From NCBI RefSeq assembly GCF_000687455.2, contig NZ_JGVW01000096.1, positions 1-64,000 on the forward strand: a stretch of 64,000 bases of DNA. Reading direction: 5' to 3'. How positions within the stretch are numbered: the stretch's first letter is position 1; every line of letters begins with the position of its first letter. This document shows, one piece after another, positions 1 through 64,000 of this stretch. A model generated the notes under the pieces. That model did not search any database. It was not told the origin of the DNA and saw only the letters and a program-made list of their open reading frames with translations. The translations under genes and the position numbers were made by a program. The DNA is from Burkholderia sp. lig30 (lineage in GTDB: Bacteria; Pseudomonadota; Gammaproteobacteria; Burkholderiales; Burkholderiaceae).

Positions 1-20
1 CTGCCTGCGCGCGCAGGCAG
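1..20. terminator. perfect palindrome, probable hairpin after the PspA-like gene
   Basis: The first 20 bases form a perfect 20-bp palindrome (CTGCCTGCGC and its complement), 10 bases past the stop codon of the PspA-like gene on the minus strand. A T-run, if present, would lie outside the window, so intrinsic terminator function is only inferred. Confidence 0.4.
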
Positions 21-30
21 CGCGTGCGCG

Positions 31-711
31 TTACTGCGCGGGCGTGTCGAGCTGCTTCTTCAGCGCGGCGAGGCGATCCTCGACCGACGGGCCCTTGTTC
101 AGCGCGGCGAGCTTGTCGTCGAGCGCCTTGCCGCTCGCGGTGTCGGCCGAATTCAGGCGCGCGTCCGAGCGCGCGTTCTCCAGCGCGACCTTGTCCTCGA
201 GCTTCTGGAAGTCTTCCGACAGGTTCTTGCCGCCGATGCCGCCGAGCGCGGTCGCTGCGACGTCCTTCGCCTGCGCGATTTCCTGTTTCGCCTGAAGGAT
301 GTTCGAGCGCGCGTTCAGCTCGTTGCGGCGCTGGCGCATGTCGGCGATCTGCGCCTTGAGCTTGTCGACCGACGGCTCGAGCGTCGCGAGCTCGGATGCG
401 AGCGCGTCGCGTTCCGATTCCGCGTTGGCCTGCGCGGCGAGCGCCTCGCGCGCGAGCGATTCGTCGCCGGCCTGCAGTGCGCGCTTCGCGCCGTCCTCAT
501 ACTTCTTCACCTTGTCGTTCGCCGCATCGCACTTGCTGCGCTGGGTCGCGACCTGCGCCTCGATCTCGATCAGCGAATTCTCGGCGCGGCTGACGCTGTC
601 GTCGAGCTCCCGCACGATCTGGCGTGCATCGCGCGACGGATCCTGCACCGAGTCGGCCGCGTCATTCATCAGGCCTTTGATCGTGCGCGAAATAGAGTCG
701 AAAAGCGACAT
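31..711 (-). CDS. PspA/IM30 family envelope-stress protein
   Basis: A 226-residue protein of the PspA/IM30 family, peripheral membrane proteins that form helical oligomers and protect the inner membrane under stress. The N-terminus (MSLFDSISRTIKGLMNDAAD) is the amphipathic helix typical of the family. The rest is almost entirely charged coiled coil with few helix breakers. The start at 711 was chosen because GGAGG lies just upstream and homologues begin at this Met; the open frame extends 16 codons further without support. No pspF, pspB or pspC homologue is adjacent, so an E. coli-style psp operon is not seen. It is divergent from the PBP1A gene. Confidence 0.88.
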   Translation of the reverse strand: MSLFDSISRTIKGLMNDAADSVQDPSRDARQIVRELDDSVSRAENSLIEIEAQVATQRSKCDAANDKVKKYEDGAKRALQAGDESLAREALAAQANAESERDALASELATLEPSVDKLKAQIADMRQRRNELNARSNILQAKQEIAQAKDVAATALGGIGGKNLSEDFQKLEDKVALENARSDARLNSADTASGKALDDKLAALNKGPSVEDRLAALKKQLDTPAQ

Positions 712-1167
712 GAAATCCTCCGTGTATGAAAGGCGCCGCGTCGCGGCGGCTTGGCGCATCGGCAGGTGGTTTCCCGCTTGCCGATGCCGGCGGATATTAC
801 ACCACCGGTTCCCTTAAATACGGCTTAAACGCGCGATATCAAGTGGCGCCGCGGCGCACCCGGACGGGCTCCGGGTGCGGGTGTCTTTCAGGATTGAAAG
901 GCGTGGTGCGGTCGGCGGGCGTGTGGTGTCCATGATAGGCCGCGAGGAGGGCGGAATGCCTCGCAGCGACACGCGATGCGGGAATTTTTACAAAAAATCG
1001 CGAAGCTAATCGGTTGATTTCATTAAAATGCGCTGTCACGTCGCGGGAACGGATCGCCGCGCGGCGGGGTCTGTCGACGTGACACGTTGCACAACGCATC
1101 CTCTCTCGATTCATTCGCGCATGCGTGCCGCATGCGTCCGAGGGCGCTGCGCGCCCGCCATTCCGAC
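712..1167. other. divergent intergenic region between pspA-like gene and PBP1A
   Basis: This 456-bp gap separates two divergent genes. It contains AT-rich stretches at about 825-845 and 981-1030 that could hold promoters for each side, but no pair of -35/-10 boxes is convincing. No sigma-54 motif was recognised upstream of the PspA-like gene. A TTG at 1087 would extend the PBP1A frame into this gap. Confidence 0.4.
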
Positions 1168-3687
1168 ATGCCAATTATCAAACGACCGTCTTCCTCCCGC
1201 GCCACGAACGACCATCATTACACGTTGCGCCGCTCGCCTTCGGGGGCCTTTTACACCGACGATGACGACCGCGACGCGCACCGCATGCCGCGCGGCGGCG
1301 ATGACGACGGCGGCCGCTCGTTCGGCTCGCGCGTCGCGCTCTGGTTCGCGGGCCTGTTCGTCACCCTTGTCGTCGTTGGCGCGCTGATCGTCGGCTACGC
1401 GCTCGTCGTCATGGCGCCGCAGCTGCCGCCTCTCGACGCGCTGACGAACTACCAGCCGAAGGTGCCGCTGCGCGTCTACTCGGCCGATCACGTGCTGCTC
1501 GCCGAATTCGGCGAGGAGCGCCGCAGCCTCGTGCGCTTCCAGGAGATTCCGGACGTGATGAAGAAAGCGGTGCTCGCGATCGAGGACTACCGCTTCTACG
1601 AGCACGGCGGCGTCGATTTCCTCGGCATCATGCGCGCCGGTGTCACCGACCTGCTGCATGGCGGCTCGCGGCAGGGCGCGAGCACGATCACGATGCAGGT
1701 TGCGCGCAACTTCTTCCTGTCGAGCGAAAAGACCTATACGCGCAAGATCTACGAGATGCTGCTCGCGTACAAGATCGAAAAGGCGCTGACGAAGGACCAG
1801 ATCCTCGAGCTGTACATGAACCAGATCTATCTGGGGCAGCGCTCGTACGGCTTCGCGGCTGCCGCGCGGGTGTACTTCGGCAAGGACCTGAAGGACATCA
1901 CGCTCGCCGAGGCGGCGATGCTCGCCGGCTTGCCGAAGGCGCCGTCCGCGTACAACCCGGTCGTCAATCCGAAGCGCGCGAAGGTGCGTCAGGAGTACAT
2001 CCTCAAGCGGATGCTCGAGATCGGCTACATCACGCAGCCGCAGTACGAGCAGGCCGTCAGGGAGGAGATCCACACGCGCACGTCGGGCAACCAGTATGCG
2101 GTGCACGCCGAGTACGTCGCGGAGATGGTGCGGCAGATGATGTACGCGCAGTACAAGGACGAGACGTACACGCGCGGGCTGACCGTCACGACGACGATCA
2201 ACGCGGCCGACCAGGAAGCCGCCTACCAGGCGGTGCGACGCGGCATTCTCGATTACGAGCGCCGTCACGGCTATCGCGGGCCGGAAGGCGCCATCGCGCT
2301 GCCGGCGCCGGGCGACGATCGCGACGAGGCGATCGACGACGCGCTCGCCGATCATCCGGACAACGGCGACCTGCAGTCGGCGGTGGTGCTGGCGGTCGCG
2401 CCGAACGCGGTGCAGGTGCAGTTCGTCGGCGGCGCGACCACGACCATCGGCGCGGGCGGCCTGCGCTTCGTCGCGGGCGCGCTGTCGCCGCGCGCGGCCG
2501 ACGCGCAGCGCATCAAGCCCGGCTCGATCGTGCGCGTGATGAAGGACGCGAAGAGCGACTGGCAGGTGGTGCAGCTGCCGCAGGTCGAGGGCGCGCTCGT
2601 CGCGGTCGCGCCGCAGGACGGCGCGATCCGCTCGCTGGTCGGCGGCTTCGACTTCAACAAGAGCAAGTTCAACCACGTCACGCAGGCGTGGCGTCAGCCG
2701 GGCTCGTCGTTCAAGCCGTTCATCTATTCGGCATCGCTCGACAAGGGCATGGGGCCGGCGACGATCATCAACGACGCGCCGCTGTACTTCCCGCCGAGCG
2801 TGCCGGGCGGCACCGCCTGGGAGCCGAAGGACGACGACCAGCCCGACGGCCCGATGTCGATGCGTACCGCGCTGCAGCGCTCGAAGAACCTGGTGTCGAT
2901 CCGCATTCTCGCGTCGATCGGCACGCAGTACGCGCAGGACTACGTGACGCAGCGTTTCGGTTTCGATCCCGCGAAGACGCCGCCGTATCTGCCGATGGCG
3001 CTCGGCGCCGGCCTCGTCACGCCGCTGCAGCTCGCGACCGGCTACGCGGTGTTCGCGAACGGCGGCTACAAGGTCGACCCGTACCTGATCGCCGAGGTTG
3101 ACGACGCGCGCGGCCAGGCGCTGCAGAAGGCGCAGCCGGTGATCGCGGGCAGCACGGCGCCGCGCACGATCGAGGGCCGCAACGCGTACGTGATGAGCAG
3201 CCTGCTGCACACGGTCGCGACCGCGGGCACCGGCGCGGGCACCAACGCGCTCGGCCGCGGCGACCTGCAGGGCAAGACGGGCACGACCAACGAGGCGAAG
3301 GACGGCTGGTTCGCCGGCTATCAGCAATCGCTCGTCGCGGTCGCGTGGATGGGCTTCGACCAGCCGAAGAGCCTCGGCGGCCGCGAGTTCGGCGCGCAGC
3401 TCGCGCTGCCGATCTGGGTGAACTACATGCGCACCGCGCTGCAGGGCGTGCCGGAGCAGCCGATGCCGCTGCCGGATGGCGTCACGACGATCGACGGCGA
3501 ACTGTATTACGCCGACCGGACGCCGGGCGAGGGCTTCGTCGCGAGCGTCGACATCAACCCGGCGGCCAACGCGATGAGCGCGAACGACGCGCTCGGCTCG
3601 GCCGGCTCGGCGGGCCTCGCGCCGCCGCCCGTGACGGCGTCGGAGAAGCAGCAGATCATGGACATGTTCGAAAGCAACAAGCCCTGA
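1168..3687 (+). CDS. mrcA: penicillin-binding protein 1A (bifunctional transglycosylase/transpeptidase)
   Basis: An 839-residue class A penicillin-binding protein that polymerises and cross-links peptidoglycan from the periplasmic face. A cytoplasmic tail rich in Asp/Arg is followed by a membrane anchor at about 56-81. The GT51 glycosyltransferase domain shows EDYRFYEHGGVD (catalytic Glu near 139), GASTITMQ and LELYMNQIYLG. The transpeptidase domain has the acylation motif SSFK (Ser about 513), SKN, and KTGTTNEAKDGW (Lys about 703). The 250-residue insert between the domains resembles the OB-like region of PBP1A. ATG 1168 was preferred over TTG 1087, although neither has a good ribosome binding site. 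A strong terminator follows. Confidence 0.9.
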   Translation: MPIIKRPSSSRATNDHHYTLRRSPSGAFYTDDDDRDAHRMPRGGDDDGGRSFGSRVALWFAGLFVTLVVVGALIVGYALVVMAPQLPPLDALTNYQPKVPLRVYSADHVLLAEFGEERRSLVRFQEIPDVMKKAVLAIEDYRFYEHGGVDFLGIMRAGVTDLLHGGSRQGASTITMQVARNFFLSSEKTYTRKIYEMLLAYKIEKALTKDQILELYMNQIYLGQRSYGFAAAARVYFGKDLKDITLAEAAMLAGLPKAPSAYNPVVNPKRAKVRQEYILKRMLEIGYITQPQYEQAVREEIHTRTSGNQYAVHAEYVAEMVRQMMYAQYKDETYTRGLTVTTTINAADQEAAYQAVRRGILDYERRHGYRGPEGAIALPAPGDDRDEAIDDALADHPDNGDLQSAVVLAVAPNAVQVQFVGGATTTIGAGGLRFVAGALSPRAADAQRIKPGSIVRVMKDAKSDWQVVQLPQVEGALVAVAPQDGAIRSLVGGFDFNKSKFNHVTQAWRQPGSSFKPFIYSASLDKGMGPATIINDAPLYFPPSVPGGTAWEPKDDDQPDGPMSMRTALQRSKNLVSIRILASIGTQYAQDYVTQRFGFDPAKTPPYLPMALGAGLVTPLQLATGYAVFANGGYKVDPYLIAEVDDARGQALQKAQPVIAGSTAPRTIEGRNAYVMSSLLHTVATAGTGAGTNALGRGDLQGKTGTTNEAKDGWFAGYQQSLVAVAWMGFDQPKSLGGREFGAQLALPIWVNYMRTALQGVPEQPMPLPDGVTTIDGELYYADRTPGEGFVASVDINPAANAMSANDALGSAGSAGLAPPPVTASEKQQIMDMFESNKP

Positions 3688-3732
3688 TCGGGCAGGACCG
3701 GGCGCGCAGGCGCCCGGTTGCCGGACGCAGCG

Positions 3733-3761
3733 GCGGCCGCCTTGGGCGGCCGCTTTTTTTT
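3733..3761 (+). terminator. intrinsic terminator of PBP1A gene
   Basis: A 9-bp perfect GC stem (GCGGCCGCC with its complement, loop TTG) is followed by eight T residues, 46 bases past the PBP1A stop codon. Confidence 0.88.
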
Positions 3762-3796
3762 GATGCCGGGACGGGCGCGATCGGTAAAGCCTTCCG

Positions 3797-3864
3797 CATC
3801 AAGGACTTGGCATGTCGCTCCCGGCGTTATCAACATCCCTGTCAACAAAAATTGTGGATAACCC
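3797..3864 (+). repeat. DnaA/IHF-like repeat unit 1
   Basis: First of three 68-bp units aligned without gaps. It contains an IHF-like site at 3797-3809 (CATCAAGGACTTG, one mismatch to WATCAANNNNTTR), a DnaA-box variant TTATCAACA at 3827-3835, and an inverted perfect DnaA box TGTGGATAA at 3853-3861 followed by CCC. It matches unit 2 at 50 of 68 positions by eye. Confidence 0.75.
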
Positions 3865-3928
3865 GCGAGCCTGCGCGGCGCTGCCGCTGGTGCGGTACGC
3901 GCTCGCGCAATGAGGAATTTCCATTCAA

Positions 3929-3996
3929 AAACAATGGCTTGGCCTGCTTCTCGGCAAGTTCTCCACAATCCTGTCAACAAAAATTGGGGATAACCC
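3929..3996 (+). repeat. DnaA/IHF-like repeat unit 2
   Basis: Second 68-bp unit, starting 132 bp after the first. The IHF-like site at 3929-3941 has one mismatch (AAACAATGGCTTG). DnaA-like boxes are TTCTCCACA at 3959-3967 and inverted TGGGGATAA at 3985-3993. The offsets of all three sites inside the unit equal those of unit 1. The core GTCAACAAAAATTG is identical to unit 1. Confidence 0.75.
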
Positions 3997-4051
3997 TGCG
4001 GCGATGGCGCCGCGCCGCCTCATCTTGCATCGCGCAAGCAAAAAGGCATCC

Positions 4052-4119
4052 AATCAATGGGTTATCGCGCTTTTCAGAAAGTTTTCAACAGGTTATTCAA
4101 CACGAACTGGGGATAACCC
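4052..4119 (+). repeat. DnaA/IHF-like repeat unit 3
   Basis: Third 68-bp unit, starting 123 bp after the second. It has a perfect IHF consensus AATCAATGGGTTA at 4052-4064, a box TTTTCAACA at 4082-4090 and an inverted box TGGGGATAA at 4108-4116, again at the same internal offsets (0, 30, 56). It matches unit 2 at 48 of 68 positions. It ends 11 bp before the stop codon of the convergent dehydratase gene. Confidence 0.75.
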
Positions 4120-4130
4120 TAGCGTCCCAG

Positions 4131-5147
4131 TCATCGCGGTGTGCGCGCATGCGCGAGGTGCATGCCGAGCGTGACCGGGTCGGTGTTCGTGCCGGACAGC
4201 AGCACGCCGACCCGCCGGCCCTGCAGCGTTTCGCGCAACGGGCCGAGCAGCGCGGCGATCGCCGCCGCGCACGCCGGCTCGACCGCCAGCTTCAGCTGCG
4301 AGAACAGATAGAGCATCGCCGCGCGCAACGCGTCGTCGGAGACGGTGACGATCCGGTCGACGTGCCGCCGGCACAGCTGATAGCTGTATTCCTCGGTATG
4401 CGGCGCCATCAGCGAATCGGCGATCGTGTGCATTGCCGTCATCGTGACCGTGTGGTTCGCGGCGAAGCTGCGGTACATCGCGTCGGCGCCTTCCGGTTCG
4501 ACGCCGAACACGTGCACGCGCGGATTCGCGAGGCGCAGCGCGGTCGACACGCCGGCCGCGAGGCCGCCGCCGCCGATCGGCACGATCACCGCATCGAAGT
4601 CCGGCACCTGCGTCGCCCATTCGTAGCCGAGCGTCGCGGTGCCGAGAATCGTGTGATAGCCGTTGAACGGATGGATGAAGAAGCGGCCTTCCTCCGCTTC
4701 GATGCGCCGCACGAGGTCGAAGGCCTGCGCCGCGCTCGCCGCCAGCACGACTTCCGCGCCGTACTGTCTGCATTGCGCGATGCGAGTCGGGCTCGCGGTG
4801 TTGAACATCACGACCTTCGCGCTGCTGCCCAGCCGCATCGCCGCATACGCGACCGCCGCCGCGTGGTTGCCCGCCGACACGCAGGTCACGCCGGCGCTCC
4901 TGCGCGCCTCGTCGAGCGCGAGCAGGTGCGTGAACGCGCCGCGCGCCTTGAAGCTGCCGCTCGCCTGCAGCAGCTCGAACTTGAAGTTCACGTGCGAGCC
5001 TTCGAGCGACGGCAGGTCGGTACGCTCGAATATGGGCGTGCGGGCGACCCATGGCGACAGCGCGAAGTGTTGCGCGGCGATGTCGTCGAGCGTGGGGATC
5101 GGCTCGCCGTCGATCGTATGAGCGGTGCTCTGTTGTGTGGTCGCCAT
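4131..5147 (-). CDS. PLP-dependent serine/threonine dehydratase family protein
   Basis: A 338-residue fold-type II PLP enzyme, probably deaminating threonine or serine to the oxo-acid. The PLP lysine lies in SGSFKARGA, the substrate loop in SAGNHAAAVAYAA and the phosphate-binding glycine loop in IGGGGLAAGV. There is no C-terminal ACT regulatory domain, so it resembles the catabolic (TdcB-like) or racemase-like branch rather than biosynthetic IlvA. It lies 56 bp downstream of argE on the same strand and is probably co-transcribed. Substrate is not determined; serine racemase or a hydroxy-amino-acid dehydratase remain possible. The start MATTQQ at 5147 is the only Met near the family N-terminus. 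Confidence 0.82.
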   Translation of the reverse strand: MATTQQSTAHTIDGEPIPTLDDIAAQHFALSPWVARTPIFERTDLPSLEGSHVNFKFELLQASGSFKARGAFTHLLALDEARRSAGVTCVSAGNHAAAVAYAAMRLGSSAKVVMFNTASPTRIAQCRQYGAEVVLAASAAQAFDLVRRIEAEEGRFFIHPFNGYHTILGTATLGYEWATQVPDFDAVIVPIGGGGLAAGVSTALRLANPRVHVFGVEPEGADAMYRSFAANHTVTMTAMHTIADSLMAPHTEEYSYQLCRRHVDRIVTVSDDALRAAMLYLFSQLKLAVEPACAAAIAALLGPLRETLQGRRVGVLLSGTNTDPVTLGMHLAHARTPR

Positions 5148-5203
5148 GGCCTTGCGTGTGGGTGGGCCGGCCCGCGCGCAGGCCGGCGTGGCGTGGGGCC
5201 GGC

Positions 5204-6430
5204 TCAGTGATCGCCGGCGTCGACGGACATGCTGCGGATCAGCTTGCGCAGGAACCGTTCGCACTCGGCAAGCTGCGCGAGTTCGACGTATTCGTTCGGC
5301 TTGTGCGCCTGCTCGATGTTGCCCGGCCCGCACACGACGCTCGGAATGCCGGCGCGCTCGAACAGGCCGGCTTCGGTGCCGTACGCGACCTTGCGCTTTT
5401 CCTGGTCGGCGGTCAGCGCGCGCACGAGCTGCGTGATCGCGGCGTGTTCGGCCGAGTCGAGGCCGGGCGCGGCGGAGATCTTCGAGAATTCGATCGCGGC
5501 GTCTGGATGCTCGCGGCGCATCTGCGGCAGCAGCGTTTCGTTCGCGTAGGCTTCGATGCGCGCGAAGATCCGCTCGGGGTCGAGGGTCGGCAGGTTGCGG
5601 AACTCGAACGCGAAGCGGCATTCGGCCGGCACGGTGTTGATCGCGTTGCCGCCTTCGATCGTGCTCGTCTGCGCGGTCGTGAACGGCACGTCGTAGAGCG
5701 CGTCGAACGGGCCTTCCGTACGGAAGCGGTCGGCGACGTCGCGAATGTGGCAGATGAGGCGCGCCGCGTACTCGATCGCGTTCAGGCCCTTTGGCGTCAG
5801 CGACGAGTGCGCCGCATGGCCGCGCACGCAGCAGCGGTAGGTGTTGATGCCCTTGTGCGCGATGATGGGCCGCATGCCGGTCGGCTCGCCGACGATGCAG
5901 CCGGTCGGCATCACGCCGCGCGCCTGCAGGTCGGCGATCATCAGCGGCGCGCCGGCGCAGCCGACTTCCTCGTCGTACGACAGCGCGAAATGGATCGGCT
6001 TCGCGAGCCGGGCCGCCTGCATCTCGGGCAGCAGCGCGAGCGCGGCGCCGATGAAGCCCTTCATGTCGCAGGTGCCGCGACCGTACAGGCGGCCGTCGCG
6101 GATCTCCGGGCGGAACGGGGCGCTGTCCCACGCCTGGCCATCCACCGGCACGACGTCGGTGTGACCGGACAGCACGATGCCGCCGTTCGTCGTGCCGTCA
6201 TGCGCGGGCACCGTCGCGAACAGGTTCGCCCAGCCTTCGCGTGGATCGTGCGTGAGCGTCGACGCGATGCCCTTCGCGGCGAGCGCGTCGCGGACCGTCT
6301 CGATGAGGCCGAGGTTCGGCACGCGGCTCGTCGTGTCCATCGACACGAGACCCCTGACCCAGCCCAGGCTGACGGGGGAGGCGGCGCCCGGGCCGGCGGC
6401 GGATGCCGCCGTCGCGTCGAGGGTGGACAT
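5204..6430 (-). CDS. argE: acetylornithine deacetylase (M20 family)
   Basis: A 408-residue M20 metallopeptidase-type deacylase that removes the acetyl group from N-acetylornithine in arginine synthesis. Zinc and catalytic signatures are visible: SGHTDVVPVDG, RGTCDMKGFIG (bridging Asp) and SYDEEVGCAG (catalytic Glu pair). Length matches ArgE. The start at 6430 (MSTLDATAAS) is preferred over the in-frame Met at 6469, which precedes an uncharacteristic segment. The downstream gene is the PLP dehydratase on the same strand. Related M20 deacylases could share these motifs, but the N-terminal WVRGLVSMDTTSRVPN block fits ArgE. Confidence 0.87.
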   Translation of the reverse strand: MSTLDATAASAAGPGAASPVSLGWVRGLVSMDTTSRVPNLGLIETVRDALAAKGIASTLTHDPREGWANLFATVPAHDGTTNGGIVLSGHTDVVPVDGQAWDSAPFRPEIRDGRLYGRGTCDMKGFIGAALALLPEMQAARLAKPIHFALSYDEEVGCAGAPLMIADLQARGVMPTGCIVGEPTGMRPIIAHKGINTYRCCVRGHAAHSSLTPKGLNAIEYAARLICHIRDVADRFRTEGPFDALYDVPFTTAQTSTIEGGNAINTVPAECRFAFEFRNLPTLDPERIFARIEAYANETLLPQMRREHPDAAIEFSKISAAPGLDSAEHAAITQLVRALTADQEKRKVAYGTEAGLFERAGIPSVVCGPGNIEQAHKPNEYVELAQLAECERFLRKLIRSMSVDAGDH

Positions 6431-6574
6431 GGCTGAACTCCGTCTGATGAATGGGAAAATCATACTCAAAAACGATGCGGCCCGCCTGCGCGGGCCACGG
6501 TGCAGCGCAACATGCGCGCCGATCGTACGGAGTCCTGCGGCCGTCGCCCGCTCGCGCGCGAAGCGCGGCGGGGC

Positions 6575-9500
6575 CTAGCGCGGCGCGGCGGCCGTGCCTT
6601 CGCGGATCGGGTGGCCGAGCGCGCGCAGCGTCTCCTTGACCGTCGACACGCGGACCGCGAGGTCGGGCGTGCGCGTCTCGATGCGCAGCTTGTCCTGGCC
6701 GGCGAGCTTGATGTGGCGGTGCTTCTGGACCATCTCGATGATGCGCATCGGATCAATCGGCGGGTTCGGCACGAACTGCAGCCCGATCGCAACCTCGCTC
6801 GCGTCGATCTTGACGATGCCGAGCGGCTTCGCGGCGAGGCGCAGCCGGTGCGTCTCGACGAGCGCATGCGCTTGCGGCGGCATCTTGCCGAAGCGGTCGA
6901 TCAGCTCTTCCTGGATGCCGTCGATCGCGTCGCCGTGCTCGCAGTTCGCGAGACGCTTGTAGAGCGACAGGCGTTCCTGCACGTCGACGCAATAGTCGGC
7001 AGGCAGGATCGCGGGCGCGTGCAGGTTGATCTCGGTCGTCGCCGCGAGCGGGGCGGTGAGGTCGGGCTCCTTGCCGTTCTTCAGCGCCTTCACCGCGTCG
7101 TTGAGCATCTCCGTGTAGAGCTGGAAGCCGATCTCGTGGATCTCTCCGGACTGCTTGTCGCCGAGCACCTCGCCGGTGCCGCGGATCTCGAGGTCGTGCA
7201 TCGCGAGATAGAAGCCCGAGCCGAGCTCCTCCATCTGCTGGATCGCCTCGAGGCGGCGCTGCGCCTGCTTGGTCAGCGCCTGCGGATCGTGCACGAGCAG
7301 GTACGCGTACGCCTGGTGGTGCGAGCGGCCGACGCGCCCGCGCAGCTGGTGGAGCTGCGCGAGGCCGAACTTGTCCGAGCGGTGCATGATGATCGTGTTC
7401 GCGCTCGGCACGTCGATGCCGGTCTCGATGATCGTCGTGCACAGCAGCACGTTCGCGCGCTGCGCGACGAAATCGCGCATCACGCGCTCGAGCTCGCGCT
7501 CGTGCATCTGGCCGTGCGCGATCGCGATGCGCGCCTCGGGCACGAGCGCTTCCAGCATCGCGCGGCGGTTGTCGATCGTCTCGACCTCGTTGTGCAGGAA
7601 GTAGACCTGGCCGCCGCGCTTCAGCTCGCGCAGCATCGCCTCGCGAATTACGCTTTCTTCCTCGCGCCGCACGAAGGTCTTGATCGCGAGGCGCTTTTGC
7701 GGCGCGGTCGCGATCACCGAGAAGTCGCGCAGGCCTTCGAGCGCCATCCCGAGCGTGCGGGGGATCGGCGTCGCGGTCAGCGTCAGCACGTCGACCTCCG
7801 CGCGCAGCGCCTTCAGCGCTTCCTTCTGGCGCACGCCGAAACGGTGCTCCTCGTCGATGATCACGAGGCCGAGCCGCTTGAACTGCACGTCCGACGACAG
7901 CAGCTTGTGCGTGCCGATCACGATGTCGACGCTGCCTTCGTTGATCTGGCCGATCGCCGCGTTGACCTCCTTCGCGGACTTGAAGCGCGACAGCTCGGCG
8001 ACCCGCACCGGCCAGTCGGCGAAGCGGTCGATGAAGGTTTGCGTGTGCTGCTCGGCGAGCAGCGTCGTCGGCGACAGCAGCGCGACCTGCTTGCCGCCCA
8101 TCACCGCGATGAACGCGGCACGCAGCGCGACCTCGGTCTTGCCGAAGCCGACGTCGCCGCACACGAGCCGGTCCATCGGCTTGCCGCTCGTCATGTCGCC
8201 GATCACGGCCGCGATCGCCGCGGCCTGGTCAGGCGTTTCCTCGAAGCCGAAGCTCTCGGCGAACTTCACGTAGTCGCGTGGCTCCAGCCCGAACGCGTGG
8301 CCCTCGCGGGCGGCGCGGCGCGCGTACAGGTTGAGCAGCTCGGCGGCGGTGTCGCGGATCTGCTGCGCGGCCTTGCGCTTTGCGCGCTCCCACTGGCCCG
8401 AGCCGAGCGCATGCAGCGGCGCGCTGTCCGGATCGGCGCCGCTGTAGCGCGAAATCACGTGCAGCTGGGCGACCGGCACGTAGAGCTTGCTGTCGCCCGC
8501 ATATTCGAGATGCAGGAATTCGGTCTCGCCTTCGCCGAGATCCATCGACACGAGGCCCATGTAGCGGCCGATGCCGTGCTGCGCATGCACGACCGGGTCG
8601 CCTTCCTTCAGCTCGGACAGGTCGCGCACCATCGCGTCGACGTTGCTCGCCTGTTCCTGGCGGCGGCGTCCCGCACGGCGGCCGAGCGCGCCGTACAGCT
8701 CCGTCTCGGTGACGATCGCGTAGCCTTCGCCCGGCACCGCGAAGCCGCCCGCGAGCGGCGCGACGCCGAGCGCGAAGGTCTCGTCGCTCGCGAGCCAGCC
8801 GGCGAAGTGGTCGCTCGACGCGGGCTTCAGCCGGTGCTCGGCGAGCAGCTGCGAGATCGTCTCGCGGCGGCCCGCCGATTCGACGGTCAGCAGCACGCGC
8901 TTGCCGGAGCTGCCGACGAACGCGCGCAGCGCGGCGAGCGGATCGTCGGCGTGACGGTCGATCGACAGCTCGGGGAGGGCGCTCGCCCAGCCGCCCTCGG
9001 GCTGCGCGGGCAGCACGACGCGCGCGAACGGCTTCGCGAACGTGTAGAAATCGTCGTCCGACAGGAACAGCCGCTGCGGCTCGAGGATCGGCCGCTCGCG
9101 GTCGTGCGACAGGAACGCGTGGCGCTGCCGGGTGTCGGCGGTAAAGCGCCGGATCGCGGTGTCGAGGTCGCCCGAGAACACCAGGTGCGCGCCGGCGGGC
9201 AGATAGTGGAACAGGGTCGCCGTGTCGTCGAAGAACAGTGGCAGGTAATACTCGATGCCGGCCGACGGCACGCCGTTGCCGATGTCCTTGTAGATCGTCG
9301 CGCGGCTCGGGTCGCCTTCGAAGGTCTCGCGCCAGCGGCTGCGGAATGCGGTGCGCGCCGCTTCGTCGAACGGGAATTCACGGCCCGGCAACAGGCGCAC
9401 GTCGCGCACCGGATAGAGGCTGCGCTGCGTGTCCGGATCGAACGCGCGGATCGAGTCGACCTGGTCGTCGAACAGGTCGATCCGGTAAGGCAGCGGCGAG

Positions 9501-10051
9501 CCCATCGGGAACAGGTCGATCAGCGAGCCGCGCACGCAGTATTCGCCGGGGCGCACGACCTGGCTCACGTGCTCGTAGCCGGCGAGCGTCAATTGCGCCT
9601 TCAGCTTCGCCTCGTCGAGTCGCTCGCCCTGCGCGAACGCGAACGTGTAAGCGGCCATGAAGGACGCGGGCGGCATCCGGTACAGCGCGGTCGTCGCCGG
9701 CACGAGCAGGATGTCGCAGCGGCCTTCGCCGAGATCGTGCAGCGTCGCGAGACGCTCGGAGACGAGATCCTGGTGAGGCGAGAAGGTGTCGTACGGCAGG
9801 GTTTCCCAGTCCGGCAGCAGGCGCACGCGCGCGTCCGGCGAGAAGTAGCCGATTTCCTGCGCGAGGCGTTGCGCGTCCACCGCGTTCGCGCAGATCACGG
9901 CCAGAAGCGGCACGTCCTGACGGTAGGCGGCGAGATAGCGGGCGATGGCGAGCGCGTCGGCGGAGCCGTGTGCGCCGTCGAAGGCAAAGCGCTGGCCCGG
10001 CTTGACGAGCGCGACGGGCGAGGCGGACGGGGTGGAAGCGTTGTCTGGCAT
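6575..10051 (-). CDS. mfd: transcription-repair coupling factor
   Basis: A 1158-residue Mfd, which removes stalled RNA polymerase from lesions and recruits UvrA. The N-terminal UvrB-like part is followed by the RNA-polymerase-interacting CarD-like domain (EGDPVVHAQHGIGRYMGL). The RecG-like SF2 motor shows Walker A GDVGFGKTE, Walker B IIDEEHRFG and motif III TATPIPRT. The TRCF C-terminal domain completes the usual length. The start at 10051 (MPDNAST) was chosen from homologue-like N-terminus; the frame is open 64 codons further upstream, across the divergent ispD promoter region. It is divergent from ispD. Confidence 0.95.
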   Translation of the reverse strand: MPDNASTPSASPVALVKPGQRFAFDGAHGSADALAIARYLAAYRQDVPLLAVICANAVDAQRLAQEIGYFSPDARVRLLPDWETLPYDTFSPHQDLVSERLATLHDLGEGRCDILLVPATTALYRMPPASFMAAYTFAFAQGERLDEAKLKAQLTLAGYEHVSQVVRPGEYCVRGSLIDLFPMGSPLPYRIDLFDDQVDSIRAFDPDTQRSLYPVRDVRLLPGREFPFDEAARTAFRSRWRETFEGDPSRATIYKDIGNGVPSAGIEYYLPLFFDDTATLFHYLPAGAHLVFSGDLDTAIRRFTADTRQRHAFLSHDRERPILEPQRLFLSDDDFYTFAKPFARVVLPAQPEGGWASALPELSIDRHADDPLAALRAFVGSSGKRVLLTVESAGRRETISQLLAEHRLKPASSDHFAGWLASDETFALGVAPLAGGFAVPGEGYAIVTETELYGALGRRAGRRRQEQASNVDAMVRDLSELKEGDPVVHAQHGIGRYMGLVSMDLGEGETEFLHLEYAGDSKLYVPVAQLHVISRYSGADPDSAPLHALGSGQWERAKRKAAQQIRDTAAELLNLYARRAAREGHAFGLEPRDYVKFAESFGFEETPDQAAAIAAVIGDMTSGKPMDRLVCGDVGFGKTEVALRAAFIAVMGGKQVALLSPTTLLAEQHTQTFIDRFADWPVRVAELSRFKSAKEVNAAIGQINEGSVDIVIGTHKLLSSDVQFKRLGLVIIDEEHRFGVRQKEALKALRAEVDVLTLTATPIPRTLGMALEGLRDFSVIATAPQKRLAIKTFVRREEESVIREAMLRELKRGGQVYFLHNEVETIDNRRAMLEALVPEARIAIAHGQMHERELERVMRDFVAQRANVLLCTTIIETGIDVPSANTIIMHRSDKFGLAQLHQLRGRVGRSHHQAYAYLLVHDPQALTKQAQRRLEAIQQMEELGSGFYLAMHDLEIRGTGEVLGDKQSGEIHEIGFQLYTEMLNDAVKALKNGKEPDLTAPLAATTEINLHAPAILPADYCVDVQERLSLYKRLANCEHGDAIDGIQEELIDRFGKMPPQAHALVETHRLRLAAKPLGIVKIDASEVAIGLQFVPNPPIDPMRIIEMVQKHRHIKLAGQDKLRIETRTPDLAVRVSTVKETLRALGHPIREGTAAAPR

Positions 10052-10114
10052 AAGGACGGCAGTGGGGTGCGTGCGGCGGCCGCGGTGCGGCCGTCCGGTC
10101 GAGACGAAAGACCT

Positions 10115-10120
10115 ATTATA
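10115..10120 (-). promoter_or_regulatory. probable -10 element of mfd
   Basis: On the minus strand this reads TATAAT, a perfect -10 hexamer, 64 bp upstream of the mfd start codon. No strong -35 box stands at 17 bp. The AT-rich patch (10111-10125) also lies 40 bp upstream of ispD, so it may serve both directions. Confidence 0.45.
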
Positions 10121-10160
10121 AAATCCGCTTTTCGATTTCACCTTTCCGGCGTTTCTTCTC

Positions 10161-10871
10161 GTGACTCCCCGACTCTTTGCCTTGATTCCCTGCGCCGGTA
10201 CGGGCAGCCGCTCCGGCTCCGCGCTGCCGAAGCAATACCGCACGCTCGCGGGACGCGCGCTGCTGCATTACACGCTCGCCGCGTTCGACGCGTGCAGCGA
10301 ATTCGCGCAGACGCTCGTCGTCATCGCGCCCGACGACACGCATTTCGATGCGCGCCGCTTCGCGGGCCTGCGCTTCGCGGTGCGCCGCTGCGGCGGCGCG
10401 TCGCGGCAGGCATCGGTGCTCAACGGCCTGATGGAGCTCACGGAATTCGGCGCGACCGACAGCGACTGGGTGCTCGTGCACGACGCCGCGCGGCCGGGCA
10501 TCGCGCCGCCGCTGATCCGCACGCTGGTCGCGGCGCTGAAGGACGATCCGGTCGGCGGCATCGTCGCGCTGCCGGTCGCGGATACGCTGAAGCGCGTGCC
10601 GGCCGGCACCGACGCGATCGCGCGCACGGAATCGCGCGACGGCCTGTGGCAGGCGCAGACGCCGCAGATGTTCCGCATCGGCATGCTGCGCGACGCGATC
10701 CTGAGCGCGCAGCAGCAGGGGCACGACCTGACCGACGAAGCGAGCGCGATCGAGTGGGCGGGCCATACGCCGCGCGTCGTGCAGGGCAGCCTGCGCAATT
10801 TCAAGGTCACCTATCCGGAAGACTTCGACCTCGCGGAAGCGATCCTCGCGCGCACCGCGAATCCCTCCTGA
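10161..10871 (+). CDS. ispD: 2-C-methyl-D-erythritol 4-phosphate cytidylyltransferase
   Basis: A 236-residue cytidylyltransferase that makes CDP-methylerythritol in the non-mevalonate isoprenoid pathway. The nucleotide-binding N-terminus reads [18 protein letters not shown], and [11 protein letters not shown] and the [13 protein letters not shown] tail are typical. The start codon is GTG at 10161, giving the N-terminus [13 protein letters not shown] expected of the family. The gene sits 22 bp before ispF, a standard pair encoding steps three and five of the pathway, and the two are almost certainly one transcript. Confidence 0.94.
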
Positions 10872-10893
10872 CTCTTACTCAATCGGAACACGC

Positions 10894-11382
10894 ATGGATT
10901 TCAGAATCGGACAAGGCTACGACGTGCATCAGCTCGTCGAGGGACGGCCTCTCATCATCGGCGGCGTGACGATTCCGTACGAGCGCGGCCTGCTCGGCCA
11001 CTCGGACGCGGACGTGCTGCTGCACGCGATCACCGACGCACTGTTCGGCGCGGCGGCGCTCGGCGACATCGGTCGCCATTTCTCCGATACCGATGCGGCG
11101 TTCAAGGGTGCGGACAGCCGCGTGCTGCTGCGCGAATGCGTGGCGCGCGTGAAGGCGGCGGGCTTCACGATCCAGAACGTCGACAGCAGCGTGGTCGCGC
11201 AGGCGCCGAAGCTTGCGCCGCATATCGAAGCGATGCGCGCGAACATCGCCGCCGATCTCGGCCTGCCGATCGAGCGCGTCAACGTGAAGGCGAAGACCAA
11301 CGAGAAGCTCGGCTATCTCGGCCGTGGCGAGGGCATCGAGGCGCAGGCCGCTGCGCTGCTCGTGCGCACCGTCGCGGGCTGA
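10894..11382 (+). CDS. ispF: 2-C-methyl-D-erythritol 2,4-cyclodiphosphate synthase
   Basis: A 162-residue IspF, a trimeric zinc enzyme that cyclises CDP-methylerythritol phosphate to the 2,4-cyclodiphosphate. Metal ligands appear as GYDVHQL (Asp, His) and the second histidine in [29 protein letters not shown]. The C-terminal [15 protein letters not shown] contributes to the CMP site. The length is standard. It follows ispD at 22 bp. A hairpin about 110 bp downstream probably ends the transcript. Confidence 0.95.
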
Positions 11383-11493
11383 TGCGCGCGGCACGCGGCC
11401 GCCCGCCGTTTCGCGGCGGCCGCGCGATGCATCGGGGGCGGCGCGGGGGCATGCCGTCGATGAACGGCTGCCGTCCGCCGGCTCCATGAACGA

Positions 11494-11520
11494 ACGCCAC
11501 GCGGCAACGGCGCGTGGCGT
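11494..11520. terminator. hairpin between convergent ispF and ahpD
   Basis: A perfect 10-bp stem (ACGCCACGCG and complement, 7-base loop) followed on the plus strand by TTGTTCTTT. It lies between two convergent genes and could act on both, better on ispF. Confidence 0.65.
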
Positions 11521-11558
11521 TTGTTCTTTCCGGCCGCGAACCGGCCGGCGCGCGGGGC

Positions 11559-12086
11559 TTACTCGGCCTCGGCGGCGATCACCTGCGCGGCGGCATTGAT
11601 CACGGCGGCGATCCGGCCGACGTCACGCAGCTGCGTAACGGTCATGCCCTGTTCGTTCTTCAGCAGCGCATAGTGCGACTTCACGCAGAAGTGGCACTTG
11701 CCGACGATCGACGCGGCGAGCGCATACATTTCGAACTTGCGCTTGTCGACGCCGCCATGCGACGCATACGCGCCCATGCGCAGCTCGGCGCGCTGGGTCT
11801 TCAGGTCGGCGTCGTCGGCCATCTCGACATACGGATACCACGCGTTGTTCATCCCCATCAACGCGGCCGCCGTCAGCGCGGCGTTCGTTTCCTCCGGCGA
11901 CAGCACGCCGGCTTCGCGGATCGCCTTCACGAGCACGGTGCTCTTCGCCGCGAACGCGGCGGCGAGCGCAACGCCCACCGCGTCGGTGCCTTCGAGCGCC
12001 GAGCGCGTGATCGTGCCGTCGAGGTTCAGGCGGATGTCCTTCGCGTAGTCGGGAATACGCGCCTTAATCGATTCGATGAATTCCAT
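11559..12086 (-). CDS. ahpD: alkyl hydroperoxide reductase AhpD (carboxymuconolactone decarboxylase fold)
   Basis: A 175-residue AhpD-family protein with a redox-active CxxC motif in GKCHFCVKSH. The motif supplies electrons to AhpC in organisms that lack AhpF. The N-terminal MEFIESIKARIPDYAKDIRLN and the length match the family. A clear ribosome binding site (AGGAGATATC) precedes the start. It is downstream of ahpC on the same strand, but a strong terminator lies in the 75-bp gap, so AhpD expression would need read-through or its own promoter. Confidence 0.92.
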   Translation of the reverse strand: MEFIESIKARIPDYAKDIRLNLDGTITRSALEGTDAVGVALAAAFAAKSTVLVKAIREAGVLSPEETNAALTAAALMGMNNAWYPYVEMADDADLKTQRAELRMGAYASHGGVDKRKFEMYALAASIVGKCHFCVKSHYALLKNEQGMTVTQLRDVGRIAAVINAAAQVIAAEAE

Positions 12087-12111
12087 TGATATCTCCTATG
12101 GGTTGGCCGTT

Positions 12112-12147
12112 AAAAAAGCCCGCAGGCAGGACGTGCGCTGCGGGCTT
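12112..12147 (-). terminator. terminator between ahpC and ahpD
   Basis: On the minus strand a 10-bp stem (AAGCCCGCAG with its complement, 12-base loop) is followed by a run of T residues, 14 bases after the ahpC stop codon and 25 bases before the ahpD start. It should reduce ahpD transcription relative to ahpC. Confidence 0.8.
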
Positions 12148-12161
12148 TCGTGCATCGACGC

Positions 12162-12710
12162 TTACAGCGTCGCGCCGCCGACTGCGCGGTTGCACGGGCA
12201 GAGCTCGTCCGTTTGCAGGCCGTCGAGAATACGCAGGACTTCTGCCGGGCTACGGCCGACGTTCAGGTTGTTGACCGAAACGTGCTGGATCGTGTTGTCC
12301 GGATCGACGATGAACGTCGCGCGCAGGGCCACGCCGGCTTCCTTGTCGCGCACGCCGAGCTGGTCGATCAGCTCGCCCTTGACGTCGCCGAACGAGTAGT
12401 GGTTCAGCTTGTCGAGGTCCTTGTGCTCGCGGCGCCATGCCAGCTTCACGAACTCGTTGTCCGAGCTGCCGCCGAGCAGGACGGCGTCACGCTCTTCGAA
12501 TTGCTTGGTCAGCTTCGCGAATTCGACGATTTCCGTCGGGCAGACGAACGTGAAGTCCTTCGGGTAGAAGTAGATGACTTTCCACTTGCCCGGGAACGAT
12601 GCTTCGGTGATCGTCTCGAAAGCCGACTGGCCGTTTTCTTCGTGGTGGTTGAAGCCAGGCTTCGCGGCTGCAACGGTAAAGGCTTCGAGTTTATCGCCGA
12701 CGGTTTTCAT
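12162..12710 (-). CDS. ahpC: AhpC-type 2-Cys peroxiredoxin
   Basis: A 182-residue peroxiredoxin that reduces hydrogen peroxide and organic hydroperoxides. The peroxidatic cysteine lies in FTFVCPTEIVEF. The C-terminus carries DELCPCNRAVGGATL, a CPC pair that can provide the resolving cysteine, with the partner AhpD encoded next. The start at 12710 (MKTVGDKLEAFTV) follows an AGGAGTATCCGC-like ribosome binding site; the frame is open 20 codons further but without family similarity. A near-consensus promoter with an OxyR-like operator lies upstream. Confidence 0.93.
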   Translation of the reverse strand: MKTVGDKLEAFTVAAAKPGFNHHEENGQSAFETITEASFPGKWKVIYFYPKDFTFVCPTEIVEFAKLTKQFEERDAVLLGGSSDNEFVKLAWRREHKDLDKLNHYSFGDVKGELIDQLGVRDKEAGVALRATFIVDPDNTIQHVSVNNLNVGRSPAEVLRILDGLQTDELCPCNRAVGGATL

Positions 12711-12794
12711 GCGGATACTCCTGTATGAGTTGGGAAGGACTGCTTGAGTCACGCTACCTCGTTGCTGCAACGTCGATGTGACAGCATGTCGAAA

Positions 12795-12860
12795 ACTATA
12801 ACTCTATTGACTGATATTTTCAATAGATTTTAACTAACGATCCTCATAGGAATTTTCTAA
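12795..12860 (-). promoter_or_regulatory. ahpC promoter with OxyR-like operator
   Basis: On the minus strand, TTGAAA (12818-12823) and TATAGT (12795-12800) are separated by exactly 17 bp. Abutting the -35 box, the plus strand reads ATAG-N7-CTAA-N8-ATAG-N7-CTAA from 12823 to 12860. That is close to the OxyR pattern of four tetranucleotides spaced at about 10-11 bp (ATAG-N7-CTAT twice). The position just upstream of -35 fits activation by OxyR. The binding is inferred from pattern only. Confidence 0.65.
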
Positions 12861-12901
12861 CGCGTCGATAGCGTAAGCCCGGGTTGCATGCCGCGCGTGC
12901 G

Positions 12902-14260
12902 TCATGCGGTCGCGCGGGATTTGCCGCCCGGGAATTCGAGTGTGACTTCGAGCCCGGGTTCCGGCTTGCGGTTGCGCAGGCGCAGTGCGCCGCGATAGCG
13001 GTTGACGAGGCGCAGCACGATCGCCATCCCGAGGCCCGTGCCGTCCGCGTTGCTGCGCGCGGCGTCGACGCGATAGAACGGACGCATCACGAGCGGCAGC
13101 TGATCGTCCGGAATGCCCGGGCCTTCGTCGCTCACCGACAGCTCGACGCGCGCATGCGACACGCGCGTCTCCAGCGTGATGCGCGCGATGCCGTCCGCCG
13201 TGCTCTGGCCGTACTTGCGCGCGTTCTCGACGAGGTTGCCGATCACGCGGCGCATGTCGGTCTCGTCGGCCTCGATCACCGCGGCGGGCGCGAGGCGCGT
13301 GCGGATCTCGACGCCGTCCTCGCTCGCGACGCGCGCGGCCACTTCCTGCACGATCGTCGACAGGTCGACCGGCTCGGGCCTGCGCTGGGTCGGGCGCGCG
13401 TAGTCGATGAACGCGGCGATGATGCGGTCCATCTGCTCGATGTCGTCGACCATCGCATCCTTGGTTGCCTGGTCGGACGGGCTCATCTCGGTTTCGAGGC
13501 GCAGCCGCGCGAGCGGCGTGCGCAAGTCGTGCGAGATGCCCGCGAGCATCAGCGCGCGGTCGGCCTCGAGTTGTTCGAGATCGCGCACCATCTGGTTGAA
13601 GCTGCGGTTGGTGTCGGCGGCGACGCCCATGCCGCGCTCCGGCAGCGGCTCGGGCGCCTGGCCGGAGCCGACCTGGCGCGCGGCGAGCGCGAGGCGCGAG
13701 AACGGCCGGTTCACGAGGCTCGTGATGAACGCGGAGCCGAACAGCGACAGCGCGAGCGCGAACAGCCCCCAGCCGGCCCACTGCAGGCCGGTGACGGTGT
13801 CGAGCTGCTCGCGGTCGAGCGCGACCCAGTAGTCGTCGTCATCGATCTTGAAGCTGATCCACACGCCGGGGATGTCGTTGACCGTCTGCGCGATCACGGT
13901 GTCGTCGCCGAGGCGGCTGCGGATGTCGTGCTCGATCAGGCGGTTCAGCGATTCGTCGGGCTGCAGCCGGAACTTGTCGGTTTTTTCGCGCGGATACACG
14001 CGCACGCCTTCATTGCTCTCGAGGTCCTGCAGCAGCGCGCGCCGCAGGTCGGGATCGGAATAGAGCAGGGCGGTGCGCGTGAGCTTGACGATCGCGACGA
14101 GCTGCAGCGCGACGCGCTGCGCGCGCGGCTCCCGTTCGATCACGCGAAAGCTCTGGAACCACGCCGCGAGGCTGACCGAGATCAGCAGCGCGATCAGCAG
14201 GAAAGTGCGCCAGAACAGCCCGCCGAAGGCGAGCGTCAGGAGGCGCCGGTCGATACGCAT
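12902..14260 (-). CDS. envZ: EnvZ-type sensor histidine kinase
   Basis: A 452-residue inner-membrane sensor kinase. A first transmembrane helix (about 12-36), a periplasmic domain of about 120 residues and a second helix near 160-182 precede a HAMP linker. The phospho-acceptor His lies in MLAGISHDLRTPLARLRLETEM, and the ATPase domain shows the N box (NLVENARKYG), DEGPGIP and GTGLGMAIV. This is the class I kinase layout. It follows the OmpR-type regulator by 41 bp on the same strand, so they form one operon. The signal sensed is unknown. Confidence 0.9.
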   Translation of the reverse strand: MRIDRRLLTLAFGGLFWRTFLLIALLISVSLAAWFQSFRVIEREPRAQRVALQLVAIVKLTRTALLYSDPDLRRALLQDLESNEGVRVYPREKTDKFRLQPDESLNRLIEHDIRSRLGDDTVIAQTVNDIPGVWISFKIDDDDYWVALDREQLDTVTGLQWAGWGLFALALSLFGSAFITSLVNRPFSRLALAARQVGSGQAPEPLPERGMGVAADTNRSFNQMVRDLEQLEADRALMLAGISHDLRTPLARLRLETEMSPSDQATKDAMVDDIEQMDRIIAAFIDYARPTQRRPEPVDLSTIVQEVAARVASEDGVEIRTRLAPAAVIEADETDMRRVIGNLVENARKYGQSTADGIARITLETRVSHARVELSVSDEGPGIPDDQLPLVMRPFYRVDAARSNADGTGLGMAIVLRLVNRYRGALRLRNRKPEPGLEVTLEFPGGKSRATA

Positions 14261-14301
14261 GAGACGGGCTGGTTAACTGGCGATGCCGGCACCGGGGCGC
14301 G

Positions 14302-15036
14302 TCAGGCCGCGCCGTCGGGGATGAACACGTAGCCCAGGCCCCAGACGGTCTGGATGAAGCGGGGGCTGCCCGGGTCCGGCTCGATCAGCTTGCGCAGACG
14401 GGAGATCTGCACGTCGAGGCTGCGGTCGAACACTTCGTATTCGCGGCCGCGCGCGAGCTCCATCAGCTTCTCGCGCGACAGCGGCTGGCGCGGATGGCGC
14501 GCGAACACCTTCAGCACCGAGAATTCGCCTGTCGTCAGCGGGATCTCCTGGCCGGACTTGGTCAGCGTGCGGGTGGCGAGATTCAGCGAGAATTCACCGA
14601 ACTCGAACACCTCGGTCGTCTCCGACGGCGCGCCCGGCAGTTCCGCGGGCGCCTGGCGGCGCAGCACCGCGTGAATGCGCGCGACGAGCTCGCGCGGATT
14701 GAACGGCTTCGGCAGGTAGTCGTCCGCGCCCATCTCGAGACCGACGATGCGGTCGACGTCCTCGCCCTTCGCGGTCAGCATGATGATCGGCGTGCGGTCG
14801 TTGCTGCCGCGCAGACGGCGGCAGATCGACAGGCCGTCTTCGCCCGGCAGCATCAAGTCGAGCACGAGCAGGTCGAAGCGCTCGCGCACCCAGAGCTTGT
14901 TCATCGCGGTCGCATTCTCCGCGACGTACACGTTGAAGCCTTGCTCGCCGAGATAACGGCGCAGCAGATCGCGCAGGCGCGGATCGTCGTCGACGACGAG
15001 AATCTTGGAGGGGTTTTTCGTTTCCATGACTGGCAT
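14302..15036 (-). CDS. ompR: OmpR-type response regulator
   Basis: A 244-residue response regulator with receiver and winged-helix DNA-binding domains. The receiver shows ILVVDDDPRLR (acidic pocket), phosphoacceptor Asp in DLLVLDLMLPGEDG, and KPF. The effector domain ends with SLDVQISRLRKLIEPDPGSPRFIQTVWGLGYVF, strongly OmpR-like. Two in-frame starts are possible, 15036 (MPVMETK) and 15027 (METK); neither has a strong ribosome binding site. It is first in the operon with the sensor kinase. Direct repeats resembling an OmpR-family site lie about 45 bp upstream. Confidence 0.92.
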   Translation of the reverse strand: MPVMETKNPSKILVVDDDPRLRDLLRRYLGEQGFNVYVAENATAMNKLWVRERFDLLVLDLMLPGEDGLSICRRLRGSNDRTPIIMLTAKGEDVDRIVGLEMGADDYLPKPFNPRELVARIHAVLRRQAPAELPGAPSETTEVFEFGEFSLNLATRTLTKSGQEIPLTTGEFSVLKVFARHPRQPLSREKLMELARGREYEVFDRSLDVQISRLRKLIEPDPGSPRFIQTVWGLGYVFIPDGAA

Positions 15037-15081
15037 CTTATCGCGAATGGGAAATGGCGCGCGGCCGGGTATTTTGGTGCG

Positions 15082-15105
15082 TTACAGTCGCTTACAAAAT
15101 TTACC
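15082..15105 (-). promoter_or_regulatory. direct TTAC repeats upstream of ompR
   Basis: TTACA at 15082 and 15092 and TTACC at 15101 are spaced by about one DNA turn. OmpR/PhoB-family regulators bind head-to-tail repeats with this phase. The location 45 bp before ompR suggests autoregulation, which is an inference. Confidence 0.35.
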
Positions 15106-15317
15106 CGCGTCGCCGCGCGGAGTAAAGGCAGGCTATAGGCTGGTCTGTATCCCGATATAGACTTTCCTTTACTTGGGTCGGAGATTCGGTGGATACTCCA
15201 TCCCACTCAACTTTCCACGGTTTGCACACTCGATTTTCGCAGGGTGTTTCAAGTACCAGAGGTAGCCGGTTGCCGCGTGACGAAGGGAACAAATCGACCA
15301 AACAAGCGAGGACGGTC

Positions 15318-15596
15318 ATGCGATCTGCGCGGATTGCACTGATGCTGACGCTCGCGCTTGGCGGTCTGCATGCGTCGAACTTCGCCCATGCGCAGCGACA
15401 GGAGCCTGGTGCTTCGGCGCGCAAGATGTCCCGCGGCAAGGGTGCGCAGCCACCGGATCACGGCGCCGACGCCGCACGCTCGTCAGTGCCGCCGGATCTC
15501 GAGCAGCGCCGCCGCGACGGGCACATGACGCCCGAGGAGCGGCACCTGCTGCGCCAGCACATCGAGGACGCGGTTCGCGACCTGTACAAGCGCTGA
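15318..15596 (+). CDS. small secreted protein of unknown function
   Basis: A 92-residue protein. Residues 1-25 form a signal peptide (RSAR, then ALMLTLALGGLHAS, cleavage likely after NFAHA). The mature part is hydrophilic, with many Arg, Ser and Pro, and ends in MTPEERHLLRQHIEDAVRDLYKR, a helical segment like those in other short beta-proteobacterial periplasmic proteins. The start at 15318 is chosen because GAGGACGG precedes it and it opens the signal peptide; the frame runs open for 43 more codons. Its function is not recognised. It precedes the DUF1800 gene by 131 bp. Confidence 0.65.
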   Translation: MRSARIALMLTLALGGLHASNFAHAQRQEPGASARKMSRGKGAQPPDHGADAARSSVPPDLEQRRRDGHMTPEERHLLRQHIEDAVRDLYKR

Positions 15597-15727
15597 TCGT
15601 CACGCGCGCCGCACCGAAAGATTCCGTAGCAATTTACCCGTCAACGCCCGCCCGCCGCGCGCCGTTGAACCGGCACATGCGCGCATCGCGCGACAGTTCG
15701 ATCTTCTGACGGCGGGAGCCTCCGACG

Positions 15728-17158
15728 ATGAGTCACGACAACGCTGCCGGGCAGGCGCTGCCGCCAGCCATGCGCACGCCCCTCGATGCGGACGACGCAC
15801 TCTTTTTCCTGACGCGCACCGGCTTTTCGCCGGCCCCGGCCGATGTCGCGCGCATCGTCGGCATGAGCCGCGCGCAGGCGGTCGCCGACGCCCTCGGCAA
15901 CGTCAGGCAGGAACCCGTCACCGCATGGCCGGCATGGACGGTCGAGCTGCCGCCGTCGCGCGCCGAGCGCCAGGCGCTCGCCCCGGATGCGCGGCGCGAT
16001 GCACAGCGCGAGCGCAACCAGCGTTACGACGCGTTACGCGCGGCATGGCTCAACGAGATGGTCGTGACGCCGTCGCCGCTCACCGAGCGGATGACGCTGT
16101 TCTGGCACGGTCACTTCACATCCGGGCAGGACAAGGTGCCGTTTCCGCAGACGATGGCCGCGCAGCATGCGCTGCTGCGGCGCGAGGCGCTCGGCAACTT
16201 TGGCACGATGCTGCACGGTGTCGCGAAGGATCCGGCGATGCTGCAGTACCTCGACGGCGCGAGCAACCGCAAGGGGCGCCCGAACGAGAATTTCGCGCGG
16301 GAAGTGATGGAGCTGTTTACGCTCGGCGAAGGCCACTATTCGCAGCGCGACGTGACCGAGGCGGCACGCGCGCTGACTGGCTGGAGCATCGATCCCGACA
16401 CGCTGCGCTTTGCAGTGCGGCCGGACTGGCACGACACCGGCGACAAGACGATTCTCGGCGTCACCGGGCCGCTCGACGGCGACGGCTTTCTCGACATCCT
16501 GCTCGCACGGCCGGAAACGGCGGGCTTCATAGCGGGCAAGCTCTGGCGCGAGTTCGTGTCGGACACGCCGGACCCGACCGAACTGGACACGGTCGCCGCG
16601 CGCTTTCGGGCGAGCGGCTACGACATCCGCGCGGCGCTGTCGGCGCTCTGGTCGACCGACGCGTTCTGGGACGCGCGCAACCGCGGCGTGCTCGTCAAGT
16701 CGCCGGTGGAGTTCGTGGTCGGCTCGGTGCGGCTGTTCGACGTCGGCTACGGCGATCCGGCGATGCTGGCGAACACGGTGCGCGCGCTCGGGCAGAACCT
16801 GTTCTCTCCGCCGAACGTCAAGGGGTGGCCGGGCGGGCCTGCCTGGATCAACAGTGCGACGCTGCTGGCGCGCAAGCAGTTCGTCGAGCAATTGTTCCGC
16901 GCGACCGAAACGGCCGTCATGCGCCCGGTGCGGGCGGGGATGCAGGCGAGGCCTGGGCGGGGCGGGATGCACTTCGACCTCGAACGCTGGCTCGCGCAGT
17001 TCCGGGCACGGCCGCAGGCGCCGGCCGGCCTGACGACGGAGCTGCAGCTGCAGCACGCGGTGTTGCCGCTGTCGCCGGTCGCGGCGATCGACACCGGATC
17101 CACGGGCAGCGCGTATCTCGAAGCGCTGCTGATGGACCCGGCCTACCAATTGAAATGA
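15728..17158 (+). CDS. DUF1800 family protein
   Basis: A 476-residue DUF1800 protein. The family signature runs through FWHGHFTSGQDKV, MLQYLDGASNRKGRPNENFAREVMELFTLGEGHYSQRDVTEAARALTGW and PPNVKGWPGGPAWINSATLLARKQF. Biochemical function is unknown for the family. DUF1800 genes are nearly always followed by a DUF1501 gene, as here (58 bp downstream), and the two are thought to work at the cell envelope. No clear signal peptide is seen on this protein, unlike its partner. A GGGAG ribosome binding site supports the start. Confidence 0.88.
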   Translation: MSHDNAAGQALPPAMRTPLDADDALFFLTRTGFSPAPADVARIVGMSRAQAVADALGNVRQEPVTAWPAWTVELPPSRAERQALAPDARRDAQRERNQRYDALRAAWLNEMVVTPSPLTERMTLFWHGHFTSGQDKVPFPQTMAAQHALLRREALGNFGTMLHGVAKDPAMLQYLDGASNRKGRPNENFAREVMELFTLGEGHYSQRDVTEAARALTGWSIDPDTLRFAVRPDWHDTGDKTILGVTGPLDGDGFLDILLARPETAGFIAGKLWREFVSDTPDPTELDTVAARFRASGYDIRAALSALWSTDAFWDARNRGVLVKSPVEFVVGSVRLFDVGYGDPAMLANTVRALGQNLFSPPNVKGWPGGPAWINSATLLARKQFVEQLFRATETAVMRPVRAGMQARPGRGGMHFDLERWLAQFRARPQAPAGLTTELQLQHAVLPLSPVAAIDTGSTGSAYLEALLMDPAYQLK

Positions 17159-17216
17159 CGACGAAACGACAGGCCGGCGCGCAGCGCATGCGCGGTGGCC
17201 GCCCAAGGGATGCACG

Positions 17217-18437
17217 ATGAACCGACGCGATTTCCTCGCACTGACGGGCGCCGCCGCGACGGCGGGCGTCTCGCTCTGGCTGCCGCGCGCGGCGGCCGCG
17301 CCGAAGCCGGGCGCGGCCGTCGCGGGCTATGCGAACGTCCTGATCCTCGTCGAGCTGAAAGGCGGCAACGACGGCCTCAATACCGTGGTGCCGTACGCGG
17401 ACCCGCAGTACTACGCGTTGCGGCGAAGCATCGGGATCAAGCGCGACCAGGTGCTGCAGCTCGACGAGCGCAGCGGGCTGCATCCGTCGCTCGCGCCGCT
17501 CGTGCCGCTCTGGCATGACGGGCAGCTCGCGATCGTGCAGGGCGTCGGCTACCCGCAGCCGAACCTGTCGCACTTCCGGTCGATCGAAATCTGGGACACC
17601 GCGTCGCGCTCGGACCAGTACCTGCACGAGGGCTGGCTGACGCGCGCGTTCGCGCAGGCGCCGGTGCCGGCCGGTTTCGCCGCGGACGGCGTCGTGCTCG
17701 GCAGCGCCGAGATGGGGCCGCTCGCGAACGGCGCGCGCGCGATCGCGCTCGTCAATCCGGCGCAGTTCATCCGCGCGGCGCGGCTCGCCGAGCCGGTCTC
17801 GCTGCGCGAACAGAACCCGGCGCTCGCGCACATCATCGAGGTCGAGAACGACATCGTGAAGGCGGCGGATCGCCTGCGACCGCGCGACGGCATGCACCCG
17901 TTCAGGACCGCGTTTCCGAACGGCGCGTTCGGCACCGCGGTGAAGACGGCGATGCAGGTGCTCGCCGCATGCGAGACGCCGCGCACGCCGGCGGCGTCTG
18001 TGCAGAATGGCGTCGCGGTGCTGCGGCTCACGCTCAACGGCTTCGATACGCACCAGAACCAGCCGGGGCAGCAGGCGGCGCTGCTCAGGCAGCTTGCCGA
18101 AGGGATGGGCGCGATGCGCGCCGCGCTGACCGAGCTCGGGTACTGGGACCGGACGCTCGTGATGACGTATGCGGAATTCGGCCGGCGCGCGCGGGAGAAT
18201 CAGAGCAACGGTACCGATCACGGGACCGCTGCGGCGCATTTCGTGATGGGCGGGCGTGTCGCGGGCGGGCTGTATGGCGCACAGCCCGCGCTCGGGCAGC
18301 TCGACGGCAACGGCAACCTTCCGGTCGCCGTCGATTTCCGTCAGCTTTATGCGACCGTGCTCGGCCCGTGGTGGGGCATCGACGCGACCCGCGTGCTGCA
18401 GCAGCGCTTCGAGCCGCTGCCGCTGCTGCGGGTGTAG
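17217..18437 (+). CDS. DUF1501 family protein, Tat-exported
   Basis: A 406-residue DUF1501 protein. It begins with a twin-arginine signal (MNRRDFLALTGAAATAGVSLWLP, cleavage near RAAAA), so it is probably exported folded through Tat. The body has VLILVELKGGNDGLNTVVPY and MTYAEFGRRARENQSNGTDHGTAAAHFVMG, a sulfatase/alkaline-phosphatase-like core seen across the family. Enzyme activity is not established. It is translated from the same transcript as the DUF1800 gene just upstream; AAGGGA precedes the start. Confidence 0.88.
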   Translation: MNRRDFLALTGAAATAGVSLWLPRAAAAPKPGAAVAGYANVLILVELKGGNDGLNTVVPYADPQYYALRRSIGIKRDQVLQLDERSGLHPSLAPLVPLWHDGQLAIVQGVGYPQPNLSHFRSIEIWDTASRSDQYLHEGWLTRAFAQAPVPAGFAADGVVLGSAEMGPLANGARAIALVNPAQFIRAARLAEPVSLREQNPALAHIIEVENDIVKAADRLRPRDGMHPFRTAFPNGAFGTAVKTAMQVLAACETPRTPAASVQNGVAVLRLTLNGFDTHQNQPGQQAALLRQLAEGMGAMRAALTELGYWDRTLVMTYAEFGRRARENQSNGTDHGTAAAHFVMGGRVAGGLYGAQPALGQLDGNGNLPVAVDFRQLYATVLGPWWGIDATRVLQQRFEPLPLLRV

Positions 18438-18450
18438 GCGCGCGCCGGCG

Positions 18451-19284
18451 TCAGCGGCGGCGTGCAGCGCGCCACGCGATCCACAGCTTGCGGATCGGCG
18501 TGAGTGCGATGCGTTGATGCAGGACCTGGTAGCCGTCCCGTTCGATTTCGTCGAGGAGCGCGAGCGAGAGTGCGATTTGCGCGCGCAGCGTCCGCTGTGC
18601 GCGGCGCGCCGGGGCGGGGATCGCGGCATCGGCGGCCGACAGCGCGTCGCGTGCCCGCGAGGTCTGGAATTGCAGCAGCTCGGTGAAGGCCGGGCTGTAG
18701 CGCCGGTTCAGCAGGTCGGCCGCGGTGACGTTGTAGCGCTGCAGCTCGTCGATCGGCAGATAGATGCGCCCGTGCCGCGCATCGTTGCCGAGCTCCTGTA
18801 CGAACTGGGCGAGCATCAGCGCGTGCCCGACTGCATTCGCCCACGGTTGCGGCTCCACGGGCTTCAGTGCGCTCGCGCGTGCGACGAGCGCCGAGAAGCT
18901 CCCGCCGACCTGCGCGACATAGCGCTGCAGATTCGCGAAATCGAGGTAGCGTGCCTGCTCGAGATCCATGCCGAAGCCGCCGACGAGTGCGCGCAGCGTG
19001 TCGCTTTCGTCCGCGATCGACGGATGGTGCGCGGCGAGCGCCTGCGTGACGGGGTGCGATGGCTGTCCGGCCGCGAGCGCGGCCAGCTCCTTGTGCCACC
19101 ACGCGAGCTTGGTGTGCCCGACCGTCGGGTCGCTCGTTTCCTTGGCGGTTTCCTCGAGTTCGCGGCGCAGCGCGAAGAGGGCCGCGAGGCGAGGCTGAAC
19201 GGCGAGCGGCGCCTGCCGCAGCGCGTAATAGACGCTGGAGCCGGGCGGCGCGGCTTTCTGCTGACAGTAGTCGTCGAAATTCAC
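18451..19284 (-). CDS. squalene/phytoene synthase family protein with degenerate first Asp motif
   Basis: A 277-residue all-helical prenyl-transferase fold protein. The N-terminus (NFDDYCQQKAAPPGSSVYYAL) and TKLAWWHKEL resemble presqualene diphosphate synthase HpnD. The first aspartate-rich motif, normally DDxxD after FALRRE, is replaced by LEETAKETSD. The second site reads QELGNDARHGRIYLP and keeps only part of the acidic set. Catalysis is therefore doubtful. The mitochondrial complex I assembly factor NDUFAF6 shows the same kind of loss. The start is a GTG at 19284, where homologues begin; no ATG is available nearby. No other hopanoid or carotenoid gene is adjacent. Confidence 0.75.
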   Translation of the reverse strand: MNFDDYCQQKAAPPGSSVYYALRQAPLAVQPRLAALFALRRELEETAKETSDPTVGHTKLAWWHKELAALAAGQPSHPVTQALAAHHPSIADESDTLRALVGGFGMDLEQARYLDFANLQRYVAQVGGSFSALVARASALKPVEPQPWANAVGHALMLAQFVQELGNDARHGRIYLPIDELQRYNVTAADLLNRRYSPAFTELLQFQTSRARDALSAADAAIPAPARRAQRTLRAQIALSLALLDEIERDGYQVLHQRIALTPIRKLWIAWRAARRR

Positions 19285-19501
19285 GTGCGGAAATGGGTCG
19301 AAGGCGGTATGAGGGGACGCGCTTGCGCGCACCGCCGGAATCAAGCGCGAAATTCTAGCACCGGCGCGCGCAGCCCGTCGGCTGGTGGAGACAAGGGGGC
19401 GCGGATCGGGTAGAATCTCGCGCTTGCCCGTTCTGGGCGCGCCGCCGCTGGCGGCTGGCATGCGCGACGCGCGTGCGGCACCGGAGCGGCGAAGGACATC
19501 C

Positions 19502-19588
19502 GCGTGAGTGGCGAAATTGGTAGACGCACCAGGTTTAGGTCCTGACGGGAGCGATCCCGTGCCGGTTCGAGTCCGGCCTCACGCACCA
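19502..19588 (+). tRNA. tRNA-Leu (anticodon TAG)
   Basis: A class II tRNA with a 7-bp acceptor stem (GCGTGAG/CTCACGC), D arm GCGAAATTGGTAGACGC, anticodon loop TTTAGGT, a long variable arm (CGGGAGCGATCCCG), T loop TTCGAGT and an encoded CCA. Sequence closely matches the bacterial Leu(UAG) pattern. Confidence 0.95.
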
Positions 19589-19621
19589 AATAGTAATCCG
19601 TTGGTATCCACCAACTTCCTG

Positions 19622-19656
19622 AAACCCGCGACAGCATTGAGCTTCGTGGGTTTTTT
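19622..19656 (+). terminator. terminator after tRNA-Leu
   Basis: A 10-bp stem with one G-T wobble (AAACCCGCGA against TTCGTGGGTTT) is followed by TTTTTT, 34 bases after the tRNA. Confidence 0.75.
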
Positions 19657-19878
19657 GTTTCCGTCGTTGTCCGGCTTGCATCGTGGGCAGCCGGTGGTAT
19701 GTGTGGAGTTTTCGGTGGGATCAGGCCGGCTTATTTTGCTTGGGCTGGCGGTATCTTCGATCCCGCTGGATTCGACGTGAATGCAGTCAACGCAAAATTG
19801 AAGGGGATTCGTTAAATCAAGACCTTCAAGCTCGGCTGGAGCAATGCCCTAGCGTTATCGGGGCGTTACATTTTCAGC
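19657..19878. other. intergenic stretch, nothing recognised
   Basis: About 220 bp between the tRNA-Leu terminator and the convergent exonuclease gene. No ORF, repeat or promoter stands out. Base composition is visibly more AT-rich than the core genes on the left, marking the edge of an accessory segment. Confidence 0.4.
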
Positions 19879-20496
19879 TTACGGATTGCCAGTTGCCAGC
19901 GAACGCAAGTACGTCGGAACCTTCGCCTTACTGGTCGCCTGCAATCGAGTCATGAGCTCGTGATCGACACGATCCAGGCGGTAAGTCTTCGTAATGTCGT
20001 GCTGTAATCTGCACCAGAGGTGACTGGCCATCTCGGCGTCGGCCATTGCCCGGTGGGCAGGCCCCGTCTTCGGCAATCGCAGCATCTCGGCCAAGCTTGA
20101 TAGGCGGTGACTCGGGGCGTGCGGGTAGATTCGTCTTGCCACGAGCATCGTGCAGGCAAAGGACTGCTCCGCCGCCACACCAAGAAGCTCGAGTTCGGCC
20201 TGCCAAAACCGTTTATCGAAGCCGGCGTTGTGGGCCACGAGGGGATATCTTCCGACAAACGCTACAGCGTCCTTCATGACTTTCGACGCCGGGGGAGCCA
20301 ATGCGATCATGTCGTTTGTTATCCCGGTGAGGGCGACGACATCGGACGGAATGCGTCTTCCTGCGTTCATCAGGCACTGGTAACGGTCGATGATTTTCCC
20401 GTCACGCAAAAGAATGACAGCAATTTCGGTAGCTCTGTCGCCATGAGTGGGGGAGAGTCCGGTTGTTTCGAAGTCCAGAACTGCAACGGTTTGCAT
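19879..20496 (-). CDS. DEDDh-type 3'-5' exonuclease
   Basis: A 205-residue DnaQ-like exonuclease. The three motifs of the DEDDh family are intact: VLDFETTGL (Asp, Glu), VAHNAGFDKRFW (Asp) and HRAMADAEMASHLW (His, Asp). It resembles RNase T/exonuclease X-type stand-alone proofreading domains and has no polymerase or other domain attached. The composition is less GC-rich than the flanking core genes, and it sits beside tRNA-Leu with insertion sequence debris behind it. That context suggests horizontal origin. The biological role is unknown. Confidence 0.82.
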   Translation of the reverse strand: MQTVAVLDFETTGLSPTHGDRATEIAVILLRDGKIIDRYQCLMNAGRRIPSDVVALTGITNDMIALAPPASKVMKDAVAFVGRYPLVAHNAGFDKRFWQAELELLGVAAEQSFACTMLVARRIYPHAPSHRLSSLAEMLRLPKTGPAHRAMADAEMASHLWCRLQHDITKTYRLDRVDHELMTRLQATSKAKVPTYLRSLATGNP

Positions 20497-20664
20497 TTTT
20501 TGTGTCGAAAATATTTGAATTTAAAGCGTGGTGCTACAAACGCTCACTCGCCATAAATTCCGAGTTTCTCTATTATTGGATTCGTATTGACGAGAACATC
20601 GGCCAATGGCCATTTAAACAAAATGGCCTGCATGTGTTCTCCGACCGTTTCGATTTGCCCGCTA

Positions 20665-20973
20665 TCACCGCTCGGATCGTCGGTTGTTCTCGTAATTGAT
20701 CAGAACATCGGGTTCAACAAACGATCGCTTGGCATGGCCGGTCAGCCTAGGCCAGAACGAGATGGATTTCATCGGCCCGAGGGATTCTGTAAATCCGGGA
20801 GTCAGTAGCTTCAATACCCGTTGCTTACCCACATCGGAGAGATACGCCAATCGTCCAAGGAAGGCGGCAGTCAGCAGATCCTCTCGCTGCCGGAATATTT
20901 CTCGCCAGCTCTGTTCGACTCCTCCGGCCAGAACTGCTCTTCCGGCCTTCCCGTGCAAAATCGCTTTTAGCAT
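20665..20973 (-). CDS. orphan hypothetical protein, possibly 3'-truncated
   Basis: A 102-residue ORF with the sequence character of a real protein (MLKAILHGKAGR, SWREIFRQREDLLTAAFLGRLAYL, FVEPDVLINYEN) that stops abruptly in a basic tail (NNRRSER). The PDVLI segment resembles an acidic beta-strand of PD-(D/E)XK-type nucleases, but this is weak. The start at 20973 lies against the remnant transposase. A partial second copy of the CCGATGTTCT..TCAA..TACG stretch occurs 109 bp further downstream, so the 3' part may have been rearranged. No family is assigned. Confidence 0.45.
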   Translation of the reverse strand: MLKAILHGKAGRAVLAGGVEQSWREIFRQREDLLTAAFLGRLAYLSDVGKQRVLKLLTPGFTESLGPMKSISFWPRLTGHAKRSFVEPDVLINYENNRRSER

Positions 20974-21026
20974 CTCATGCCATAGGTTTATTTATCGAAG
21001 CAAGACCAACTCCGCCACCGCTTCTG

Positions 21027-21466
21027 CCAACCACGTAGTTCGCGCGTTTGGCAGTCAATCGCCAGCGCCAACGTAGCCCAATCGTCGCGACCGGCCCAGA
21101 CGCGGCACACATCTGTCGACCATCGCTCGTTCGGAGTGTAGCGACCGACGGCATGGCCTGAACGCGAGGCCGAAAGCCAATCGGTCGCTTGCAAACCTGC
21201 CAGCCCTTCAGCTGGAAGATCCGCCGCACTGTGTTCTTGTTGAACCCCAGCAGGTGCGCCACGGTCCGGTAGCCAAATGACGGTGATTCCTCGATCAGCG
21301 CTTTGATCGGTTCGGCAAAACACGCCTGAACCTTCGGTGCGGACTTGACCGGCCGGTAATACACGGACACCGCGCGGTGCGGCACCTTGAACCAGCGGCA
21401 CAGCTTCGAGATCGAGATGGTACTACCGTCAGCTTGCAGTCCCTAGCGGATCGTCTTGATCACTTG
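21027..21466 (-). pseudogene. IS3-family transposase (OrfB) remnant
   Basis: Translation of the minus strand gives pieces of an IS3-family OrfB: ADGSTISISKLCRWFKVPHRAV, PIKALIEESPSFGYRTVAHLLGFNKNTVRRIFQLKGWQV and, in another frame, TPNERWSTDVCRVWAGRDDWATLALAIDCQTRELRGW. A stop codon at 21443-21445 and a one-base deletion near 21137 break the frame. Only the N-terminal helix-turn-helix part and the first catalytic Asp strand survive. The remaining DDE domain and both IS ends are missing, so it cannot transpose by itself. Confidence 0.8.
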
Positions 21467-21738
21467 TCGTCTGCGCCCAGCAGGGCCTGCAATTAATAAG
21501 ATGGTCAGCCCCGCTTCCGGCAGCGGCACACTCTGGTTTTCGCAATCCGGAATGAGAGAGTCACCATGCGTATTCAGCCAGCGCCAGCGCGCTCTTGCTT
21601 TTCTGCCCGTCCAGGCTCGCTGATCGTCGCGATGTTCGGGATTCAGCCCCGACCCTTCTCCAGGATGCCTCACACCAGCGCCAGATCGCGCCGCGCGTGG
21701 GTGACCGCGCATGTGTGCGTCGTGGCTCGACCGAAACG

Positions 21739-21827
21739 AAAAAAACGCCTACCCGGTGACGAGTAGGCGGGGAAGCGGGGACAACCCGTGTTACTGCTGG
21801 AGATTGCGCGACACGAATTTGTCGCGC
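21739..21827 (-). ncRNA. candidate small RNA 2 (downstream copy)
   Basis: No ORF, but a complete transcription unit is visible on the minus strand. A promoter lies at 21834-21862, followed by a perfect 8-bp hairpin at the predicted 5' end (21806-21827), a C-rich single-stranded stretch (CTTCCCCGCC) and an intrinsic terminator (7-bp stem at 21746-21752/21763-21769, then seven T). The expected transcript is about 89 nt. Layout and terminator resemble the neighbouring candidate 1. Targets are unknown. Confidence 0.55.
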
Positions 21828-21833
21828 GATCAA

Positions 21834-21862
21834 AGTGTACGGATAACGAGTGCCGTCATAAA
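21834..21862 (-). promoter_or_regulatory. promoter of candidate small RNA 2
   Basis: Minus strand TTTATG (21857-21862), 17-bp spacer, TACACT (21834-21839). The -10 hexamer and spacer are identical in type to those of candidate 1, and the -35 differs by one base. Confidence 0.5.
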
Positions 21863-21972
21863 TGCGGCTTATAGCAAAGTAGAGTTTCATCAGCCGTTCG
21901 ACTGCGCGCGTCGAGAACAGTCGCGTGATGTGCGAGGACGTGGTGGCGTATCAGTCGACGCCGACACAAACG

Positions 21973-22073
21973 AAAAAGCCCGCCTACTTGGGGGGGCGTA
22001 GGCGGGCAAGTCCTCGTGGACGCGAGGACGACTTGCGAATGATGCGACTTGCGACATTGCGACAGGCAATCGC
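21973..22073 (-). ncRNA. candidate small RNA 1 (upstream copy)
   Basis: A predicted minus-strand transcript of about 101 nt from near 22073. It holds a 5' hairpin, a second hairpin (CAAGTCCTCG paired with CGAGGACgACTTG, 22008-22034) and a terminator with a perfect 10-bp stem (21978-21987/21998-22007) and a loop containing seven C residues in the RNA, then five T. The sequence TCGCAAGTCG occurs twice. There is no coding potential. C-rich exposed loops are a feature of several proteobacterial trans-acting small RNAs that pair with ribosome binding sites; that role is an inference here. Confidence 0.58.
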
Positions 22074-22080
22074 GAGCTCG

Positions 22081-22109
22081 AGTGTAGGGAGCTGTCGGTC
22101 GCGCGTAAA
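22081..22109 (-). promoter_or_regulatory. promoter of candidate small RNA 1
   Basis: Minus strand TTTACG (22104-22109), 17-bp spacer, TACACT (22081-22086). The predicted start falls about 7 bases downstream, at a purine near 22073. Confidence 0.5.
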
Positions 22110-22167
22110 CGTTGCATATCGCAAAAAACGATTTCGTATTTTGATATAAACGGGCGCCGATCCGTCG

Positions 22168-22383
22168 CTACTCCCACAAACTCCGGATGGCGACCGCGAC
22201 GATCACGGGGACGGAGAACACCAGCGGAATCGCGAAATACTGGGCCTCGCGGTCGACGATCCAGCTATAGACCAGCCAGCATGCGCCGGCGGCGAACGTC
22301 ACGAGACCGACAAGCACGGCGATGATGTTCAGCGTCAGATTGGAGGGGCGGCGGCGCGTCTTGGCCGGCGTGGGCGATTTCAT
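22168..22383 (-). CDS. small two-helix membrane protein
   Basis: A 71-residue protein with a basic N-terminus (KSPTPAKTRRRPSN) and two predicted transmembrane helices (NIIAVLVGLVTFAAGACWLVY and YFAIPLVFSVPVIVAVAIRSL). The charge pattern predicts both termini in the cytoplasm. The function is unknown. The start at 22383 is chosen from composition; an in-frame Met at 22428 is possible, and neither has a clear ribosome binding site. Confidence 0.55.
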   Translation of the reverse strand: MKSPTPAKTRRRPSNLTLNIIAVLVGLVTFAAGACWLVYSWIVDREAQYFAIPLVFSVPVIVAVAIRSLWE

Positions 22384-22591
22384 CGTAAGTAAGGATGTGG
22401 CGCGAGCGCTTGGCGCATGCAAGGACATAGAAAGACGTAGGAGAGCGCATTCCGCCCGATCGCGCAAGCGGAACGGGCCCGCCGCATGATGGCGCGCCCG
22501 CCGGCCCCACGCCCGCAGGTTTCCTAATATGGTTGTACGTGCAACCATTTGCTTCTATCCTCGACATCTCTCTCAAGGGACGGGATCAATC

Positions 22592-23593
22592 ATGAACGAC
22601 TCGAATTTCCTGCCGGCACGCGTGGCGATCGTCGGCGTCGGCGCGATCGGCGGGTTGCTCGCGGCCGCGCTGTCGCGCGCCGGGATGCACGTGAGCGCGT
22701 TTGCGCGCGGCGCGACGCTCGACGCGCTCCGGTCGCACGGCGTGCGCGTGCTGGACGAGCACGGCGCGCCGCTGTCGTCGGTCGCCGTCGACGCGAGCGA
22801 CGATGCGGCGGCGCTCGGCGTGCAGGATTACGTCGTGATCGCGCTGAAGGCGCAGGCGCTGCCGGGCCTCGCGGCCCGCCTGGCGCCGCTCGTCGGGCCG
22901 CGCACGGTGATCGTTGCGGCGATGAACGGCCTGCCGTGGTGGTTCACGCATGGCTTGGCCGGGCCACTCGACGGCACACGGCTCGACGCGGTCGACCCGG
23001 ACGGCGCGGTCTCGGCGGCGCTGCCGCCTGCGCGGGCGGTCGGCTGCGTGGTTCACCTGTCGGCGAGCACCGAGGCGCCGGGCGTGGTGCGGCGCGGGCG
23101 CGGCAATCGTCTGATCGTCGGCGCGCCGGATGCAGCCCTCGAGACGGGCGCCGCGCGCGTGGCGGCGGCGCTCGCCGCCGGCGGCTTCGAGGTCGAGGCG
23201 ACGCGCGAGATCCGCACCGACATCTGGGCCAAGCTGTGGGGCAACATGAACATGAATCCGCTGAGCGCGCTGACGGGCTCGACGGCCGACCGGCTGCTCG
23301 ACGATCCGCTGACGCACGCGCTGGCGCTGCGGATGATGGAGGAGGCGGCCGCGATCGGCGAGCGGCTCGGGCTGAGCACCGGCATGAGCGGCCCGGAGCG
23401 TATCGCGGTGACGCGCCAGCTCGGTGCGTTCAAGACGTCGATGCTGCAGGACTTCGAGGCCGGGCGCCCGCTCGAGATCGGACCGATTCTCGGCGTATTT
23501 CCGGAACTGGGGCGCAAGCTCGGCCTGCCGACCCCGTATTGCGACGCAGTGCTCGGGCTGCTGCGGCAGCGCGCCGCGAACAGCGGGCTGTAG
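22592..23593 (+). CDS. 2-dehydropantoate 2-reductase family protein
   Basis: A 333-residue ketopantoate reductase-family enzyme that would reduce a 2-oxo acid with NADPH. The Rossmann motif is VAIVGVGAIGGLLAAALSRAG. The catalytic lysine and substrate Asn are in WAKLWGNMNMNPLSALTG, and AMNGLPWWF is typical. Some Burkholderia carry several PanE paralogues, so a role in pantothenate synthesis is plausible but not certain. AAGGGACGGG precedes the start. It is convergent with the MarR gene, about 40 bp between stops. Confidence 0.82.
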   Translation: MNDSNFLPARVAIVGVGAIGGLLAAALSRAGMHVSAFARGATLDALRSHGVRVLDEHGAPLSSVAVDASDDAAALGVQDYVVIALKAQALPGLAARLAPLVGPRTVIVAAMNGLPWWFTHGLAGPLDGTRLDAVDPDGAVSAALPPARAVGCVVHLSASTEAPGVVRRGRGNRLIVGAPDAALETGAARVAAALAAGGFEVEATREIRTDIWAKLWGNMNMNPLSALTGSTADRLLDDPLTHALALRMMEEAAAIGERLGLSTGMSGPERIAVTRQLGAFKTSMLQDFEAGRPLEIGPILGVFPELGRKLGLPTPYCDAVLGLLRQRAANSGL

Positions 23594-23632
23594 GGCCGGG
23601 CCGCGGGCTTGCGCCGGCCCGGTCCGTGCGGC

Positions 23633-24082
23633 TCAGTCGTCGCGCGCGATCACGCTTGCGACGACCTTGTCGAGCAGCCGTTCGAAGGTCTGGCGCTCGC
23701 TGTCGCTCAGGCATGCGAGCAGTCCGTCGTTCCATTTGCGCGCGATCGGCAGGATCTTGCGATACAGCGCGCGGCCGTCGGGCGTCAGCGCGATCAGCAC
23801 GATACGGCCGTCCTCCTCGCTCGCGCTGCGCGCGAGCAGCCCCTGCCGCAACAGCGCCTCCGCGGCGCGGCTCGCCTGGCTCTTGTCGAGATGGGTGTGG
23901 CGGGCGAGATCCATGATCGAGAACGGGCCGAACGCGCCGACGGACGCGATCACGCGTGCCTCGGGCAGCGAGATGTCGAGCCTGTGCCGGTACATCTCGC
24001 CGATCCCGCGATCGGAGCGCTTGGTGAGCACATGCAGGCGGTAGGTCAGAAACTGATCGAGCCCGGCTTGTCGGCCTTTCAT
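23633..24082 (-). CDS. MarR family transcriptional regulator
   Basis: A 149-residue MarR-type winged helix regulator. The helix-turn-helix region is FSIMDLARHTHLDKSQASRAAEALLRQGLL, followed by the wing (SEEDGRIVLIALTPDGRALY) and C-terminal dimer helices. The start ATG lies at the end of the gap to the glycerate kinase gene, 55 bp upstream on the same strand. Co-transcription with the kinase is likely; what it regulates is not visible. Confidence 0.85.
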   Translation of the reverse strand: MKGRQAGLDQFLTYRLHVLTKRSDRGIGEMYRHRLDISLPEARVIASVGAFGPFSIMDLARHTHLDKSQASRAAEALLRQGLLARSASEEDGRIVLIALTPDGRALYRKILPIARKWNDGLLACLSDSERQTFERLLDKVVASVIARDD

Positions 24083-24137
24083 GTCGGATCCTGAAGGAAA
24101 AGGGCGGGATCGATTGTTCCCGTAACGTGTGCCCGGG

Positions 24138-25325
24138 TCAACGGGCCGCGGTGTGTCGGCGCGCGCCGTACTTCAGGCGCGTGAGCTGCTCTGCCTCGTT
24201 CTCGAGCAGGCGCGCGGCGTCGCGGATCGCGGCGTCGAGCGTGATCGGCCCGGGCGCGGGCGAGAAGCAGCCTGAAAAGTGTTCGGACAGGCGCGGCAGC
24301 GCGGCGGGGTCGACGGCGCCCGACAGCAGCGACGCCGGCACGCCTGCCGCCTGCGCGTGCCGGCACGCGACGAACGGTGCCTTGCCATGCAGCGTCTGCA
24401 GGTCGGAACGGCCTTCGCCGGTAATGAGCCAGTCGGCGCCGTCGAGCGCGCCGTCGAGCCCGATTTCGCGCGCGACGACTTCCGCGCCGGCCTCGAAGCG
24501 CGCGCCGAGCATGTGCAGCGCGAAGCCGAGCCCGCCCGCCGCGCCGGCGCCGGGCAGGTCGCGGCCGCGGCCTGCGGAAGCCCCGGCGGGACGCCGGTCG
24601 AGCGCGGCTTCGAGCAGCGCGGCGAAGTGGCCGAGCGCAGCATCGAGCGGGCCGACCTGTTCGGGCGCGACGCCCTTTTGGGGGCCGAACACCGCGGTGG
24701 CGCCGTGCGCGCCGGTCAACGGGTTGTCGACGTCGGACATCGCAATGAACTCTGCCTCCGCGACGCGCGGATCGAGCCCGGTCGCATCGATCGACGCGAT
24801 CGCGGCCAGCCGCGCGGGAACCGGTTCGACCGGCTGGCCGGCGGCGTCGGCGCAGCGCAGCCCGAGCGCGGCGAGGAGCCCCGCGCCCGCGTCGTTGGTG
24901 CTGCTGCCGCCGAGCGCAACGAAAAACCGGCGCACGCCGTCGTCGAGCAGCATGCGGATCGCCTCGCCGATGCCGCGCGTGCTGCGTGCGTCGACCGGTA
25001 CGCGCATGCCGGCCGGATCGGTGATGCCGACGATTTCCGCCGTCTCGACGACCGCGGTGCGTGCGTCGAGCAGGCCGACCGCGGCGTTGCGTGCCGCCAG
25101 CGCCGCGCCAACCACCGTCAGCGTGCGCCGCGTGCCGCCGTTCGCGAGCATCGCGTCGAGCGTGCCCTCGCCGCCGTCCGCCATCGGGCGGCAACGCACC
25201 TGCGCATCCGGCCGCGCGCGGCGGATGCCCGCGGCGATCGCGTCCGCGACTGCGGCCGCGGACAGCGAGCCCTTGAACGAATCGGGCGCGACGACAACGA
25301 CGGGCGCAGGCGGGTGGTGCGGCAT
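24138..25325 (-). CDS. glycerate kinase (GarK/GlxK type)
   Basis: A 395-residue glycerate kinase of the GarK family, which phosphorylates D-glycerate using ATP. Signatures are VVVAPDSFKGSLSAAAVADAIAAG, PMADGGEGTLDAM, VALGGSSTNDAGAGLLAALG and GEGRSDLQTLHGKAPFV. Length is close to the usual 380. The start at 25325 follows GGAGACGCC; 21 more codons are open upstream. The neighbouring MarR regulator may control it. Confidence 0.87.
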   Translation of the reverse strand: MPHHPPAPVVVVAPDSFKGSLSAAAVADAIAAGIRRARPDAQVRCRPMADGGEGTLDAMLANGGTRRTLTVVGAALAARNAAVGLLDARTAVVETAEIVGITDPAGMRVPVDARSTRGIGEAIRMLLDDGVRRFFVALGGSSTNDAGAGLLAALGLRCADAAGQPVEPVPARLAAIASIDATGLDPRVAEAEFIAMSDVDNPLTGAHGATAVFGPQKGVAPEQVGPLDAALGHFAALLEAALDRRPAGASAGRGRDLPGAGAAGGLGFALHMLGARFEAGAEVVAREIGLDGALDGADWLITGEGRSDLQTLHGKAPFVACRHAQAAGVPASLLSGAVDPAALPRLSEHFSGCFSPAPGPITLDAAIRDAARLLENEAEQLTRLKYGARRHTAAR

Positions 25326-25700
25326 GGCGTCTCCGGGGAGCGATGGCGGGTCTGACGAATCGCCGCCGGCGGCGCCGGCGCGATCCACAGCAGCTTATCA
25401 GGATGGCGCGCGCGGATGGATGCGCGGCGCGGCGTCGCGCGATCGGCCGCCGCGCGGCGGCGGTTTGGCGCGCGCGCCCGGCAATCTCGCGGCACGGGCA
25501 GCGGTGCGGGGAAAATTGTTTGCTAGAATAGTCGATTCTTCCGGCCAAAGCCGTGCATAGAGCTACCTGCGCGAGCCGCTTGCTTGTCCATCCGGCGACT
25601 GCACGGATGGCGCGGCGCCCCGGCGCGGCGTATCACGCCGCCAGGCAGGCACGGCAAGGAAAACCCGATTCGCTCGAATAATTTTAGGACGATTGAAGCC

Positions 25701-27047
25701 ATGGCTAACGTTGTTGAAAACCTCGGCAAGCTTGAACGCCGCGTGACGATTTCCCTGCCGAAGGAAGCGGTGCAGAAGGAAATCGACGCCCGTATCCAGA
25801 AACTCGCGAAGAACGTGCGCATGCCGGGTTTCCGCCCGGGCAAGGTGCCGCTCAAGATGGTGGCGCAGCAGTATTCGGGTCAGGTCGAAGCGGAAGTGCT
25901 GAGCGACAAGATCGGCCAGGAGTTCTTCACGATCAGCCGCGCGGAGAACCTGCGCGTCGCGGGCCAGCCGAGCTTCGAGCCGAAGCAGGAGCAGGCGGAA
26001 GACGCATACGCGTTCGACGCGACCTTCGAGGTCTACCCGGAAGTGACGATCGGCGATCTGGCGACGGCTGAAGTCGAGCGCTCGACGACGACGATCGGCG
26101 ACGCCGAGATCGACCGCACGCTCGACATCCTGCGCAAGCAGCGCGTGCACTTCCACGCACGCGGCGAAAGCGGCGAGCACGGCGACGGCGGCGCGGACAC
26201 GGCCGCTCAGAACGGCGACCGCGTGACGGTCGACTTCGTCGGCAAGCTGGACGGCGTCGCGTTCCAGGGCGGCACCGCGGAGGATTTCCCGTTCGTGCTC
26301 GGCGAAGGCCGCATGCTGGCGGAATTCGAAACGGCAGCGCTCGGCCTGAAGGCTGGCGAGTCGCGCGAGTTCGACCTGAAGTTCCCGGACGACTATCACG
26401 GCAAGGACGTCGCCGGCAAGACGGCGCAGTTCACGGTCACGATGAAGAAGATCGAATGGCCGCACATGCCGGAAATCAATGCCGACTTCGCAAAGTCGCT
26501 CGGCATCGAGGACGGCGATCTCGCCAAGATGCGCAACGAGATCAAGGACAACCTCGAGCGTGAAGCGAAGCGCCGCACGCAGTCGATCGTGAAGAACCAG
26601 GTGATGGACGCGCTCCTGAAGATCTCCGAACTCGACGTGCCGAAGGCGCTGATCGAGCAGGATCAGCAGCGCCTCGTCGAAATGGCGCGTCAGGACCTCG
26701 CGCAGCGCGGCGTGCCGAACGCGAAGGATGCGCCGATCCCGGCCGAGATGTTCACCGAGCAGGCCGAGCGCCGCGTGAAGCTGGGCCTCGTGCTGGCCGA
26801 GCTGGTGAAGGCCAACGGCCTCGAGGCGAAGGCAGAGCAGATCCGCGCGGAAGTCGACGAATTCGCGAAGAGCTACGAAGACCCGAAGGAAGTGGTCCGC
26901 TGGTATTATTCCAACCAGCAGCGCCTCGCCGAGATGGAAGCGTTCGTCGTTGAGAGCAACGTCGTCGATTTCGTGCTGGGCAAGGCGAAGGTGACGGATA
27001 AGGAAGTGAGCTTCGAGGCACTGGCAGGCGCAACGGCGCAAGCGTAA
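25701..27047 (+). CDS. tig: trigger factor (ribosome-associated chaperone and prolyl isomerase)
   Basis: A 448-residue trigger factor. The N-terminal ribosome-binding loop GFRPGKVP is intact, followed by the FKBP-type prolyl isomerase domain ([21 protein letters not shown]) at about 170-250 and the C-terminal chaperone arms. It binds nascent chains at the ribosomal exit tunnel. ATG 25701 gives the conserved N-terminus [20 protein letters not shown]. It begins the tig-clpP-clpX-lon gene block. Confidence 0.96.
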
Positions 27048-27187
27048 GTGTCGCTCTAGCGGCGTGCCGGCTGTCGGAGCGACGGCCCGCACGCCGTTTT
27101 TACGTCAGGCGCACGGTTGCCATTAATATGGCGATTGAGCGGGCGGCTTCCCTCCGTTCAATTTTCATTTCGAACAAGGCTCATTGA

Positions 27188-27841
27188 ATGATCACTCGCG
27201 CTGAATTGCTTGACACGCTCGCATCGAACGCGCCGCGGGACTTCGAGGCGCAAGCGCTGGGGCTGGTTCCGATCGTCGTCGAAACGAGCGGTCGCGGCGA
27301 ACGTTCGTACGACATTTACTCGCGCCTTCTGAAGGAGCGCGTGGTGTTCATGGTCGGCGAGGTCAACGACCAGACCGCCAATCTCGTGGTCGCGCAGCTG
27401 CTGTTCCTCGAGAGCGAGAATCCCGACAAGGACATCAACCTCTACATCAACAGCCCGGGCGGCTCGGTGTCGGCCGGCATGGCGATCTACGACACGATGC
27501 AGTTCATCAAGCCGGACGTGTCGACGCTGTGCATGGGGCTCGCCGCCAGCATGGGCGCGTTCCTGCTCGCGTCCGGCGCGAAGGGCAAGCGCTATGCGCT
27601 GCCGAACGCGCGGGTGATGATCCACCAGCCGCTCGGCGGCGCGCGCGGCCAGGCTTCCGATATCGAGATCCAGGCCCGCGAGATCCTCTACCTGAAGGAG
27701 CGGCTCAACCAGCTGCTCGCGCATCACACCGGCCAGGACGTCGAGCGCATCGCGCGCGACACCGATCGTGATAACTTCATGTCGAGCGATGACGCGAAGG
27801 CGTACGGGCTGATCGACCAGGTCGTGCAAAAGCGTCCGTAA
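27188..27841 (+). CDS. clpP: ATP-dependent Clp protease proteolytic subunit
   Basis: A 217-residue ClpP serine protease that forms the two-heptamer degradation chamber used with ClpX and ClpA. The catalytic triad is visible: Ser in [12 protein letters not shown], His in [14 protein letters not shown] and Asp in [11 protein letters not shown] short N-terminal propeptide region is present. It is 140 bp after tig and 155 bp before clpX, both on the same strand. Confidence 0.97.
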
Positions 27842-27996
27842 GCTTAGTGGGGTGCCGCCCCCGTCAAGGGCCGCACCCGCTACGCCCCGAGCATCTGCGG
27901 CAAGCACATCCAGCCGGCTCCGGTGGCGCCCCGACTCGTGGGGCGCGGAGCAAACGGCGTATCATGTAATTTACGTGTCCGGAGGCTCATACATTC

Positions 27997-29268
<1,272 letters not shown>

Positions 29269-29290
29269 CCGGCTTTACGATGTCCCGAGC

Positions 29291-29327
29291 AAAAAAGCCG
29301 TTCATGGAACCGTGAACGGCTTTTTTT
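29291..29327. terminator. bidirectional terminator after clpX
   Basis: A 14-bp stem (AAAAAAGCCGTTCA and complement, 8-base loop) with flanking A and T runs, 22 bases after the clpX stop codon. Confidence 0.9.
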
Positions 29328-29402
29328 CGTTTATCTTGTGGGTAACTCTGACTCGACACGCAGCGGCTACTTTCTTACCGAATATTTCCCACGCGCTGAA
29401 GG

Positions 29403-29429
29403 CTTGCAATCCGACGTTCAGGCCTCAAT
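29403..29429 (+). promoter_or_regulatory. possible sigma-32-like promoter of lon
   Basis: CTTGCAA (29403-29409), 13-bp spacer and CCTCAAT (29423-29429) approximate the heat-shock pattern CTTGAAA-N12-16-CCCCAT. The position, 36 bp before the lon start, is suitable. Both boxes have mismatches. Confidence 0.35.
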
Positions 29430-29464
29430 TACCGAACAATTGATTCCACTCATGGGGAAATGAA

Positions 29465-31888
29465 ATGTCAGGCACCCAACTTCTCCCGCCGGAACGCATC
29501 ACGCTCCCGCTGCTGCCGCTGCGGGATGTCGTCGTTTTCCCGCACATGGTGATTCCGCTCTTCGTGGGCCGGCCGAAATCGATCAAGGCCCTCGAAGCGG
29601 CGATGGAAGGCGGCAAGCACATCATGCTGGTCGCCCAGAAAACCGCGTCCAAGGACGAGCCGACCGAAAAGGACATGTACGAGGTCGGCTGCGTCGCCAA
29701 CATCCTGCAGATGCTGAAGCTGCCGGACGGCACCGTGAAGGTGCTGGTCGAGGGCCTGCAGCGCGCGAAGGCGCTGACGATCGAGGAACAGGAGACCCAG
29801 TTCTCCTGCGAGGTGATGCCGCTCGAGCCCGACCACGCGGACAGCGCGGAGACGGAAGCGCTGCGCCGCGCGATCGTGTCGCAGTTCGACCAGTACGTGA
29901 AGCTGAACAAGAAGATCCCGCCGGAGATCCTCACGTCGCTGTCGGGCATCGACGAGGCCGGCCGGCTCGCGGACACCATCGCCGCGCACCTGCCGCTCAA
30001 GCTCGACCAGAAGCAGCACATCCTGGAGATGTTCCCGGTCGTCGAGCGCCTCGAGCACCTGCTCGCGCAGCTCGAAGCCGAGATCGACATCCTTCAGGTG
30101 GAAAAGCGCATCCGCGGGCGCGTGAAGCGCCAGATGGAGAAGAGCCAGCGCGAGTACTACCTGAACGAACAGGTCAAGGCGATCCAGAAGGAACTGGGCG
30201 AGGGCGAGGAAGGCGCGGATCTCGAGGAACTCGAGAAGCGCATCAACGCCGCGCGCATGCCGAAGGAAGCGAAGAAGAAGGCCGATGCCGAGCTGAAGAA
30301 GCTCAAGCTGATGTCGCCGATGTCGGCGGAAGCCACCGTCGTGCGCAACTACATCGACACGCTGATCGGCTTGCCGTGGCGCAAGAAGAGCAAGGTCAAC
30401 AACGACCTGTCGAACGCCGAGCAGGTGCTCGACGAGGATCACTTCGGCCTCGAAAAGGTCAAGGAACGCATTCTCGAGTATCTCGCGGTGCAGCAGCGCG
30501 TGGACAAGGTCAAGGCGCCGATCCTGTGCCTCGTCGGGCCTCCGGGCGTCGGCAAGACCTCGCTCGGCCAGTCGATCGCGCGCGCGACGAACCGCAAGTT
30601 CGTCCGCATGGCGCTCGGCGGCGTGCGTGACGAAGCCGAGATCCGCGGCCACCGCCGGACCTACATCGGCTCGATGCCGGGCAAGATCCTGCAGAGCCTC
30701 ACGAAGGTCGGCGTGCGCAATCCGCTCTTCCTGCTCGACGAAGTCGACAAGATGGGCATGGATTTCCGCGGCGATCCGTCGTCGGCGCTGCTCGAGGTGC
30801 TCGATCCGGAACAGAACCACACGTTCGCCGATCACTACATCGAGGTCGATTTCGACCTGTCGGACGTGATGTTCGTCGCGACGTCGAACTCGCTGAACAT
30901 CCCGCCGCCGTTGCTCGACCGGATGGAGGTGATCCGCCTGTCGGGTTACACCGAGGACGAGAAGGTCAGCATCGCGCAGCGCTACCTGCTGCCGAAGCAG
31001 AAGAAGAACAACGGCCTGAAGGAAGGCGAGATCGAGGTCGCCGAGCAGGCGATCCGCGACATCATCCGCTACTACACGCGCGAAGCCGGTGTGCGTTCGC
31101 TCGAGCGCGAAGTGTCGAAGATCTGCCGCAAGGTCGTGAAGATGCTGCTGCTCAAGAAGGCGTCGGGCGCGGTCAAGGTCGACGGCGACAACCTCGATAC
31201 GTTCCTTGGCGTGCGCAAGTACGACTTCGGCCTCGCGGCGAAGGAAAACCAGGTCGGTCAGGTGACGGGCCTCGCGTGGACCGAGGTCGGCGGCGATCTG
31301 CTGACGATCGAAGCCGCGGTGATGCCGGGCAAGGGCAACGTGATCCGCACCGGCTCGCTCGGCGACGTGATGAAGGAGTCGGTCGAGGCTGCGCGCTCGG
31401 TCGTGCGTTCGCGTTCGCGCCGTCTCGGCGTGAAGGACGAGGCGTTCGAGAAGCAGGACATCCACATCCACGTGCCGGAAGGCGCGACGCCGAAGGACGG
31501 TCCGTCCGCCGGCATCGCGATGACGACCGCGCTGGTGTCGGTGTTGACGGGCATCCCGGTGCGCGCCGACGTCGCGATGACGGGCGAAATCACGCTGCGC
31601 GGCGAAGTCTTGCCGATCGGCGGCCTGAAGGAGAAGCTGCTGGCCGCGCACCGTGGCGGCATCAAGCTCGTGCTGATTCCGGAAGAGAACTTGAAGGATC
31701 TCGCGGACATTCCGGACAACGTGAAGAATGCGATCGAAATCGTGCCGGTCCGCTGGATCGACAAGGTGCTCGAACTCGCGCTCGAGCGTGTGCCGGCCCC
31801 GCTGCCGCCGGAAGAGGAAGCCAAGGCGGCGGCTCCGGTCGCCGAAGCGGCGAAGGATGCCGGCTCGACGGAAGTGGTCAAGCACTGA
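29465..31888 (+). CDS. lon: ATP-dependent protease La (Lon)
   Basis: An 807-residue LonA protease that degrades misfolded and regulatory proteins. The N-terminal substrate-binding domain ([23 protein letters not shown]) and coiled coil precede the AAA+ module (Walker [10 protein letters not shown]). The protease domain carries the Ser-Lys dyad: Ser in [11 protein letters not shown] and Lys in [17 protein letters not shown]. The C-terminal tail is Ala/Glu-rich. It has its own promoter region after the clpX terminator and ends at a strong terminator. Confidence 0.97.
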
Positions 31889-31921
31889 GGCTGCCAGCGT
31901 CCGTGTTCACGGTCGTTGAAG

Positions 31922-31950
31922 AACCCGCGGCATGTCCGCGGGTTTTTTTT
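31922..31950 (+). terminator. terminator of lon
   Basis: A 9-bp stem (AACCCGCGG and complement, loop CATGT) followed by eight T, 33 bases after the lon stop codon. Confidence 0.9.
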
Positions 31951-32043
31951 CGTCCGTGCGCGGCGCGCCGCACGTCGTGGCGTGCGGGTTGCGGCTGCGT
32001 CGTCGTCATCGGATCGGTGCCGTAAAAATTTCGCGTTTCAGGC

Positions 32044-32073
32044 TTGGCAAAACGCTCGAAGATGACTTAAACT
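32044..32073 (+). promoter_or_regulatory. promoter of the tRNA-Val/tRNA-Asp unit
   Basis: TTGGCA (32044-32049), 18-bp spacer, TAAACT (32068-32073), then a GC-rich discriminator (AGCGGGC) as found in stringently controlled stable-RNA promoters. It lies 60 bp before the first tRNA. Confidence 0.5.
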
Positions 32074-32132
32074 AGCGGGCTCGCTGGTTGTTGATGCGGA
32101 TACGTGAAACAGCCAGAACATGAGTCCGGAAC

Positions 32133-32208
32133 GGGTGCTTAGCTCAGTTGGTAGAGCGGCGCCCTTACAAGGCGTAGGTCGGGAGTTCGAGCCTCTCAGC
32201 ACCCACCA
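32133..32208 (+). tRNA. tRNA-Val (anticodon TAC)
   Basis: A 76-nt cloverleaf with acceptor stem GGGTGCT/AGCACCC, D loop AGCTCAGTTGGTAGAGC, anticodon loop CTTACAA, T loop TTCGAGC and encoded CCA. Confidence 0.96.
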
Positions 32209-32231
32209 GTTTCGTGATTCAGCAAGACCAA

Positions 32232-32308
32232 GGAGCGGTAGTTCAGTCGGTTAGAATACCGGCCTGTCACGCCGGGGGTCGCGGGTTCGAGTCCCGTCCG
32301 CTCCGCCA
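32232..32308 (+). tRNA. tRNA-Asp (anticodon GTC)
   Basis: A 77-nt cloverleaf with acceptor stem GGAGCGG/CCGCTCC, D arm TAGTTCAGTCGGTTAGAATA, anticodon loop CTGTCAC, T loop TTCGAGT and encoded GCCA. It is 23 bp after tRNA-Val and probably processed from the same transcript. Confidence 0.96.
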
Positions 32309-32314
32309 AACATT

Positions 32315-32343
32315 AAATGCCCGCCTCGTGCGGGCATTTTTGT
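32315..32343 (+). terminator. terminator of the tRNA unit
   Basis: A 10-bp stem (AAATGCCCGC and complement, loop CTCGT) followed by a T-rich tail, 6 bases after tRNA-Asp. Confidence 0.87.
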
Positions 32344-32490
32344 TTTCGATCGCTGGCACACCATCCGCGGTCTGCGGGCGTCGGCCAGCTCCGTCCGCAT
32401 TGAGATCGTTCTGAAAGCGGAAGGCCGGTTCGCCTTTTTTCCTGTCCGCTGTTGTAATATCGGACGTTTTGTCCAATACACCCATCACGC

Positions 32491-34425
32491 ATGCTCGATT
32501 TCTTCCGTAATCACCAGCGCCTGATGATGGCTCTCCTGATCCTGATCGTGTTGCCGGGGTTGGGGATCGTCGGGATTCAGGGTTTCCGCGGCTTTTTCGA
32601 CGAGAGCGCGAACGTCGCGGCGATCAACGGGCACAAGATCACGCGGGTCGAGTTCGACGGCGCGTTCCGCGAGCAGATCGACCGCGCGCGGCAGATGCTC
32701 GGCGCGCAGTTCGACATGAAGGCGTTCGACACGCCGCAGCACCGCAAGGAAGTCCTCGACGGCCTGATCCAGCAGCGCGTGCTCGCCGACGAAACGCAGC
32801 GCCTTCATCTGACCGCGTCCGACAGCGCCGTGCGCGACGCGCTGCTCGGCGATCCGGTGATCGGTTCGCTGAAGAAGCCGGATGGTTCGATCGACGTCGA
32901 GCGCTATTCGCAGCTGCTCGCGATGCAGGGCATGACGCCCGAGCAATACCAGGAGCGCGTGCGCTACAGCCTCGCGCTGCAGCAGATTCCGTCCAGCATC
33001 GTGTCGAGCGCCTTCACGCCGAAGAGTCTCGCGCAGCATCTGTCGGAGCTTGCCGCGCAGCAGCGTGAAGTGCAGGAGCTGGTGCTGAAGACGGGCGATT
33101 ACGCGTCGAAGGTCCACCCGACCGACGCGCAGCTCACCGCGTATTACGACGCGCACAAGCAGAGCTTCGCGACGCCCGAGACGGCGACGATCCAGTACCT
33201 CGTGTATTCGCCGGCCGCGGCTACCGCCAGCGCGCAGCCGACCGATGCGGACATCAGGAAGTACTACGACGACAACCCGACCCATTACCGCACCGACGCG
33301 CAAGTGCGCGTGAGCCACATCTTCATCGCGGCGGCGAGCGATGCGAGCGCGGCCGACAAGGCGGCGGCGAAGGCGAAGGCCGAGCAGCTGCTGGCCGAGG
33401 TGAACGCGCATCCGGACCAGTTCGCGAAAATCGCCGAGAAAAGCTCGCAGGACGCGCCGTCGGCGGCGAAGGGCGGCGACCTCGGCTTCATCACGCGCGG
33501 CTCGACGGCGGGCGGCCAGGCGTTCGACGACGCGGCATTCGCGCTCAAGCAGGGTGCCGTGAGCGGCGTCGTGCGGTCGGATCTCGGCTTCCACATCCTG
33601 AAGGCGACCGACGTGAAGCCCGCTGCGGTCAAGCCGTTCGCGGAAGTGAAGGATGCGATCGCGGCGGACCTGAAGCAGCAGTACGCGGCGAAGGCATTCT
33701 CGGACAACAGCGAGGGCTTCTCGTCGATCGTGTATGAGAAGGCGAAGAGCCTGCAGCCGGCGGCGGACAAGTACAAGCTGACGATCCAGACGGCGACGGT
33801 CACGCCCGCGGCGAATCACGCGTTGCCGCCGGACAGCCCGCTCAACAACGCGAAGTTCCTCGCGGCCGTGTTCGCGAGCGACTCGGCGAAGAACCGCAAC
33901 AACACGCAGGCGATCGACATCGGCAACAACACGCTGATCGCGGCGCGCGTGGCCGACTACAAGCCGGCCGCCGTGCCGGCGCTCGACGCGGTGAAGGATG
34001 CGGTGCGCCAGCAGGTGATCGCCGAGCAGGCGGCGGAGCTGGCGAAGAAGGACGGTGCGGCGAAGCTGGCCGAGCTGCAGAAGTCGAAGTCGACGGTCGG
34101 CTTCGGGCCTGCGGGCACGATCTCGCGCGCGCAGTCGCATGGCGTGCCGCCGGTCGCGATGAGCGCGATCTACAAGGTCGACGCGAAGACGCTGCCGGCC
34201 TACGTCGGCGTCGATCTCGGCGCGGGCGGCTACGCGATCTATCGCGTGAACGCGGTGATCCCCGGTTCGGCGGTCGATCCGCAGCAACTCGCGGCCGCCC
34301 AGCAGCAGATGGCGCAGGTGGACGCGCAGAGCGAAGGCGAGGCCTATCTCGCCGCGCTGCGCGCCCGCTCGAAAGTGAAGCTGTTCGGCTCGACGGCCGA
34401 CGCGTCGCAAGACGGCGCGAACTGA
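32491..34425 (+). CDS. ppiD: periplasmic folding chaperone PpiD (SurA-type peptidyl-prolyl isomerase)
   Basis: A 644-residue membrane-anchored chaperone. A single N-terminal transmembrane helix (LMMALLILIVLPGLGIVGIQG) holds a large periplasmic part. The SurA-like N domain (NVAAINGHKITRVEFDGAFREQ) surrounds one parvulin rotamase domain (VRVSHIFIAAASD ... KGGDLGFITRG ... VSGVVRSDLGFHILKATDVK). It helps proteins emerging from the Sec translocon to fold. It follows lon, as in many proteobacteria, but hupB, usually between them, is absent and two tRNA genes occupy the gap. The window's second parvulin (44978-45757) is soluble. Confidence 0.93.
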   Translation: MLDFFRNHQRLMMALLILIVLPGLGIVGIQGFRGFFDESANVAAINGHKITRVEFDGAFREQIDRARQMLGAQFDMKAFDTPQHRKEVLDGLIQQRVLADETQRLHLTASDSAVRDALLGDPVIGSLKKPDGSIDVERYSQLLAMQGMTPEQYQERVRYSLALQQIPSSIVSSAFTPKSLAQHLSELAAQQREVQELVLKTGDYASKVHPTDAQLTAYYDAHKQSFATPETATIQYLVYSPAAATASAQPTDADIRKYYDDNPTHYRTDAQVRVSHIFIAAASDASAADKAAAKAKAEQLLAEVNAHPDQFAKIAEKSSQDAPSAAKGGDLGFITRGSTAGGQAFDDAAFALKQGAVSGVVRSDLGFHILKATDVKPAAVKPFAEVKDAIAADLKQQYAAKAFSDNSEGFSSIVYEKAKSLQPAADKYKLTIQTATVTPAANHALPPDSPLNNAKFLAAVFASDSAKNRNNTQAIDIGNNTLIAARVADYKPAAVPALDAVKDAVRQQVIAEQAAELAKKDGAAKLAELQKSKSTVGFGPAGTISRAQSHGVPPVAMSAIYKVDAKTLPAYVGVDLGAGGYAIYRVNAVIPGSAVDPQQLAAAQQQMAQVDAQSEGEAYLAALRARSKVKLFGSTADASQDGAN

Positions 34426-34446
34426 GCGCCCGGTCTTCGTGCCAGC

Positions 34447-34478
34447 AAAAGCCCCGCCTTCGAGCGGGGCTTTTGCTT
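34447..34478. terminator. bidirectional terminator between ppiD and arylesterase gene
   Basis: An 11-bp stem (AAAAGCCCCGC and complement, 6-base loop), with A and T runs on both sides, between two convergent genes. Confidence 0.88.
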
Positions 34479-34499
34479 TGAAGCGGGCCGACGGCGCGG

Positions 34500-35162
34500 T
34501 CAGCCGCGCGGCTTGCCGAGCAGCGGCCTGAGCGACGGCCAGACGTTGTCGAGCAGCACGCGTTGCGCCTGCTGCGTCGGATGGATCTGGTCGGCCTGGA
34601 ACATGTCCGGCCTGTTCTCGATGCCGGCGAGGAGGAACGGCACGAGCGGCACGCGGAGATCCTTCGACAGCCGCGTATAGATGCCGTGGAACCTCTGCGT
34701 GTAGTCCATGCCGTAGTTCGGCGGAACGTACATGCCGACCAGCACGACCTTCGCGTGAGCACGCTGCGCGTCGCCGACGATCTCGCGCAGATTGCGCTCA
34801 GTGATCGCCAGCGGCACGCCGCGCAACGCATCGTTGGCGCCGAGCTCGACGACGATGACGGCCGGTTTCAGCCGCTGCAGCACCGCAGGCAGGCGGGCGA
34901 GCCCGCCGCTCGTGGTGTCGCCGCTGACGCTCGCGTTGGCGACGCTATAATCGATCCGCTCGGCCGCGAGCCGCTGGCGCAACAGTGTCACCCACCCAGT
35001 GTCGCGCGGCAGGCCGTATTCGGCCGACAGGCTGTCGCCCAGCACGACGATCACGGGCGCCTCTGGCGGTGTCGCGCCGATGGCGAGCCCGCTCGCCGCG
35101 GCGAGCGCGCCGCCCAGCAGTGCGATCGCCGTGCGTCTTTTCCTGCGGAATGTCGTGTCCAT
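34500..35162 (-). CDS. tesA: GDSL-type arylesterase/thioesterase I, exported
   Basis: A 220-residue SGNH-hydrolase. The N-terminus has a signal peptide (RRKRRTAIALLGGALAAASGLAIGA). Blocks I, III and V of the family are clear: VVLGDSLSAEYGL (Ser), VVVELGANDAL (Asn) and QADQIHPTQQAQ (Asp, His). Such enzymes hydrolyse short acyl esters and thioesters in the periplasm. It is divergent from the YbbA-type ATPase gene, and the two ATG codons share two bases, as explained in the findings. The divergent tesA-ybbA arrangement is also seen in E. coli. Confidence 0.88.
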   Translation of the reverse strand: MDTTFRRKRRTAIALLGGALAAASGLAIGATPPEAPVIVVLGDSLSAEYGLPRDTGWVTLLRQRLAAERIDYSVANASVSGDTTSGGLARLPAVLQRLKPAVIVVELGANDALRGVPLAITERNLREIVGDAQRAHAKVVLVGMYVPPNYGMDYTQRFHGIYTRLSKDLRVPLVPFLLAGIENRPDMFQADQIHPTQQAQRVLLDNVWPSLRPLLGKPRG

Positions 35163-35874
35163 GCTCAAGATTACCGATCCGATCATCGAAGTGCGAGACG
35201 TATGCAAGCGTGTCGCGGACGCGACGGGCGAACTGACGATCCTCGACGGCATCGACCTCACCGTGCGGCCCGGCAGCAGCCTCGCGATCGTCGGTGCGTC
35301 CGGCTCGGGCAAATCGACGCTGCTCGGCCTGCTTGCGGGGTTGGACAGCGCGACGAGCGGCTCGGTTCGGCTGCTCGGCCACCCGCTCGGCGAACTCGGC
35401 GAGGACGCGCGGGCTGCGCTGCGCAACGGCGCGGTCGGCTTCGTGTTCCAGTCGTTCCAGTTGATGCCGCATCTGACCGCGCTCGAAAACGTGATGCTGC
35501 CGCTCGAACTGCAGGGCGGCGTCGGCGCTCGCGAGGCCGCCGGACGCGCCCGCGCGCTGCTCGCGCAGGTCGGGCTCGGCGCACGCACCGGGCATTATCC
35601 GAAGCTGCTGTCGGGCGGCGAGCAGCAGCGCGTCGCGCTGGCGCGCGCGTTCGTCACGCATCCCGCGGTCCTGTTTGCCGACGAGCCGACGGGCAGCCTC
35701 GACGCGGCGACCGGTCACGCGATCATCGACCTGATGTTCGAGCTCAATCGTACGCAGGGTTCCACGCTGGTGCTGGTCACGCACGACCCGGAGCTGGCGC
35801 GCCGCTGCGAGACGACGGTGACGCTCGAGGCGGGGCGGATCGTGGCGCCGCGCGCATCGCGGCGCGGCGCCTGA
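35161..35874 (+). CDS. ybbA: YbbA-type ABC transporter ATP-binding protein
   Basis: A 237-residue ATPase of the LolD/MacB-like group. Walker A is GASGSGKST, the Q loop [24 protein letters not shown], the signature [15 protein letters not shown] and Walker [13 protein letters not shown], followed by the switch His in LVTHD. The usual permease partner YbbP is not encoded next; the convergent gene downstream is pgi. The partner may be elsewhere. ATG 35161 overlaps the start codon of the divergent tesA gene. Confidence 0.87.
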
Positions 35875-35908
35875 CGATCCGGCCGCGTACCGGCCAACCC
35901 GGCGCGGG

Positions 35909-37531
<1,623 letters not shown>

Positions 37532-37641
37532 GTCGTGTATGGCGAAGCGTAAACCGGGGCGCGCCGCGCTGGCGGATCCGGACAGGATGCGCCAGCGGAC
37601 GCGGACGGGCGCCGTTCGGCAGGCAAGTCAGTATAGCGGCG

Positions 37642-39180
37642 TTACGTGTCGGCGCGCGGATAAATAAGACGATTGATCAGCGCCCGCACGGCCGGCGCCA
37701 GCTCGCCCGCGGCGACGCCGGCCGGCCCGGTGCCGTTCGCGGTCAGCATGTCGGCCGCGAGACCGTGCAGGTAGACGCCTGCCTGCGCGGCTTCGTGGCG
37801 CGGCACGCGCTGCGCGAGCAGCGCGCCGATCAGCCCGCCGAGCACGTCGCCCGTGCCGCCGGTGGCGAGTGCGGCGTTACCGGTCGGGTTGACGGTCAGC
37901 GTGCCGTCCGGTGCGGCGATCACGGTGCCGGTGCCCTTCAGCACGACGACGCTCGCGAAGCGCGCCGCAAGCGCGCGGGCGGCCGCGAGGCGGTCGCGCT
38001 GCACGGCGCCGGTGTCGCAGCCGAGCAGCCGGGCGGCTTCGAGCGGATGCGGCGTCAGGATGCAGGGATCGCCCTGCGCGCCGCGCGCGGCGACGGCGGC
38101 CGCCAGTTCGGGGCGCGCGGCGATCAGGTTCAGCGCGTCGGCGTCGAGCAGCTTGGCGGCGTCGGCGCTCAGCACCTCATGCACGAGCCGGGCCGCAGGC
38201 TCGCGCGTGCCGAGGCCGCAGCCGGCCGCGATCGCGGTCATCGCGGCGAGCTGCAGGCCGTCGGCCGGATGCAGCATCAGCTCGGGAAACGGCGGATCGT
38301 AGGGCGGCGCGCCGGTGCCCAGGAACCCGACGTGCACCTTGCCGGCGCCCGCGAAGAGTGCGGCGCGCGCGGCGAGGATCGGCGCGCCGCACATGCCGGT
38401 GTCGCCTCCGACGACGGCGAGGCTGCCGAACGTGCCCTTGTGCGACACGAAGCGGCGCGCCGGGAATGCCGGCGCGAACAGCGCGGGCGCGTTCAGCCGG
38501 ATGGCCGGCGCGACCGGCGGGGCGACGTCGAGCGATGCGACGTCCACGTCACCGGCCAGGTCGCGGCCGTCGCCCATGTAGAGCCCGGGCTTGGCGGCGA
38601 GGAAGGTGAGCGTGTGCGTGGCGGCGACGGCGGCGCCCGCGCCGACGGCCGCGCCGTTGTCGCTGTCGAGGCCGCTCGGCACGTCGAGCGCGAGCACGCG
38701 GCCCGCCGCGCGCGCGCGCGCGGCGATGCGCTCGGCCATCGCCGCATAGGCGCCGTCGAGCGGCCGCGCAAGGCCGATGCCGAACAGGCCGTCGACGACC
38801 CATGCGTAACCGTCGAGCGACGCAGGCGGCTCGGCCGAGATCGGCACGCCGGCCGCGCGGGCGACGCCAAGCGCCCATTGCGCGTCGTCCGGCTTCACGG
38901 TAACGGGCATCCACGCTTGAGTCGCGACCCCGAGCTGCTGCAGGCCGGCGGCCGCGACCAGCGCGTCGCCGCCGTTGTTGCCGGGGCCTACCGCGAACCA
39001 CACCGGGCGGTGGTCGTTCGCGAGCCGCTCGCACAGCCAGCGCGCCGCGGCGGCGCCGGCGCGGCCCATCAGCGTGTGCGGCGGCAGCGAGGCTGCCGCG
39101 CCGGTTTCGACGGCGCGCAGGTCGGCGACGCGCAGCAGCGCAATGGGGTGATGATCGGGAAGCGGGCGGGCGACGGTCAT
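37642..39180 (-). CDS. nnr: bifunctional NAD(P)H-hydrate epimerase / ADP-dependent dehydratase
   Basis: A 512-residue metabolite-repair enzyme that restores hydrated NAD(P)H. The N-terminal epimerase (YjeF_N) shows VGPGNNGGDALVAAAGLQQLG and ALDVPSGLDSDNGA. The C-terminal ribokinase-like dehydratase shows LTPHPLEAARLLG, VVLKGTGTVIAAPDG and ATGGTGDVLGGLIGALLAQ. Both halves look complete. The start at 39180 is preferred over 39234, which lies 18 codons upstream without similarity. It follows the DadA-like gene by 43 bp and precedes pgi, all on the minus strand. Confidence 0.92.
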   Translation of the reverse strand: MTVARPLPDHHPIALLRVADLRAVETGAAASLPPHTLMGRAGAAAARWLCERLANDHRPVWFAVGPGNNGGDALVAAAGLQQLGVATQAWMPVTVKPDDAQWALGVARAAGVPISAEPPASLDGYAWVVDGLFGIGLARPLDGAYAAMAERIAARARAAGRVLALDVPSGLDSDNGAAVGAGAAVAATHTLTFLAAKPGLYMGDGRDLAGDVDVASLDVAPPVAPAIRLNAPALFAPAFPARRFVSHKGTFGSLAVVGGDTGMCGAPILAARAALFAGAGKVHVGFLGTGAPPYDPPFPELMLHPADGLQLAAMTAIAAGCGLGTREPAARLVHEVLSADAAKLLDADALNLIAARPELAAAVAARGAQGDPCILTPHPLEAARLLGCDTGAVQRDRLAAARALAARFASVVVLKGTGTVIAAPDGTLTVNPTGNAALATGGTGDVLGGLIGALLAQRVPRHEAAQAGVYLHGLAADMLTANGTGPAGVAAGELAPAVRALINRLIYPRADT

Positions 39181-39223
39181 GGCGGCTCGGATGGAAGCGC
39201 CGCGCGCGGCGGCGCGCGGCGTG

Positions 39224-40528
39224 TCAGGCAGCAAAGCGCTCGGCGCGCAACGCGGCGAGCGTGTCGGCGGGCCAGCGCGCCGCGCTGCCGCCGAGGTAAT
39301 CCGCCACCACTTTAGCAGAGCCGCACGCGAGGCCCCAACCGGCGGGCCCGTGCCCGAAATTGACGAACACGCGCGGATGCGGGGTCGGGCCGACGACCGG
39401 CAGGCCGTCCGGCGACAGCAGCTTGATGCCTTGCCACGACAGCGCGGCGGAAATTTTCGCGGTGCCGGGAATCCAGTCGTGGCTGGCCTGGCCGAGCAGC
39501 GTGAGCGCCATCTCGGACAGCGGCTCGGCGAGCGGCCGGGCGGTGTCCTGCATGCTTTGCAGCACGCCGCCGCCGCTGATGCGCAGGCGCTGGTGGAGGC
39601 GGGTCATCGCGATCCGCTTCACCGAATCGACGACGGTCAGGTGCGGCGCATGGCCTTCGAACGCGAGCGGCGCGGTCAGCGTATGGACGCGCACCGGGTG
39701 CAGCGGCAGCTGCCAGCCGAGGCGCTCGAGCAGCACGAGGCTGCTCGCGCCCGCGGCGACCACCACCGCGTCCGCGGAGATCACGTCGACTTCGTCCGGC
39801 TTCCCGGCGCGCCGCTCGCCGCGGGATGGCGCGAGCTCGACCGCGGCCCGCCCGGCTTCGGCGCGGATCGCCGCGACCTCGGCGCCGAAGCGGAATTGCA
39901 CGCCGTGGTCGTCGAGCACGTGCTTCAGCAGCTTGGTGAAGAGCGGGCAGTTCGCCGCGCGCTCGCTCTCGAGCAGCACCGCGCCCGCGAACGCCGGGTC
40001 GGCGGGCACGGTCGGCTCGATGGCCGCGCATTCGTCCGCGCCGAGCACGCGGTGCGGCACGTCGAGCGTGCGCAGCAGCTCGCGCGCGGGCTGAGCCGCC
40101 TCCCAGTCCTGCGCGTGGCGGATCACGTGCAGCACGCCCGCGTGCTGCTCGAATTCGAGGCCGAAGCGGGTTTCGATGTCGGCGATCGTGTCGCGCGACG
40201 CGTCGATCAGCGGGCGCAGGCGCGCGAACTGTGCGGCGAACGCGTCGGGGGCGCGCAGCTCGGCGAGGCGCCGCACGAAGCGGCGCACCTGGCCGTTCAG
40301 GCCCGGCTTGTAGACGATGCCGCTGTCGTGCGGCTGGCGCTGGCGCATGAAGGTCGGGCCGAACCACACGTCGAGCGGGCTCGGCAGCATTGCGCCGCCG
40401 TCGCCGTAGGTCGCGCCTTGCGCGACGGTGGCGTGCCGTTCGACGACGCACACGCGATGGCCGGCCGCGCGCAGCTGATAGGCGGTGGCGACGCCGCTGA
40501 TTCCGCCGCCGATGACGATGACATCCAT
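39224..40528 (-). CDS. DadA-like FAD-dependent D-amino acid dehydrogenase
   Basis: A 434-residue FAD oxidoreductase of the DadA/glycine-oxidase group. The dinucleotide-binding motif is at the very N-terminus ([31 protein letters not shown]), followed by the flavin contact [14 protein letters not shown]. The C-terminus has [38 protein letters not shown]. It would oxidise D-amino acids and pass electrons to the respiratory chain. The substrate is not defined, and no alanine racemase gene is adjacent. It is divergent from purL. Confidence 0.85.
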
Positions 40529-40702
40529 GGAAGTGACTGGCTGGCGGGCGGCGACTCGGCCGCCCGGTTGTGACTGCGCGACGGGCCGCGCGCGGCCCGG
40601 TGAACCGGCAATGATAGCGCCAAACCGGCCGCCGGGCGGCATCTCTGGCGGCAGCGCGCGGCCGCCGGGCGATTGCCCGGCCTTGGCCGGTCGACTTCCG
40701 GG

Positions 40703-40708
40703 TATAAT
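40703..40708 (+). promoter_or_regulatory. -10 element of purL
   Basis: A perfect TATAAT preceded by GGG, 62 bp before the purL start. The -35 region is weak (TTGGCC is only 13 bp upstream). No PurR operator or riboswitch was recognised. Confidence 0.5.
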
Positions 40709-40769
40709 TACGGCCTTCCTTTCGCCCCACGTCGCCATCTCGCGCGACTCATCGACGTCAGTCCAGTCC

Positions 40770-43700
40770 ATGGCTCACTTCTCGTGCTTTCCCGGTGCTT
40801 CGGCCCTTTCCGATTTCCGTCAAACCCGTCTGCTCGACGCGCTCAGGCAAATCGACGGCAACATCGTCGCGATCCGCGGCCAGTTCCTGCACTTCGTCAA
40901 CGCCCATGAGGCGCTCACGGCGGACGACAGCGCGCGCATCGACGCGCTGATGCACTACGGCGCGCCGTTCGAGCCGGCCGCCGAGCGCGGCACCACCGAG
41001 ACCTTCGTCGTGCTGCCGCGTTTCGGCACGGTGTCGCCGTGGGCGAGCAAGGCCACCGACATCGCGCTGCACTGCGGCCTCGCGCACGTGCGCCGCATCG
41101 AACGCGGGGTCGAATACACGGTGACGCTGAAATCGGGCCTGCTCGGCGGCAAGAAGGCGCTGTCCGACGATGCGCGCGCGGCCGTCGCGGCTGCGCTGCA
41201 CGACCGGATGACCGAGAGCGTCGTCGCGTCGCGCGACGACGCGCGGCACCTGTTCGACGAGCTGCCGGCCAAGCCGCTCGGGACGGTCGATGTGCTCGCG
41301 CAGGGCCGCGGCGCGCTCGAGCGCGCGAACGTCGAGCTGGGCCTCGCGCTCGCCGACGACGAAATCGACTACCTGGTCGACGCGTTCCGGAAGCTCGAGC
41401 GCAACCCGACCGACGTCGAGCTGATGATGTTCGCGCAGGCGAACAGCGAGCACTGCCGCCACAAGATCTTCAACGCGCAGTGGACGATCGACGGCGAGGC
41501 GCAGGACATCTCGCTGTTCCAGATGATCCGCAACACCGAGAAGCTGAGCCCGCAGGGCACGATCGTCGCGTATTCGGACAACTCGTCGATCATGATGGGC
41601 GCGCAGGCCGAACGCTGGTTCCCGCGCGGCGCGGGCGCGGGCGAGGGCGAGCCGGGCGAGCGCTACGGCCGCCACACCGAGCTCACGCACACGCTGATGA
41701 AGGTCGAGACGCACAACCACCCGACGGCGATCTCGCCGTTCGCGGGCGCGGCGACGGGCGCGGGCGGCGAGATCCGCGACGAAGGCGCGACCGGCCGCGG
41801 CGCGCGTCCGAAGGCGGGCCTGACGGGCTTCACGGTGTCGAACCTCGACCTGCCCGACGCGCGCGAGGCGTGGGAAAACGCCCGCGACGCCGCGCAGCCG
41901 GTCGCGCAGCGCAACCCGGGCGAGCAATACGGCCCGTACGGCCGGCCGGACCGCATCGCGTCGCCGCTGCAGATCATGACCGACGGCCCGCTCGGCGGCG
42001 CCGCGTTCAACAACGAATTCGGCCGTCCGAACCTCGGCGGCTACTTCCGCGTCTACGAGCAGAACGTCGGCGGCCAGGTGCGCGGCTATCACAAGCCGAT
42101 CATGATCGCGGGCGGCATCGGCAACATCTCGGACGCGCACACGCACAAGCACGACCTGCCGGCCGGCTCGCTGCTGATCCAGATCGGCGGCCCGGGCATG
42201 CGGATCGGCATGGGCGGCGGCGCGGCCAGCTCGATGGCTACCGGCGCGAACACCGCGGAACTCGATTTCGATTCCGTGCAGCGCGGCAACCCGGAAATCG
42301 AGCGGCGCGCGCAGGAAGTGATCAACAGCTGCTGGCAGCTCGGCGACGCGAACCCGGTCCTGAGCATTCACGACGTCGGCGCGGGCGGCCTGTCGAACGC
42401 GTTCCCGGAGCTCGTCGACGGCGCGGACAAGGGCGCGCGCTTCGAGCTGCGCCGCGTCCAGCTCGAGGAGTCGGGCCTGTCGCCGCGCGAGATCTGGTCG
42501 AACGAGGCGCAGGAGCGCTACGTGCTGGCGATCGCGCCGGCCGAACTCGCGCGCTTCGAGGCGATCTGCGCGCGTGAGCGCTGCCCGTTCGCGGTGGTCG
42601 GCGTCGCAACCGCCGAGCGCCAGCTTCAGCTCGTCGACGACCAGGCCACGGGCGCCGACGAGTATCCGGTCGACATGCCGATGGAAGTGCTGCTCGGCAA
42701 GCCGCCGCGCATGCACCGCGACGTCACGCGCGTCACGACCGAGCGCGCGCCCGTCGAGGTGACGGGCATCGCGCTCGCCGACGCGGCGATGAGCGTGCTG
42801 AAGCACCCGACGGTCGCGAGCAAGTCGTTCCTGATCACGATCGGCGACCGCTCGGTCGGCGGCACGTCGGTGCGCGACCAGATGGTCGGCCCGTGGCAGG
42901 TGCCGGTGGCCGATTGCGCGGTGACCGCGCTCGACTACGCCGGCTTCAAGGGCGAGGCGATGACGATGGGCGAGCGCACGCCGCTCGCCGTCATCGACGC
43001 GCCGGCGTCGGGCCGCATGGCGGTCGGCGAGGCGATCACCAACATCGCGTCGGCGCCGATCGCGTCGCTCGACAAGCTGAAGCTGTCGGCGAACTGGATG
43101 GCCGCGTGCGGCACGGCGGGCGAGGACGCCGCGCTGTTCGACACGGTGAAGGCGATCGGCATGGAGCTGTGCCCGGCACTCGGCATCGGCATTCCGGTCG
43201 GCAAGGATTCGCTGTCGATGAAGACGAAGTGGGACGACGCGGGTGTCGCGAAGGAAGTCGTGTCGCCGGTGTCGCTGATCATCTCGGCGTTCGCGCCGGT
43301 CGAGGACGTGCGCCGTCATCTGACGCCGCAACTGCAACGCGTCGCCGACGCCGGCGCCAGCGTGCTGATCGCGATCGACCTGGGCCGCGGCAAGAACCGC
43401 ATGGGCGGCAGCATTTTCGCGCAGGTCACGCAGCAGGTCGGCGACACGGTGCCGGACGTCGACGATCCCGAAGACCTGAAGCGCTTCTTCTCGGCGATCC
43501 AGGCGCTGAACGCGGACGGCAAGCTGCTCGCGTACCACGACCGCTCGGACGGCGGCCTGTGGGCGACCGTCTGCGAAATGGCGTTCGCGGGCCACGCGGG
43601 CGTGTCGCTGAACGTCGACATGCTGACGCTCGACGCCGAACACGAATCCGACTACGGCGACGCGAAGGACTGGGCGAAGCAGACGAGCGGCCGCCGCGAG

Positions 43701-44837
43701 GACCGCACGCTGCGTGCGCTGTTCTCCGAGGAGCTCGGCGCCGTCGTGCAGGTGCGCGCGGCCGACCGCGACGCGGTGCTCGGCACGCTGCGCGAATTCG
43801 GCCTGTCGGTCTGCTCGCACGTGATCGGCTCGGTCAACGAGCGCGACACGATCGAAGTGTTCCGCGATGCGAAGAAGATCTTCGACGCGCCGCGCGTCGA
43901 CCTGCATCGCGCATGGAGCGACGTCAGCTGGCGCATCGCGCGCCTGCGCGACAACCCGGCCTGCGCGGACGCCGAATACGACGCGCTGCTCGACGCGGCC
44001 GATCCGGGCATCTCGCCGGTGCTGACGTTCGATCCGGCCGAGGACATCGCCGCACCGTTCATCGCGACGGGCGCGCGCCCGCGCGTCGCGATCCTGCGCG
44101 AGCAGGGCGTGAACTCGCACCTCGAAACCGCGTATGCGTTCGACCGCGCGGGCTTCGACGCGCATGACGTTCACATGAGCGACCTGCTTGCGGGCCGCGC
44201 GACGCTCGCGGACTTCGCCGGCGCGGTCGCGTGCGGCGGCTTCTCGTACGGCGACGTGCTGGGCGCGGGCGAGGGCTGGGCGAAGACGGTGCGCTTCAAC
44301 CAGGGGCTCGCCGACATGTTCTCGGCGTTCTTCGCGCGTAGCGACACGTTCGCGCTCGGCATCTGCAACGGCTGCCAGATGCTGTCGAGCCTCGCGTCGA
44401 TGATTCCGGGCGCGGAGGCGTGGCCGAAGTTCACGCGCAACAAGTCCGAGCAGTTCGAGGCGCGCTTCTCGTTCGTCGAGGTGCAGCAGTCGCCGTCGAT
44501 CTTCTTCGCGGGGATGGAAGGCTCGCGGATTCCGGTCGCGGTCGCGCACGGCGAAGGCTATGCGGACTTCTCGCAACAGGGCGACGCGAGCCGCGTCGCG
44601 GTCGCGATGCGCTACGTCGACCATCGCGGCGAAGCGACCGAGCGCTATCCGTTCAACCCGAACGGCTCGCCGGCCGGCATCACGTCGGTGACGACCGCCG
44701 ACGGCCGCTTCACGGTGCTGATGCCGCACATGGAGCGTGTGCACCGCACGGTCACGATGAGCTGGCACCCGGAAGGCTGGGGCGAGGCGAGCCCGTGGCT
44801 GCGCGTGTTCCGCAACGCGCGCCGCTGGATCGGCTGA
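40770..44837 (+). CDS. purL: phosphoribosylformylglycinamidine synthase
   Basis: A 1355-residue large-type PurL (FGAR amidotransferase) for the fourth step of purine synthesis. The PurS-like N-terminus is followed by two AIRS-type halves ([39 protein letters not shown]). The C-terminal glutamine amidotransferase contains the nucleophilic Cys in [12 protein letters not shown] and [15 protein letters not shown], with the His-Glu pair near the end (SWHPEGWGE). ATG 40770 gives the conserved [13 protein letters not shown] start. It stands alone and ends before a bidirectional terminator. Confidence 0.97.
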
Positions 44838-44932
44838 CGCGATGTTCGTATCGCCGTTCGCCGCGGTGCGGTGTGCGGATAGCCGGAACGGTTGTCCGCG
44901 CAACGTCCGCCGACGCGTGAGCCCAAAGAAAA

Positions 44933-44957
44933 AGCCGCTCCCCGGAGCGGCTTTTTT
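44933..44957. terminator. terminator between purL and the parvulin gene
   Basis: An 8-bp stem (AGCCGCTC and complement, loop CCCG) flanked by A-rich and T6 sequence, between two convergent genes. Confidence 0.88.
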
Positions 44958-44977
44958 GCGTTGCGCGCAGCGCGGCG

Positions 44978-45757
44978 TTACTGGATCTTCGCCTGCTGAC
45001 GCAGCGTTTCCTCGAACGCCTGCAGCTTCTGCTGAACCATCTGCTGGGCGATCTGCGCCTTGACCTGCTCGAACGGCGGCGGGGCGATGCTGCGGATGTC
45101 GTCGACGCGGATGATGTGCCAGCCGAACTGGGTCTTGACCGGTGCGTCGGTCATCTGGCCTTTCTGCAGATTCTGCGCGGCCGTCGCGAACTCCGGCACG
45201 TATGCCTTCGGATCGGACCAGTCGAGGTCGCCGCCGTTCTTGCCCGAGCCCGGGTCCTTCGAGTATTGCTTCGCGAGATCCTCGAACTTCGCGCCGCCCT
45301 TGATCTTCGCGATCAGGTCCTTCGCCTGCTGCTCGTTGTCGACGAGGATGTGGTGCAGGTGATATTCGCGGTTTGCTGCGCCCTTCGCCAGTTCGTCGTA
45401 ACGCGCCTTCACGTCGGCGTCGGTCGGCTGGTTCTTCTTCAGGAAATCCTCGATCAGTGCGCGCAGCACGACGGTCTGCTGCGCGACGGCGATCTGCGCC
45501 TTCACGTCCGGGCGATTCTGGATGCCGCGGCGGAGCGCCTCCTGCATCAGGATCTCGCGGTTCACGAGTTCCTGGCGCACGGCTGCCTGCAGTTGCGGGC
45601 TGTCGGTCTGGCCTTGCTGGGCCAGCTGCGCGACCATCGCGTCGGCGCGGGATTTCGGGATCGGCGTGCCATTGACGACAGCGATGTTCTGGGCGAATGC
45701 CGGTGCCGCTGCGAGAGCGGCCGTCACGGCCCACAGGCGGGGGGATTTCAGGATCAT
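44978..45757 (-). CDS. periplasmic parvulin-type peptidyl-prolyl isomerase
   Basis: A 259-residue exported isomerase. A signal peptide (LKSPRLWAVTAALAAAPAFA) is cleaved before QNIAVVNGTPIPKSRAD. A SurA-like N-terminal helical part precedes the parvulin domain (EYHLHHILVDNEQQAKDLIAKIKGGAKFEDLAKQYSKDPGSGKNGGDLDW ... VKTQFGWHIIRVDDIR). It helps fold outer-membrane or periplasmic proteins. The gene follows bolA by 9 bp and closes a run of minus-strand genes that begins with selO. Confidence 0.9.
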   Translation of the reverse strand: MILKSPRLWAVTAALAAAPAFAQNIAVVNGTPIPKSRADAMVAQLAQQGQTDSPQLQAAVRQELVNREILMQEALRRGIQNRPDVKAQIAVAQQTVVLRALIEDFLKKNQPTDADVKARYDELAKGAANREYHLHHILVDNEQQAKDLIAKIKGGAKFEDLAKQYSKDPGSGKNGGDLDWSDPKAYVPEFATAAQNLQKGQMTDAPVKTQFGWHIIRVDDIRSIAPPPFEQVKAQIAQQMVQQKLQAFEETLRQQAKIQ

Positions 45758-45766
45758 CGGGAATTC

Positions 45767-46093
45767 CTAATGAGACGACTTGATTGAAGATTCGTTGAAT
45801 TCTTCGGGCGTGTACGCCACGATCGCGAGCGCGTGGATGCCACGCTGCATTGCGTCGGCGAGCGCATCATACACCAGCCGGTGCCGCGCGACGCGCGAGA
45901 CGCCTGCGAATGCGGCCGACACGATCGTGACCGTGTAATGGCCACCGGCTGAGGCGCCGGCATGGCCGGCATGCTGCGCGCTGTCGTCGCGCACCGCGAG
46001 CGACACCGGCGCGAGCGCGGCGGCAAGGCGTGCCTCGATCAGCGCAATGCGAGCGTCGGGCGACGCGTCGAGAAAAGCGTCCGTCATCGTCAT
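45767..46093 (-). CDS. BolA family protein
   Basis: A 108-residue BolA-family protein. The conserved region [41 protein letters not shown] contains the RHRLVY signature with the invariant His used in iron-sulfur cluster sharing with monothiol glutaredoxins. The start at 46093 overlaps the ispZ stop in an ATGA, which suggests translational coupling; a second ATG at 46087 is possible. A His/Gly/Ala-rich insertion ([12 protein letters not shown]) precedes the conserved half. Confidence 0.88.
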
Positions 46094-46620
46094 TCGTCCT
46101 TCATGTATTTGGTGAGCCACAGGCTCTGCAGGATGATGAACACGACCATCGCGCCGGTGGTGCCGAACAGCTTGAAGTTCACCCACTGCGACTCGGTGAA
46201 GTTGCGCACGACATACAGGTTCGCGACGCCGAGCGCGGCGAAGAACAGCGCCCACGCGACGTTGAGCTTGTCCCACACGGGATGCGGCAGCGTGAGCTGC
46301 TTGCCCATCATCTTCTCGATCAGGTTGTTGCCGAACGCATAGCGCGCGGCGAACAGCCCGACCGCAAACAGCCAATACAGCACAGTCGGTTTCCATTGAA
46401 TGAATTTCTCGTCGTGCAGGACGAGGGTGGCGCCGCCGAATACGACGATCACGCCGAGGCTGACCCACAGCATCGTGTCGACTTTCCGGTGGCGGAACGC
46501 GACCCAGGCGACTTGTGCGAGCGTCGCGGCGATCGCGACGGCGGTGGCGGTAAAGATGCCCCACACCTTGAAGGCGGCGAAAAACAGGATGATCGGGAAC
46601 AGATCGAACAGAAATTTCAT
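46090..46620 (-). CDS. intracellular septation protein A (YciB/IspZ)
   Basis: A 176-residue inner-membrane protein with about five hydrophobic helices, starting [33 protein letters not shown] and [26 protein letters not shown] are diagnostic of YciB. The family is linked to cell-envelope and division integrity. Its stop codon overlaps the bolA start. It follows msrB by about 100 bp. Confidence 0.93.
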
Positions 46621-46720
46621 GGTGATCGCAGCTGCGTGAAAGGCGCGCTTGTGCGGCCTTTCACCGTTGTAGGGCCCCTGCGGCGCGGCTGTCGCGAATC
46701 GGGATTCGCGTGCGCCGCGC

Positions 46721-47152
46721 TTATTTGTCGTCGGGTCGGGACTCGAAGTTTAACGCAGCCGAGTTGATGCAGTAGCGCAATCCGGTCTTGTCGCGCGGGC
46801 CGTCCTCGAAGACGTGGCCGAGGTGTGCGCCGCAGTGGTTGCAGCGCACCTCGACGCGCACCATGCCGTGCGTGTAGTCGATCCGCTCGTCGATCACCTC
46901 GCCGTCGATCGGCTTGAAGTAGCTGGGCCAGCCGCAGCCCGAGTGAAACTTCGCGCCGGACTCGAACAGCGGCGTCGCACAGACGACGCACCGGTAGATG
47001 CCGTCGTCTTCCTTGTCGGTGTACTCGCCGGTGAACGCGCGCTCGGTCGCCGCATGCTGCGTGACTTCGTATTGCATCGGCGTGAGCCGGCGGCGCAGCT
47101 CGGCGTCGTCCTTCGGGTACGGGTAGGACTTGTCGGATTGGTCTTGGGACAT
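46721..47152 (-). CDS. msrB: peptide-methionine (R)-S-oxide reductase
   Basis: A 143-residue MsrB that repairs the R-form of methionine sulfoxide. Four zinc ligands occur as CVVC and CNHC. The catalytic Cys lies in [13 protein letters not shown], and [12 protein letters not shown] forms the active site. The start at 47152 follows a clear AGGAGA. It is 38 bp after selO on the same strand, so a common transcript is likely. Both partners relate to oxidative stress. Confidence 0.95.
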
Positions 47153-47190
47153 GTCTCGAATCTCCTGATGGATCGGTCGGTACGCGTGCG

Positions 47191-48756
47191 TCACGACGAG
47201 CAGCTCACTTCGAGCGAGCCGGCCCAGTCGGGCGGCAGCGCCGCGTACGCTTCATTTTCCGGCTGGTCGTCGAACGGGCGGCGCAGCACGCGCGCGAGCC
47301 GCTCGACTTCGGAGAAATCCTTCTCCTTCGCACGCCGGATCGCGACTTCGGCGAGGTGATTGCGCAGCACGTACTTCGGGTTCACGCGGTTCATCGCGTC
47401 GGCGCGCGCCGCATCGTCGCGCGCTTCTTCAGACAGGCGCGCGCGGTAACGGTTCGCCCACTGGTCGAATGCGTCGCGGTCGATGAACAGGTCACGCGCT
47501 GGCGCGTCGCCGCTCGCGTCGTGCTTCGACAGGCGGGACAGATGGCGGAACGTCAGCGTGAAATCCGCGTGGCTCGCGTGCATCGTTTCGAGCAACTGGT
47601 TGGCAAGCGCCGCGTCGTCGTCGCGCTCCAGCTCGAGGCCGAGCTTCGCGCGCATCGCGCGCTCCAGCGCCGGGCCGAAACGTTCGGGGAAGCGCGCGAG
47701 CACGGCCTGCGCGTCGTCGACCGCGCGCTCGGCGCGCGCATCGTCGTCGACGATGCCGTGCTGCAGCCCGATCAGCGGCAGCAGCGCCTGCGCGAGGCAG
47801 TAGCAGTTCCAGTGCGCGATGCGCGGCTGCATCCGGTACGCGTAGCGGCCATGCGTGTCGGAGTGGTTGCAGATGTGGTTCGCATCGAACGCGTCGACGA
47901 AGCCGAACGGGCCGTAGTCGATCGTGACGCCGAGGATCGACATGTTGTCGGTGTTCATCACGCCGTGGCAGAAGCCGACGGCCTGCCATTGCGCGACGAG
48001 GTCCGCGGTGCGCAGCGTCGCCGCTTCGAGCAGCGCGAGATACGGATCGTCCGCGTCGCGGCATGCCGGATAGAAGCGGTCGATCACGTGATCGGCGAGC
48101 GCGCGCAGCAGGTCGGGCCGGTTGTTCGAAAAGAAATGCTCGAAGTGGCCGAAGCGCACGAAGCTCTCGGCGACGCGCGTGACGACGGCCGAGGTCTCGA
48201 TTTCCTCGCGGATCACCGGCTGGTCGGAGCCGATCACGGTCAGCGCGCGCGTGGTCGGAATGCCGAGATGATGCATCGCCTCAGAGCACAGGAATTCGCG
48301 GATCGACGAGCGCAGCACCGCGCGGCCGTCGCCCATGCGCGAATACGGCGTGCGGCCGCTGCCCTTGAGCTGCAGTTCGTAGCGGCGGCCGCCGTGCTCG
48401 AGCTCGCCGATGTTCAGCGCGCGGCCGTCGCCGAGCTGGCCGGCCCAGACGCCGAACTGGTGGCCCGAATAGACGGATGCGTACGGCATCGCGCCCGCCG
48501 GCCAGTCGCGCGTCAGGTTGCCGCTGAACAGCTCGGCGAAGCCGGGCTGCGCGACGAGCGATGGCGGCAGCCCGACGAGCCGCGCGACTTCGTCGGAGAA
48601 CCCGACCACGTAGGGCTCGGGCAGCGGCGCCGCCGGCAGACGGGTCAGGAACGCGTCTCCGAGCTGCAGGAACGCACCGTCGTCGGGCGCGCCGAGCGTG
48701 CGGGCAAGGTCGGGGAGAGTGTCAGCCTGAGCGGCTGCGCTTCGGGAAAACGACAT
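47191..48756 (-). CDS. selO: protein adenylyltransferase SelO (YdiU family)
   Basis: A 521-residue pseudokinase-fold AMP transferase. The nucleotide site shows [44 protein letters not shown] and the catalytic metal-binding part [28 protein letters not shown]. The protein ends in EVSCSS, so a Cys stands three residues from the C-terminus where vertebrate SelO has selenocysteine. SelO AMPylates proteins of redox homeostasis in E. coli. The start at 48756 has AGAGG upstream. It leads the minus-strand run with msrB, ispZ, bolA and the parvulin gene. Confidence 0.93.
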
Positions 48757-48890
48757 GTTGAGCGCCTCTTGGTTAGCCGATATTGTAAGGCGGCGCCGCG
48801 CCGGCCGCAGGGCCGCCCGCGCGCGCGACGCCCCGGGGGCGCGGCCCCTGCAGCACATCGATGAGCACGTCCTTCACGGAGAACAACACG

Positions 48891-50534
48891 ATGGGTAAGC
48901 CGTTGCTGGGCCAGATGATGGAATGGCCGCTGCTGGTGTCGTCGCTGATCACGCATGCCGCGCGGCATGCGGGCGACGTGGAGATCGTGTCGAAGCGGGT
49001 CGAGGGCGATCTGCATCGCTACACGTACCGCGATTGCGAGCGCCGTTCGAAGCAGCTCGCGCAGGCGCTCGGCGGCCTCGGCGTCGCGCGGGGCGAGCGC
49101 GTCGGCACGCTGGCCTGGAACGGCTACCGTCATCTCGAAGCGTATTACGGCATCAGCGGGATGGGCGCCGTCTGCCACACGATCAATCCGCGCCTCTTTC
49201 CCGAACAGATCGCCTACATCGTCAATCACGCGGACGACCGGTACGTGTTCTTCGACATCACGTTCGCGCCGCTGGTCGACACGATCGCGCCGCGGTGCCC
49301 GAACGTGAAGGGCTGGATCGCGATGACCGACGCCGCACACCTGCCGTCGGGCGCGACGCCGTATCTCTGCTACGAGACGCTCGTCGAGTCCGGGGACGGA
49401 CACTACGACTGGCCCCGCCTCGACGAGCAGCAGGCGTGCGGGCTGTGCTACACGTCGGGGACGACCGGCCATCCGAAGGGCGTGCTGTATTCGCACCGTT
49501 CGACCGTGCTGCACGCGTACGGCGCGGCGTTGCCCGACGCGATGAACCTGTCGGCGATGGACGTGGTGCTGCCCGTCGTGCCGATGTTCCATGTGAACGC
49601 GTGGGGACTGCCGTACGCGGTGCCGCTGACCGGCGGCAAGCTCGTGCTGCCCGGCAAGGATCTCGACGGCAAGTCGCTCTACGAACTGATGGAGGCGGAG
49701 CGCGTCACGTTCTCGGCCGGCGTGCCGACCGTCTGGCTCGGGCTGCTCAACTACATGCGCGACGCGGGCGTGCGCTTCTCGACGCTCGACCGCACGGTGA
49801 TCGGGGGCTCCGCCTGCCCGCCCGCGATGCTGCGCACGTTCGAGGAGGACTACGACGTGCGCGTGATCCATGCGTGGGGCATGACCGAACTGTCGCCGCT
49901 CGGCACGCTCGCGAAGCTCAACCGCGCGCAGTCGCAGCGCCCGCTCGACGAGCAGCGGCGCCTGCTGCAGAAACAGGGGCGGGTGATCTGCGGCGTCGAC
50001 ATGCGGATCGTCGGCGAGGACGGCCGCGAGCTGCCGTGGGACGGCGTCGCGTTCGGCGAGCTGCAGGTGCGCGGGCCGTGGGTGATCGACCGCTACTTCG
50101 AGAGCGACACGTCGCCGCTCGTCGACGGCTGGTTCCCGACCGGCGACGTCGCGACGATCGATCCGGACGGCTTCCTGAACATCACCGACCGCAGCAAGGA
50201 CGTGATCAAGTCCGGCGGCGAGTGGATCAGCTCGATCGACATCGAGAACGTCGCGATCGCGCATCCGGCCGTCGCCGAAGCCGCATGCATCGCGTGCACG
50301 CATCCGAAGTGGACCGAGCGTCCGTTGCTCGTCGTGGTCAGGCGGGCGGGCGCCGACGTGAGCCGCGATGCGCTGCTTGGCTTCTACGAGGGCAAGGTCG
50401 CGAAATGGTGGATCCCCGACGACGTCGTGTTCGTCGACGCGCTGCCGCATACCGCGACCGGCAAGCTGCAGAAGCTGAAGCTGCGCGACATGTTCCGCGA
50501 TTACGTGTTGCCGACGGCGGCCGCGCAGGCGTAG
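48891..50534 (+). CDS. medium/long-chain acyl-CoA ligase
   Basis: A 547-residue AMP-forming acyl-CoA synthetase. The AMP-binding motif is [60 protein letters not shown] and the catalytic Lys in [15 protein letters not shown] complete the set. Substrate may be a medium- or long-chain fatty acid or methylthiopropionate, as the subfamily is broad. The start at 48891 has CGGAG upstream and is preferred over 48861. A terminator follows, so it is probably transcribed separately from the FadB-like gene. Confidence 0.87.
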
Positions 50535-50547
50535 GCCGGCGCACCAT

Positions 50548-50580
50548 ACCCCGATCCGACCCTGAGAGTCGGGGTTTTTT
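50548..50580 (+). terminator. terminator of the acyl-CoA ligase gene
   Basis: A 7-bp stem (ACCCCGA and complement) with a 14-base loop that can itself form CCGAC/GTCGG, followed by six T. Confidence 0.7.
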
Positions 50581-50584
50581 CAAA

Positions 50585-50612
50585 TTGAACGATCGTTCTT
50601 TTTCGTTGTATC
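50585..50612 (+). promoter_or_regulatory. palindromic operator overlapping the fadB-like promoter
   Basis: A perfect 12-bp palindrome GAACGATCGTTC (50587-50598) overlaps a candidate -35 TTGAAC (50585-50590); a -10-like TGTATC follows about 16 bp later. TetR-family repressors of fatty-acid genes bind palindromes of this kind. No TetR gene is present in the window, so the regulator is unidentified. Confidence 0.55.
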
Positions 50613-50701
50613 CTGCCTGCGTTCGTTTGGACAAGCGGCCGTTCGACCGCGCACAATGAAGCGCAGCCATCCTGGCGCGCGCGACGCATGGAGGCAGGCA
50701 G

Positions 50702-52786
50702 ATGGCAGTGGATTACACGACTCGCGACGGCGTTGCCGTCATCACGCTCAACAATCCGCCCGTCAACGGGCTTGGCCTGTCCACCCGGGCCGGCATCATG
50801 GAAGGGCTCGACCGCGCCGCGCAGGACCCGTCGGTGACGGCGATCGTGCTGACGGGCGCGGGGCGCGCGTTCTCGGGCGGCGCGGACATCACCGAATTCA
50901 ACACGCCGAAGGCCGTGCAGGAGCCGACGCTGCACACCGTGATCCGCGCGGTGGAGGCGAGCGGCAAGCCGGTCGTCGCGGCGATCCACAGCGTCGCGAT
51001 GGGCGGCGGGCTCGAACTGGCGCTCGGCGCGCATTACCGCATCGCCGCGCCCGGCGCGCAGATCGCGCTGCCGGAAGTGAAGCTCGGCCTGCTGCCGGGC
51101 GCGGGCGGCACGCAGCGGCTGCCGCGCGCGGTCGGGCTCGAGACCGCGCTCAACATGATCGTGTCGGGCGCGCCGGTGCCGTCCGAGCAGCTCGCGGCGA
51201 GCGGCCTGTTCGACGCGATGGCGGACGGCGACCTGCTCGACGCGGCGCTCGCATTCGCCCGCAAGGCCGGCGCGCAAGCCGGCCCGCATCCGCGCGTGCG
51301 CGACCGCGAGATCGTCCACGACAACGCCGCCGGCTTCATCCAGTTCGCGCGCAATTCGGTGAAGGCCGCCGCGCCGCATTTCCCCGCGCCGCACAAGTGC
51401 ATCGACGCGATCGAGGCCGGCGTGCTGCACGGCTTCGACAAGGGCAGCGCCGCTGAACGCGAGGGCTTCGTCGCGCTCGTGCAGACACCTGAAAGCCGCG
51501 CGCTGCGCCATGCGTTCTTCGGCGAGCGCGCGGCGAGCAAGATCGCCGACGTGCCGGCCGACACGCCGGTGCGCGAGATCCGTCGGGTCGCGGTGATCGG
51601 CGCGGGCACGATGGGCGGCGGCATCGCGATGAACTTCGTCAACGCGGGCGTGCCGGTCACGCTGCTCGAGACCAGGCAGGACGCACTCGACCGCGGCCTC
51701 GCGACGATCCGCAAGAACTACGACGCGCAGGTGAAGAAGGCCAAGCTCACGCAGGAGAAGCTCGACGCGCGCATCGCGCTGATCCGGCCGACGCTGTCCT
51801 GGGACGACCTGGGCGACGCGGACCTGATCGTCGAGGCGGTGTTCGAGGAGCTGGGCGTGAAGGAGCAGGTGTTCCGGCATCTGGACGAAGTCGCGAAGCC
51901 GGGCGCGATCCTCGCGTCGAACACGTCGACGCTCGACGTGAACCGGATCGCGGCGTTCACGAAGCGGCCGCAGGACGTCGTCGGCATGCACTTCTTCAGC
52001 CCGGCGAACGTGATGAAGCTGCTGGAGGTGGTGCGCGGCGACGCGACCGCGAAGGACGTGCTCGCGACGGTGATGGCGACCGCGAAGAAGATCCGCAAGA
52101 CGGCGGTGGCGTCGGGCGTGTGCGACGGCTTCATCGGCAACCGGATGATCGAGCAGTACATCCGCCAGGCGTTCTTCATGCTCGAGGAGGGTGCGTTGCC
52201 GGCACAGGTCGACCGCGCGATCGAGAAGTTCGGCTTCGCGATGGGCCCGTTCCGGATGAGCGACCTCGCGGGCAACGACATCGGCTGGGCGATCCGCAAG
52301 CGACGCTACGTCGAGCAGCCGGACCTGCATTACTCGAAGATTGCCGACCGGCTGTGCGAAGCGGGTCGCTTCGGCCAGAAGACCGGCGCGGGCTGGTACG
52401 ACTACCAGCCGGGCGAGCGCAGCGCGAAGCCGTCGGCGCTCGTCGACGAGATGGTCGTCGCGTATTCGAAGGAGATCGGCGTCGAGCGGCGCACGGTCGG
52501 CGACGACGAGATCGTCGAGCGGCTCGTGTTCGCGCTCGTCAACGAAGGCGCGAAGATCCTCGAGGAAAGGATCGCGTCGAAAGCTTCCGACATCGACATG
52601 GTGTACCTGACCGGCTACGGCTTCCCGCTGTGGCGCGGCGGGCCGATGCTGTACGCCGATACGGTCGGCCTCTACAACGTCGAGCGCGCGATTCGCCGCT
52701 TCGCGGCCGGCGTGAACGGCGACGCGTGGCGCATCGCGCCGTCGATCGCCGAACTGGCGAAGGCCGGGCGCGGATTCAACGGATGA
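50702..52786 (+). CDS. 3-hydroxyacyl-CoA dehydrogenase/enoyl-CoA hydratase multifunctional enzyme
   Basis: A 694-residue FadB/MFE1-like enzyme for beta-oxidation steps two and three. The N-terminal crotonase domain has GAGRAFSGGADITEF (oxyanion hole), GGGLELALGAHYRIA and LPEVKLGLLPGAGGTQRLP (Glu pair). The dehydrogenase part has VAVIGAGTMGGGIAMNFVNAG (NAD), ASNTSTLDVNRIA and GMHFFSPANVMKLLEVVRG with the catalytic His. The two C-terminal 3HCDH domains follow. It is smaller than E. coli FadB and closer to the peroxisomal type. A palindromic operator lies upstream; a thiolase gene follows after pncA. Confidence 0.92.
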   Translation: MAVDYTTRDGVAVITLNNPPVNGLGLSTRAGIMEGLDRAAQDPSVTAIVLTGAGRAFSGGADITEFNTPKAVQEPTLHTVIRAVEASGKPVVAAIHSVAMGGGLELALGAHYRIAAPGAQIALPEVKLGLLPGAGGTQRLPRAVGLETALNMIVSGAPVPSEQLAASGLFDAMADGDLLDAALAFARKAGAQAGPHPRVRDREIVHDNAAGFIQFARNSVKAAAPHFPAPHKCIDAIEAGVLHGFDKGSAAEREGFVALVQTPESRALRHAFFGERAASKIADVPADTPVREIRRVAVIGAGTMGGGIAMNFVNAGVPVTLLETRQDALDRGLATIRKNYDAQVKKAKLTQEKLDARIALIRPTLSWDDLGDADLIVEAVFEELGVKEQVFRHLDEVAKPGAILASNTSTLDVNRIAAFTKRPQDVVGMHFFSPANVMKLLEVVRGDATAKDVLATVMATAKKIRKTAVASGVCDGFIGNRMIEQYIRQAFFMLEEGALPAQVDRAIEKFGFAMGPFRMSDLAGNDIGWAIRKRRYVEQPDLHYSKIADRLCEAGRFGQKTGAGWYDYQPGERSAKPSALVDEMVVAYSKEIGVERRTVGDDEIVERLVFALVNEGAKILEERIASKASDIDMVYLTGYGFPLWRGGPMLYADTVGLYNVERAIRRFAAGVNGDAWRIAPSIAELAKAGRGFNG

Positions 52787-52808
52787 GGGCGCTGCCGCGC
52801 GGCGGCAT

Positions 52809-52826
52809 GAACGCTTTGCATGGGAC
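52809..52826 (+). repeat. 18-bp direct repeat, copy 1
   Basis: GAACGCTTTGCATGGGAC, identical to the copy at 53545-53562, 736 bp apart. It lies 22 bp after the FadB-like stop codon. The two copies bracket pncA. Confidence 0.8.
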
Positions 52827-52852
52827 CAGTGTGCGAAGCATGGGACTGGAGT

Positions 52853-52868
52853 AAGCGCTGAAGCGCTT
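52853..52868. repeat. inverted repeat before pncA
   Basis: AAGCGCT-GA-AGCGCTT, 22 bp before the pncA start, immediately ahead of its ribosome binding site region. It could be an operator or a small hairpin; no protein family is assigned. Confidence 0.4.
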
Positions 52869-52890
52869 GCTCCGGTCGACAGGAGAGGCG

Positions 52891-53523
52891 ATGAAACGCA
52901 CCGACGACATTTTGCTCGTGATCGATGTCCAGAACGACTTCATGCCCGGCGGCGCGCTCGCGGTGCCGGACGGTGACGCGGTCGTGCCGGTCATCAACGC
53001 GCTCGCCGCGCGTTTCGATCAGGTGGTGCTGACCCAGGACTGGCATCCGCGCGACCACGTGTCGTTCGCGGCGAACCATCCGGGGCATGCGCCGTTCTCG
53101 ACGCTCGCGCTGCCGTACGGCGAGCAGGTGCTGTGGCCCGTGCATTGCGTGCAGGGCACCGAAGGCGCGGCGCTGCACCGCGACCTCGACATCCCGCACG
53201 CGCGCGTCGTGATCCGCAAGGGCCACGATGCGCAGGTCGACAGCTACTCGGCGTTCGTCGAGGCCGACCGCAAGACGCCGACCGGGCTCGCCGGCTACCT
53301 GCGCGAACTCGGCGCGAAGCGCGTGTGGTGTTGCGGGCTCGCGACCGATTACTGCGTCGCGTGGTCGGCGCTCGATGCGCGCGCGGCGGGCTTCGATGCC
53401 GCGGTGATCGACGATGCGTGCCGCGCGATCGACCTGAACGGGTCGCTCGCGAATGCATGGCAACAGATGCAGGCGGCGGGCGTGACGCGCGTCACGTCCG
53501 GCGGCGCGCGCCCGAACGCGTAG
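52891..53523 (+). CDS. pncA: nicotinamidase (pyrazinamidase)
   Basis: A 210-residue isochorismatase-fold amidase that converts nicotinamide to nicotinate for NAD salvage. The triad is visible: Asp in [12 protein letters not shown], Lys in [16 protein letters not shown] and Cys in [10 protein letters not shown]. The metal site reads [20 protein letters not shown] precedes the start, which was chosen over a Met 8 codons upstream. It is out of place between two beta-oxidation genes and bracketed by an 18-bp direct repeat. Confidence 0.93.
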
Positions 53524-53544
53524 CGCGCGCATTCACACAATTCA

Positions 53545-53562
53545 GAACGCTTTGCATGGGAC
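53545..53562 (+). repeat. 18-bp direct repeat, copy 2
   Basis: Exact second copy of GAACGCTTTGCATGGGAC, ending 11 bp before the thiolase start codon and running straight into its ribosome binding site (ACAGGAG). Confidence 0.8.
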
Positions 53563-53573
53563 AGGAGACTCGC

Positions 53574-54752
53574 ATGACCGAAGCCGTAATCGTATCGACC
53601 GCGCGCACGCCGCTGGCGAAATCGTGGCGTGGCGCCTTCAACATGACGCACGGCGCGACGCTCGGCGGCCACGCAGTCGCGGCCGCGCTCGAACGCGCGA
53701 AGCTGGACCCGGCGCGCGTCGAGGACGTGCTGATGGGCTGCGCGAACCCGGAAGGCGCGACGGGCGGCAACATCGCGCGGCAGATCGCGCTGCGCGCGGG
53801 GCTGCCCGTCAGCGTGCCGGGCATGACCGTCAATCGCTTCTGCTCGTCGGGCCTGCAGACGATCGCGCTCGCCGCGCAGCGCATCATCGCCGGCGAAGGC
53901 GACGTGTATGTCGCGGGCGGCGTCGAATCGATCTCGTGCGTGCAGAACGAGATGAACCGGCACATGGCCTATGAAGGCTGGCTGCTCGAACATAAGCCGG
54001 AAATCTACTGGAACATGCTGCAGACCGCGGAAAACGTCGCGAAGCGCTACGGGATCGCGAAGGAGCGGCAGGACGCATACGGGGTGCAGTCGCAATTGAG
54101 GGCCGCTGCCGCGCAGGTGGCGGGATTGTTCGACGACGAGATCGCGCCGATCACCGTGCGCGCCGGCATCGCCGACAAGGCGACCGGGCGGCTCTACACG
54201 AAGGAGGTGACGGTGTCGGCCGACGAAGGCATCCGGGCCGACACGACCCTCGACGGCGTGTCGAAGATCCGCTCGGCGCTGCCGGGCGGCGTGATCACCG
54301 CCGGCAACGCGAGCCAGTTCTCCGACGGCGCGGCCGCGTGCGTCGTGATGCGCGCGGACCTCGCGCAAAAGGAAGGGCTGCAGCCGCTCGGCGTGTTCCG
54401 GGGTTTCGCGGTCGCGGGCTGCGAGCCGGACGAGATGGGGATCGGCCCGGTGTTCGCGGTGCCGAAACTGCTGAAGCAGGCCGGGCTGACAGTCGACGAC
54501 ATCGATCTGTGGGTGCTGAACGAGGCTTTCGCGGTGCAGGTGCTGTATTGCCGCGACACGCTCGGAATTCCTGACGATCGCCTGAACGTCAACGGCGGCG
54601 CGATCGCGGTCGGCCATCCGTACGGCGTGTCGGGCGCGCGCCTGACCGGCCATGCGCTGATCGAAGGCAAGCGGCGCGGTGCGAAGCACGTGGTCGTGAC
54701 GATGTGCATCGGCGGCGGGCAGGGCGCGGCGGGGCTGTTCGAAATCGTCTGA
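53574..54752 (+). CDS. acetyl-CoA C-acyltransferase (thiolase)
   Basis: A 392-residue thiolase that cleaves 3-ketoacyl-CoA. The acylated Cys is in [20 protein letters not shown], the His in [20 protein letters not shown] and the second Cys in [16 protein letters not shown]. It provides the last step of beta-oxidation for the FadB-like enzyme upstream. AGGAGACTCGC precedes the start. A biosynthetic acetoacetyl-CoA thiolase role cannot be excluded by sequence alone, but the context favours degradation. Confidence 0.9.
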
Positions 54753-54812
54753 GGTTTTCCGGCGGACGACGGGCGGCGCGCGGCCGCCCGTCGTGGCGCG
54801 GTTTCCCCTAAC

Positions 54813-54840
54813 TTGTCAAACGAATCGCCGCACCTATACT
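54813..54840 (+). promoter_or_regulatory. promoter of the diguanylate cyclase gene
   Basis: TTGTCA (54813-54818), 16-bp spacer, TATACT (54835-54840). A start near 54847 would leave a leader of about 140 nt before the TTG start codon; the leader contains a minimal ATG-AAG-TGA reading frame at 54963. Confidence 0.55.
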
Positions 54841-54988
54841 TGGCTCTGACATTTGCCTTTCGGCAGCACGGGCCCGCACGCGGATCGCGTCGACGGGCGC
54901 GGGACGTTCGTCGACGCCGGCGTATCCAGCGGGTTGTCGCAGGGCGTCTTCCAGATTCGAACATGAAGTGAATTGACCGGGGGCCGGA

Positions 54989-56389
54989 TTGAGCACGACT
55001 ATTGCAGCCGGCGAGCCGCCGCGCGTGGTGAGCGCTGTCGCCAGCGTTTACGCGAAGTGCCTGCTGACGGGTTTCGCGCTGCTGCCCGCGTATCTCATCG
55101 CGTATCTGTGGTTCTTCGGCGATCCCCGCCTGACCTTCGAGCATCACGCGTTCCATGAAATCGCGATCGCCGCGGCGACGCTCGAGGGGGCGTTCGTCAC
55201 GTACGTGACGTGGGTCTGTTACCGCTCGTCCGGCGAGCCGCTGCTGCGCTGGCTTACGCTCGGCTTTCTCGGCTTCGCGCTCGTCTACGCGCCGCACGGT
55301 GCGTTCACCGGGATGGCGCATCACAATATCTGGCTGTTCCTGCTGTACGGGCCGGCGTCGCGTCTCGTGATGTCGATCCTGCTGCTGGTCGGCCTGATGT
55401 CGTATTCGCGGCCGTCCGACCGCGCCGAGACGCGCACGCGCTGGCGCACGTGGCTGCCGTGGATCGCGTTTTTCGTCGCGATCGACGTCGCGGTCGCGTA
55501 TCTCGCGTATTCGCCCGTCGCCGGCGCGCCGGCAACGCGCCTGTCGATGGAGGGCGGCGCGCTGGTGTTCTCGCTGCTCAACGTCGCCGTGCTGCTGGCG
55601 CGGCGGATCCGTTCGCCGCTGATGGTGATCTACGGGATGTCGATCATGGCGTTCGCGCTGTCGTCGCTCGCGTTCATCCTCGGCAAGCCGTGGAACCACA
55701 TGTGGTGGCTCGCGCACGCGATCTTCGCGGGCGGATTCTTCCTGCTCAGCTACGGTGTCGTGCAGGCGCTGCAGACGACGCGCTCGTTCTCGGCGATCTA
55801 CAGCCAGCAGGACCTGATGAGCCGCCTGTCCGAGTCGATGACGCGCACCGAGAGCGCGCTGCAGGAGCTGCGGCGCACCAACCAGAAGCTCGAGTATCTG
55901 GCCGCGACCGATCCGCTCACCGGCGCGTCGAACCGCCGCCAGTTCATCGCGCAGGTCGAGCGCGAGATCGTGCGCGCGGAACGCGACGGCACGCCGTTCT
56001 GCCTGCTCGCGCTCGACCTCGACAATTTCAAGAACATCAACGATGCGTACGGGCATCAGATCGGCGACGAAGTGCTGCGCGGCGTGGTGCGGCATTGCCT
56101 TGCGGCGATCCGGCCGCAAGGCGCGATGGCGCGGGTCGGCGGCGAGGAGTTCATGGCGCTGCTGCCCGAGATGCCGGTCGAAAGCGCGCGCATGACCGCC
56201 GAACGGGTGCGCTCGACCGTCGCGAGCGCGCCGTTCGGGCTCGACTTCAGGCGCGTGCAGGTGACGGTCAGCGTCGGCGTCGCGCAGTACGGGCTCGACG
56301 GCAGCACCGTCGATACGCTGCTGCAGGCCGCCGACGACCGCCTGTACCAGGCCAAGCGCGAAGGGCGCAACCGCGTCGTCGCGCATTGA
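54989..56389 (+). CDS. membrane-bound diguanylate cyclase (GGDEF)
   Basis: A 466-residue protein that would make cyclic di-GMP. About seven transmembrane helices occupy residues 20-265 as an unclassified sensor. A coiled coil (SQQDLMSRLSESMTRTESALQELRRTNQKLEYLA) leads into the GGDEF domain with TDPLTGASNRRQF and the active site RVGGEEFMALLP. The inhibitory RxxD I-site five residues before GGEEF is missing (RPQG). The start is a TTG with GGGGGCC upstream. There is no EAL domain. Membrane ligand unknown. Confidence 0.87.
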   Translation: MSTTIAAGEPPRVVSAVASVYAKCLLTGFALLPAYLIAYLWFFGDPRLTFEHHAFHEIAIAAATLEGAFVTYVTWVCYRSSGEPLLRWLTLGFLGFALVYAPHGAFTGMAHHNIWLFLLYGPASRLVMSILLLVGLMSYSRPSDRAETRTRWRTWLPWIAFFVAIDVAVAYLAYSPVAGAPATRLSMEGGALVFSLLNVAVLLARRIRSPLMVIYGMSIMAFALSSLAFILGKPWNHMWWLAHAIFAGGFFLLSYGVVQALQTTRSFSAIYSQQDLMSRLSESMTRTESALQELRRTNQKLEYLAATDPLTGASNRRQFIAQVEREIVRAERDGTPFCLLALDLDNFKNINDAYGHQIGDEVLRGVVRHCLAAIRPQGAMARVGGEEFMALLPEMPVESARMTAERVRSTVASAPFGLDFRRVQVTVSVGVAQYGLDGSTVDTLLQAADDRLYQAKREGRNRVVAH

Positions 56390-56531
56390 CGGGGCGCGAT
56401 CCCGCGATCCCGCGATCCTGTTCGCGCTGGCCCGACAGCGCGCCCGAACCCGAATAGAATAGAGCGCTGGGCCGCGGCGCCATTGCGCTTGCCGCGGCTT
56501 TCGTCCAACCCAATCGAACAAGGTGAACACG

Positions 56532-56843
56532 TTGATTCGTCATATCGTGATGTGGAAGCTGAAGGAGTCGGCCGGCGGCGCGACGCGCGCGCAGAACGCG
56601 CTCAAGCTCAAGGAGATGCTCGACGCGTGCCGCGACATCGTGCCGGGCATTCTTCATCTCGAAGTGGGCCTCGCGACGCCGGGCCTCGAAGCCACCTACG
56701 ACGTCGTGCTCGTGTCGGACTTCGCGGACAAGGCTGCGCTCGACGCCTACCAGGTGCATCCGCAGCACGAGCAGGTGAAGCAGTTCATCGGCGTCGTGCG
56801 CGAAGCGCGCGAGTGCGTCGATTACCTCGTCGACGAGGCGTGA
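56532..56843 (+). CDS. Dabb family (stress-responsive A/B barrel) protein
   Basis: A 103-residue ferredoxin-like alpha/beta-barrel protein starting IRHIVMWKLKESAGG, with GILHLEVGL and YDVVLVSDFADKAALDAYQVHPQHEQVKQFI typical of the family. Dimeric members are often of unknown function. The start is uncertain: TTG 56532 (with AAGGTG 10 bases upstream and the family N-terminus) is preferred over GTG 56523. Its stop overlaps the next start codon (TGATG). Confidence 0.82.
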   Translation: MIRHIVMWKLKESAGGATRAQNALKLKEMLDACRDIVPGILHLEVGLATPGLEATYDVVLVSDFADKAALDAYQVHPQHEQVKQFIGVVREARECVDYLVDEA

Positions 56844-57322
56844 TGAGCGAGTCGTCTTCTTCGGCCGGCGGCCTGACGATCGAAAGCCCGTTCGTCGACA
56901 TGCTCGGCGTGCAGCTCGTCCTCGCGAAGGACGGCAGCAGCGAAATCGTGCTCCCCCTCGACGAGCGGCACATGAACACGTGGAGCATCGCGCACGGCGG
57001 CGTGACGATGACGCTCGCCGACGTCGCGCTCGCGATGGCCGCGCGCAGCCTGACCGACGAAGGCGTCGGCGTCGTCACGGTCGAAATGAAGGTCAACTTC
57101 ATGCAGCCCGGGCGCGGCGAATTGCGCGCGTACGGCCGCGTGATGCACCGCTCGACGACGATGGCGTACTGCGAAGGCGAAGTGCGCGACAGCGACGGCA
57201 ACTTCGTCGCGAAGGCGCTCGGCACCTTCAAGTACATGAGGCGGCTCGCGGTGGGCCGCGACATCAAGCGGCAGCGCAGCCGCACGGCGCCGGACCTGCA
57301 TCCCGGCCCGAGCGACACGTAG
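56843..57322 (+). CDS. PaaI-type hotdog-fold thioesterase
   Basis: A 159-residue 4HBT-family thioesterase. The hotdog core shows NTWSIAHGGVTMTLADVALAMAARS (active-site HGG region) and VTVEMKVNFMQPGRGELRAYGRVMHRSTTMAYCEGEVRD. Substrate is probably an acyl-CoA or aryl-CoA. It overlaps the Dabb gene by one base, so the two are translationally coupled. A strong terminator follows. Confidence 0.87.
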   Translation: MSESSSSAGGLTIESPFVDMLGVQLVLAKDGSSEIVLPLDERHMNTWSIAHGGVTMTLADVALAMAARSLTDEGVGVVTVEMKVNFMQPGRGELRAYGRVMHRSTTMAYCEGEVRDSDGNFVAKALGTFKYMRRLAVGRDIKRQRSRTAPDLHPGPSDT

Positions 57323-57334
57323 CCGGACGCAACG

Positions 57335-57366
57335 CAGCCCTGCCGGTGCGGCAGGGCTGTTTTTTT
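57335..57366 (+). terminator. terminator after the thioesterase gene
   Basis: A 10-bp stem (CAGCCCTGCC and complement, loop GGTGC) followed by seven T. Confidence 0.9.
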
Positions 57367-57403
57367 CAGGGGCGTTCGCGCGCCCTGGCGAGGGAGTCCA
57401 GCG

Positions 57404-58402
57404 ATGAGCGTCGTCAATCGTCAGATCCTGCTCGTGTCCCGCCCTCAGGGCGCGGCGAGCGTCGACAACTTCAGGCTCGTCGAGACGCCGCTCGCGCCGC
57501 TCGCGAGCGGCGAGGTGCGGGTGCGCAATCATTTCCTGTCGCTCGATCCGTACATGCGCGGCCGCATGAGCGACGCGAAGTCGTATGCGGAACCGCAGCC
57601 GCTCGGCGAAGTGATGATCGGCGGCACGGCGGGCGAGGTGATCGAGTCGCGGCATCCGGGTTTCGCGGTCGGCGACACGGTGGTCGGCCGCTTCGGCTGG
57701 CAGGAGTACGGCACGTCGGACGGGCACGGGCTGCAGAAGGTCGACGTGTCGCGCGTGCCGCTGTCGGCGTGGCTGGGCGTGACGGGCATGCCCGGCGTCA
57801 CCGCGTGGTACGGGCTGAACCGGATCATCGTGTCGAAGGCCGGCGAGACCGTCGTGGTCAGTGCGGCAAGCGGCGCGGTCGGCAGCGTCGTCGGCCAGCT
57901 CGCGAAGCGCGCCGGCTGCCGCGCGGTCGGCATCGCGGGCGGGCCGGACAAATGCCGCTACGTGGTCGAGACGCTCGGCTTCGACGCGTGCGTCGACTAC
58001 AAGGCGGGCGCGCTCGCCGACGACCTCGCGGCCGCGACGCCGGACGGCGTCGACGGCTGCTTCGAGAACGTCGGCGGCGCGGTGCTCGATGCGACGATGG
58101 CGCGGATGAACGCGTTCGGCCGCATCGCGCTGTGCGGGATGATCGCCGCGTACGAGGGCGGGCCGGTGCCGATGGCGAATCCGGCGCTGATCCTGCGCTC
58201 GCGCCTGTCGATGCGGGGCTTCATCGTCTACGAGCATCCGGACGCATGGCCGCCGGCGATCGCCGAGCTGACGGGCCTCGTCGCGGCGAAGCAGCTGCAC
58301 TATCGCGAGTCGATCGCGCACGGGCTCGAGCGCGCGCCCGAGGCGTTCATCGGGCTGCTCAAGGGACACAATTTCGGCAAGCAGCTCGTCCAGCTGGTTT
58401 GA
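57404..58402 (+). CDS. NADP-dependent medium-chain oxidoreductase (CurA/leukotriene B4 reductase type)
   Basis: A 332-residue zinc-independent MDR-superfamily reductase that reduces activated double bonds of enones. The N-terminal part has FLSLDPYMRGRMSD, and the cofactor domain has VSAASGAVGSVVGQLAKRAGCRAVGIAGG with KCRYVVETLGFDACVDYK. GCFENVGGAVLDATMARMNAFGRIALCGMI and HNFGKQLVQL complete the family pattern. No zinc-ligand cysteines are seen. The physiological substrate is unknown. Confidence 0.88.
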   Translation: MSVVNRQILLVSRPQGAASVDNFRLVETPLAPLASGEVRVRNHFLSLDPYMRGRMSDAKSYAEPQPLGEVMIGGTAGEVIESRHPGFAVGDTVVGRFGWQEYGTSDGHGLQKVDVSRVPLSAWLGVTGMPGVTAWYGLNRIIVSKAGETVVVSAASGAVGSVVGQLAKRAGCRAVGIAGGPDKCRYVVETLGFDACVDYKAGALADDLAAATPDGVDGCFENVGGAVLDATMARMNAFGRIALCGMIAAYEGGPVPMANPALILRSRLSMRGFIVYEHPDAWPPAIAELTGLVAAKQLHYRESIAHGLERAPEAFIGLLKGHNFGKQLVQLV

Positions 58403-58470
58403 GCCGGACGTGGCATCATTGGGCGCTTGTCGTCCGTCACGGGCGCCGTGCAGGCGCCCGTTCCTTCCCG

Positions 58471-59430
58471 ATGCCGCTGAATCCCAAGATCGCCCAGGTG
58501 CTCGACATGGTCGAGCGCGCCAGACGCCCGTCCTACCATCACCAGACGCCGCCGGAGGCGCGCGCCGCCTATGAGCGCAGCGCGCCGATCCTCGATGTTG
58601 CGCCCGCGACGATGCACGCGGTCGAGGCCTGCGCCGTGCCGACGCGCGACGGCGGCTCGATCGGTGCGCGCCTGTATCAGCCGGTCGCGCCGAGCCGCGC
58701 CGAGCCGATGCCCGCGCTCGTCTATTACCACGGCGGCGGCTTCACGGTCGGCAGCATCGACACGCACGACGCGCTGTGCCGGATGTTCGCGCGCGACGCG
58801 CAGTGCGCGGTGCTGTCGGTCGACTACCGGCTCGCGCCCGAGCACAAGTTCCCGACCGCGGTGCACGATGCCGCCGACGCGCTGCGCTGGCTGCATCGCG
58901 AGTCGGCCGCATTCGGCATCGATCCGGCGCGGCTCGCGGTCGGCGGCGACAGCGCGGGCGGCACGCTCGCGACCGTGTGCGCGGTGCTTGCGCGCGACGC
59001 CGGCATCGCGCTTGCGCTGCAATTGCTGATCTACCCGGGCACGACCGGCCACCAGCAGACCGGCTCGCACGCGCGGCTCGCGAACGGCTATCTGCTGTCG
59101 CAGGACACGATCCAGTGGTTTTTCTCGCAGTACCTGCGCGATGCGTCCGATCGCGACGACTGGCGGTTCGCGCCGCTCGACGGGAGGCGCGGCGCGCCGT
59201 CGTTCGAGGGTGTCGCGCCCGCGTGGATCGCGACAGCCGAATACGATCCGCTCGGCGACGAAGGCGCCGCCTACGCGGACAAGCTGCGCGCGGCGGGCAA
59301 TGCGGTCACGCTGACCTGTTATGCGGGCATGATCCACGAATTCTTCAAGATGGGCGGCTTCGTGCCGGACGTGCAGCGCGCGCATACGGACGCGGTTGCC
59401 GCGCTGAAGGCGGCGTTCGACAACGATTGA
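58471..59430 (+). CDS. alpha/beta hydrolase (hormone-sensitive lipase family)
   Basis: A 319-residue esterase. The oxyanion motif is YYHGGGFTVGS, the nucleophile Ser lies in GGDSAGGTLATV, and the acid and His appear in TAEYDPLGDEGAAYA and AGMIHEFFKMGG. The cytosolic family hydrolyses short-chain esters. No signal peptide is present. It follows the MDR reductase by 68 bp and may be co-transcribed with it and the acetyltransferase. Confidence 0.9.
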   Translation: MPLNPKIAQVLDMVERARRPSYHHQTPPEARAAYERSAPILDVAPATMHAVEACAVPTRDGGSIGARLYQPVAPSRAEPMPALVYYHGGGFTVGSIDTHDALCRMFARDAQCAVLSVDYRLAPEHKFPTAVHDAADALRWLHRESAAFGIDPARLAVGGDSAGGTLATVCAVLARDAGIALALQLLIYPGTTGHQQTGSHARLANGYLLSQDTIQWFFSQYLRDASDRDDWRFAPLDGRRGAPSFEGVAPAWIATAEYDPLGDEGAAYADKLRAAGNAVTLTCYAGMIHEFFKMGGFVPDVQRAHTDAVAALKAAFDND

Positions 59431-59465
59431 CGCCGAGGCGGCGGCCCGACGGGATGGGGGAGCGA

Positions 59466-59906
59466 ATGACGAATTGCGTGGTGGAGACCGGCGACTGGGC
59501 GACGCTCGGCGGCGATGCGGCGCGGATACGCGATGCCGTGTTCGTGCGCGAGCAACGCATTCCGCCGGAGCTCGAGCTGGACGACGACGATCCGCTCGCG
59601 CGGCATGCTGTCGCGTATCGGGTCGACGCGGCGACGGGCGCACGGGAGGCGGTCGCAACCGGGCGGTTGCTGCCGGCCGGCACGATCGGCCGGATGGCGG
59701 TGCTGGCCGGCGCGCGCGGGCAGGGCATCGGATCGCAGGTGCTGCTCGCGCTGCTGGCCGAGGCGCGGCGGCGCGGCGACCCGAGCATCACGCTGTACGC
59801 GCTGGCGCCCGCCGTGCCGTTCTACGCACGGCACGGCTTCGCGGCGGTCGGCGAGCCATTCGTCGCGGCCGGCGTGGCGCACGTCGAGATGACGCGCGCG
59901 CTGTAA
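59466..59906 (+). CDS. GNAT family N-acetyltransferase
   Basis: A 146-residue GNAT acetyltransferase of the ElaA-like/YjcF group. N-terminal RIRDAVFVREQRIPPELELDDDD is characteristic, and the acetyl-CoA loop is IGRMAVLAGARGQGIGSQVLLALL. The C-terminal strand APAVPFYARHGFAAVGEPFVAAGVAHVEM is complete. Substrate unknown. The start at 59466 follows GGGGGAG; a Met 4 codons upstream is possible. Confidence 0.87.
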   Translation: MTNCVVETGDWATLGGDAARIRDAVFVREQRIPPELELDDDDPLARHAVAYRVDAATGAREAVATGRLLPAGTIGRMAVLAGARGQGIGSQVLLALLAEARRRGDPSITLYALAPAVPFYARHGFAAVGEPFVAAGVAHVEMTRAL

Positions 59907-59916
59907 CGGGCGCCGC

Positions 59917-60762
59917 TCAGCGCGGCTGCGTCGCGTCGATGTCGAACGCGAACGCGCGCTCGAATGCGCCGGGGCGCACGATGCGGTGCGAGCCGTCGTC
60001 GTCGCAGCGCTCCTTGATCTCGACCGTCAGCCGCACGCCTTCCTTCATCGTGACCCGCATCGCGGTGGTGCCGCGCGAGCCGTATTCCGGCGTTTCGATG
60101 AAGGCCGCCGACAGCGCGCGCTCGCGTTCGAGCGGGATGCCGGTGTGCGGCAGCGCGTCGTCGCCGGCGACGCGCGCGTCGCGCATCAGCGCGATCAGGT
60201 CGTCGAGCGGCGGGGCGGCATCGCCGGTGAGCAGCGTGCCGAGCTCGCTGCGCTTGCGCACGACTTTCGGCCAGGGCGTGTCGAGGCGGGCGTTGGACAG
60301 CCCGTGCACGCCCGGATAGACCCGCTCGGGCGCGGCGGCACCGCTCGCGCCTTCGGCGACGCGGTTGCAGAACCACGCGAGCTCACGGCGCTTCCAGTCG
60401 CCGACGATCAGGTTGAAGCCGTTGTACATCGCCGCATTCGCGGACAGCCGCTCGAGGTACGCGAGCGGTGCGACCGGCTCGCCGCTCAGGAAGTCCGACA
60501 CGAGCCGGCCGCGGGTCGGCGCGCCCGCGCGGATGTCGAACGGCGCGCGGAAGTTGGTGAGCGCCGCGAAGCGCCCGTCGCGCGACACGCCGAGCCAGGT
60601 GCCGCCGCCTTCGAGGTCGCGGCCGGCGAGGACGCCGGGCGCATCCTCCCACCACGACAGCGGTGCGCTCGTGCGGCGGAAGAACTCGTCGCGGTTGGCG
60701 GTCAGGGTGAAGACGGGGCCGGCGGCGGCTTCAGGCTGCCAGTCGAAGACAATCAGGCACAT
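59917..60762 (-). CDS. NRDE family protein (TANGO2-like)
   Basis: A 281-residue NRDE protein with the family motif TLTANRDEFFRRTSAPLSWWED and Cys2 directly after the start Met (MCLIVFDW), the position expected of an Ntn-type nucleophile. GGTWLGVSRDGRFAALTNFRAP and HGLSNARLDTPWPKV are conserved. Mammalian TANGO2 is linked to heme and lipid metabolism; the bacterial role is not defined. It lies 77 bp downstream of ygfZ on the same strand. Confidence 0.88.
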   Translation of the reverse strand: MCLIVFDWQPEAAAGPVFTLTANRDEFFRRTSAPLSWWEDAPGVLAGRDLEGGGTWLGVSRDGRFAALTNFRAPFDIRAGAPTRGRLVSDFLSGEPVAPLAYLERLSANAAMYNGFNLIVGDWKRRELAWFCNRVAEGASGAAAPERVYPGVHGLSNARLDTPWPKVVRKRSELGTLLTGDAAPPLDDLIALMRDARVAGDDALPHTGIPLERERALSAAFIETPEYGSRGTTAMRVTMKEGVRLTVEIKERCDDDGSHRIVRPGAFERAFAFDIDATQPR

Positions 60763-60839
60763 CGGGCGAGTCCCTCGCTGGGATCATGGGGCGCCGGCCA
60801 CCTTCGGCGGGGCCGGCGCGCAATCGGGCAGGCCGCGCG

Positions 60840-61877
60840 TCAGCCCTCGGCGGGCAACGCGTAAGGGAGCGGCACGAACGCGAGCGCGGGGCCGTCTGCC
60901 GCGCCGAGATGCACGCCGCCGCTTTCGAGCGCGGCGAGCTTGATCTCGACGAGCACATCGACGCCGCCGGCGGGCGCGGCCGCCGCGTTGACGATCATCC
61001 CGCACGGCTGGCCCGGGTCGTCGCTGTGGAACACCTCGATGCCGGCACGCACGGTGTCGGTGTCGCCCGCGACGTGCGCGAGCGCGGTGCGGCGCTTGAT
61101 CGTGCCGCGATACTGGCTGCGCGCGACGATTTCCTGCCCCGGATAGCAGCCCTTGCGGAAGTTCACCGCGCCGATCACGTCGAAATTCACCATTTGCGGC
61201 ACGAACTGCTCGACGGCGGGCTGCGTGACGCGCGGCTCGCCCGCGCGGACGTCGAGCCAGTCCCACACCGCGGGCGACACGGCGGGCAGCTTGCCGTCGA
61301 GCGCCGCCAGACGGGTCTCAACTTCCGCGCGCGGGCCGATCCACAGGTAGCGCAGCCGGCCGGCCGCGTCCGGCAGCCGGATCAGCGCGCCGGCGGGGCC
61401 GTCGACTTTCACGTGCACGCCGTCCGGCAGCGCGTCGAAGATGCCCGACAGCACGCCGCGCACGTCGCCCGCGAAGCCCACCACGGCGAGCGTGTCGCTC
61501 GCGTCGGACAGCTTCGCCTTGGCGCGCAGCACGAACATCGACAGGCGTTTCTGCACCGCCGCCTGGATGTCCTTCGACACCAGCAGCCGCACATCGTGGC
61601 CGGCCCGCCACGCGAGGAACGACGCGAGCAGGCGGCCTTTCGGCGAGCAGTAGCCGGCCAGGCGCGCGCTCGCGGCGTCGAGATGCTCGACGTCGTTGGT
61701 CAGCTGGGTGTGGAGGAACGTCGCGGCATCCGCGCCGGCGACGTCGATCACGCCGAACTGCGTGAGCGGCATGTACGCGCCCGGCGCGTCGAAATCGGCG
61801 GCGGACGGACGGGGGAATACGGGAAGCGGGGCGGGTGCGGCGGCCTGGGCGGCCGCTGAGGCGATCGGTGTGGTCAT
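60840..61877 (-). CDS. ygfZ: folate-binding iron-sulfur cluster protein YgfZ
   Basis: A 345-residue GcvT-fold protein needed for tetrahydrofolate-dependent maintenance of certain iron-sulfur enzymes. The signature Cys motif is FRKGCYPGQEIVARSQYRG. The N-terminus shows FGVIDVAGADAATFLHTQLTND, and YCSPKGRLLASFLAW is typical. Length is slightly longer than E. coli YgfZ. Upstream of its start lies the end of the prophage remnant, so its promoter region may have been altered by the integration. Confidence 0.9.
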   Translation of the reverse strand: MTTPIASAAAQAAAPAPLPVFPRPSAADFDAPGAYMPLTQFGVIDVAGADAATFLHTQLTNDVEHLDAASARLAGYCSPKGRLLASFLAWRAGHDVRLLVSKDIQAAVQKRLSMFVLRAKAKLSDASDTLAVVGFAGDVRGVLSGIFDALPDGVHVKVDGPAGALIRLPDAAGRLRYLWIGPRAEVETRLAALDGKLPAVSPAVWDWLDVRAGEPRVTQPAVEQFVPQMVNFDVIGAVNFRKGCYPGQEIVARSQYRGTIKRRTALAHVAGDTDTVRAGIEVFHSDDPGQPCGMIVNAAAAPAGGVDVLVEIKLAALESGGVHLGAADGPALAFVPLPYALPAEG

Positions 61878-61988
61878 GGAACGAGGGAACAGTCAATCCT
61901 GACTTTGGCGTAGGCGAGCAAGTATTATATGGGCTTCAACCAAGTCTCGTTTCGCAAGTCCCTACTGAAAGAAAGCCTCTGCCAAGGC

Positions 61989-62500
61989 TTATGCAGCAAG
62001 GGTTGCGGGCGAGGGCTCATTTGAGTGTGCCCAAATCGTGACCACTTTTGCATGCTCCGCGAGGTGGTCAGGGGCAAGGTGAGCATACCGCAAGACGTGC
62101 TCGTGCTTGGTCCATCCCCCCAATTCCATCAGGCGGTTCAACGGCGTCCCCGCCTGGACGTGCCAGCTCGCCCAAGTGTGGCGCACGTCGTGGAACCGGA
62201 AGTTGTCGATTCTGGCCCGCGCGCATTGGCGATCCCACTGCGCGCTGCACCATCCCTCGATCGGCTTGCCGTTCCTCAGAAAGACGTGAGTCTGGTGCTT
62301 GCCGATCCAGCGGCGGATCGTCGCCACGGCGTCGTCGTTCAGCGGGACGCCGATCGGCTTGCGGGCCTTCGCCTGATCTGGATAGATCCACGCCCGGCGG
62401 TTCACCAGATCGACCTGCGACCATTCGAGATTCAGCAGATTCGCCCGGCGCAGACCGGTTGCGAAGCCAAGAATCGCCACGTCCCGAAGCCAGTCTGTGC
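61989..62500 (-). pseudogene. tyrosine recombinase (phage integrase), N-terminally truncated
   Basis: The catalytic half of a phage integrase. All active-site positions are present: Arg in GFATGLRRANL, Lys in QAKARKPIGVPL, HxxR in RFHDVRHTWASW, Trp in GGWTKHEH (in place of the second His) and the nucleophile Tyr in LRYAHLAPDHL. The N-terminal DNA-binding and core-binding domains are gone. The open frame continues to 62615, but those codons are antisense to the tail gene D fragment and do not resemble an integrase. Its 3' end is 110 bp from the ygfZ start. Confidence 0.8.
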
Positions 62501-63213
62501 GGATGGCCGACATCGTCGGCGACGTCGCGAGGCGCAACAAGTGGTCAGCCGCATGCGATGTCGATGTCGTCGTGCCACGGATCGACCAGTTCGGCGAAAG
62601 CGATCTGCATTTCATTACGCGGATCGCGCGTCAGTACGGCGCAACCGCGACCGCCAAGGCCGGCAAGCTGATCGTGCTGCCTCGCGGGGGCGGCAAGAGC
62701 GCGAGCGGCAAGCCGCTGCCCGTCGTGACGCTCACGCCCGAGCAGCTGATTGATTACGACATCACGTTTCCCGATCGGGCCAGCTTCGCGGCGGTACGGA
62801 CGAAGGTCCATGACCGCAAGACGGGCAAGAAGATCGACCTGACGATCCCGAACCCGGATGCACAGCCCGGCGCGGCGGCCGTGCATACCGAGCGGCATGC
62901 GTTTGCCAGTTCGCAGGCGGCCAAGTCCGCGGCCACGTCGCGGCTCGCGACGCTCAACCGGCACACGTCGGTGAGCAGCTTCACGTTGCGCGGCCGTGCC
63001 GATCTGGCGGCGGAAAAGACGATCGGACTGAAGGGGGGCAAGGAGGGTGTCGACGGCGAGTTTCTGGTCGAGTCGGTCGAACACACGTTCTCGTCGCGCG
63101 GCTGGCTCACGACCGTCACGCTGAACGGCGGCAACAAGGGGAAAGCAAAGGTCGGCCACGGCAAGAAGCCGACGAAGAAGATCAATCTGGTTGTGCCGGC
63201 ACCGCAGAAGTAA
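62497..63213 (+). pseudogene. phage late control / tail protein D, N-terminally truncated
   Basis: The C-terminal part of a P2-like gpD (baseplate hub-type tail protein). ADIVGDVARRNKWSA is followed by VVVPRIDQFGESDLHFITRIARQYGATATAKAGKLIVLPRG and the C-terminal ADLAAEKTIGLKGGKEGVDGEFLVESVEHTFSSRGWLTTVTL. About the first third of the protein is missing; the gene now begins at the junction with the integrase fragment. No ribosome binding site is apparent at GTG 62497. A strong terminator follows the stop codon. Confidence 0.78.
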
Positions 63214-63234
63214 CGCGACGGTGTCGGATCTGGC

Positions 63235-63268
63235 AAGCCGCCTCGAGGCAACTCGGGCGGCTTTTTCT
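63235..63268 (+). terminator. terminator after phage gene D
   Basis: An 8-bp stem (AAGCCGCC and complement) stacked on a second 4-bp stem (CGAG/CTCG) capped by GCAA, followed by a T-rich tract. Confidence 0.88.
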
Positions 63269-63291
63269 TTTTTACGGGTGAAGAGGTGGGA

Positions 63292-63576
63292 ATGCAAGAC
63301 CACGAAAAGACGATTCTGGAGCTGGTCGTCATGGGCGGGCTCATCGGTGTCGCAAAGGTGCTGGTCGGTAGCGAGCAGCTGACGTACCGGCTGGTGGCCG
63401 GCCGGGCGATGCTCGGCTCGGCGACGTCGATGGTGGCCGGCATTGCGCTGCTGCAGATTCCGGATTTGCCGCCGATCGCGCTGCTCGGGATGGGGAGCGC
63501 GCTCGGCATCATCGGCTCGCAGTATCTGGAGGTGCTGCTGCGGCGTAACGCGAAGCGCCTGTTCGGGGAGAAGTGA
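63292..63576 (+). CDS. phage holin
   Basis: A 94-residue protein with hydrophobic segments (ILELVVMGGLIGVAKVLV, LGSATSMVAGIALLQI, PPIALLGMGSALGIIGSQYL) and a basic C-terminal tail (RRNAKRLFGEK), typical of LydA-like phage holins that permeabilise the inner membrane at lysis. AGAGG precedes ATG 63292; a GTG two codons upstream is possible. It stops 2 bp before the endolysin start. Confidence 0.82.
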   Translation: MQDHEKTILELVVMGGLIGVAKVLVGSEQLTYRLVAGRAMLGSATSMVAGIALLQIPDLPPIALLGMGSALGIIGSQYLEVLLRRNAKRLFGEK

Positions 63577-63578
63577 CG

Positions 63579-64000
63579 ATGGCACGCATCAGCATGGCCG
63601 CCGCCGGTGGCAAAAACCGTGTCGCGTTCCTCGACATGATCGCTGTGAGCGAGATCGGTCCCGCGTTGCTCGCGAAGTCGGACGGCGGCTACAACGTGCT
63701 GGTCGGATCGACGCCTGCACGACCGTTGCTGTTTGCGAGCTACGCGGCGCATCCGAACGTGCTTAACCGGCAAATTCCGGTGCCGTCGACGGCGGCCGGC
63801 CGCTATCAGGCGCTGAATCGCTGGTGGCGTATCTATCAGGCGCAGATGAAGCTGCCGGAATTCGGGCCGGTTTCGCAGGACCGGTACGCGCTGCAGCAGC
63901 TGCGCGAGCACGGTGCGCTTCCGCTGATTGACGCGGGCCGATTCGGCGAGGCGGTCGCGAAGGTGTCGAACGTCTGGGCGAGCCTGCCCGGTGCCGGGTA
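63579..64000 (+). CDS. phage endolysin (lambda R-like muramidase), cut by window end
   Basis: The first 140 codons of a lambda R-type endolysin. FLDMIAVSEIGPALLAKSDGGYNVLVG contains the presumed catalytic Glu; STAAGRYQALNRWWRIYQAQMKLPEFGPVSQDRYALQQLREHGALPLI and VSNVWASLPGAG are characteristic. It cleaves the glycan strands of peptidoglycan. The window stops inside the gene. It is adjacent to the holin, forming a lysis cassette behind a P2-like tail gene. Confidence 0.88.
   Translation, partial: MARISMAAAGGKNRVAFLDMIAVSEIGPALLAKSDGGYNVLVGSTPARPLLFASYAAHPNVLNRQIPVPSTAAGRYQALNRWWRIYQAQMKLPEFGPVSQDRYALQQLREHGALPLIDAGRFGEAVAKVSNVWASLPGAG

Follow-up and report, generated by a model that had tools for sequence, protein, structure and literature searches.

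The intergenic gap between mrcA, which encodes PBP1A, and a threonine-dehydratase-like gene in the window (the whole 64-kb stretch of DNA that was analysed) probably holds three tandem DARS-type elements that have been amplified in Burkholderia and would regenerate ATP-DnaA, a reading to which, by analogy with the E. coli DARS sites, we give a probability of about two in three. Since related arrays occur on two chromosomes, as described below, they may also contribute to the timing of DNA replication. The gap contains, at positions 3797-4119, three units of ~68 bp (Table 1), each of which consists, in order, of an IHF-like site, 17 bp, a forward DnaA box, 3 bp, a middle box, 5 bp and an inverted box, i.e., a box spacing of 9-3-9-5-9, with the first box beginning 30 bp after the start of the IHF-like 13-mer and the two outer boxes opposed in all three units. 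A repeat finder returns the units as gapless copies of 69 nt that are 132 and 123 bp apart and 71-72% identical to the reference copy. The original prediction had described three gapless units, IHF-like sites that are perfect in unit 3 and one mismatch away in units 1 and 2, a perfect minus-strand box at 3853 and flanking genes that converge on the array, all of which are present in the sequence; its account of two boxes per unit was right as to the outer boxes and their starts and overlooked the middle box of each unit. With respect to the consensus TTWTNCACA, the outer boxes of the window units have 0-1 mismatches and the middle boxes 2-3. The three-box pattern, written from the window units themselves, gives 3 matches in the 64-kb window versus a mean of 0.00 in 100 dinucleotide-preserving shuffles, and a free-gap scan of the window with Burkholderia-type boxes returns the three units and no other match.

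Table 1. Features of the array and its flanks (positions in the window).
Feature	Position	Strand	Basis
mrcA (PBP1A), flank converging on the array; start codon uncertain	1087..3687	+	Pfam Transgly, Transpeptidase, PCB_OB
GC-rich inverted repeat and T run, by its look the mrcA intrinsic terminator, apart from the array	3732..3761	+	by eye
Unit 1, IHF-like site CATCAAGGACTTG, 1 mismatch to WATCAANNNNTTR; AAA at 3786-3788	3797..3809	+	sequence; 30-bp offset kept in relatives
Unit 1, first box TTATCAACA, counterpart of DARS box III	3827..3835	+	sequence; three-box pattern
Unit 1, middle box CTGTCAACA, DARS box II position; 3 mismatches to TTWTNCACA	3839..3847	+	sequence; fixed gaps
Unit 1, inverted box (a perfect TTATCCACA), counterpart of DARS box I	3853..3861	-	sequence; three-box pattern
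Unit 2, IHF-like site AAACAATGGCTTG, 1 mismatch	3929..3941	+	sequence
Unit 2, first box TTCTCCACA	3959..3967	+	sequence; three-box pattern
Unit 2, middle box CTGTCAACA	3971..3979	+	sequence; three-box pattern
Unit 2, inverted box TTATCCCCA	3985..3993	-	sequence; three-box pattern
Unit 3, IHF-like site AATCAATGGGTTA, 0 mismatches	4052..4064	+	sequence
Unit 3, first box TTTTCAACA	4082..4090	+	sequence; three-box pattern
Unit 3, middle box TATTCAACA, 2 mismatches to TTWTNCACA	4094..4102	+	sequence; three-box pattern
Unit 3, inverted box TTATCCCCA	4108..4116	-	sequence; three-box pattern
Threonine-dehydratase-like PLP enzyme, other converging flank (frame span)	4131..5165	-	Pfam PALP

The spacing of the boxes is equally rigid outside the window. 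When both gaps were left free (Burkholderia-type boxes, gaps of 0-14 x 0-14), all 90 of the 90 matches in 13 Burkholderia genomes (~97 Mb) fell at the 3/5 spacing and the reversed control gave 0; each match spans 34 nt, and every one of 36 distinct strings examined splits into the identical two gaps. In line with this result, the stretch adjacent to the dehydratase gene at 80 named loci yielded 48 matches over 169 gap combinations, 48/48 of them at 3 and 5, and the control flanks of these loci yielded four, because the L213 gene sits early in its contig and its own units fell into the control. Likewise, 239 of 246 distinct free-gap matches in 1,475,958 bases (overlaps included) have the 3/5 spacing, and the other 7 comprise one at 2/5, one at 7/1 and five at 4/4, the last of which are read as 3/5 sites seen from the other strand, as in L001 and L101. 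The earlier proposal that the spacing had stayed exact while the DNA around the sites drifted, suggesting selection on protein-DNA geometry, agrees with this single spacing across 13 genomes.

Conservation within the unit was assessed as information per column in 93 representatives that are <75% identical, taken from 265 distinct units. The boxes hold 1.5-1.7 bits per column, the TTR and WATCAA parts of the IHF motif 1.7 and 1.0 bits, the A-tract preceding this motif 1.0 bits, the 5-bp gap 0.99 bits, the 3-bp gap 0.4 bits and the 17-bp linker 0.3 bits. The sequence of the 5-bp gap is thus itself conserved, and therefore more than the length of this gap is held. The IHF motif is found at -30 with up to 2 mismatches in 73 of the 93 representatives versus 0.25% at other offsets, the loci having mostly been gathered with a model that contained the IHF columns.

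All 13 members of the genus, picked mainly for few contigs, have 10-11 matches to a sequence-only unit model built from 54 modules of 19 loci, namely 1-3 units at the chromosome 1-type (mrcA-type) site, at which the mrcA flank itself was verified in a subset of loci, 6-9 units in a second array, and one box-only unit. The second array is on a different contig from the mrcA-type site and extends within about 2-6 kb (G021 has one additional match 10 kb away); it is located on chromosome 2 where the replicons could be told apart and, in G001, in intergenic DNA as far as annotated. The window's own genome has 7 further units, which lie on contig C136, and a single box-only match, which lies on C121. 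The unit is therefore not a scattered repeat, a distribution that the original prediction had named as refuting it, its matches being limited to two clusters and one site in each of the 13 genomes. At L032:8097-12704 and L033:7923-11726, in other Burkholderia, the second array surrounds a class A β-lactamase gene and its LysR neighbour. In the window's genome (L081:5393-8991), the 7 units lie between matching outer genes, which encode a debranching enzyme and a histidine kinase, and one open frame in this stretch resembles a Tad pilus protein by eye. A β-lactamase link was rejected as the cause of the second array because the window's genome keeps 7 units and has no match to the β-lactamase or the LysR gene on its second-array contig at E<=1e-8.

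In the 13 genomes, the third match is weaker and extends over the boxes only; it is referred to here as the ori2-proximal unit. Its box layout is identical in 5/5 genomes in which it was read, with no IHF-like site seen by eye. In L079, from the one genome annotated at this site, the boxes start at 9025 and the ParA frame of chromosome 2 begins at 6323, 2.7 kb apart, and ParB, a Rep_3 initiator and CCCGAAAAnCTCACC iterons lie beyond ParA. The iterons stand beside the Rep_3 gene and several TTTATGCGCATAAA sites lie near parAB (L079:2200-3000 and 5650-7170); the latter look like parS. For chromosome c2 of B. cenocepacia, one study gives an iteron consensus identical to CCCGAAAAnCTCACC and an Ori-finder origin 4 kb from the iterons (PMC4948915). 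In 10 of the 13 genomes, the third site and the second array share a contig, and in G000, G003 and G020 the third site is located elsewhere; in G003 (C7:377878, C7:1104199), the box-only match shares a contig with the mrcA-type unit, which reflects either a rearrangement or an assembly error. With the ori2-proximal unit taken as the chromosome 2 origin and values compiled by hand for 10 genomes (G000, G003 and G020, whose replicons are in pieces, are left out), the distance from dnaA to the chromosome 1 site amounts to 78.2 ± 2.8% of the replichore, and that from the ori2-proximal unit to the second array to 52.8 ± 4.7%.

The chromosome 1 locus is conserved in relatives, as the original prediction had required. 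mrcA converges within 3 kb at 35 of the 80 named dehydratase loci, 34 of which carry 1-4 units. The exception is B. guangdongensis (L142), in which mrcA converges across a short gap with no unit at the chromosome 1 locus, and the chromosome 1 units are therefore dispensable at least there; a terminator-like stem remains in this gap (L142:6029-6133). The other 44 of the 80 loci, mostly from Paraburkholderia and Caballeronia, have neither a converging mrcA nor a unit, and dehydratase loci without an adjacent mrcA have no unit in the 1.2 kb examined, with the exception of L151, where units are present though mrcA was not found. On a wider scale, the unit model matches 102 of 150 genomes and 16 of the 25 genera sampled in the family at E<=0.001, some of these matches being marginal, and 28 of 200 genomes and 26 of 109 genera in the order at E<=1e-4, the window's own genome included. 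Plain nucleotide BLAST with the window stretch as query was too weak and reached only 23 of 41 genomes; G003, G020 and G021, all members of the genus, gave no BLAST match, yet they are matched by the unit model. Within its own genome, the window stretch has one further match, L002, in which no unit is present. At two Trinickia loci, an additional 3/5 unit with an IHF-like site lies outside the mrcA gap (L168:10124, L212:9079). Additionally, a cluster with an IHF-like site and first boxes is found at L122:915-1600 (G177, genus g19); its unit at 915 has the 3/5 spacing and a perfect middle DnaA box, and the inverted box of at least one unit seems, by eye, to be at a different distance.

The box spacing described above is that of the E. 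coli DARS cores. In the MG1655 regions that we take, from their neighbouring genes, to be those of DARS1, DARS2 and datA, the boxes lie at 208 (+), 222 (-) and 234 (-) in DARS1 and at 636 (+), 650 (-) and 662 (-) in DARS2, with gaps of 5 and 3 in both, and the reverse-complemented core of either site has the spacing of the Burkholderia unit. A strict scan with TTWTNCACA (up to 2 mismatches a box and 3 in total, all orientations, gaps of 0-12) gave a single match, always of the same class, at DARS1, at DARS2 and in a 19-kb stretch covering the chromosome 2 ori/par region of G001, and no match at datA or in two 14-kb dnaA regions. This class accounts for 8 of 15 matches in loci from other Burkholderiales, which are not independent because the loci were collected with the unit model. 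Near the DARS2 core, two IHF-like sequences, both with 1 mismatch, begin 59 and 75 bp beyond box III, and the IHF-like site, as a consensus match, is on the box III side in both DARS2 and the Burkholderia units. The original suggestion of a Burkholderia counterpart of datA or DARS is thus supported for DARS, with a box spacing equal to that of both E. coli cores, and not supported for datA, the layout of which differs.

Fujimitsu 2009, reportedly the original DARS paper, may already list Burkholderia. In later articles, the DARS1 and DARS2 cores have a common box spacing with box I opposed (PMC5742627), the head-to-head boxes I and II are essential (PMC10380432), DARS1 is active in vitro without added factors (PMC5742627), and the relative distance of the E. 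coli DARS sites from oriC is maintained (PMC4585315). The DARS2 core is described there as specific to γ-proteobacteria near E. coli (PMC4245941) and the DARS2 arrangement as common to β- or γ-proteobacteria near E. coli (PMC5742627), DARS-like sequences are mentioned in V. cholerae (PMC6090056), and reviews citing the original DARS paper speak of similar sequences in many proteobacteria. A search of the open-access literature, with subscription papers mostly outside its scope, returned no title on DARS in Burkholderia; one article contains both 'DARS2' and 'Burkholderia' (PMC10218098).

Judged by sequence, relatives show clearly which way the middle box points, but the window units taken alone leave this ambiguous. 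The Burkholderia middle boxes (TTGCCAACA, CTGTCAACA and TATTCAACA) have 2-3 mismatches to TTWTNCACA, and the middle element of two window units is a slightly better fit to DnaA when read in the opposite orientation, shifted by 1 bp. Both points weigh against the DARS reading, as do the conserved sequence of the 5-bp gap, the different distance between box III and the IHF-like site (17 bp here, about 59 bp in DARS2), the loss of the chromosome 1 units in B. guangdongensis and the restriction of the DARS2 core to γ-proteobacteria in PMC4245941. In a looser scan with the consensus alone (up to 3 mismatches a box; 3, 4 or 5 allowed in total), the window gives 0 DARS-class matches and one match of another class at 3 mismatches in all; the DARS class takes 2 of 6 matches at 4 mismatches, tied with two other classes, and 3 of 13 at 5 mismatches, tied with one other class; some of these matches take the middle element in reverse, one base further along. 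In the chromosome 2 array of G001, the DARS class takes 9 of 23 matches with 5 mismatches allowed and the next class 6, and in the chromosome 2 ori region of the same genome two other classes also appear, once each, under the looser box limit. A full-consensus middle box in the DARS orientation is found at L244, L242 and L122, the L244 unit having 0 mismatches to TTWTNCACA, and the ori2-proximal unit has 1 mismatch over all three boxes together, with a full-consensus middle box in the DARS orientation. The middle-box orientation rests on the relatives and the ori2-proximal unit, and the fixed spacing on Burkholderia-type boxes.

By analogy with E. coli DARS2, ADP-DnaA would bind the three boxes of each unit, with DnaA presumably oriented on the middle box as it is on box II. 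Bound head to head at boxes I and II, the AAA+ domains would touch and ADP would be lost, whereby box III would steady the DnaA complex and IHF would bend the flank adjoining box III. The freed apo-DnaA would rebind ATP and become able to start replication of chromosome 1, and replication of the arrays at near-constant replichore fractions would provide more ATP-DnaA for the round that follows. Hda, which in E. coli contributes to the formation of ADP-DnaA, was found in 9/9 genomes searched.

An unlikely alternative, and the one that survives best, is that of a titration array, in which the boxes would soak up DnaA and set its free pool, with nucleotide exchange playing no part. The 10-11 matches amount to about 30-33 boxes per genome, and the uncertain orientation of the middle box would be less important for such an activity. 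However, a titration array would need no constant gaps and no IHF site at a constant distance, yet both are rigid here, and the middle boxes are weak matches. Moreover, the chromosome 1 site, at 78% of the replichore, is remote from oriC1, whereas boxes are dense near the origin according to PMC12371093.

It is improbable that the array is a datA-like element, at which IHF and DnaA would promote ATP hydrolysis and switch DnaA off. datA too needs IHF and a DnaA box cluster (PMC4585315 and PMC10380432), but its perfect IHF match, at 1310, is flanked on either side by a box (at 1245 and 1407), a spacing also described in PMC4585315, whereas the IHF-like site is outside the trio in 3/3 window units. 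The DARS class is absent from datA, and this candidate was set aside on account of its layout.

Very doubtful is a crtS-like checkpoint, i.e., a chromosome 1 site that would bind the chromosome 2 initiator and license chromosome 2. Related sites do occur on two replicons in each genus genome searched, but the chromosome 2 RepA iterons (CCCGAAAAnCTCACC, in L079 and in PMC4948915) are unlike the unit when compared by eye, and units are also present in single-contig genomes of genus g27 (G110, G172), so that both RepA sites of chromosome 2 and a crtS analogue are disfavoured. Additionally, only about 22% of the chromosome 1 replichore is left after the site, and a trigger there would therefore be expected to end chromosome 2 well after chromosome 1.

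A terminator, an RNA hairpin or an ordinary dispersed repeat between converging genes is barely credible: the boxes can pair (71.6% of cells versus 31-43% with partners slid) because they are inverted, and one window piece folds with a z-score of -1.98, but pair counts and folds disfavour a hairpin or terminator, with no covariation beyond that of shuffles (71.6% paired versus 73.7% in shuffles, which also have more two-sided changes) and z-scores of -1.98 to 0.56 over six window pieces, a separate terminator-like stem with a T run precedes the array (Table 1), and the confinement of the matches to their few sites in each of the 13 genomes speaks against a dispersed repeat.

The array bears on the question of how Burkholderia coordinates its plasmid-like second chromosome with the first. 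If the units are working DARS elements, they would offer a defined, deletable handle on the ATP-DnaA supply in β-proteobacteria, as well as a minimal DARS design, since it is the boxes, the lengths of the gaps and the IHF-like site at -30 that are set off against DNA that has drifted, and they would introduce the idea of a DARS dosage spread over two chromosomes. A more speculative extension is that the greater part of the DnaA-recharging capacity of Burkholderia has shifted to chromosome 2, such that copying of the array half-way along the chromosome 2 replichore, together with the late chromosome 1 units, would double the DARS dosage and supply the ATP-DnaA that fires chromosome 1 next. If this tentative idea were true, the main chromosome would receive feedback from the secondary one, opposite in direction to Vibrio crtS.

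Among known systems, crtS of Vibrio cholerae resembles the mrcA-side units in its place on chromosome 1 and in a possible role in coordinating two chromosomes, but it acts via the chromosome 2 initiator RctB, whereas the Burkholderia units are unlike chromosome 2 iterons. datA shares with the units the presence of DnaA boxes and an IHF site outside the origin, and differs from them in having IHF between the boxes and no trio with 5/3 spacing. DARS1 has the same core spacing, and the ori2-proximal unit resembles it in its near-consensus boxes, with a model match over the boxes only; in contrast to DARS1, most Burkholderia units have an IHF-like site, IHF being named for DARS2 in the papers cited here. 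DARS2 is single in E. coli, whereas the units are repeated in Burkholderia (1-4 and 6-9), and its IHF site lies ~59 bp from box III rather than 17 bp as does the Burkholderia IHF-like site. The Burkholderia units also differ from DARS2 in their weaker middle box of ambiguous orientation and in their neighbours on two chromosomes (mrcA, and the debranching enzyme to histidine kinase stretch). DARS2 requires Fis sites (FBS2-3), and the comparison made here is of the boxes and the IHF-like site. In these terms, DARS2 and the Burkholderia units share a trio of 9-mer boxes separated by 5 and 3 bp, an IHF-like site on the box III side, the opposition of box I to box III and, in relatives, also to box II, and a position away from the origin, their distance to which is nearly constant.
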